NCBI GenBank assembly: GCA_018335035.1
Contig: JAGXKT010000023.1
Coordinates: 1-38,505, forward strand
Length of the DNA: 38,505 nucleotides
Source of the DNA: Phycisphaerae bacterium
GTDB lineage: Bacteria; Planctomycetota; Phycisphaerae; SM23-33
Direction of reading: 5' to 3'
Part shown: positions 1 through 38,505 of the stretch, piece after piece
How the letters are laid out: the number at the start of each line of letters is the position of its first letter
How positions within the stretch are numbered: the first letter of the stretch is position 1
The notes under the pieces: model-generated
Seen by the model: only the letters and a program-made list of their open reading frames with translations
Databases searched by the model: none
What the model was told of the DNA's origin: nothing
Program-made: the position numbers and the translations under genes

Positions 1-2311
<2,311 letters not shown>

Positions 2312-2325
2312 CGCTCGTCGCTCCG

Positions 2326-2825
2326 CTAAGCGAGAATGCCGAATGAAGAAGACCGAATGCCGAACCAAGCCCAAAGTCCGAACCGCTTGGCGTCCTGCCG
2401 CCGCGGTTCGGGCCTGCCTGAAACCCACCGATCTTCGCAATTTACGAACAACACTTCTCTAGCCACGCTCTCTGAATTTCGAAAGATCGTAGCGAATATC
2501 AGATTCAGTTCCTTCGCCTCTTGCCAAAGGCGTCTTGCCTCGTCGGCGATATTCGGATTTGCCGACGCCAGCATCCTGAGCCAATGTTTCGTTTCTCGGG
2601 ATTCTTTTCGGCAAAGCCCAATCTTGTTGCGAAAGTCGCGTTTTGAAACGCCGTCGTCCGCCTCGCAGTCGTTCGCACCGACGCTCGTAGCCGCTCGAAC
2701 CAGTTGCTTGACAAGCGGGCGTTTGCCGGGCCCCGATCAACCCGTTTGACCAGGGCCAAAACCGCCTCGCCAAAGGCCGCCGTTCGCTCTTCGAGGTCAT
2801 AAGCCGGCCTTTCGTCGACGGTCAT
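2326..2825 (-). pseudogene. Frameshifted four-helix-bundle protein (S23/IVP type) inserted between rpoB and rpoC
   Basis: The product resembles the small four-helix-bundle proteins found in 23S rRNA intervening sequences and as stand-alone genes (TIGR02436-type). The start is ATG 2825; the first frame reads DLEERTAAFGEAVLALVKRV. Close to position 2722 the family signature moves to another frame, which continues LVKQLVRAATSVGAN, CEADDGVSKRDFRNKI, CRKESRETKHWLRML and EARRLWQEAKELNLIFATI. One extra base between AAC and GCC would rejoin the frames as PANRPLVKQ, so one single-base deletion explains the break. The second frame ends at 2326, 15 nt before the rpoC ATG, with a C-terminal tail that partly translates the flanking repeat. 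GC content looks lower than in the polymerase genes. The break could be real decay or a sequencing or assembly error. Cellular function of the family is unknown to me. Confidence 0.8.
2334..2364 (+). repeat. Left copy of a 31-nt imperfect inverted repeat framing the four-helix gene
   Basis: The plus strand reads GAATGCCGAATGAAG and onward to CCGAATGCCGAA. It matches the minus strand of 2876-2906 at 25 of 31 positions. It lies just upstream of the rpoC ribosome-binding site and inside the 3' end of the four-helix reading frame. Confidence 0.7.
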
Positions 2826-2875
2826 TCTAAACTCGCCTTCATGCCGTCGTTTCGTGATTGGGCCGTCGTCATTGA

Positions 2876-2904
2876 TTCGTCATTCGGCCCTCGTTATTCG
2901 TCAT

Positions 2905-2906
<2 letters not shown>
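2876..2906 (-). repeat. Right copy of the 31-nt imperfect inverted repeat; overlaps the rpoB stop codon
   Basis: Read on the minus strand it begins GAATGACGAATAACGAGG and ends CCGAATGACGAA, matching 2334-2364 in opposite orientation (25/31). The rpoB stop codon TGA (2905-2907) overlaps the first bases of the repeat, so the cassette begins exactly where rpoB ends. Confidence 0.7.
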
Positions 2907-6666
<3,760 letters not shown>

Positions 6667-6786
6667 GACAGAACCCTCGTGGTCTGAGCCGCAAGCGCAG
6701 AACTGCGCAGAATCGGTGCACGCGTCCGCATCCGCATCTCCGCAAGTATACCAAATCGGCGGACCCAGGCGATGGGCCCGCATGGC

Positions 6787-6836
6787 AAAAAAAACGGGCG
6801 ATCGCGGCGGGCGAGTCCGTACGCTCGCCCCGCCGC
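6787..6836 (-). terminator. GC-rich hairpin with U tract between rplL and rpoB (attenuator or partial terminator)
   Basis: Transcribed leftwards, a 12-bp GC stem (6804-6815 against 6824-6836, one bulged base) is followed nine bases later by eight consecutive T (complement of A at 6787-6794). It sits between rplL and rpoB, where many bacteria have a partial terminator that lowers polymerase expression relative to the ribosomal proteins. The longer than usual gap between stem and U tract lowers certainty. Confidence 0.6.
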
Positions 6837-6857
6837 GTCCGCACCATCGTACCGACG

Positions 6858-7307
6858 CTACTTGATCTCGACCGTTCCGCCGGCCTCTTCCAACTGGCTC
6901 TTGGCCTCGTCGGCCTCTTCCTGCGACACGCCCTCTTTGACCGGCTTGGGAGCGCCTTCGACCAATTCCTTGGCCTCTTTGAGCCCGAGGGAAGTCAAGG
7001 CACGGACGGCCTTGATGACCTGGATCTTCTTGTCGCCCACGTCCTTGAGAACCACGTCGAACGAGGTCTTCTCTTCTTCCTCTTCGGCCGCGGCGCCGGC
7101 GCCGCCTGCCGCCGCCATCATCACCGGCGCTCCGCCGGCCGGCTCGATGTCGTATTCCTGCTTCAGGTAATCCGCCAGGTCTACGGCGTCCTTCAGCGAC
7201 AGCTGCACGATCTTGTCGCCCAGCGACGTGATCTCCTTGGAGAACTCCTTGGCCGGGGCTTCAGTCGTCGCCTCGTCGGCGGTTTGTGCCGTTGTCTCTT
7301 CTGCCAT
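6858..7307 (-). CDS. rplL: 50S ribosomal protein L7/L12
   Basis: This encodes the 149-residue stalk protein, which binds translation factors at the ribosome. It has the typical three-part layout: an N-terminal dimerisation helix region ([20 protein letters not shown]), an Ala/Gly-rich hinge followed by five Glu, and the C-terminal factor-binding domain ([20 protein letters not shown], then [21 protein letters not shown]). The N-terminus is about 20 residues longer than usual and rich in Thr, Ala and Glu. It lies 124 bp downstream of rplJ, whose product anchors L7/L12 dimers to the ribosome, and upstream of the attenuator-like hairpin before rpoB. Confidence 0.98.
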
Positions 7308-7431
7308 CGTTCCTACTCCACTACGTTCAGCGTCCTCGCCGGCCTGATAGGCGACGCCCCTGTGGCGTCATTTAAGCCGCGTGCGACCCAATCCGCGGCC
7401 GGCAAAGTGTTTGTCTTCGGTTGCGTGCGTC

Positions 7432-7980
7432 TCAGGCGGCTTCAGCGGACTCCTCGTGGCGCTGCTGGACCGCCTTGACCAGTCCGGCAACCCTGCGCGA
7501 CGGTCCGCTCACGGCACCGACCAGCCGACCCGCCGGACCAAGCACGCAGGCGACGAGCTTCGCCAGCGCTTCGTCGCGCGTGGGCAATTTGCTCAGCGCC
7601 TCGACCTGGTCGTCGCCCCGGTAGACCTGGCCTTCCATCACGGCGGCCTTGACGGTCAGGGCGGGCGTCTCCTTGCCGATCTCCAGCAACTCGCGCACCA
7701 CGCTGACGATGCCCGCCGTCTCGCCGTCTTCGCCGTAGGCCAGAGCGCACGGGCCTTCGACGACCTCCACGGCCGCGTCCATGCCCTGCTCGCGCAGCAC
7801 CTGCCGCGCCATCGCGTTCTTGACCACCGTCAGACGAATGCCCTGGTCCCGCAGGCGGGCGCGAATCTGGTTCGTCCGCACGGCGTCGACGCCTGTCTGG
7901 TCGACCACCGCCAGCGACGACACGTCCGCGAATCGCCGCGCGAATTCCTTGCGTAACAGTTCCTTGACCGGCTTGCTCAT
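7432..7980 (-). CDS. rplJ: 50S ribosomal protein L10
   Basis: This encodes the 182-residue L10 protein, which forms the base of the ribosomal stalk with L7/L12. The N-terminal domain has the expected pattern (KELLRKEFARRF, VVDQTGVDAVRTNQIRARLR, VVKNAMARQVLRE), followed by the segment KAAVMEGQVYRGDDQVEAL and a C-terminal helix that would hold L12 dimers. The start at ATG 7980 is only 12 nt from the rplA stop codon. There is therefore no room for a long separate L10-binding leader directly in front of rplJ; autoregulation, if present, would have to use an rplA-proximal or upstream site (inference). Confidence 0.97.
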   Translation of the reverse strand: MSKPVKELLRKEFARRFADVSSLAVVDQTGVDAVRTNQIRARLRDQGIRLTVVKNAMARQVLREQGMDAAVEVVEGPCALAYGEDGETAGIVSVVRELLEIGKETPALTVKAAVMEGQVYRGDDQVEALSKLPTRDEALAKLVACVLGPAGRLVGAVSGPSRRVAGLVKAVQQRHEESAEAA

Positions 7981-7992
7981 AATGCACCTCGC

Positions 7993-8709
7993 CTATGCGA
8001 CCGCCTCGCTGCTGCTCGGGGCGCGAGCCGCGATGTCCAGCACAACGGAGGGCGACATAGCGGCCGAGATCGCGACTTTCCGCATGTAGGCGCCCTTGAC
8101 CGACTGCGGGCGGATGCTCCGAACGTGGCGGACCATCGCCTCGATGTTCTCAACGAGCTTGGCTTTGTCGAAACTCACCTTGCCGACCAGAACGTGCAGG
8201 TTGCCGCCGTCGTCGTTGCGATACTCCACCTTGCCGGCGGCGTACTCACTGACGGCCGTCGCCACGTCGTCGACCACCGTGCCCTGTTTGGGGGACGGCA
8301 TCAGCCCCTTCGGACCCAATACGCGACCGAGCTTCGAGACCTGCTTCATGACGCTCTTGGACGCCACGGCCACGTCGAAGTCCGCCCAGCCGCCCTGGAT
8401 CTTCTCTATCAGATCGTCCGTCCCGGCCTCGACGGCACCGGCCTCGACGGCCTTGTCTACGTCATCGGCCTCGCAGAAGGCGACCACGCGCCGCTGCTTT
8501 CCGATGCCGTGCGGCAGCGCCACGGCGCCGCGCAGGGCCTGATCGGCCTGGCGCGGATCGATCCCCAGGTGGAAGCTCATCTCCACCGTGGCGTCGAACT
8601 TCGGGGGATCGAAGCTCTTGAGAACGTCAACGGCGTCGGGGATCGACACCGGCCCGTCGGGCACCTTCTCCAGCAGTTGTCGGTAGCGTTTGCCTCTGCT
8701 GCGACCCAT
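7993..8709 (-). CDS. rplA: 50S ribosomal protein L1
   Basis: This encodes the 238-residue L1 protein of the L1 stalk, which helps tRNA leave the E site. Family signatures are the N-terminal MGRSRGKRYRQLLEKV, the conserved DATVEMSFHLGIDPR, the loop KLGRVLGPKGLMPSPKQGTV, and the C-terminal KGAYMRKVAISAAMSPSV. Length is normal. It follows rplK by 68 bp and is nearly joined to rplJ, so the L11-L1-L10-L12 order is the usual bacterial one. Confidence 0.98.
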   Translation of the reverse strand: MGRSRGKRYRQLLEKVPDGPVSIPDAVDVLKSFDPPKFDATVEMSFHLGIDPRQADQALRGAVALPHGIGKQRRVVAFCEADDVDKAVEAGAVEAGTDDLIEKIQGGWADFDVAVASKSVMKQVSKLGRVLGPKGLMPSPKQGTVVDDVATAVSEYAAGKVEYRNDDGGNLHVLVGKVSFDKAKLVENIEAMVRHVRSIRPQSVKGAYMRKVAISAAMSPSVVLDIAARAPSSSEAVA

Positions 8710-8777
8710 TGTTTCGACTCCTCGCGTTCTTCAGTGCGGCAGAACTCCCACGTGTCTCGCCCGTGGTCGGCGCCGCC

Positions 8778-9200
8778 TTACTCGACGATAATGCCCATGC
8801 TCCGCGCGGTGCCGGCGATGATCTTGCCGGCCGCGTCAAGGTCGTGAGCGTTCAGGTCGCGCATCTTCCGCTCGGCGATCTGGCGGACCTGGTCGCTGGT
8901 GACCGTGCCGACCTTTTCCTTGTTGGGCTCGCCGGAGCCCTTGGCCAGCCCGGCGGCCTCTTTGAGCAGCGCCGCGGCCGGCGGGCTCTTGACGACGAAG
9001 CTGAACGTTCGGTCGCCGTAGACGTAGATCTCCACCGGCACCGGCATGCCGTTGAGGTCCTTGGTCTGCTCGTTGAACTGCGAGACGAACTGACCGATGT
9101 TGACGTTATGCTGCCCCAGCGCCGGACCGATCGGCGGTGCCGGCGTGGCCTGCCCGCCCGGGGCCTGCAGCTTGATTTTCGCGACGACTTCCTTGGCCAT
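8778..9200 (-). CDS. rplK: 50S ribosomal protein L11
   Basis: This encodes the 140-residue L11 protein of the GTPase-associated centre, which binds 23S rRNA near the L10/L12 stalk. The N-terminal part has the proline-rich hinge [19 protein letters not shown] followed by [16 protein letters not shown]; the rRNA-binding C-terminal domain ends in [21 protein letters not shown] chose ATG 9200 ([15 protein letters not shown]) because it matches the family start; the open frame continues to 9233 without family similarity. The gene lies 128 bp downstream of nusG, across a tandem repeat array. Confidence 0.97.
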
Positions 9201-9277
9201 TTTTGTCTCGTTATCTCGTTGCCCCGTTGACACGCTCTCTCGTGGACTCGCGGCCCGCTACAGGCCTTCGCCTTCTG

Positions 9278-9333
9278 ACTCAACGAGTCAACGAGTTCAC
9301 GAATTCACGCGTTGACGATTCAACGAACTTACG
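9278..9333 (-). repeat. Seven tandem degenerate 8-bp repeats starting at the nusG stop codon
   Basis: On the plus strand this splits into seven 8-mers, ACTCAACG, AGTCAACG, AGTTCACG, AATTCACG, CGTTGACG, ATTCAACG and AACTTACG, each ending in ACG. The last unit contains the nusG stop codon (complement of 9329-9331). The array fills most of the nusG-rplK gap. I see no hairpin that would explain it as a terminator. Confidence 0.7.
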
Positions 9334-9883
9334 TTTTCTCGATCTGCCAGTATTCCAATTCCACGGGCGTGGCCCGGCCGAAGATCGTCACGATCACGCG
9401 AACCAGCCCTTTGTCGGCAAGCACCTCGTCGACGGTGCCTTCGAAGTTCTCGAAGGCGCCTTCCTTGATTTTGACGGTATCGTCCTTGGCGAATCCCACC
9501 GAGACGGGCGTGCCCTCCTGGGCCTTCTCGACCTGCATGAGCATCTTCTCGACATCGCTGGCGTTCATGGGCGTCGGTTTGCCCGTGGCACCGACGAAAT
9601 CGCCCACGCCGGTCGTTTCGCGGATCAGGAACCACACGTCCTCGGGGATGCGCCCGTTCTCGTCCGGCTCCATCTCGATGAACACGTACCCCGGGTACAT
9701 CTTGCGGTCGACGTGCTTCTTGGCACCGCCGCGGCTGCGCGGCGCCGGGCGCCGCTCGGTCGGCACGAGCACACGTCCGACGCAGTCGTCGAGCCCCTCG
9801 ATCTTCACCTTGCGATCGAGTGCTTCGCGGACGGAGTCTTCCTTGTTGGAAGCAACACGTAAGACGTACCACTGCATGGCCAT
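9329..9883 (-). CDS. nusG: Transcription termination/antitermination factor NusG
   Basis: This encodes the NusG elongation factor, about 184 residues, which binds the polymerase clamp and couples to Rho or the ribosome. The N-terminal NGN domain begins MAMQWYVLRVASNKEDSVRE and carries the conserved MYPGYVFIEM core; the C-terminal KOW motif follows in GFAKDDTVKIKEGAFENFEG. The start is uncertain among ATG 9883, ATG 9877 and an in-frame TTG at 9895. I prefer ATG 9883, because the TTG sits directly against the AGGAG sequence with no spacer. A Lys/Arg-rich insertion (RRPAPRSRGGAKKHVDRK) lies between the first strands of the NGN domain. It follows secE, the standard partner. Confidence 0.96.
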   Translation of the reverse strand: MAMQWYVLRVASNKEDSVREALDRKVKIEGLDDCVGRVLVPTERRPAPRSRGGAKKHVDRKMYPGYVFIEMEPDENGRIPEDVWFLIRETTGVGDFVGATGKPTPMNASDVEKMLMQVEKAQEGTPVSVGFAKDDTVKIKEGAFENFEGTVDEVLADKGLVRVIVTIFGRATPVELEYWQIEKT

Positions 9884-9908
9884 GGCGGCATCCAACTCCT
9901 GCGGGGTT

Positions 9909-10310
9909 CTAGCGACCCATCACGCCGATCCATCGGAAGAACTTGGAGAACACGTAATCGACCCCAAACAGCAGGGATGCCAGGATCAGAGCGGTGACGA
10001 TCACCACTTTCGTCGAGCCGATGACTTCCTTGCGGCTGGACCACGAGACCTTCTTCATCTCCCCTTCGGTCCCGATCAGGAAATCCGCCGACTTCGGACG
10101 ATTGACCATCCTGAAGGCGAGAAGCGCCAGCGCCGCCGCCAACAGCGTCGGTGCGCCGAAGCGAATCAGCGCCGGTCGCGTGACGATGTATCCGCTCAGG
10201 AAGCTGCTCAACACCCACGCGCCGGCGACGATGAGCACCATCGCCGCGACGAACGTGCTGATTCGGACGTAACGTCCCTGACCTCGTTTGTAGATCTCGA
10301 ACATCGACAC
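9909..10310 (-). CDS. secE: Preprotein translocase subunit SecE
   Basis: This encodes SecE, the essential clamp of the SecYEG channel in the inner membrane. At 133 residues it is longer than the minimal single-helix form. It has two predicted membrane segments near the N-terminus (about residues 18-40 and 50-67) before the conserved amphipathic helix and TM segment (EMKKVSWSSRKEVIGSTKVV, then ALILASLLFGVDYVF). The start may be GTG 10310, with GAGGG 6 nt upstream, or ATG 10304. The position between tRNA-Trp and nusG is the classical one. Confidence 0.95.
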   Translation of the reverse strand: MSMFEIYKRGQGRYVRISTFVAAMVLIVAGAWVLSSFLSGYIVTRPALIRFGAPTLLAAALALLAFRMVNRPKSADFLIGTEGEMKKVSWSSRKEVIGSTKVVIVTALILASLLFGVDYVFSKFFRWIGVMGR

Positions 10311-10338
10311 GATTGTCCCTCGGCCTCTGGCAGTCCAT

Positions 10339-10413
<75 letters not shown>

Positions 10414-10502
10414 CGCGGTCCGGCGTCGTCGGTGCCGGGCTCGAACCGCAACGCCAGGCCTGGCTACCAGTTTCCGTCGACGCCGGGGTTTCGTTCATCC
10501 GC

Positions 10503-10670
10503 CTATTTCCGCTTCAGCTTGTGGTTCGTGTGTTTGCGATCGCGGCGACAATACTTCTTCAGTGACAACTTGGGCATGCCACCTTGCGTGCGCACATTCG
10601 TTCGGTAGTTCAGCGACCCGCAGTCGCTGCACTGCATCCACACGTATTCTCTGGCCTTGGACTTGGCCAT
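10503..10670 (-). CDS. rpmG: 50S ribosomal protein L33
   Basis: This small gene encodes a 55-residue protein that matches L33, a zinc-ribbon protein of the large subunit near the E site. The sequence has MQCSDCGSLNYRTNVRT and KLSLKKYCRRDRKHTNHK, as in the family. The first metal-binding pair is CSDC (Cys14, Cys17), but the second pair is CRRD (Cys41, Asp44) instead of CxxC. Zinc may therefore be bound by three Cys and one Asp, or weakly. The start ATG 10670 is 3 nt beyond the tuf stop codon. The order tuf-rpmG-trnW-secE-nusG is common in bacteria. Confidence 0.95.
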   Translation of the reverse strand: MAKSKAREYVWMQCSDCGSLNYRTNVRTQGGMPKLSLKKYCRRDRKHTNHKLKRK

Positions 10671-10673
10671 TGC

Positions 10674-11876
<1,203 letters not shown>

Positions 11877-11986
11877 TGCGTTTGCTCCTTGTACGTGACT
11901 GCCTTGTTGCCGTCAGTCCTATCCGGTTTTCATCCTTGCCGTCGGTTCCGTTCGCATCGGCTGCGTTCGGCCCGCCCATCAAAACA

Positions 11987-12058
<72 letters not shown>

Positions 12059-12368
12059 GTTCACGCCGGGCGCGACCGGCGCGACGCCTTCCGCGCGCCG
12101 GCGTGCACAAGTCCGTTCGGGCTCATCCGGCACTAAGTCGCGCCCGTAAACCGGCTTGTCACCGCTGAAGCGCTAAGGGCACACCACGACCAGCCGCACA
12201 GATAGATCGCGTAGTCTACCCTCCCCGGGCGCTGTGTCAAAGGTTTTTTTACGGGTGCCCCGCCCTTTTCCCGCATTTGCACACCCGAGCGGCTTGACAT
12301 GCCCCACTGCGGCCGGGTACGCAGAAGCACGACCGACGCCCGCGCGACCCTGCTCGAAAGGATCCGCC
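12059..12368. other. 310-bp divergent intergenic region between tRNA-Thr and the oxidoreductase gene
   Basis: No gene is visible here. It contains the minus-strand promoter at 12213-12240. On the plus strand there is a perfect TTGACA (12294-12299) followed at 18 bp by a weak -10 (TACGCA), which could drive the oxidoreductase gene. Confidence 0.5.
12213..12240 (-). promoter_or_regulatory. Sigma-70-type promoter for the tRNA-Thr-tuf operon
   Basis: On the minus strand a perfect -35 TTGACA (12240-12235) is followed after 16 bp by TAGACT (12218-12213), four of six matches to TATAAT. Transcription would start near 12206, about 150 nt before tRNA-Thr. Confidence 0.6.
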
Positions 12369-13361
12369 ATGGCCACAACAACCCGCTGGGGCATCCTGGC
12401 GACCGGCTCCATCGCCCACCAGTTCGCCCAAGGCCTCGCCGACGCCGATGGTGCTGAATTGATCGCCGTCGGCTCGCGATCCGCAGACAAGGCCGAGGCC
12501 TTCGGGCGCGAATTCGCCGTGCCCAATCGCCACGGCAGCTACGAGGCGCTGGCGCGCGACGAGGATGTCGACGTCGTCTACATCGCCACGCCGCATCCCC
12601 AGCACAAGCCCAACGCGCTGCTGTGCATCGCCCAAGGCAAGGCGGTGCTGTGCGAGAAACCGTTCACCGTCAACGCAGGCGAGGCAGGCGAGGTCGTCGC
12701 CGCCGCACGCGACGCCGGCGTGTTCTGCATGGAGGCGATGTGGACGCGGTTCCTGCCCGCACTGGCCGAGACGCGCAGACTCATCGCCGACGGGGCGATC
12801 GGCGACGTCCGTATGGTGCGAGCGGATTTCGGCTTCCGATGCGACTGGGACCCGCAAAGCCGCCTGCTGAAGGCCGACCTGGGCGGCGGCGGCTTGCTCG
12901 ACGTGGGCGTCTACTGCGTCTCGTTGGCGTCGATGGTCTTCGGCGGCGCCCTCCCGCAGCGCGCCGCCGGGCTGGCGGCGATCGGCGCAACGGGCGTGGA
13001 CGAACAGGCCGGCTACGTTCTGGACTACGGCGACGGACGTCTGGCGGTGCTCGCCTCGGCCGTGCGGACCGACACGCCCAAGGCGGCGGAGATCCTCGGC
13101 ACCGAAGGGCGTATTGAACTGGCACCGCCCTTCTTCAAGAGCGAGTGTCTGACGCTGGCGACCGGCGGCAAGAGCAGGACCATCAAGGCCAAGCTTCGCG
13201 GTAACGGGTACAACTACCAGGCCGAGGAGGTCGCCCGCTGCTTCGCCGAGGGCCTGGCCGAAAGCCCGATCATGCCGCTGGACGAGACACTGACCGTGAT
13301 GGAAACGCTCGATACACTCCGCCGGCAGTGGAACCTGAGCTACCCGATGGAATCGGCTTGA
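12369..13361 (+). CDS. Gfo/Idh/MocA-family NAD(P)-dependent oxidoreductase
   Basis: The 330-residue product is a dehydrogenase of the glucose-fructose oxidoreductase/inositol dehydrogenase family, which oxidises or reduces sugars or related alcohols. The N-terminal Rossmann fold begins TTRWGILATGSIAHQF; the family motif CEKPF is at residues 95-99, with the catalytic-site Lys97. The C-terminal substrate domain includes GGGGLLDVGVYCVSL. The overall pattern resembles the dimeric dihydrodiol dehydrogenase / D-xylose dehydrogenase subgroup, but the substrate cannot be read from sequence. The start ATG 12369 has AAAGGA 6 nt upstream. An aldo/keto reductase follows 64 bp later on the same strand, suggesting linked carbonyl/sugar metabolism. 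Confidence 0.9.
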   Translation: MATTTRWGILATGSIAHQFAQGLADADGAELIAVGSRSADKAEAFGREFAVPNRHGSYEALARDEDVDVVYIATPHPQHKPNALLCIAQGKAVLCEKPFTVNAGEAGEVVAAARDAGVFCMEAMWTRFLPALAETRRLIADGAIGDVRMVRADFGFRCDWDPQSRLLKADLGGGGLLDVGVYCVSLASMVFGGALPQRAAGLAAIGATGVDEQAGYVLDYGDGRLAVLASAVRTDTPKAAEILGTEGRIELAPPFFKSECLTLATGGKSRTIKAKLRGNGYNYQAEEVARCFAEGLAESPIMPLDETLTVMETLDTLRRQWNLSYPMESA

Positions 13362-13425
13362 ACTGACCCGAAATCTTTCGTGGCCCGCCGTCGCCCGCAT
13401 CGCTACCGGGCATAGAGAGGTTCAC

Positions 13426-14406
13426 ATGCAGTACGGAGAACTTGACGCCGTTTCGAAACCCGTCTCGCGCGTCGTCCAAGGCATGATCATGCTCTCCGAC
13501 ACGCGTCAGGATGAAGCATCCCGACTCCTGGACGCCGCCTTCGAGGCGCAGATCACCGGGTTCGACACGGCCCACGCGTACGGCGGCGGGTCCAGCGAGC
13601 GAGCTTTCGGGCGCTGGGTCGCCGACCGCGGCATCCGCGATCGCGTGGTGCTACTGGACAAGGGCGCGCATCCGTACGACGGGCGCAGCCGGGTCACGCC
13701 GGACGACATCACGGCCGACATCAACGACTCGCTCGACCGGCTCGGGTTCGACCACATCGAGATCTACCTGCTGCATCGCGACGATCCCAACGTGCCCGTC
13801 GGCGAAATCGTCGACGCGCTGAACGCGCATCACGCGGCCGGACGCATCGGCGCGTTCGGCGGCTCGAACTGGACGCACGATCGTATCGCGGCCGCCAACG
13901 CCTACGCTCGCGACAACGGGCGTACGGGCTTCGCCGTCAGCAGTCCGCAACTCTCGCTGGCCGAGATGCTCGAAGAGCCGTGGGACAATTGCGTCAGCAT
14001 CTCCGGGCCCCACGGCACCGCCGCGCGCCGGTGGTATGCCGACAACGACGTGGCCGTGTTCGCCTGGTCGTCTCTGGGGCGCGGGTTCCTGTCCGGGGCG
14101 TTCACGCGGGAGAACCTGTCGGGCGACGTGTCGGGCTCGCCCCTGCGCGACGCGCGTATGGTGCAGCGTTGCTACGCGAGCGACGACAATTTCCGCCGGC
14201 TGGCGCGCCTCCGGCAGATCGCCGACGAGCGAGGTCTGTCGGTTCCGCAACTCGCCCTCGGCTACGTGCTCAACCTGCCACTCGACGCGTACGCCCTCGC
14301 AGCGGGCTACGACGCAAGGCAATGCGGGCAAAACGCCGCAGCGACCGAGGTCGCGCTCAGCGAAGCGGAAATGGCCTGGCTGGAACTGCGTCGCGACGCG
14401 CGCTGA
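13426..14406 (+). CDS. Aldo/keto reductase
   Basis: The 326-residue product belongs to the aldo/keto reductase superfamily of TIM-barrel, NADPH-dependent carbonyl reductases. All four catalytic residues are visible: Asp47 (GFDTAH), Tyr52 (AYGGG), Lys79 (LLDKG) and His117 (YLLHRDD). The later part has the usual FAWSSLGRGFLSGAF and the LALGYVLN cofactor-binding segment, although the final phosphate-binding region (AAGYDARQCGQN) departs from the common GxxxxxQ..EN form. A short upstream gap suggests co-transcription with the Gfo/Idh/MocA gene. Substrate unknown. Confidence 0.92.
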   Translation: MQYGELDAVSKPVSRVVQGMIMLSDTRQDEASRLLDAAFEAQITGFDTAHAYGGGSSERAFGRWVADRGIRDRVVLLDKGAHPYDGRSRVTPDDITADINDSLDRLGFDHIEIYLLHRDDPNVPVGEIVDALNAHHAAGRIGAFGGSNWTHDRIAAANAYARDNGRTGFAVSSPQLSLAEMLEEPWDNCVSISGPHGTAARRWYADNDVAVFAWSSLGRGFLSGAFTRENLSGDVSGSPLRDARMVQRCYASDDNFRRLARLRQIADERGLSVPQLALGYVLNLPLDAYALAAGYDARQCGQNAAATEVALSEAEMAWLELRRDAR

Positions 14407-14449
14407 GACGCCCGGCGCCGTCGCAACCTCTTAGGGACGTATCTGCCGG

Positions 14450-14478
14450 TTGTTCCGGGCGTTCGGGCTCTGTAGAAT
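14450..14478 (+). promoter_or_regulatory. Promoter of the AIM24-family gene
   Basis: TTGTTC (14450-14455), 17 bp, then TAGAAT (14473-14478), five of six matches to the -10 consensus. The predicted start lies about 55 nt before ATG 14542. Confidence 0.55.
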
Positions 14479-14541
14479 CGGGCTCAGTTTGGAGCAACTC
14501 GCGGGGAGTTGCCGTCAGGATGCCTCGAAGGGAGAAGTCGA

Positions 14542-15219
14542 ATGAAGTACGACATTCGCGGTACGACGATGCAGTCGGTTGACGTCTGGTTGGACGCGGG
14601 CGAGTCGGTCTACACCGAGTCGGGCGGCATGTGCTGGATGTCGTCGAACATCCAGATGACCACCAACGCCAAGGGCGGCGTGCTCAAAGGGCTGGGACGC
14701 ATGATGTCCGGCGAGTCGTTCTTCATGACGACCTACACGTGCGCGCAAGGCCAGGGCACGATCGCCTTCGCGCCGGAGTTCGTCGGCAAGGTCATCCCCT
14801 TCGAGCTGGAGGACAGGCAGGCAATCGTCTGCCAGAAGGACGGCTTCATGGCGGCTGAGTCCAGCGTCGAACTGTCCGTTCACTTCCGCAAGAAGCTTGG
14901 AACGGGCTTTTTCGGGGGCGAGGGTTTCATCCTGCAGAAGCTCACCGGACCCGGCACGGCGTTTGTTGAGGTGCCCGGCGAGGTCGTCGAGTACGATCTG
15001 GCCGAGGGGCAGACGCTGAAGATCGACCAGTCGCATCTGGCGGCCATGGACCCCAGCATCAGCTTCGACATCACGCGCATCAAAGGCGCAAAGAACGTTC
15101 TGTTCGGCGGCGAAGGACTGTTTCTGGCCACGCTGACGGGTCCGGGCAAAGTCTGGCTGCAGACCATGCCGTTCAAGAACCTCATCGCCAAGATCATCTC
15201 GGCGATGCCCAGCAAGTGA
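14542..15219 (+). CDS. AIM24/TIGR00266-family protein
   Basis: The 225-residue product belongs to the AIM24 family (formerly DUF124), beta-rich proteins of unclear function; the yeast member is mitochondrial. Family features are the repeated blocks GGMCWMSSNIQMTTNAKGG, GESFFMTTYTCAQGQGTIAF, FFGGEGFILQKLTGPGTAF and VLFGGEGLFLATLTGPGKVW. I chose ATG 14542 (MKYDIRGTTMQSV) because it matches the family start and has GGGAG upstream; the open frame extends to 14509. No signal peptide is seen. A small membrane protein follows 7 nt later and probably forms an operon with it. Confidence 0.92.
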   Translation: MKYDIRGTTMQSVDVWLDAGESVYTESGGMCWMSSNIQMTTNAKGGVLKGLGRMMSGESFFMTTYTCAQGQGTIAFAPEFVGKVIPFELEDRQAIVCQKDGFMAAESSVELSVHFRKKLGTGFFGGEGFILQKLTGPGTAFVEVPGEVVEYDLAEGQTLKIDQSHLAAMDPSISFDITRIKGAKNVLFGGEGLFLATLTGPGKVWLQTMPFKNLIAKIISAMPSK

Positions 15220-15226
15220 GGCGACC

Positions 15227-15418
15227 ATGGCGCCGTGGCATTGGGTTCTGATCATTATCGGCGGGGTGATCCTGATAGAGATCATCCTGGCGCTGATTGG
15301 CATCGGCGGGCTGCTGATGTGGCTGTGGACGGGCGTGTACCACGCCTTCAAGTCCGATCCGCTGCCGGGCGTCAACGACGACAACTGGTCGCGGGATCAG
15401 GGGCGCGACGTGAAATAG
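15227..15418 (+). CDS. Small single-pass membrane protein
   Basis: This 63-residue protein has one or two closely spaced hydrophobic helices (VLIIIGGVILIEIILALIG, then GGLLMWLWTGVYHAF) and a short charged tail, DDNWSRDQGRDVK. It starts 7 nt after the AIM24-family gene with AGG in front, so the two are probably translated from one message. I do not recognise a family. It could be a membrane anchor or partner for the AIM24 protein (inference). Confidence 0.7.
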   Translation: MAPWHWVLIIIGGVILIEIILALIGIGGLLMWLWTGVYHAFKSDPLPGVNDDNWSRDQGRDVK

Positions 15419-15471
15419 CATGCCACGTGCGCTTCCGGCGTATCAAAGTAGGCGGCGCGGGTCTGCGAACC

Positions 15472-16614
15472 TCAAGCCCGCAGCGGCGCCGCTGAGGCGC
15501 ACGTCACGGCCACGTTCGCCCAGATGGTCTTGGCGTTGACGTTGCGCCACAGGAGTTGCTCGAATCGCGCGAGTTGCTCAATGACGTCGGCCAGGCGGAC
15601 GGCGTCGAATCGACGATGGAGGGCTTCGGCGACATCCGGCTGGTCGGCGTTGATCAACGAGCTGCCCTCACCGCCGGCGAGGCGCAGGGCGTCGCGGAAG
15701 CCCGACACCAGCAGTTCCAGAAGCGCGGCCGCGGCGCGCCGTCCGGCGACGCTATCGGCCAGGGCGGCGCCGTCGTCCTTCGCCTCGCTGACCAACTGGC
15801 GGGAGAGCTTGTCCATTTGCTTGACCAGCCAGTCGGTCAGCTCGTCATCCGCCTCGGCGGCGACGGCGCGGTCCAGCAGTTCGCGCTTCGTCGCGTACAG
15901 CCCCCGCCGATGGTACTGAAGCGACCGCCCGATGGACCCGTCCGTGAAGGCGGCCCAGAAGTCGGCCTCGCCGCCGTCGATGCCCGCGGCCGCCAGGCGC
16001 CGGGCGACATAGTCCCGCGGGAGCGGACGAAAGCGAATCAACGCGCTGCGGCTGCGCGTCGTCGGCAGGAGCTGCTCGACGTGCCGGCAAATCAGGATGA
16101 GGGTGACGCCGGGCGGCGGCTCCTCCAGCGTCTTGAGTAGCGCATTCTGCGCTCCGCGGCTGAGCAGGTCCGCCTGCTGAACGATGAACACCTTTCCCCG
16201 TCCGCGCGACGGCGCCTGCCCGGCCGGGGCGATCAAAAACTGGCGGACCACCTCGATGCTCAATTGCTGCATCTTCCGCCCGCGGACCTGCGGATCGTCG
16301 TGATAGGCGGCCAGCTCCTTGTAGACCGGGTGCAGGTCCGGATGGCTTCCGGAGTCGACCATGCGGCAGTCGTCGCATTGCCCACAGGCGCGCGGCGCGG
16401 GGGTGGGGACATCGTCGCCGAACAGCGCCGCCCCGCCGGCCTCGCCCGCTCGCGCGCAGAGCAAGGTCTTGGCCAGCACCAGCGCCGTCGTGCGGCGTCC
16501 GACGCCTTCCGGACCGGCGAACAGCAGCGCGTGCGGCAGCCGCCCGGACACCATCGCCGCGTCCAACCGCCCGATCGCCTCGTCCTGCCCGACGATGTCG
16601 TCTAAGCTAAGCAT
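15472..16614 (-). CDS. holB: DNA polymerase III clamp loader subunit delta'
   Basis: The 380-residue product is an AAA+ clamp-loader subunit. It starts MLSLDDIVGQDEAIGRLD, followed by a P-loop-like GPEGVGRRTT (34-43) in which the catalytic Lys is Arg, as fits a subunit that need not hydrolyse ATP. A zinc-binding cluster CGQCDDC (77-83) follows, then the sensor region KVFIVQQADLLSRGAQNALL and LKTLEEPPPGV. Family length is about 330-340, so the C-terminus is somewhat extended. The ATG overlaps the end of the upstream NYN gene, and tmk lies just beyond, the common tmk-holB neighbourhood. Confidence 0.92.
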   Translation of the reverse strand: MLSLDDIVGQDEAIGRLDAAMVSGRLPHALLFAGPEGVGRRTTALVLAKTLLCARAGEAGGAALFGDDVPTPAPRACGQCDDCRMVDSGSHPDLHPVYKELAAYHDDPQVRGRKMQQLSIEVVRQFLIAPAGQAPSRGRGKVFIVQQADLLSRGAQNALLKTLEEPPPGVTLILICRHVEQLLPTTRSRSALIRFRPLPRDYVARRLAAAGIDGGEADFWAAFTDGSIGRSLQYHRRGLYATKRELLDRAVAAEADDELTDWLVKQMDKLSRQLVSEAKDDGAALADSVAGRRAAAALLELLVSGFRDALRLAGGEGSSLINADQPDVAEALHRRFDAVRLADVIEQLARFEQLLWRNVNAKTIWANVAVTCASAAPLRA

Positions 16615-17252
16615 CCGCTGTCTCGGCTACTGGAAATTGAACGTCTCGCACGAAATCCTCGTGCTCGCAGAGAACGTCCTTGACCTTGACGCCCAATGGG
16701 CACAAGCACGACCTGTGTTCCCTCGCGCCGGGCAAACGTCAGCGCCGGCACGAAACCTGTATCGCCCGTAACAAGAACGACACGGTCGACAATTTGCTTC
16801 GAAGCCGGCCAAGCTACATCCAAGCCAATCTTGATGTCTACGCGCTTTTGCTCAAAATCGGGTTCCAGATCCGCCGCATCAAGGTGGCGCGGCTCCGCTG
16901 CAATGTGTCGCAACGCCGTCTCCCGCAGACGCCAGCCTTGCGGAAACAGTCCCCCTCGCCGAAACGCAACGTGGCTCATGAGTGAGAGCTTCTGTTGCAG
17001 ACTCCGGCGGCGACGTGTAATGGCCTTGCGAGAGAAGTCTATCTTGCTGTCGGGATCGAGCGGATTCTGGCCGGATTCTTCGTATGGAGGGCAATCGTAG
17101 TAGTACAGTCTGAATACCTCTTCCTCTTGCGGCAGAGCGCAGGACATCCCGAAACGAAAGACATCCGCCGCCTCAGCATGTCGTCTCTCGAGCATCTGGT
17201 AAAGTCGCCTGAGCACGACCCCCCCATCGAGAAGCACCGCTACCTTTTTCAT
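16602..17252 (-). CDS. NYN-domain (LabA/DUF88-like) putative ribonuclease, frameshifted near its 3' end
   Basis: The product is a PIN-like NYN-domain protein, a family with a metal-dependent nuclease fold. Visible acidic active-site candidates are Asp9 (VAVLLDGG), Asp139 and Asp145 (KRVDIKIGLDVAW) and Asp164 (VLVTGDTGFVPAL). After GTQVVLVPIGRQ (residue 189, near 16686) this frame becomes Arg/Ser-rich. Skipping one base instead gives VKDVLCEHEDFVRDVQFPVA, which looks like a normal family ending and would stop at 16607, overlapping the holB ATG. So a one-base indel (real or sequencing error) probably shortened the correct frame. GC content is visibly lower than in tmk and holB, which suggests horizontal insertion into a tmk-holB unit. 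Confidence 0.8.
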   Translation of the reverse strand: MKKVAVLLDGGVVLRRLYQMLERRHAEAADVFRFGMSCALPQEEEVFRLYYYDCPPYEESGQNPLDPDSKIDFSRKAITRRRRSLQQKLSLMSHVAFRRGGLFPQGWRLRETALRHIAAEPRHLDAADLEPDFEQKRVDIKIGLDVAWPASKQIVDRVVLVTGDTGFVPALTFARREGTQVVLVPIGRQGQGRSLRARGFRARRSISSSRDSGCLA

Positions 17253-17422
17253 GTCCGCATCCCCAAGTTAGAAAACAGCCCTGCCTTGCTCTAAATAGTG
17301 TGCGCAAGACAGAGCCGGTTATTTGTCCACAGTGGGTTTTGCCCACTACTACATCCTACGTTATTGTCGTCCACTCTGCTCACAGAAGCACCCGAAAAGC
17401 ACATTTTCAGCCAACGCTGCCT

Positions 17423-18064
17423 TCATACTTCGGCCCATCGGATGATCGTCTCCCGAATGCGGCACGCCACCGCGTCGGCGTCGCCGGCGGCGTCGACCAC
17501 GGCGAAACGGTCCGGCCTGTACTGCGCCTGCCGCAGAAACAGCTCACGGACCGTGCGATGGAAGCCCGCGTTCTTCCGCTCCATCCTGTCGCGGCCGACC
17601 GCGGCACCGGTGCGGGCCAGCGCGGTCTCGGCGTCCAGGTCGAGCACGACGGTCAGGTCGGGGCCAACGTCGCCCAGCACCGTGCGATAGACGGCCAGGA
17701 TGTCCTCGGCGTCGGCCCCGCCGGCGCCCTGGTAGGCCACGGTCGCCGAGACCCAGCGGTCGCACAGCACGCATCGCCGGGTGTCCAGCGCCGGCGCGAT
17801 GACCTCGTCCCAGAGTTGGGCGCGACTGGCCATGTACAGCAGCGTCTCGCACGCGACGGTCATCTCAGCGTGCGCCGCGTCCAGCAGCACCTCACGGATG
17901 CGGTCGCCGACGGGCGTGCCGCCGGGGTCGCGCGTTTCGAGAACGTCCGCGCCCTGCTCGCGCAACCACGCGGCCAGGCGCGTCAGTTGCGTGCTTTTTC
18001 CGCATCCGTCCGGCCCGTCGAGGACGAGGAACCGCCCGGCAAGCTTGTCGGCGAGGTCGGTCAT
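17423..18064 (-). CDS. tmk: Thymidylate kinase (dTMP kinase)
   Basis: The 213-residue product phosphorylates dTMP to dTDP. The P-loop is GPDGCGKST (17-25), followed by ETRDPGGTPVGDRIREVLL with the dTMP-binding Arg. The motif CDRWVSATVAYQGAGG follows, and the LID region is AVGRDRMERKNAGFHR. Length and order are normal. It lies upstream of the NYN gene and holB; the 170-bp gap downstream of it contains a small hairpin (17331-17348) without a T tract. Confidence 0.95.
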   Translation of the reverse strand: MTDLADKLAGRFLVLDGPDGCGKSTQLTRLAAWLREQGADVLETRDPGGTPVGDRIREVLLDAAHAEMTVACETLLYMASRAQLWDEVIAPALDTRRCVLCDRWVSATVAYQGAGGADAEDILAVYRTVLGDVGPDLTVVLDLDAETALARTGAAVGRDRMERKNAGFHRTVRELFLRQAQYRPDRFAVVDAAGDADAVACRIRETIIRWAEV

Positions 18065-18144
18065 GGGCGGTGATCGTAGCAGGCCCGCATCGTGCTTTCC
18101 AGCACGGCACGCCCGGCACTCAGTACGCGTCTGACGCGCGGCCG

Positions 18145-19101
18145 CTACGCATAAACGAGCAGGATGATCGGCAGGACCAGCGTGAGGTACATCAGCGTGT
18201 TGATCACGAACAGCAACGAGGCGGTGCGCGGACGGACGCCGAACATGTTGGCCACGCCGACCATGGTCACGGCGACGGGCACGCAGGCCTCGATGACGAT
18301 GACCTGACGCCCCAGCGCGCCCAGCGGCCAGGGCGTCAGCAACGTTCCGTACGCCAGCGCGCAGCCGACGCCGGCGGCGATCCCGAACCGCGAGACCGCC
18401 ACGGCGGCGATGAGCCGCCCGGCGCGGCGCAGGTGTCCCAGGTGCAGCCGCAGCCCGATGCAGAAATACGCCGAGATCGTCACCGCGTAGACGATGACGC
18501 CGACGATGGGCAGTCGCTCAACAGCGGCAGGCGGCGCCACGTCGCGGAGCGACAGCCAGATCGCCGCCAGCACGATCGGCAGACCGACCGAGCGCCAGTC
18601 AAACAAGCTCCGCGCCATCAGGCGTCCCAAAGACCGTCGCGGCTGGTGCGGCGCGTAGTGGCGCGCGATCGGATAGGTCAGCACGATCAGCAGCGGCGTC
18701 CACATGAGGCAATAGATGCTCATCAGCCCCAACCCCTTGGCGCCGTGGAGGTGATAGAGCACCAGCCCGCCCATGGTGAAGCCCGCGTTGCCCAATGCGG
18801 CGCCCAGTGCGACCAAGCCGCGGTCCGGGGCATCACGTATGACGAGCCGGCCCAAAGCCATGCCGATCACAGCCATCGTCACCACCTGCACGGTGCCCAG
18901 CGCCGGCAGCCAGAAGTCGGCCGGCTGGAGGTCCATCTGCCAGATGGCGAAGAAGCCCCCCGTCGGATAGCCCAGCGCGACAACGACGGTCATCACGCGT
19001 TCGGCAAACCGCTCGCCGGCCCAGCGGCGTCGGCGCGCGAGGTATCCCGCCGCCAGCGGCAGCGTCACCAGCAGAATCGGGCGTAGCGTCGCGATGTCCA
19101 T
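18145..19101 (-). CDS. AEC-family (auxin efflux carrier-like) membrane transporter
   Basis: The 318-residue protein is very hydrophobic, with about nine to ten membrane segments arranged in two halves around a central hydrophilic loop (HYAPHQPRRSLGRLMARSLF). Features of AEC transporters (BART superfamily) are the GNAGFTMGGLVLY segment in the first half and VIEACVPVAVTMVGVANMFG in the second half. The substrate is not predictable; bacterial members have been linked to malate and related acids. It starts at ATG 19101, 80 bp upstream of tmk on the same strand. Confidence 0.85.
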   Translation of the reverse strand: MDIATLRPILLVTLPLAAGYLARRRRWAGERFAERVMTVVVALGYPTGGFFAIWQMDLQPADFWLPALGTVQVVTMAVIGMALGRLVIRDAPDRGLVALGAALGNAGFTMGGLVLYHLHGAKGLGLMSIYCLMWTPLLIVLTYPIARHYAPHQPRRSLGRLMARSLFDWRSVGLPIVLAAIWLSLRDVAPPAAVERLPIVGVIVYAVTISAYFCIGLRLHLGHLRRAGRLIAAVAVSRFGIAAGVGCALAYGTLLTPWPLGALGRQVIVIEACVPVAVTMVGVANMFGVRPRTASLLFVINTLMYLTLVLPIILLVYA

Positions 19102-19214
19102 TGGGCCTTGCTCGCAATCAGCGCCAGTTCAAACGTCGCGACAGCATACGCCTTCCCGCCGGCAAAGTCGAAATCCGCGGGCTTGCTTTCCACGCGGTGC
19201 GCGATAGAAACGCC

Positions 19215-19352
19215 ATGGATCCGGCACGCCGCGCCGTTCTGCGGCGCGCGATGCTGTGCAGTCCCATCGTCAATGCCGTCGCCGACGCCATGATCGCCGA
19301 GTTGCCGCCGCCCGAGCGCGACGCGCTGCCCGACGGCTGGTTGGTCGCGTAA
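19215..19352 (+). CDS. Possible small hypothetical protein
   Basis: A 45-residue frame starts at ATG 19215 (MDPARRAVLRRAMLCSPIVN) and ends just before the 3' end of galK on the other strand. The end of the protein (LPPPERDALPDGWLVA) has an ordered, non-random look, but the ribosome-binding site is weak and I recognise no family. Low confidence. Confidence 0.3.
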   Translation: MDPARRAVLRRAMLCSPIVNAVADAMIAELPPPERDALPDGWLVA

Positions 19353-19355
19353 GCC

Positions 19356-20519
19356 CTACACCGTCACCGGGCCCGCGCCGCCGGCGGCGCCCGTCATGAA
19401 GATCGGACATCGCCGCCCAAGCCGCTCGGCAAAGCCGGACGCGATGCGTTCGCCGACCGCGTCGGCCCGTGCCGCGTCAGCCAAAATGATCGCGCACCCG
19501 CCGAAGCCGCCGCCGGTCATCCGCGCGCCGTGAACGCCCTCGCATCCTTCGGCAATCTCTACGATCGCGTCCAGCTCGGGGCACGACACCTCGTAATCAT
19601 CACGCAACGACTCATGCGACGCGTACATCAACTCGCCGACCAGCGCCCAATCACGTAGGGTCACCGCCTCGACGGCGTGCAGCGTTCGGGCAATCTCGCC
19701 GACGACATGGCGCGCTCGCATCAACGCCACGCCGTCCAGCACTCCGTCCGCGGCGGCATCGGCGAGCTGCCGGTCGGTGACGTCCCGCAGGGACGCGACG
19801 CCGAGTATGCTCGCGGCCGCGGCGCACTGGCTCCGCCGCTCGGCGTATGCCCCACCGGCAATGGCGTGCGCGACCTGGGTATCGGCCACGAGCAAGGCCA
19901 GCCCCGCCGCGTGGAGGTCGAACGGCACGTAGCGCGTCTCGCCACTGCGGCAATCGAGCAGCAACGCATGTCCGGCGCGGGCCATCACGGCGATGGACTG
20001 GTCCATGATGCCGCACGGTGCTGCGGCAAACGCATGCTCAGCTCGCTGGCAAATGCGCACCAATTCGTCATCGGCGATCTCGCGCCGAGCGCCCGCGGCT
20101 GCCAGCAGCGCCTCGGCCGCAGCGACCTCGAGGGCGGCCGACGAACTCAACCCCGCCCCGACCGGCACGTCGCTGTCGAACAGCACGTCGCAGCCGACAA
20201 GGGGCGCGCCCGCCTCGCGAAGACCGGCCACCACGCCTTTGGGGTAATTCGCCCACGCCGGCTCGCCCGGGACGATCTCGTCGTCGAGGGCAACCTCCGC
20301 CGGTTCGTCCGCCTGGCGCGAACGGAACATGACGCGCGCATCGCTACGTGAAGCGTGCAGGGCAACGGCCTGCCGCTCGATGGCCACCGGCAGCACGAAG
20401 CCGTCGTTGTAGTCCGTGTGCTCGCCGATGAGATTGACCCGCCCGGGAGCCCGAACGGCCCCGGCCGGCGGGCGGCCGAAGGCGGCGACAAACTGGCTGA
20501 CCGATTGGTCCACATCCAT
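19356..20519 (-). CDS. galK: Galactokinase
   Basis: The 387-residue product is a GHMP-family kinase that phosphorylates galactose at C1 (Leloir pathway). The galactokinase signature GRVNLIGEHTDYNDG is at residues 26-40, the GHMP phosphate-binding motif is PVGAGLSSSAALEVA, and the third motif is HGARMTGGGFGGCAI near the C-terminus. CGIMDQSIAVMARAG contains the catalytic Asp. I chose ATG 20519 (MDVDQSVSQFVAAFG); the frame is open to 20663 but that extension is basic and unlike the family. No other gal gene is nearby. Confidence 0.95.
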   Translation of the reverse strand: MDVDQSVSQFVAAFGRPPAGAVRAPGRVNLIGEHTDYNDGFVLPVAIERQAVALHASRSDARVMFRSRQADEPAEVALDDEIVPGEPAWANYPKGVVAGLREAGAPLVGCDVLFDSDVPVGAGLSSSAALEVAAAEALLAAAGARREIADDELVRICQRAEHAFAAAPCGIMDQSIAVMARAGHALLLDCRSGETRYVPFDLHAAGLALLVADTQVAHAIAGGAYAERRSQCAAAASILGVASLRDVTDRQLADAAADGVLDGVALMRARHVVGEIARTLHAVEAVTLRDWALVGELMYASHESLRDDYEVSCPELDAIVEIAEGCEGVHGARMTGGGFGGCAIILADAARADAVGERIASGFAERLGRRCPIFMTGAAGGAGPVTV

Positions 20520-20674
20520 GTGGCAGACGGTAGCCCCACGCGACCGACGCGTCAAGCGGCACGCCAGGCGAGCCGAAATCCACCGCGGTTGCAGGTCGGA
20601 TTCAAGCTTCGAGCGTGGCCGCGTCGATAGCACTTGCAGCAGAGTTGCCGGTCTCAGCCGCAAGGGAGCCGTCT

Positions 20675-20857
20675 ATGTGTCCGTTCGTCAATGCGTCCGA
20701 TCCGCGCTGCGCGGCCAAGCTCGCGCTGAGCAATCTGACCCGCGCCTTCGCCGACTGCGCCGGCACCTATGCGCAGTGCGTCATCTATCGCCGCCTGATG
20801 CGCGACCGACAGGACCTCGCCTATGACCACCACCGCGGCGTGCGACTGGCCTCATGA
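20675..20857 (+). CDS. Small four-cysteine protein overlapping the recombinase gene
   Basis: A 60-residue protein starting at ATG 20675 with GGGAG 7 nt upstream. The pattern is CPFVNASDPRC, then AFADCAGTYAQCVIYRRL, giving four Cys spaced C-x(9)-C-x(14)-C-x(6)-C, which could bind a metal. I recall similar short CPF...RC...C.G....C..Y proteins in planctomycete genomes, but know no function. The last 35 nt overlap the start of the XerC/D-like gene in another frame, so the two are probably translationally coupled. Confidence 0.7.
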   Translation: MCPFVNASDPRCAAKLALSNLTRAFADCAGTYAQCVIYRRLMRDRQDLAYDHHRGVRLAS

Positions 20858-21749
20858 GGCCCGCGAGCACCTGGCGGGCTTCCTCGACTACCTCCAGGCC
20901 GAGTGCGGCCTGTCGGCCAATACGCGCCGCGCCTACCGGCGCGACATCCGCCGCCTGCTGACGCATCTCGGCGGGAGCCGGTGCCGCACCCTCGGCGCTC
21001 TGCGCCCGAAGCACGTCCACAGTTTCCCGCGCGCCTTGCGCGATGAAGGGCTCAGTGTGGCGTCCATCGCTCGGGCCCTGGCGGCCTGTCGCATGTTCTG
21101 CCGCTACCTCGTGCTTCAGGGCGTCCTGCAGCGTGACGTGACCGAGGCCGTCGAAACCCCCAAGAGTTGGAACCGCCTTCCGACCGTCCTGGACGACGAG
21201 GCCGCCCGCCAGCTGCTCGCCGCGCCGGAAGACGGGCGGGACCGCCACGCCCTGCGCGACCGGGCACTGCTGGCGCTGCTCTACGGTGCCGGGCTGCGGG
21301 CCGCCGAAGCCGTCGGTCTCAGACTCGATAACATCAACACGACCCTCGGCGTCGTGCGGGTCAGGGGCAAGGGCTCGCGGGAGCGGATCGTCCCCCTGGC
21401 CCGGCCGGCGATGCAGGCGCTGAGCCGTTACCGCGACGAGACCCGCCAGACGCTGCCCGGCGCGGCCGACCAGCCGGTGCTGTTGCTGTCACGATCGGGC
21501 AAGCCCCTGGCGCGCGAGGACGTGTTTCGCATTGTGCGCAAGTACGCGGGGCGTGTGGGGTTGGGCGCGCGGGTCGGCGCGCACACGTTGCGGCATTGCT
21601 TCGCGACGCAGTTGCTGACACACGGAGCGGACCTGCGAAGCGTCCAGGAGATGCTCGGTCATGCCGACATCGCCACCACGCAGATCTACACGCATGTGGA
21701 CGCCTCGCGCCTCAAGGCGATTCACAAGCAGTTCCACCCACGCGGCTGA
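20823..21749 (+). CDS. Tyrosine recombinase of the XerC/XerD type
   Basis: The 308-residue product has the size and two-domain layout of chromosome-dimer-resolving Xer recombinases. The N-terminal SAM-like core-binding domain spans about residues 12-105. The catalytic residues are all present: Arg159 (GAGLRAAE), Lys183 (VRGKGSRER), His254 and Arg257 (HTLRH), His280 (LGHADIATTQ) and the nucleophile Tyr289 (IYTHV). The C-terminus (SRLKAIHKQFHPRG) is Xer-like. It is probably a housekeeping Xer enzyme rather than a mobile-element integrase, because no att-like tRNA is adjacent. Whether it is XerC or XerD cannot be decided here. Confidence 0.88.
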   Translation: MTTTAACDWPHEAREHLAGFLDYLQAECGLSANTRRAYRRDIRRLLTHLGGSRCRTLGALRPKHVHSFPRALRDEGLSVASIARALAACRMFCRYLVLQGVLQRDVTEAVETPKSWNRLPTVLDDEAARQLLAAPEDGRDRHALRDRALLALLYGAGLRAAEAVGLRLDNINTTLGVVRVRGKGSRERIVPLARPAMQALSRYRDETRQTLPGAADQPVLLLSRSGKPLAREDVFRIVRKYAGRVGLGARVGAHTLRHCFATQLLTHGADLRSVQEMLGHADIATTQIYTHVDASRLKAIHKQFHPRG

Positions 21750-21752
21750 CGT

Positions 21753-21775
21753 GCGTTCGGGCGGCGCCCGAACGC
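21753..21775. terminator. Strong 10-bp hairpin after the Xer gene, without U tract
   Basis: A perfect 10-bp stem (21753-21762 with 21766-21775) around a 3-nt loop begins 4 nt after the recombinase stop codon and lies between convergent genes. No T run follows on either strand, so it may be a U-less terminator or an mRNA 3'-end stabiliser. Confidence 0.45.
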
Positions 21776-21827
21776 CCAGGGCGCCAGCGTAGCCACACTG
21801 CCACCGCTGCGCCTTTGACAACGGTGA

Positions 21828-22025
21828 TTACGTCGCGACCACCTCGTGATCCACGTGCTCGGGCACGAAATTGTTCACCGCGGCGATGTACCCGCGAATG
21901 GCCTCTTCCATGCTCCGTTCCGCCTCTTCGCGGTTGCGACCCCGGCTTTGACAACCCGGCAACGATGGACACATGGCAACGTAATTCCCCTCGTCGTCCC
22001 GAATGATCCGGATGCTGAGCTTCAT
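21828..22025 (-). CDS. HicB-like antitoxin-fold protein, solitary
   Basis: The 65-residue product has the partial RNase-H fold of HicB-type proteins (MKLSIRIIRDDEGNYVAMCP, then SLPGCQSRGRNREEAERSME). Full HicB antitoxins usually add a C-terminal DNA-binding domain; here the protein ends after VDHEVVAT. No hicA toxin is visible on either side: 78 bp remain downstream, and the upstream 400 bp have no dsRBD-like frame. It could be a stand-alone HicB-like protein or a relic of a pair. An AGGTGAAGG sequence precedes the ATG. Confidence 0.8.
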   Translation of the reverse strand: MKLSIRIIRDDEGNYVAMCPSLPGCQSRGRNREEAERSMEEAIRGYIAAVNNFVPEHVDHEVVAT

Positions 22026-22457
22026 CCTTCACCTCGATGTGGCGGGCTGTTCGAGACCATCCCGAACCCCGCACGCGCCGTTGCGACATCCCTTTCGTTC
22101 CGGCGTCCCTTGGCAAACATGACAGGCCGGCCTTCCGAGCTGGCCGCTACACGACGCACGCACTCGCGACACGACGGGCCAGCAGCAGGCAGCAGTCCTG
22201 CCTGTGCCTCCGCCCGGCACGGCCTTCAGCAATCCCGCCCGCTTCGAACCTGAGCCCGTCTCCAATGCGCCATATTATACGAGTGCGTCTCCCCCCGCTG
22301 CAAGCCGGATGCACCTCGTCCCAGGCCGTCACAACCGCCGCCCGCCAGTTGCGCCATTGCTCCTCGCCGTAGGGGCCGCACCTTGCCCGACTTGCGCAGT
22401 TACCCATTCCTGTAAGTTTTTTGCGCCTTTTGGGAGCCCTGCCGACTTGAAAAACAG
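22026..22457. other. 432-bp non-coding region upstream of the HicB-like gene
   Basis: No convincing gene is seen on either strand. It contains a promoter candidate pointing at the HicB-like gene (22274-22303). An open minus-strand frame through 22200-22400 lacks a ribosome-binding site and resembles no family I know. Confidence 0.4.
22274..22303 (-). promoter_or_regulatory. Promoter candidate for the HicB-like gene
   Basis: The minus strand has TTGCAG (22303-22298), 18 bp, then a perfect TATAAT (22279-22274). The predicted leader to the HicB-like ATG is about 240 nt, which is long. Confidence 0.4.
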
Positions 22458-23474
22458 TCATTTGGCTAGGACGTTGTCGCCCCCCCGGCCGTGGCCTGCG
22501 GGCCCATCCAGACGAGCGACCAGAAGGCGGTGCAGATGCGGCAACGTGGCCTTGTGATCGCCCTGGATGTAGTGGCTCGTCCCGCCATCGGCCACCGTCC
22601 GAACCAGAAGCGTCTTGTAGGGACGATAGTAGTACTCGGGCGTGTCCTTCGCCGCTTCTCGCGTGAGATCGCCGTTCAGCGCAACGAGGTCGAACACGGC
22701 CGCGGTGAACCGCCGCAGCGCCCGCCCCTGCCGGGCGGCAACGTTGCGAACCATCGACAGCGCCTTGAGATAGACTTCCGGGCCCATCACGGCCGTGCCG
22801 TAGCACAGGACAACCCCGCCTTCGAGGCGTTCCATCACGCGGGTCAGGACGAGGAAATCCCGATAGCTGGCCCGCCCCGCCGCGGCGGCGTCGAAGTTCG
22901 GGTGCTCGTGAATGATGTCGTAGCCGATGCCGAGATGCACGGTAACCGGCACGCCGTATCGCCAACCCGCGGCGAAAATCGACACGTCTTTGTTGACCAG
23001 ATCGGATTCGGCAACGTGCCGGCCCAGCGCCTCGCCGAAGCCCTGACTCGCCGCGTCGCCCTCGCGCACCACGTCGTTGATCGCACCGGTCTCGGACCAT
23101 AGGCCGAACCGGCCCTGGCGGATCGTCTCGGCCACCGATTCGCTGGTGGCGCCAATCCGCGCCAACTCGTAATCGTGGATGGCACAGGCCCCGTTGACCG
23201 CCACGACGGAAACCCACCCGCGGCGGATGAGGTCGATCACATAGCGACTGAGTCCCTGCTTGATGACATGGGCCCCCATGAGCAACACGACGGCGGCGCC
23301 GCGCTGCACGGAATCGGCTACGGCATCGGCCACCGGCTCCAGGGACGGCGCATCGCACGGCAGCGGCGCGTCGCCAAGAGCCAGCACGTCCTCGACGCGC
23401 ACGAGGTGCCTGCGCTGCGCCAGCGGCCGCAACGTCAACTGAGAGCGATCGAACTGCTCATAGGCGCTGGTCAT
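22458..23474 (-). CDS. Conserved protein, possibly deoxyhypusine-synthase-like
   Basis: The 338-residue product starts at ATG 23474 (MTSAYEQFDRSQLTLRPL), with GGAG 5 nt upstream. It has a strongly ordered alpha/beta pattern: VVLLMGAHVIKQGLSRYVID, VSVVAVNGACAIHDYELARI, FGLWSETGAINDVV, VPVTVHLGIGYDIIHEHPNF and VVLCYGTAVMGPEVYLKALS. The alternation of hydrophobic strands with Gly- and His-containing loops suggests a Rossmann-like NAD-binding fold of the deoxyhypusine synthase group, but I do not see a clear catalytic Lys motif and the assignment is inference. The gene stands alone on its strand between the HicB-like gene and a divergent Spy-like gene. Confidence 0.55.
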   Translation of the reverse strand: MTSAYEQFDRSQLTLRPLAQRRHLVRVEDVLALGDAPLPCDAPSLEPVADAVADSVQRGAAVVLLMGAHVIKQGLSRYVIDLIRRGWVSVVAVNGACAIHDYELARIGATSESVAETIRQGRFGLWSETGAINDVVREGDAASQGFGEALGRHVAESDLVNKDVSIFAAGWRYGVPVTVHLGIGYDIIHEHPNFDAAAAGRASYRDFLVLTRVMERLEGGVVLCYGTAVMGPEVYLKALSMVRNVAARQGRALRRFTAAVFDLVALNGDLTREAAKDTPEYYYRPYKTLLVRTVADGGTSHYIQGDHKATLPHLHRLLVARLDGPAGHGRGGDNVLAK

Positions 23475-23672
23475 GGATACTCCGGCCGCACACATCCGCC
23501 TTTGCTCAACGCTCGTCAGAATACCGCTCGCGTCGGGACGTGTCCATGCCCGCGCCGGCGAAGAATCCGCCGCGCGCTGCAATAGAGTGCGTCCGGCCGC
23601 GTTGATCCGTTCAGCCGGCGCAGCGTGCGGCGTCGTGCCCGCCGGCGAGGATATCAGCCAAGGAGACAAACG

Positions 23673-24398
23673 ATGCGTCGATATCTCTCAGCCGTTGTGG
23701 TCGCCGCGGCGGCTCTGGTCATGGCAGCCGGGTCCGCGTGGACGGAGGAGCCCGAAAAACCGGCCGGACCCCAGCGTCGCCACGGACATCACGCGCGGCG
23801 TCACGGGCGCATGAGGCAGCACATGCTGGACCGGCTGGCAGAGAAGCTCGATCTCAGCGCGGACGAGAAGGCCGCAGTTGGCGACGTTCTCGCCGACCAC
23901 CACAAGGCCGTCGAAGCATATCGCGACGAGCACCGCGACGAATTCGTCGCCTTGCGTAAGAAGATGCGCCAGGCGCACAAGGACGGTGACCGCGACGAGC
24001 TCCAGGCGCTGCGTAAGAAGATGAGAGAGATGATCTCAGGACGAATGGAGCTGGCCAAGTCACTGCATAAGCAGGTCCTCGCCGCTCTGCCGGAGGACAA
24101 GGCCGCCGAGGCCAAGGCGATGTTCGCCAAGGCACGCAAGCGACACGCCGCGGTGCGGCATCGCTTCATGCAACGCCACCCCGGATTGCGGATGCTGGCG
24201 GGGTTGCGCAAGCTCGACCTCAGCGACGAGCAAAGGGAGAAGATTCGCGACATCGTCGCCGACGCGCAGGAGAAGATCGAAGACGTGCTGACTGACGAGC
24301 AGAAGGAGAAGCTCAAGCAAATGCGGCGCCGCGCCGCCGCAGAGCGGCGAGGCGGACGGTCGCGTCGTGACCGGCCGGCGTCGGATGGCAAAGACTAA
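23673..24398 (+). CDS. Spy/CpxP-like periplasmic helical protein
   Basis: The 241-residue product begins with a signal peptide (MRRYLSAVVVAAAALVMAAG) and continues as an almost fully helical, highly charged protein rich in Lys, Arg, His and Glu. Two segments carry the LTxxQ-type pattern of the Spy/CpxP/ZraP group: KLDLSADEKAAVGDVLADHH and KLDLSDEQREKIRDIVADAQ, plus VLTDEQKEKLKQMRRR. Such proteins act as periplasmic chaperones or metal-stress sensors. His-rich stretches near the mature N-terminus (RRHGHHARRHGR) could bind metal. AAGGAG precedes ATG 23673. It lies upstream of the TolC-type gene, but a hairpin and promoter separate them. Confidence 0.7.
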   Translation: MRRYLSAVVVAAAALVMAAGSAWTEEPEKPAGPQRRHGHHARRHGRMRQHMLDRLAEKLDLSADEKAAVGDVLADHHKAVEAYRDEHRDEFVALRKKMRQAHKDGDRDELQALRKKMREMISGRMELAKSLHKQVLAALPEDKAAEAKAMFAKARKRHAAVRHRFMQRHPGLRMLAGLRKLDLSDEQREKIRDIVADAQEKIEDVLTDEQKEKLKQMRRRAAAERRGGRSRRDRPASDGKD

Positions 24399-24488
24399 GC
24401 GATCTTACGCGACCGTGTGCCGGTCACACACATAGAGCGCGACAGGGACAAGCAGGTAGAGACAGCCGCCGCTTGCCTTAACATTCCC

Positions 24489-24517
24489 GGGGCGTCCGCG
24501 CTTGGCGCGGACGCCCC
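24489..24517. terminator. Perfect 12-bp hairpin downstream of the Spy-like gene, without U tract
   Basis: The arms GGGGCGTCCGCG (24489-24500) and CGCGGACGCCCC (24506-24517) pair perfectly around CTTGG. No T run follows. It lies about 90 nt past the stop codon and probably ends or stabilises the transcript. Confidence 0.5.
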
Positions 24518-24786
24518 ATAGCTTCGGCACCCCGAGGCCGTCTGACCAAAACCAGCTCCGCGTGAATACCCACCGCGCGGGCCCCAGCCCCCGGAGCGGC
24601 CGAAGCGTCGCAGCGGCGCCCTCCCCCGCGCCTGCCACAGGAAAACTACGATATACGCGTCGTTGCGACCACGCATCTCGGCGGCGGGCGCACGGGCTGA
24701 CCGCCCCGCGCGCGGCCTCGCCGGCGTGCGAACGGATGCTCGTTGGACGCCGCGGGGATTCAATGCGATTCCGGCGCGCTGCGCCC

Positions 24787-24815
24787 TTGCCAACACCCCC
24801 GCGCTGCGCTATCGT
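24787..24815 (+). promoter_or_regulatory. Promoter candidate for the TolC-type gene
   Basis: TTGCCA (24787-24792), 17 bp, then TATCGT (24810-24815), four of six matches in each box. The predicted start gives a leader of about 42 nt. Confidence 0.45.
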
Positions 24816-24864
24816 AAGGACCAGTACGATGGCAGGATAAGTCGCCGGAAAAGGGAGTGCGTGC

Positions 24865-26544
24865 ATGCGAAGCCACATGGTGCATACGGGGATCATCGTG
24901 ATAACCCTTGCGCTGGCGAGCGCCGGATGCGTTCAACCGGGCGCGTGGGACGGCGGATCGCTCGGACAGTACCAACGCGCCCGCGTCGACAGGGCGCCGC
25001 AGCCGCGTGGCAGCGACGCGCTGGAGCCGTACCGACCGGCTCGCGAAACGAAGCTTCCGACGCTGGAGGTCAGGACGGACGCCGATACGGGCCGGCGGCA
25101 CGTGCGCCTGTCGCTCGGCGACGCCGTCATCCACGCGCTGGCGGCCAGCCCCGAAATCGGCGTGGTCGCCTTCGACCCGGCCGTGTCGCGCGAGGAGGTC
25201 GTCCAGGCCGCGGCCGCGTTCGACGCCGAGGTCTTTGCCGAGTGGGCCCGCCGCAAGACCGACGAGCGAACGGACAGCACCGCCGGCGGCGGCGAGGCCG
25301 AGGTCCGCAGCGTGCAGGCGGGCCTGCGTCAGAAGATTCCCACCGGTGCCGAGTGGGTCCTCAGTTGGGCGGCGACCGACACGCGCGACGACGTAATCAC
25401 CCGGACGCTACACCCGCGATACGAGCGCAAGGCGTCTCTGCAGATCACGCAACCCCTGCTCCGCAACGCCTGGCCGGCGTTCAATCTGGCCCAGCTGCGT
25501 CTGGCGCGGGTCAGCCATCGCCAGACGCTCGAGGCCTTCCGCGAGACCGTCGAGGAGGTCGTCGCCGCCGTCCACGCCACGTACTGGCAACTCGTCCGTG
25601 CCCGTGGCGACGTGACGATTCAGGAGGAGCTGATCGCCTATACGCAGGACACGCTCGACCGCCTGCGCGCGCGTGCGGAATTGGATGCAACCAGCGTGCA
25701 GATCAGCCAGACGGAGGCGGCCCTGCACGCGCGGGAGGAGGCGCTGCTGCTGGCTGTTCAGAAGCTTGCCGACGTCCGCGAGCAGCTCGCCCGCTTGATT
25801 TCGCATCCCGAGCTTCCGCCCACGGCGCCGCTGGTGATCGAGCCGACGACCCAGCTCGTCACGGCACCGGTGGACATGGACGTCAACGACCAGTTGCTCA
25901 CGGCGCTGCACCACAGCCCCCAGTTGGCTCAGGCGCGCCTGGAGATCGAGGCGGCGGACATTCGCGTCACCGCGGCCGAGAGCGAGGCGCTGCCGCGGCT
26001 GGATATCACGGCCGGCGCGACGCTCCAGGGACTCGCCGGGGGACGGCACGGCGCGACCGAAGACCTCGGCACGCTCGACTACGCCGGTTACGAGCTGGCG
26101 TTCACGTTTGAATACCCGCTGGGCAATCGTCAACGGCTGGCGAACCTGCGGGCGGCGAGGCGCCGACGGCACCAGGCGGTCGCGAGCTTCCAGAACGCCG
26201 CAGACCGGCTCGCCGTGCGCGTTCGTGAGCGGCTGCGTGCAGCCGAGACGGCCCGCCGGCGCGTCAGCGTTCAGCAGGCGGCGGTGCACTCGGCCGAAGT
26301 GCAACTTCAGGCGATCGAAGACACCGAGAAGGTTCGCGGGGCACTGACGCCGGAGTTCATTCTGGTCAAACTGCAGGCGCAGGAGACGCTGGCCGATGCC
26401 CGGCGGCGCGTGCTTCAGGCGCGTCAGGACTACAACGTCGCCCTGGCGGAGTTGGCACGCGAGACGGGGACCATTGCGGACTTCTCTGCCGTCAATGTCG
26501 CCCTGCCGACCGGCGAGTCGACAACGCGGCGGGCGCCGGAGTAG
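24865..26544 (+). CDS. TolC-type outer-membrane efflux lipoprotein
   Basis: The 559-residue product is an outer-membrane channel of the TolC/OEP family, which forms trimeric tunnels through the periplasm and outer membrane. It begins with a lipoprotein signal (IIVITLALASAGC, with lipid-modified Cys at residue 22). Two OEP repeats follow, each with long coiled-coil helices, for example DATSVQISQTEAALHAREEA and later RRRHQAVASFQNAADRLAVR. The strand-forming segment RKASLQITQPLLRNAW is typical. AAGGGAG lies 8 nt before ATG 24865. It is convergent to a cluster of adaptor, M50 and SecA-like genes and is the likely outer-membrane exit of that system (inference from context). Confidence 0.9.
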   Translation: MRSHMVHTGIIVITLALASAGCVQPGAWDGGSLGQYQRARVDRAPQPRGSDALEPYRPARETKLPTLEVRTDADTGRRHVRLSLGDAVIHALAASPEIGVVAFDPAVSREEVVQAAAAFDAEVFAEWARRKTDERTDSTAGGGEAEVRSVQAGLRQKIPTGAEWVLSWAATDTRDDVITRTLHPRYERKASLQITQPLLRNAWPAFNLAQLRLARVSHRQTLEAFRETVEEVVAAVHATYWQLVRARGDVTIQEELIAYTQDTLDRLRARAELDATSVQISQTEAALHAREEALLLAVQKLADVREQLARLISHPELPPTAPLVIEPTTQLVTAPVDMDVNDQLLTALHHSPQLAQARLEIEAADIRVTAAESEALPRLDITAGATLQGLAGGRHGATEDLGTLDYAGYELAFTFEYPLGNRQRLANLRAARRRRHQAVASFQNAADRLAVRVRERLRAAETARRRVSVQQAAVHSAEVQLQAIEDTEKVRGALTPEFILVKLQAQETLADARRRVLQARQDYNVALAELARETGTIADFSAVNVALPTGESTTRRAPE

Positions 26545-26611
26545 CGTTCTGACGGCTTGCGACGCGAGCGCCAGGCGAGCCGGCCGACAGTAATCCGGCG
26601 GACCCCGCGGC

Positions 26612-28600
26612 TTACCCCTCGCGCCCCGCGAAGCCGAGGTATTCGTCCAGCCAGTCGTCGGTGCGAAGGACGCCCTTACGCTGCCGCAGCGCCAGGCGCT
26701 CGGCGCGGCGCTGGGCCACCGAAAATACGCGGCGCGTCAGCGCGGAGGAAACCTCCCGATCGGTCCCGCCGTAGCGCGTCCGTAGCGACCCCGACAGACG
26801 CGGTGCGTGGCGGCGAACCAGCTCGTCGTCCAGGGCGACGACCGCCTCGACCGAACCGGGCTGGCCCTGGCGGGCACATCGCCCGAAGAGCTGCCGGTCG
26901 ATTCGCCCGGCCTCGTGACGTTCCGTGGCGATGACGACCAGGCCGCCGATCTCCTCCACGCCGCAGGCCAGGCGAATGTTCGTGCCCCGCCCGGCCATGT
27001 TCGTCGCCACCGTAATACGCCCGCGCATGCCCGCCGAGGCCACGATTTGGGCCTCCTCGGCATGGCGCACGGCGTTGAGCACCTGGTGGTCAAGCTCGCG
27101 AGCCGTCAGCAGTTCGCTGAGGTGTTCGCTGGCGCCGACACTCCGCGTTCCGATCAACACCGGCCGACCCTCGGCGTGCAACGCGCTGATCCGCTCGACG
27201 ACGGACTGCCACTTCGCCTCGGCGGACGCAAAGACCCGGTCCGGCGCGACTCGCCGAATGCACGGGCGGTTGGTCGGAATCACGACGACCGGCAGGTGGT
27301 AGATCTGCCAGAACTCGCGCCGCGCCTCGGCGGCCGTGCCGGTCATGCCCGCCAGATGCCGGTACAGCCGGAAGAACCGCTGGAAGCTGACGCGCGCGTA
27401 CGTGTCCTTCGGCGGCTCGACCTCGAGGCCTTCCTTGGCCTGGACGTGCTGGTGGAGGCCGTCGCGCCACTCGCGGTCCGGCATGAGCCGCCCCGTGAAC
27501 TCGTCAACGATCACGACCTTGTCGTCCTGGACAACATAGTGCTTGTCGCGGCGGTAGTATACGCCGGCCGTCAGCGACTGGACGACCAACTCCTCGGCGC
27601 GACGCGCGCCGGCCCAGATGCCGCCGCGTCCGTCCGTCAACGCGTCCAGACGGCGACGGCCCGCCGGAGTCAGTTCCACCTCCCGATAGCGGTCGTTGGT
27701 GCGGAAGTCCCGCCTCGGCTCAAGCTGCTCGGCCAGTGCGGCCGCTTCAGAAAAGGCCTTGGCCTGCTCGGGATTCGGCGCCTGACCGGAGATGATCAGC
27801 GGTGTGACGGCCTCGTCGATCAGCACGCTGTCGGCTTCGTCGACGATGGCGTACTCAAGCCCACGCTGGACGAGGCGGTCTGCCCCGCTGGCCCGGCCGC
27901 GGTCGATCCGTTCCAACAGCACCTGCGGCAGCGACCGCAGACGCCCCAGCGCCAGGCGGTCACGAAGGAAGTCCGCCGTGACTTCCTTGTTCGTCAGGTA
28001 CGTGATGTCCGCGGCGTAAGCGTCGCGCCGCGCGGGCGCTTCCATCTCCGAATCGACGTGGGCGACGCGAAGCCCACAAAACCGGTAGACCGGCGCCATC
28101 CATTCGGCGTCGCGCTGGGCGAGGTAATCGTTGACGGTCACGACGTGGCAGCCCCGCCCGCGCCAACCGGCCACCGTCGCCGGCATGGTCGCCACCAGCG
28201 TTTTGCCCTCACCGGTGGCCATCTCCGCGACGCAACGTGCGTGCAGCGCCAGCGCCCCGGCAACCTGGACGGGGAAAGGTCTCTCGCCGATCTTCCGGAA
28301 GGCCACCTCGCGCACCACCGCGAAGGCCCGTTCGAGATCGGCCCGCGTGTCCCGTCCGCGCCGGAACACATCGCGCAGCTCGGCGGCGGCGTCCCGCAGG
28401 CGCGCGTCCGAGATGTTCGCGAAGTGCCTCTCCCAAGCCAACACCTTCTGCGCACGACGGAGGAAGCGACTCGTCCGCGTCGTCAGCCGGCGCGCACGCC
28501 CGGCCGCGGCATCCCAGGCAGCGTCCAGACCCTTGGGAAGCTCGCGTTCGCCCGCGCCGGCCGTCAGCGTCCGCCACGTTGTACTCGGAAGCGTTGCCAT
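26612..28600 (-). CDS. Short SecA-like ATPase (accessory SecA)
   Basis: The 662-residue product is a DEAD-box translocation ATPase of the SecA family. Walker A reads EMATGEGKT (126-134), where housekeeping SecA has MRTGEGKT or MKTGEGKT. It is followed by HVVTVNDYLAQRDAEWM and Walker B IVDEADSVLIDEAVTPLII (254-257 DEAD). The preprotein-binding domain is present, then DEFTGRLMPDREWRDGLHQH, GMTGTAAEARREFWQIY, VATNMAGRGTNIRL and RIDRQLFGRCARQGQPGS. The protein ends right after AQRRAERLALRQRKGVL, where the scaffold helix continues in normal SecA. The wing, the IRA hairpin and the zinc tail, about 200 residues, are therefore missing. It is the last gene downstream of the M50/HlyD gene. I infer it is a dedicated motor, not the housekeeping SecA. 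Confidence 0.88.
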   Translation of the reverse strand: MATLPSTTWRTLTAGAGERELPKGLDAAWDAAAGRARRLTTRTSRFLRRAQKVLAWERHFANISDARLRDAAAELRDVFRRGRDTRADLERAFAVVREVAFRKIGERPFPVQVAGALALHARCVAEMATGEGKTLVATMPATVAGWRGRGCHVVTVNDYLAQRDAEWMAPVYRFCGLRVAHVDSEMEAPARRDAYAADITYLTNKEVTADFLRDRLALGRLRSLPQVLLERIDRGRASGADRLVQRGLEYAIVDEADSVLIDEAVTPLIISGQAPNPEQAKAFSEAAALAEQLEPRRDFRTNDRYREVELTPAGRRRLDALTDGRGGIWAGARRAEELVVQSLTAGVYYRRDKHYVVQDDKVVIVDEFTGRLMPDREWRDGLHQHVQAKEGLEVEPPKDTYARVSFQRFFRLYRHLAGMTGTAAEARREFWQIYHLPVVVIPTNRPCIRRVAPDRVFASAEAKWQSVVERISALHAEGRPVLIGTRSVGASEHLSELLTARELDHQVLNAVRHAEEAQIVASAGMRGRITVATNMAGRGTNIRLACGVEEIGGLVVIATERHEAGRIDRQLFGRCARQGQPGSVEAVVALDDELVRRHAPRLSGSLRTRYGGTDREVSSALTRRVFSVAQRRAERLALRQRKGVLRTDDWLDEYLGFAGREG

Positions 28601-28727
28601 TTATGAATGCACAGCCAAGCCCACAGGTGCGCCGATCGCACGATTCCCAAACGCCCGGGGCCCGATACGACCCGCAATCCGTCTCCACCGCGCCGGCCGC
28701 GCCCGCAGCGTCGCGCCACCATCGGCC

Positions 28728-30926
28728 TCAGATGCGGAACCGTCTCTGGAGCAAGCGACGCAGCGCGCCCCACCACTGGACGGCCAGCGGTTTGGACGGC
28801 AACTCGAAGCGGACCACGACGCGCTGCCCCGGAAGCAGCCGCGGGCGACCGGATCGTGCCGCCAACGGACGGATGCGCACCTGGAAGACCGGTGCGGCCG
28901 CCGTGGTTCCCTCGGCATCCTTGGGGTCCGTCGCGATGGGCCCGCCGACGGCGTAACCCAGTGCGGCCGAGGGAAGCGCACGATCGCCGACGGGGAAGAC
29001 ATCAAGCAGTCGCCCGTCGAGGTGGTCGTCCGGCCGGCCTGACACACGAATCTCGACGCGCTCGTCGGCCTCGTCGATCAGGCGTTTGTCGGCTTGATCA
29101 ACGACAGCGCGAATGTGCAGCGCTTTCAGCGCCGCGACTCGCCCGATCTGCTCACCGCGGCGGAAAAAGCGGCCTATCATGCCCCCGGCCTGGGCGGGCA
29201 GCCACAGACCCGCCTGCGGCGGCGCGACCGCCAACGATGCCCGGCGTCTTCGGAAACGTTCCAGTTGCCGCTCCGTGTAGGCGATGTGCCCGTCAAGCAC
29301 TCTCACTTCCCCCGGATCACGCGTCTCGGGCGCTGTGGCGATGGCCCTGCGGCGGCGGAGTCCCGCCAGATTCGCCTTGAGCCGCTGAATGACGTCCTCC
29401 AGTTTCGGGTTGCGCAGCCGCACGACCACGTCTGAGGCGGGGTGCACCGGCGCGCACGGGTCACGCAGATCGTCGATGAACCCGTCCTCCGGCGCGTAGA
29501 CCTCGACCAGTTCGACCGGCTCGACGACGCCCTCGACACGGACCCGCTCCGGCGCGGGGATCGCGCCGATGGCGACCGCCACCAGCACGATGAACACCGC
29601 CGTCGCCGCCACCGCCCGCCCGCGCGTCCGATCCAGCTCGCCGCTGGTCAACAGGTAGCGAACGAACTTGCCCAACGGCACACAAAGCCACATGAACGCC
29701 GCCACGGCCGCGAAGAGGACGGCGATGATCGCGAACTGCTTGGGCAGCCGGTCGGTCACGAACAGCAGAATTAACGCGAAGATCACAACGCGATAGAGCG
29801 TCGAGGCGATGCCGTAAAACACGAACCAGATGCGCTCCCCGGCGGTGTGAGCCGGGTTGCGACTGCGCTGGGCGCCGAAAACGTACCGCTTGACGAGGTA
29901 CTGCAGGTACTGCCGGCTGCGCGGCGCCAGGTTGGGAATCTCCACCAGATCCGACAGAACGTAGTACGCGTCGTAGCGCAGCAGCGGGTTGCCGTTGAAC
30001 AGCAGCGTGGAGATGCTGGCGATGAACATGACGTTGTAGCAAATCGCGCTGAGCGTGCTGTTGCCCGTATGCTCCCAGACAATGGCGGCGATCGCCGCGA
30101 TCGCCAGCTCGACCATCACGCCGGCCGTGCCGACCACGATGCGATGGCGCTTGAGACGGAAGGCCCAGGCGCTCGAGGCATCCACGTACGGAAGTGGCAG
30201 GAACACGAGAAGCATCACGCCCATGACGTGCACCTCGCCGCCGGTGCCCGTCACCCGCCCGAAGCGTTTGACCGCGAACGCATGGCCGAACTCGTGGCAG
30301 ATCTTCGTGATGATCATCGCCACGTACAGCAGCGGCAGGTTGGCCGCGCTGAACAGCCCCTCGGTGCGGTCGGCCAACTCGCCGAGCCGCCCGGCGACGA
30401 AGTATCCGCCTCCAAGCAGAACGCCCAACCACACCACCAGCCCGACGGGGCTGAATATGCGCCCGAACACCCCCACCCAGCGATTCAGGAAATGCTCCGG
30501 GTCGATCAGCGGAATGCGGATGAACAGCAGGTTCGTCAGGTAGCTCTGCACCTCGCGGCGACGTCGCTTGCTGTACCGCTTGAGCAGCCCCTCGGCGTCC
30601 GGCGGCAATTCCGCCATCAGGAGGTTGGACGCGTAAAGCTGCCCGAGAAGCTGAATCGCCTCGCCCTGGGTCGGCGCCGCGTCGCCCAGCCGGTCACCGG
30701 CGATCTGCCACGCGTCGGCCACCGTCCGCCGCCCGTCCAGCAGCGCCACGAAGCCGTAGGCCGGTTCCGACATGCGGAGAAAGTCGTTGCTGGCCGGGTC
30801 GGCCAGTACGTGCCACATCCGCCCGCGGAAGTGCTGGCGGTGGACCTGTACCCCCGCCCTCAACCGCGGACGCAATGACCCCACGCGGTACCACGACTCG
30901 CTGAATGTGGGACGATCAACCGGCAC
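28728..30926 (-). CDS. PqqD-like / M50 metalloprotease / HlyD adaptor fusion protein
   Basis: This 732-residue membrane protein has three parts. Residues 15-110 resemble a PqqD-type peptide-binding domain (RLRAGVQVHRQHFRGRMWHV, then FVALLDGRRTVADAW). Residues 130-455 are a polytopic site-2-protease-like M50 domain with zinc motif HEFGH (211-215) and third ligand in NPLLRYD (Asp319). Residues 465-732 form a periplasmic HlyD/barrel-sandwich adaptor with a coiled coil (PKLEDVIQRLKANLAGLRRR, then AYTERQLERFRRRRASLAVA). Start is GTG 30926, with GGGAG in front. It lies 62 bp downstream of the GAF-HlyD gene and 127 bp upstream of the SecA-like gene. A role as a substrate-processing and export core is inference. 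Confidence 0.88.
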   Translation of the reverse strand: MPVDRPTFSESWYRVGSLRPRLRAGVQVHRQHFRGRMWHVLADPASNDFLRMSEPAYGFVALLDGRRTVADAWQIAGDRLGDAAPTQGEAIQLLGQLYASNLLMAELPPDAEGLLKRYSKRRRREVQSYLTNLLFIRIPLIDPEHFLNRWVGVFGRIFSPVGLVVWLGVLLGGGYFVAGRLGELADRTEGLFSAANLPLLYVAMIITKICHEFGHAFAVKRFGRVTGTGGEVHVMGVMLLVFLPLPYVDASSAWAFRLKRHRIVVGTAGVMVELAIAAIAAIVWEHTGNSTLSAICYNVMFIASISTLLFNGNPLLRYDAYYVLSDLVEIPNLAPRSRQYLQYLVKRYVFGAQRSRNPAHTAGERIWFVFYGIASTLYRVVIFALILLFVTDRLPKQFAIIAVLFAAVAAFMWLCVPLGKFVRYLLTSGELDRTRGRAVAATAVFIVLVAVAIGAIPAPERVRVEGVVEPVELVEVYAPEDGFIDDLRDPCAPVHPASDVVVRLRNPKLEDVIQRLKANLAGLRRRRAIATAPETRDPGEVRVLDGHIAYTERQLERFRRRRASLAVAPPQAGLWLPAQAGGMIGRFFRRGEQIGRVAALKALHIRAVVDQADKRLIDEADERVEIRVSGRPDDHLDGRLLDVFPVGDRALPSAALGYAVGGPIATDPKDAEGTTAAAPVFQVRIRPLAARSGRPRLLPGQRVVVRFELPSKPLAVQWWGALRRLLQRRFRI

Positions 30927-30988
30927 GACAACTCCCTGACCACAGCCGTCTCAACGCAAAGCCCACGCCCCCCAGTGGATCGGCGGCG

Positions 30989-32869
30989 TCACAGCCACAG
31001 CTTCATGCGGATCCAGTTGACCAGCCGTCGCGACCACAACCACGCGTAGCTGCGCCGGTCAATGTGAACCTTGGCAACGCCTTCCATGCCCGGGCGCATC
31101 CACTCCGGACGCCGGTCCAGCTTCAGGCGCACCTTGAAGACGTTGCCTTTCTCGACCACCTCGGCCACGGGGCGAATCCGCTCGACGACGAATCCGACCT
31201 TGCGTCCGGGGAACGCCGCCGGAGCCAGTTCGCCCCGCTGACCCGGGCGAACCTCGGCGATCTGGTCTTCGGGAATCGCCACCTCGGCGTAGATCGCGTC
31301 GAGGTCGGCAACCTCGAACAGGGGCTTGCCCCGCTCGACGCGGCTGTCCCTGCGTTGCCGCAAGGACTCGCTGATGACCGTTCCGTCGAACGGCGCGCGC
31401 ATCGCGGCCCGCTCGATGTCCGCGGTGAACTGGTCGATCTGTGTCTGGGCCTTTTCCGCCTCCGTCATGGCGATCTGCGCCTCGGCTATCTTGCCCTCGC
31501 TACGGGCCGTGGCGGCCTTCTGGAGCGCCTCGCGGCGATCGAGTCGCGCGCCCTCGAGCTGCCGCTGAAGGTCCTCGGTCTCCAGCGCGCCGAGGGCGTC
31601 CCCGGCCTCGACGCCGTCGCCCGGTTCGACCTCCACGTCCGCCAGGAAGCCGTCGTACGGTGCCGCAACGACCTCGTGCCGGTCCGTGATAAGCGTAAAC
31701 GTCCCGGCGGCCGTATAGGTCCCCTTGGCAAACACCAGAAAGGCAATCGCCGCGCAGACGCCCAGAGCAATCAGCTTGAGCCAGGTATGCTTGGGCCCGA
31801 CGAGCTTCGCCAAACCACTGCGAAGCGCCGACGCCGCCCGCGCGCCGAACCAGCGGTCCGTATGGTGAAGGTCGGCGACGCGGGGCGTCAGCAGATCGGC
31901 CGTCAGCCGCAGTGCCTCCGTTTCGTCAGCCGTGACGGGCTTATCGCTCGCGCGCTCGACCGTGAGCACGCCTATGGGCTTGTCGTCCTGGCGCAGGGGC
32001 AGCGACAACACGGACGTTCGCCCGTGGTGCTCGCTGAGCTCGCCGGCGGCGCGGCAGACGTACGTCGCCTCAGCGTCGGGCGGGTGGGCGACCTCGACGT
32101 CCTGATCCAGGCATTCCTCCATCGCCGACTCGATGTCCTGGACAAGCTTCATCTTGCGGCTGAACTTCTCGGTGTGGCTCAGTGCTTTGAGCCGGACGTA
32201 GCGCCCCTTGAGAAAGCCCATCGCCACGCGTTCGCAGGCCCACCGGCTGGCGATCTCGTTGCATGCGGCCATCGCTGCACCGGCGAACCGCCGTTGCGCG
32301 TTGACCGCGGCGAGAACCTCCATGCCGCTGCGCAGCCGGGCGACATCCGCATCGCGCTGCCGCAAGCTGAGGCGCATCTCGTACAGCGTCAGCAGCGCCC
32401 CGGTCAGTTCGAGCTTCTCGCGGGCGGCCTGCAGCGTCGCGGCGTCGGACGTCTCCACGAGAAACGCCGCCACCCCGTAGGTCGACTGCGCGCCCCGCCG
32501 CAACGGCGTCAGCACCGCGTGTCGCTCGGCCGGCTGACCGTAGAGGGCGTCATCGCGATGAAGTGCGAGCGTCTGCACACTCGCCAGCCCCTCCTGTCCG
32601 ACGCGCTGTGCCGCCTCCATCAGCCACGCCGGCGCCTTGCCGCCGGCATCGAGTCCCGGCCAGGCCGCCATCACGGACACACCTGCCGGCGTGGCGCGGA
32701 AAACCGCGCCGGCGCTGGCGCCGCTGAGGCGGCACTGCACGGACAGCAATTCGGTCAGAAACGCCGCCGGCGGACCGTCGAATTCCAACAGGTGGTCGAT
32801 CCACTCGGGCGTCGGGCTCGCCTCGGACGACGCCCCGGGCGTGGCGGAATGCGTGCGTTGGAAAGCCAT
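30989..32869 (-). CDS. GAF-GAF-transmembrane-HlyD adaptor protein
   Basis: The 626-residue product combines sensing and export parts. Residues about 35-160 and 180-330 look like two GAF domains (for example YGVAAFLVET and KPIGVLTVERASDKPVTADE), which would lie in the cytoplasm. One membrane helix follows (LIALGVCAAIAFLVFAKG, about 365-382). Residues 385-626 form a periplasmic HlyD/membrane-fusion domain, with the lipoyl halves VVAAPYDGFLADVEVEPGDG and AAMRAPFDGTVISESL around a short coiled coil. The order suggests ligand control of a periplasmic adaptor. It is encoded directly upstream of the M50/HlyD fusion on the same strand. Confidence 0.85.
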   Translation of the reverse strand: MAFQRTHSATPGASSEASPTPEWIDHLLEFDGPPAAFLTELLSVQCRLSGASAGAVFRATPAGVSVMAAWPGLDAGGKAPAWLMEAAQRVGQEGLASVQTLALHRDDALYGQPAERHAVLTPLRRGAQSTYGVAAFLVETSDAATLQAAREKLELTGALLTLYEMRLSLRQRDADVARLRSGMEVLAAVNAQRRFAGAAMAACNEIASRWACERVAMGFLKGRYVRLKALSHTEKFSRKMKLVQDIESAMEECLDQDVEVAHPPDAEATYVCRAAGELSEHHGRTSVLSLPLRQDDKPIGVLTVERASDKPVTADETEALRLTADLLTPRVADLHHTDRWFGARAASALRSGLAKLVGPKHTWLKLIALGVCAAIAFLVFAKGTYTAAGTFTLITDRHEVVAAPYDGFLADVEVEPGDGVEAGDALGALETEDLQRQLEGARLDRREALQKAATARSEGKIAEAQIAMTEAEKAQTQIDQFTADIERAAMRAPFDGTVISESLRQRRDSRVERGKPLFEVADLDAIYAEVAIPEDQIAEVRPGQRGELAPAAFPGRKVGFVVERIRPVAEVVEKGNVFKVRLKLDRRPEWMRPGMEGVAKVHIDRRSYAWLWSRRLVNWIRMKLWL

Positions 32870-33042
32870 GGTGCGTGTGCTTTCTGCGCGTCAAAGCGCT
32901 TCACGTTGTGCGGCAGCGTTCAGTGCCGATTGCGACGCAGGCGGCCCGGAGCGGCGGCCCCGGCCTGCTGCGGCCGAGGGCGTCGACCCCGCCGGGATCG
33001 GCCTCGCTCAAGTGGCCTTGCTACGCGCAGATGGCACGGGCT

Positions 33043-33205
33043 CTGGAGCAATTTAACTTTTTCTGAAACGTTCGGCCTGCCTGCGGCGTCGCCATGCTGC
33101 GTCCCCCCTGGCCGTACGGCCTGAGGCATCGGCTGCTTCGGCGTCCTTGCCTGGCTCGTCCTCGGCGACGGCCGATCCGCTACATAAAAAGTCAAACTGC
33201 TCTAG
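33043..33205. mobile_element. MITE-like element of about 163 bp with 28-nt inverted terminal repeats
   Basis: The left end (33043-33070, beginning CTGGAGCAATTTAACTTTTT) matches the minus strand of the right end (33178-33205, CTAGAGCAGTTTGACTTTTT) at 22 of 28 positions. The interior has no gene. The rightmost bases contain the stop codon of the DUF3467 gene (33202-33204). The ends are AT-rich in a GC-rich setting. I see no clear target-site duplication. It fills half of the 332-bp gap between the DUF3467 and GAF-HlyD genes; I see nothing else in that gap. Confidence 0.6.
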
Positions 33206-33591
33206 TCACCGGTTTCCTGGCGCCGCTTGGCGACGTCCAGTTCCAACTCACCGAACTGCTGCTCGTGACGGCGGACCAACTGGCTGAGCGTCACCGCCAG
33301 GCGCTTGGCCGAATACGGGCTCAAGATGACCCGGTCGGTCACCTGGAAGGTGATCTCCGGCTGCTGACCGTCCGGCCCCGTGGGGCGGATGATATTCAAA
33401 CCGAAGTCCATCATGACTTCCTCGGCCGTGGCGTTCGTCCGGAACGCATTGGCGTAGGTCGTCTCGAGATTCCGCTCGTCGACGCGGACCTGCACCTGCT
33501 GCTGGCCCGTCTGCTGACGTGCCTGGTCCTGCTCGCTCAACGGCTGGCCGGCGCCTTCAGGGCCGATGTTCGGCGTGTCGTTGTTTGCCAT
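33202..33591 (-). CDS. DUF3467-family protein
   Basis: The 129-residue product matches the DUF3467 family of small soluble proteins of unknown function. The core reads NLETTYANAFRTNATAEEVM, then FGLNIIRPTGPDG, and EITFQVTDRVILSPYSAKRL. The first 40 residues are Gln-rich and probably disordered. I chose ATG 33591 (MANNDTPNIGPEG) because GGAG lies a few bases upstream. The stop codon lies inside the terminal repeat of a MITE-like element. Neighbours suggest that it belongs to the adaptor/M50/SecA-like cluster, perhaps as a cytoplasmic accessory (inference). Confidence 0.85.
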   Translation of the reverse strand: MANNDTPNIGPEGAGQPLSEQDQARQQTGQQQVQVRVDERNLETTYANAFRTNATAEEVMMDFGLNIIRPTGPDGQQPEITFQVTDRVILSPYSAKRLAVTLSQLVRRHEQQFGELELDVAKRRQETGD

Positions 33592-33670
33592 CTCCGTCAC
33601 TCCTTGTCGAGTATATCGTTTTTGCGGCATTACTGCGGCGTTCGCGTGACAACAGCGTCGCCGCCTCGCG

Positions 33671-34531
33671 TCACTCCTCATCGACCGCGTCGCGGTCGAC
33701 GAACGTTACCGTCACGGGCTGCCCTGCAGGCCGCCGCTGATGATTGGCGATCTCCACACGCACCATCAGCGTCTCGCTGGCGGCGTCGCCAACCGAGCTG
33801 ACGTGGATGATGATTCCCTCGGCTCTCGCGGGTGCCGACGCCGATCGACCGGCCGGCGCCTCGGCAACGTCGGGGAACGTGACGACCGCCGCGTCGCCAA
33901 CGTCCAGGCGGGCGGCGCGGGCCAACGGCACGGGCACGTCCACCCACAGCGGATCGATCCGCACGATGCGCAGCACCGGGTCCAGGGCATTGACCGCCTC
34001 GCCCTGCTCGACGCTCACGCGTTCCACGATGCCGGCCGTCGAGCTTCTCAGGCGGCGGCGCGCAACCTCCAGCTTCGCCTGCTGGTAGCTGCGTCCGGCC
34101 TGGGCACGCTCGAATCGTGCCAATGCCAGCGACATCTCCGCAATCGTCACGTCGAGTTCGGCGTGCTCGACCTCCCGGTCCGTCGCCGCGCCGCGTGTGC
34201 GCGCCTCGGTCAGCTTGGCGAGGTCCACACGCGACTGGGCCAGGCGTGCCTCAGCCGCCTTGACGCGGATGTCGTCCTCCGCCTGGGCCTTGAGGTGAGC
34301 CAAACGCGCCTGTTCGGGGGCGTCGTCCTGGCGGATAAGCAGTTGGCCCACCTCGACGCGATCACCCGGCTCGACGAGGACCTCGGCGATCTGCCCCGGC
34401 TGGACGAACGATAGCGTCACGTCGCGACTGGGGACGACGACCGCATCGATAAGGTCGTCCGCCGGCGCACCGGCACCGGCAAGCGCCAACACGCACACCG
34501 CCCCAACTTGCGACATCCGACGGCCTGTCAT
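33671..34531 (-). CDS. Periplasmic adaptor (membrane-fusion protein, HlyD/RND type)
   Basis: The 286-residue product is a short membrane-fusion protein. After a signal peptide (MSQVGAVCVLALAGAGA, with start at 34531 or the ATG at 34516) come the first lipoyl half (LSFVQPGQIAEVLVEPGDRV) and a helical hairpin rich in Ala, Arg and Glu. The second lipoyl half (LRSSTAGIVERVSVEQGEAV) and a beta-barrel domain follow. No inner-membrane pump gene follows, unlike usual adaptor-RND or adaptor-ABC pairs. It is the first gene of the minus-strand cluster, so it may connect the cluster to the TolC-type channel (inference). Confidence 0.88.
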   Translation of the reverse strand: MTGRRMSQVGAVCVLALAGAGAPADDLIDAVVVPSRDVTLSFVQPGQIAEVLVEPGDRVEVGQLLIRQDDAPEQARLAHLKAQAEDDIRVKAAEARLAQSRVDLAKLTEARTRGAATDREVEHAELDVTIAEMSLALARFERAQAGRSYQQAKLEVARRRLRSSTAGIVERVSVEQGEAVNALDPVLRIVRIDPLWVDVPVPLARAARLDVGDAAVVTFPDVAEAPAGRSASAPARAEGIIIHVSSVGDAASETLMVRVEIANHQRRPAGQPVTVTFVDRDAVDEE

Positions 34532-35029
34532 ATTCCATCCGCCCTTATGTCAGAGTCACCTGCTTGTCCCGTGCATGCCAGACGCTATCAAAACGACAGA
34601 ACATGCCGGCCCGGCAACATCGCGATGCTGTGCCGGCGCCGCACCCCGGGAAACGGTTCGTCTATCACATCGCCCAGAGACGTGCAACCTTCTTTGTCCC
34701 TCGTCCGCCACTGTTTGCGAAGCGACCGCCGGCGACGCTACAATCTGGGTAGGATGCCTCGTACATGTTCATGATTCAGGCCGGTTGTGCGGCTTGCGGC
34801 GCTGACCGCATGGGCTACGGTTGTCGTCTCGGCCCGCGCCGCGCCGCCGGCGGGAACCGCAAGCCCCGAGTGAGGTGGCTTCAAGGACGCCTCTTGAACC
34901 TGCCGGGCCATCAAGCGGCTGCCCCGCCCCGGACGCAGAGCGACGCTCCATGCGCTTCAACGCTTGCAAGACGAGACCACGCTTGGCGCGGGCGGCCGCA
35001 GGCGGTAGAAGACGAGGATATCGCAATAC
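34532..35029. other. 498-bp region between the adaptor gene and tRNA-Leu
   Basis: No gene is supported. The plus strand has a promoter candidate, TTGCGA (34715-34720), 18 bp, TACAAT (34739-34744), which could drive tRNA-Leu about 280 nt away. A plus-strand open frame from 34765 runs into the tRNA and is not credible. Confidence 0.45.
34715..34744 (+). promoter_or_regulatory. Promoter candidate upstream of tRNA-Leu
   Basis: TTGCGA (34715-34720), 18 bp, TACAAT (34739-34744), five of six in the -10. It is the only good plus-strand promoter seen before the tRNA. Confidence 0.4.
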
Positions 35030-35113
35030 GCCGGAGTGGCGGAATCGGCAGACGCGCGGGATTCAAAATCCCGTGATGGCAACATCGTGTGGGTTCGAGT
35101 CCCACCTCCGGCA
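35030..35113 (+). tRNA. tRNA-Leu (anticodon CAA); likely attachment site of the element to its right
   Basis: An 84-nt class II tRNA with acceptor GCCGGAG/CTCCGGC, discriminator A, anticodon arm CGGGA-TTCAAAA-TCCCG (anticodon CAA), a long variable arm (TGATGGCAACATCGT) and T arm GGGTTCGAGTCCC. No CCA is encoded. An integrase gene lies 214 bp beyond its 3' end, which is the usual layout when an element has integrated into a tRNA gene. Confidence 0.96.
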
Positions 35114-35155
35114 GTGCGACGCACCACGTCACGAAGTGACAGACCGCGACAGAAG

Positions 35156-35186
35156 GCGACACGTTGGCCCGTGTCGCGTTTGTGTG
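35156..35186 (+). terminator. Hairpin after tRNA-Leu
   Basis: GCGACACG (35156-35163) pairs with CGTGTCGC (35170-35177) around TTGGCC, followed by GTTTGTGTG. The T content after the stem is modest, so it is a moderate candidate for a tRNA terminator. Confidence 0.45.
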
Positions 35187-35327
35187 CGGGTTTGCGTATC
35201 CCACCACGCTTGATCGGCGTTCGGCCAACAGACGCCAACGTGCGACAACACATGACAATCCCGGAATATATTTTGTGCGCCATAGAGTGCGCGCTTAGGC
35301 CAAAAACATGCCATACCGAGCTGGCAA

Positions 35328-36674
35328 CTATGCCTGAGCCAGCGTCGCGATGGCCTGCTTGACGTGATCCGGCAACTTCGCCCACTTGGTGGCGAGCGAA
35401 GCCAGGTCGTCCGGAACCGATGCGGGGGCCTCGTTCGACGACCCACCAAAGACGGACGGAAGGTTCTCCACGTCGTTGGCGAGATCTTTCATCTCCACGT
35501 GGGTATAGACGTTCATCGTCAGGTCAATCGTACTGTGCCGAGCCAGCGCCTGGGCGTTGCGGGGGTGAACGCCAGCGCGGGCGAGGTTGGAGATGAAGGT
35601 GTGGCGCAGGGCGTGGAAGTCGACCACCCGGCCGCGGTTGTCTTCGGCGTCGATGTCGGCGGCGGTCAGGTCGATGCGGAGCATCTCGGCCCCGTGGCGC
35701 TGGGCGGCCCACTTGCCGGGCCAAAGGGGCTGGCCTTCGGGCTTGCCGGCCAGCCAGGCCTGCACCATCTCGGCGATGTCCCGCCTCAAGGGCAGTTCGG
35801 CCTCCTGGCCGTTTTTCGTGTAACCGCCCTGGCACCGCACCGCCGGCTGCGGCCCGTCGATCTCCACGCTCTCCGGCGTCAGGCTGGCTAGTTCGCTGGC
35901 CCGCAGGCCGGTGTTCACGGCAATCAGGTAGAGCATTGCCCGGTCTTCGCCCGAGAGATCCATGAACGGCTCGGGCGACTTTCGAGTCGTCTCGATGAGC
36001 CGCCGCACCTCGTCGTCGGTCAACGGCCGGCGCTTCCGCGTGCGGTTGGCGTCGGTCACCTTGATACAGGACATGCCGGCCAGCGGGTTCTGGCGGCAAC
36101 GCCTCGCGCGAACCATCCATCGGCAGAACGCCCGCATGGCCCGAAAGTACCCATTGGAGGTCCCGACGCTCATGTCCTGGCGGCGCCAGCGGGCGAGGCA
36201 CTCGTCGACGCGCTCGGCCGTGATATCGCCGAACCGCTTTGCCGAGATATCCGCCACGATGCGCTTGCACCTGGCGATGGTCTTGTCGATGTGCTCGTGG
36301 GTGTTGCCCTTGTCCTCCATGTAGGCCTCGAAATCGAACAGGTGCTTGTCGAGCGGCTTTTTGCGATGCTCGGCCAACGTGTCGACGATGCCGACCTCGC
36401 CACGTTCGAGCATCTTGAGCAGTTCAATCTCCCGGGCGCGGGATGCCTGCCGATCGGTAAACGCCCGCCACTCGCGGTACTTGCCCGTGTCCGGATCCTT
36501 CAGGCGGACGTACCAGCATTCGGATTCGTAGACGAGGCGGTCGCCCTTGCGGTTCAACGGACGGAGGCGCGGCTTGCCCGCCGGCGTATACCACTTGGCG
36601 TAGCGCCTGCCGTCTTCCTCGAAGACGGTGGCGCCTTTCGGGATGGGCCGAGTGTGCCTGCGCTTGGTCAGCAT
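35328..36674 (-). CDS. Tyrosine-type site-specific integrase
   Basis: The 448-residue product is a phage/island-type integrase. The N-terminal 100 residues contain an arm-type region with Trp/Tyr-rich repeats (RRYAKWYTPAGKPRLRPL, ESECWYVRLKDPDTGKYREW). The core-binding domain is at about 105-200. Catalytic residues are Arg258 (NTGLRASEL), Lys287 (YTKNGQE), His354 and Arg357 (HALRH), His380 (ARHSTIDLT) and Tyr390 (NVYTHV). The gene points toward tRNA-Leu and is the first gene of the inserted element. It very probably catalyses integration at that tRNA. Confidence 0.93.
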   Translation of the reverse strand: MLTKRRHTRPIPKGATVFEEDGRRYAKWYTPAGKPRLRPLNRKGDRLVYESECWYVRLKDPDTGKYREWRAFTDRQASRAREIELLKMLERGEVGIVDTLAEHRKKPLDKHLFDFEAYMEDKGNTHEHIDKTIARCKRIVADISAKRFGDITAERVDECLARWRRQDMSVGTSNGYFRAMRAFCRWMVRARRCRQNPLAGMSCIKVTDANRTRKRRPLTDDEVRRLIETTRKSPEPFMDLSGEDRAMLYLIAVNTGLRASELASLTPESVEIDGPQPAVRCQGGYTKNGQEAELPLRRDIAEMVQAWLAGKPEGQPLWPGKWAAQRHGAEMLRIDLTAADIDAEDNRGRVVDFHALRHTFISNLARAGVHPRNAQALARHSTIDLTMNVYTHVEMKDLANDVENLPSVFGGSSNEAPASVPDDLASLATKWAKLPDHVKQAIATLAQA

Positions 36675-36835
36675 GAGCCCACCTTTCGTCGGCCTGCCGC
36701 TGCGTTTGAATGTCGTCTGCAGTTGCTCGTGCTCATGTTCTCACCTCGGTGACGTTGCGTTATCGGCGGGACACTGAGCCAGCCCTTGGCGGACAGCTCA
36801 AGGCGGTTTTTGAGAATCCCCCCACAATCCCGCGG

Positions 36836-37018
36836 CTATTTCCGCCGCGGACAGCCCCGGGCGATCCAGGACTCCAGCACCTCGCGCTGCCAGCGGATCA
36901 GCCCCCCGATCCGCAACGGCGCGGGCATGGCCCCGGTGGCGATCAGGCGGTAGACCGTGCGGGCCGAACAGCCCAAAAACTTCGCCACGTCGTCGACAGT
37001 CATCATCGATTCGGTCAT
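36836..37018 (-). CDS. AlpA/excisionase-like helix-turn-helix protein
   Basis: The 60-residue product is a MerR/excisionase-type winged HTH: MMTVDDVAKFLGCSARTVYR, then LIATGAMPAPLRIGGLIRWQ and REVLESWIARGCPRRK. The ATG (37018) overlaps the stop codon of the upstream gene in the sequence TGATG, indicating translational coupling. Such proteins steer excision or activate integrase genes. It lies 161 bp upstream of the integrase on the same strand, so a recombination-directionality role is likely. Confidence 0.88.
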   Translation of the reverse strand: MTESMMTVDDVAKFLGCSARTVYRLIATGAMPAPLRIGGLIRWQREVLESWIARGCPRRK

Positions 37019-37557
37019 CACAAGTCCTCCCCGTCGATGCCGGCGGCGCGGAAGTGCCTCGCGATGCGGCGCGCGGCTTTGTGGACGGTGTTCCATTCGC
37101 AGCCCAGCTTGCGGGCCAGCGCGGCCTTGGACACGCCGGCGGCCAGGCCGGTGGCGACGTCACGGTCGAACCGCGAGAGGCCCGACAGGGCCTGCTCAAC
37201 GTCCGGGCCGAGGCCGTAGTCGGTCTCGGTGCACGGGTCGGGGCCGAGGTAGCTGCCGTCGTCATGGATGCCGCGGCTGTGGAGGTATTCCACGAACCGC
37301 GCCCGGTCGCGGTAGAGGTTCCGCATGCGGTGCAGGAGGTGGCGGTTGATCACCGCATAGAGCACCGTCTGCTCGGTGGCCCCGTTGCTTCGCGCGAAGT
37401 CGTACTCGAACTCCAGGATGACCACCGCCAAATCCTGCATGAGATCCGGCCAGTCGTCCTCGGCAAACCCCAGCGCCTTGATACGGCTGATGGCCAGCCG
37501 TGCCTTCCACGGTTCGAATGCCCCGTCGTACATCCGCAGCAATTGTCCTTCGTCCAT
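37018..37557 (-). CDS. Sigma-factor-like HTH protein of the integrated element
   Basis: The 179-residue product has two helical parts. The N-terminal part (ISRIKALGFAEDDWPDLMQD, then QTVLYAVINRHLLHRMRNLY) resembles sigma-70 region 2, with its acidic DLMQD helix. The C-terminal part (LSRFDRDVATGLAAGVSKAA, then LARKLGCEWNTVHKAARRIA) is a region-4-like HTH. Together they suggest an ECF-like sigma factor or a sigma-fold regulator of the element. I chose ATG 37557; the frame extends to a TTG at 37566. It is translationally coupled to the excisionase-like gene. Assignment to the sigma family is inference. Confidence 0.6.
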   Translation of the reverse strand: MDEGQLLRMYDGAFEPWKARLAISRIKALGFAEDDWPDLMQDLAVVILEFEYDFARSNGATEQTVLYAVINRHLLHRMRNLYRDRARFVEYLHSRGIHDDGSYLGPDPCTETDYGLGPDVEQALSGLSRFDRDVATGLAAGVSKAALARKLGCEWNTVHKAARRIARHFRAAGIDGEDL

Positions 37558-37960
37558 CGCAATCAACCCTTTCGTCCGTGTGTCCGGGTGGCGATCGGGC
37601 CGCTCCCGACCGTCCGATTGCGATGGTCACGCCTGGGGCAGGGACATGTCCGTAGAGCAGTAGCTTTCTGGCGCAAGCCATATGTCAGGAAGGTTGTCAA
37701 AAACCTTTCCGCCCTTGCATGGACATTGCCGCAAGGGCTTTCCGGTCTTGCATGGACCTTTCCGACATATGTCCGAAAGGTGTTTCCGGCGGGGGTGCCC
37801 AAATTTTTAGTGCCTGCATAAAAAGCACTTACCAATCCGACGCAGCGACATTTGGCAATTGTCGCCATGTCCATGCATGAGGAGTTTGCCCGTCCGCGGC
37901 AAATAACCCTTGCGAACGGACGAGGCGGCGATGGTCGCCTCAATGCAAGGGAGTCCGAAA
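37558..37960. promoter_or_regulatory. Divergent control region of the integrated element, with repeated operator-like sites
   Basis: No gene is supported in these 403 bp between the divergent sigma-like and nuclease genes. A near-perfect 24-bp palindrome centred on CATATG lies at 37757-37780 (11 of 12 pairs). Its half-site recurs at 37679-37693 (CATATGTCAGGAAGG against CATATGTCCGAAAGG at 37766-37780). A related 10-bp palindrome, GGACATGTCC, lies at 37642-37651. CTTGCATGGAC occurs twice (37714-37724, 37747-37757). These look like binding sites for a dimeric repressor. Confidence 0.55.
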
Positions 37961-38505
37961 ATGCCGCAGACCGACGAGAACCGCCTGGCCATTGACCTGA
38001 ACGTGCTGACCGCCGAGCCGGCCGGCGAGTACCACGCCAAGGCGGGTGAGTATCTTTCCAGCCACCAGTTGATGGACTTCCTGCACTGCCCGCGGCTGTA
38101 TCGGGACAAGCAGCTCGGGCTGGTAGAAGATGAGCACACCGAGGCGATGGCGGTCGGCACGGCCGCCCATGTCCGCCTCCTCGAGGGCCGTGCGGCCTTC
38201 GACGAGCAGTTCGTCGTCGGCGCCCCGATCAACAAGACCTCCGGCAAGCCGTATCACCGCAACACGAAGGCCTTCCGCACGTGGGCCGCCAAGCAGACAA
38301 AGCCGGGTATCCACCCGGATGACCTGGAGCAGATCGACAACCTGGTCTCCGGTGTGGCCGCGAACGCCGAGGCGGCGGATCTGCTGCTTTACGGGCGCTC
38401 GGAGGGCGTGCTGCGGACCGAGTACTGCGGGACGCCCTGCCAGTGCCGCCTGGACTGGGTCCACCCCCACCGCGGGATCGTGGAGTTCAAGACCACGGCG
38501 GACCT
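37961..38505 (+). CDS. PD-(D/E)XK nuclease, RecE/ExoVIII-like (5' part, runs off the window)
   Basis: A frame starting at ATG 37961, with GGGAG 9 nt upstream, stays open to the window end (181 residues visible). The pattern fits phage-type PD-(D/E)XK exonucleases (DUF3799/RecE-like): SSHQLMDFLHCPRLYRDKQL, then MAVGTAAHVRLLEGRAAFDE with the conserved motif-I His. The catalytic core follows as CRLDWVHPHRGIVEFKTT, with Asp, then Glu-x-Lys. Such enzymes resect double-strand ends together with a RecT-like annealing protein, which may lie beyond the right edge. It is divergent from the sigma-like gene across the control region. Confidence 0.82.
   Translation, partial: MPQTDENRLAIDLNVLTAEPAGEYHAKAGEYLSSHQLMDFLHCPRLYRDKQLGLVEDEHTEAMAVGTAAHVRLLEGRAAFDEQFVVGAPINKTSGKPYHRNTKAFRTWAAKQTKPGIHPDDLEQIDNLVSGVAANAEAADLLLYGRSEGVLRTEYCGTPCQCRLDWVHPHRGIVEFKTTAD

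Follow-up and report, generated by a model that had tools for sequence, protein, structure and literature searches.

The gene cluster at positions 24,865 to 34,531 of the window (the whole stretch of DNA analysed here, 38,505 nucleotides in length) probably encodes an export machine dedicated to proteins with an N-terminal LEPR-XLL leader, a reading that draws on domain matches, gene order and genome-wide co-occurrence. The proposed connection would join two loose ends: an orphan SecA/type I-like locus, reported in 2015 without a substrate, and the widespread LEPR-XLL motif of giant surface proteins, for which no export route was known. Should it hold, some of the largest bacterial proteins would have an export path of their own, SecA-type motors and leader-reading PqqD domains would each gain a new function, and cargo could be listed by means of a simple sequence tag.

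Gene content, protein domains and distribution of the cluster

The source genome comprises 2.74 Mb on 82 contigs and is 97% complete; the window corresponds to contig C13. Judged by the short SecA, the nearest named relative is a Phycisphaerae bacterium, with 68% identity over that protein. Five co-directional genes lie on the minus strand in the order HlyD, DUF3467, GAF-HlyD, PqqD-M50-HlyD and short SecA, and a TolC-type gene on the plus strand is convergent with them. The first-pass annotation had placed these six genes correctly, and Pfam and NCBIfam matches agree with its assignments. As it had also stated, none of the genes within the cluster encodes an ABC, RND or MFS pump.

The stand-alone HlyD-type adaptor (33671..34531, minus strand; 286 aa) carries a signal peptide and was recognized by its HlyD match (Pfam/NCBIfam). 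The DUF3467 gene (33202..33681, minus strand; PF11950, 5e-18) probably starts at 33591 instead of 33681. It recurs beside the module in other loci, and DUF3467 was found in unrelated control genomes too. The predicted core of the protein has a beta-beta-beta-alpha arrangement, and a Foldseek search with this core, carried out with a SecB-like chaperone in mind, returned no match at E < 0.3. The GAF-HlyD fusion adaptor (30989..32869, minus strand; 626 aa) was assigned from GAF and HlyD_D23/HlyD_3 matches and a homologue alignment. The outer-membrane channel of the TolC/OEP family (24865..26544, plus strand; 559 aa; PF02321, 5e-30) has a hydrophobic signal core and a lipobox-type N-terminus (ALASAGC).

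A tRNA-Leu gene (35030-35113, plus strand) and a phage-type integrase gene (35328-36674, minus strand) are found just outside the cluster, a hint that it is bordered by an integrated element. Elsewhere in the window, the gene at 22458-23669 (minus strand) encodes a protein that matches arginine dihydrolase ArgZ in its C-terminal Rossmann region (PF21570), with a score close to the cut-off.

The 732-aa PqqD-M50-HlyD fusion (28728..30926, minus strand) gave no Pfam match at E 0.01 and was assigned from domain matches at relaxed thresholds, invariant motifs and predicted fold. At relaxed thresholds, PqqD was matched at residues 39-103 (30618..30812, minus strand), together with weak M50 and weak HlyD matches. 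The motifs HExxH and NPxxRxDxY are invariant across the aligned fusion homologues; in the window the zinc-protease motif reads HEFGH (residues 211-215; 30282..30296, minus strand), with H211, E212 and H215 invariant in two homologue alignments. A HlyD fold is predicted at residues 458-728, where the model matches MacA, AcrA, MexA and EmrA with Z 12-15; the HlyD/MacA-like periplasmic adaptor part is placed at residues 460-710 (28797..29549, minus strand).

The PqqD fold binds leader peptides in RiPP enzymes. PF05402 (PqqD) was matched at the same position in 9/10 fusion homologues and exceeded the curated cut-off in 5/10, with the window protein itself falling below it (E 0.0026). Plasmid homologues of the fusion are labelled 'PqqD family peptide modification chaperone' by NCBI. 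The predicted model shows three strands followed by three helices across this region, and residues 18-105 superimpose on 6jx3_B (Z 9.6, 83 residues, rmsd 2.8), the leader-bound RRE (RiPP recognition element) of a protein that binds lasso-peptide leaders, in a comparison where unrelated chains give similar Z and the model has a pTM of 0.43. Sequence is for this reason the stronger line of evidence for PqqD. Taken together, the M50 protein probably reads leaders via its PqqD domain.

The fusion also resembles the NCBIfam model daptide_HExxH (NF041824; 3e-47) and, in common with RiPP leader readers (PqqD/RRE) and the daptide protease, joins a PqqD fold to a membrane zinc protease. This likeness could mean that the PqqD-M50 part serves RiPP-like maturation and export of short peptides, as in daptides, with giant proteins as its neighbours for some other reason. 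We consider this most improbable: the score of 161.5 bits is about half of the 300-bit cut-off, the neighbourhood survey found no recurrent short precursor gene near the module among ORFs of at least 90 aa, and LEPR proteins co-occur with M50-HlyD genome-wide. Moreover, the window protease differs from those systems in being fused to a HlyD adaptor and in travelling with proteins that are hundreds to thousands of residues long.

Co-occurrence in other genomes, which had been proposed as a check, holds across phyla, as does gene order: GAF-HlyD, M50-HlyD and short SecA recur in this order in Planctomycetota, Verrucomicrobiota, Alpha- and Gammaproteobacteria, with HlyD, DUF3467, TolC and sometimes SapC around them. 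Of 51 neighbourhoods chosen for carrying the module, so that the counts are not prevalences, 48 contained M50-HlyD, 45 GAF-HlyD, 39 short SecA and 35 HlyD; the length cut misses short ORFs, so DUF3467 is undercounted. No ABC, RND or MFS family recurs beside the module in about 50 neighbourhoods. The earlier reading of the cluster as an export path thus stands and gains a candidate cargo, although the system is not undescribed, as set out below.

LEPR-XLL proteins as candidate cargo

NCBIfam NF012209 describes the 24-residue LEPR-XLL motif, which in the searched genomes lies close to the N-terminus of proteins that are often giant. Its co-occurrence was measured with M50-HlyD because a contig profile search with short SecA mostly returned canonical SecA. 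A sample of 244 planctomycete genomes was searched with both LEPR and M50-HlyD profiles. With NF012209 unmodified, LEPR proteins were found in 20/75 genomes with M50-HlyD versus 2/169 without it (Fisher 1e-9), genomes not being independent units in this or the other co-occurrence and linkage statistics. A custom LEPR profile, built mainly from gammaproteobacterial sequences and from none of the window's class, raised this to 35/75 versus 2/169 (Fisher 5e-19), the latter count fitting the approximately 1% of genomes expected to match by chance at the E-value used. Within the window's own class, the custom profile matched 19/21 genomes with M50-HlyD and 0/20 without (p 9e-10). With families counted instead of genomes, M50-HlyD is present in each of the 10 that have NF012209 (10/26 versus 0/39, p 3e-5). 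An independent set of 276 gammaproteobacterial genomes searched with NF012209 gave 20/37 versus 2/239 (p 2e-18).

The association is not complete in either direction. About half of the genomes with M50-HlyD have no LEPR match, and four genomes, the planctomycetes G087 and G228 and the gammaproteobacteria G329 and G452, have LEPR proteins without M50-HlyD. RND genes near LEPR in G452 resemble a metal-efflux CusA/CusB pair.

Physical linkage points in the same direction. Cases of a LEPR gene at most 15 kb from M50-HlyD number nine in Planctomycetota, where 1.3 would be expected, and seven in Gammaproteobacteria, against an expectation of 0.3; this distance limit was chosen after the data had been seen. 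At locus L046, the gene ahead of the GAF gene encodes a golvesin/fn3/dockerin protein whose motif reads LEDRVLLSG, and at L243 and L245 a DUF4347-type LEPR protein follows HlyD. In a plasmid collection, 13 records, all alphaproteobacterial, carry M50-HlyD; the thirteenth, CP081100, was left out, its match statistics being nearly equal to those of NZ_CP123586. All 12 records examined encode a LEPR protein of about 4,000 to 12,700 aa directly upstream of the machine genes, two of them counted only once a mis-annotated start had been corrected: in Rhizobium johnstonii (NZ_CP140822.1 315825-345980) and Alisedimentitalea scapharcae (NZ_CP123586.1 158778-183224) the annotated start lies too late and the motif is in frame just upstream. 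The LEPR gene of the Pseudohalocynthiibacter plasmid crosses the start of the record, so its two parts were read separately. Cultured alphaproteobacteria carrying the whole set on a plasmid leave the model open to direct test.

LEPR N-termini are mostly basic, with the motif about 13 to 50 residues from the start, and no hydrophobic signal core was detected in them (mean best window 1.2, versus 2.4 in real signal peptides). Downstream of the motif, the proteins carry extracellular domains: C25 gingipain-type and S8/subtilase proteases, an amidase with a golvesin C-domain, DUF5060, PA14, fn3, cadherin, DUF4347 and dockerin. Two are encoded in the source genome, one on contig C10 with DUF5060, fn3, PA14 and cadherin domains (CETLEPRLMLDA) and one on contig C77 with DUF4347, Ig and cadherin domains (CEHLESRLLLSA); both genes lie on contigs other than the window's, unlinked to the cluster. 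The motif also occurs in very long open frames (G475:C84:83224, 14,112 aa; G228:C97:8609, 13,664 aa). With 22 LEPR matches in G137 and 12 in G147, many LEPR proteins are present per one or two machines, and the leader may be a general export tag in these genomes.

RTX-type repeats are a hallmark of type I secretion, and some giant LEPR proteins contain many RTX-like motifs. LEPR proteins might, then, leave the cell by an ABC-type type I system encoded elsewhere, in which case the cluster would have another task, for instance in sensing or envelope maintenance, and be associated with them indirectly. A Vibrio LEPR protein with RTX-type repeats (PMC10868602) and the four genomes with LEPR but no M50-HlyD are in keeping with such a route. 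Nevertheless, it appears improbable: several giants, those of Rhizobium, Mesorhizobium and Pseudosulfitobacter, are almost devoid of RTX-like motifs, linkage is direct in 12/12 plasmid records and no ABC gene recurs near the module. We regard the LEPR proteins as very likely the cargo of the cluster, which is the firmest part of the export model. No paper linking LEPR-XLL to SecA or HlyD was found in the open-access journal literature searched, and as far as that literature goes the link to the SecA/M50-HlyD cluster, as drawn here from sequence, would be new.

The short SecA and loci without it

The short SecA-like ATPase (26612..28600, minus strand; 662 aa) matches SecA_DEAD (4e-103), the SecA preprotein-binding domain (SecA PP-bind, 1e-25) and P-loop_SecA in Pfam/NCBIfam. 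The Walker A motif, the DEAD-like motif, GMTGT and GRxxRQGxPG are kept in the homologue alignment; Walker A reads ATGEGKT in the window (residues 128-134; 28199..28219, minus strand), of which TGEGKT is invariant. Similarity to Bacillus subtilis SecA stops at residue 607 of 841, bearing out the claim that the C-terminal third is missing, while both ATPase lobes (NBD1 and NBD2) and the preprotein cross-linking domain (PPXD) are kept. In SecA, the region missing here contains the wing domain and the two-helix finger. A separate canonical SecA is encoded elsewhere in the genome, a point that the first-pass annotation had asked to be checked. In a tree that took in this canonical SecA, the short SecAs of Planctomycetota, Verrucomicrobiota, Alpha- and Gammaproteobacteria form one side of a 100/100 branch, opposite the canonical SecAs. 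Planctomycetota, Alpha- and Gammaproteobacteria all keep the SecA motifs and the gene order.

With accessory Sec systems (SecA2 or SecA2-SecY2), the cluster shares a second SecA paralogue beside genes for large surface proteins. It differs in that the short SecA lacks the C-terminal third, has adaptors and TolC as partners and scores well below the cut-off of the NCBIfam SecA2 models.

The short SecA is usually co-encoded with the module, but it is not invariant. Five genomes (G461, G433, G515, G422 and G232) carry LEPR and M50-HlyD without a detectable short SecA. In G461, a gammaproteobacterial genome almost all of which is on one contig of 4.1 Mb, genes for LEPR, TolC, two adaptors and M50-HlyD follow one another; the loci of G447 and G428 are interrupted by contig ends. 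On a complete plasmid of Thalassospira marina, the operon consists of LEPR, DUF3467, GAF-HlyD, M50-HlyD, HlyD and TolC, and within this operon there is no SecA. A quick tree of M50-HlyD places most loci with short SecA in one large group, inside which two losses are seen, and several SecA-less lines lie outside it. LEPR tracks M50-HlyD more faithfully than short SecA.

An RND or ABC pump beside the same adaptors in the absence of the SecA-like gene had been named as a case that would speak against the proposed system; no ABC or RND pump is conserved at the SecA-less loci, and the idea that these loci conceal one was not supported.

Because it is absent from some genomes with LEPR and M50-HlyD, the short SecA is either replaceable or not the motor. 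The latter would hold if PqqD-M50-HlyD, the adaptors and TolC formed an exporter core fed by canonical SecA/SecYEG, with the short SecA as an accessory or remodelling factor. Both the genomes that do without it and the scatter of such loci over several separate places of the M50-HlyD tree favour this arrangement, which we nonetheless consider rather unlikely: the short SecA is present in 39/51 neighbourhoods, in most of them as the next gene, and retains every ATPase motif, both losses within the main clade fall on long branches, and LEPR proteins lack a Sec signal. The short SecA as the motor, the weakest step of the export model, is held with moderate confidence.

In a planctomycete of another class (G108; L052 7066-8775), the short SecA gene follows a gene for a Ser/Thr kinase with an FHA domain, GAF-HlyD is convergent, and M50-HlyD lies far from short SecA in the genome.

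Proposed route and relation to known systems

In the proposed machine, the cytoplasmic PqqD domain would bind the basic LEPR leader, and the short SecA, in most lineages, would drive the chain, still unfolded, over the inner membrane, with either the M50-HlyD/adaptor assembly or SecYEG as its passage. The M50 site may then clip the leader, a step for which we see even chances, and HlyD, GAF-HlyD and TolC would carry the chain out of the cell. GAF and DUF3467 might regulate or chaperone, with a possible sensing role for GAF. In its fullest form, the scheme would be a non-standard route in which an N-terminal leader is read by PqqD, a truncated SecA powers passage via a membrane-protease/adaptor complex that does not involve SecYEG, the leader is removed and TolC provides the exit for proteins reaching about 14,000 residues; this version, put together from sequence features, is advanced tentatively, as somewhat less than an even prospect.

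Type I secretion (HlyB-HlyD-TolC) likewise uses HlyD adaptors and a TolC channel and handles large extracellular repeat proteins. The window cluster, in contrast, has no ABC transporter, and its candidate signal is N-terminal instead of C-terminal.

The initial description of the system as undescribed did not survive comparison with the literature. Kamneva, Poudel and Ward (2015; PMC4452313) reported a secondary SecA_DEAD locus and put forward a near-identical export idea, with SecA as the ATPase and the M50 protein as the pore of a type I-like system. The genes are the same (a short SecA without the wing-scaffold region, M50 with HlyD, GAF with HlyD, HlyD and sometimes OEP), as are the phyla and the notion of SecA in place of an ABC ATPase. 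The features that mark this locus are found in the window: besides the canonical SecA there is a second SecA_DEAD protein lacking most of SecA_SW, and M50-HlyD, GAF-HlyD, HlyD and OEP genes adjoin it. No substrate is given there, and the role is described as 'completely unknown'. In the text consulted, PqqD, DUF3467, LEPR, SapC and SecA-less variants, all of which the present analysis includes, go unmentioned.

SapC-family genes (PF07277) were observed beside the module in five loci (L241 14120-14914, L246, L242, L251 and L053), and another (NZ_CP123586.1 183557-184354) adjoins the giant LEPR gene on the Alisedimentitalea plasmid.
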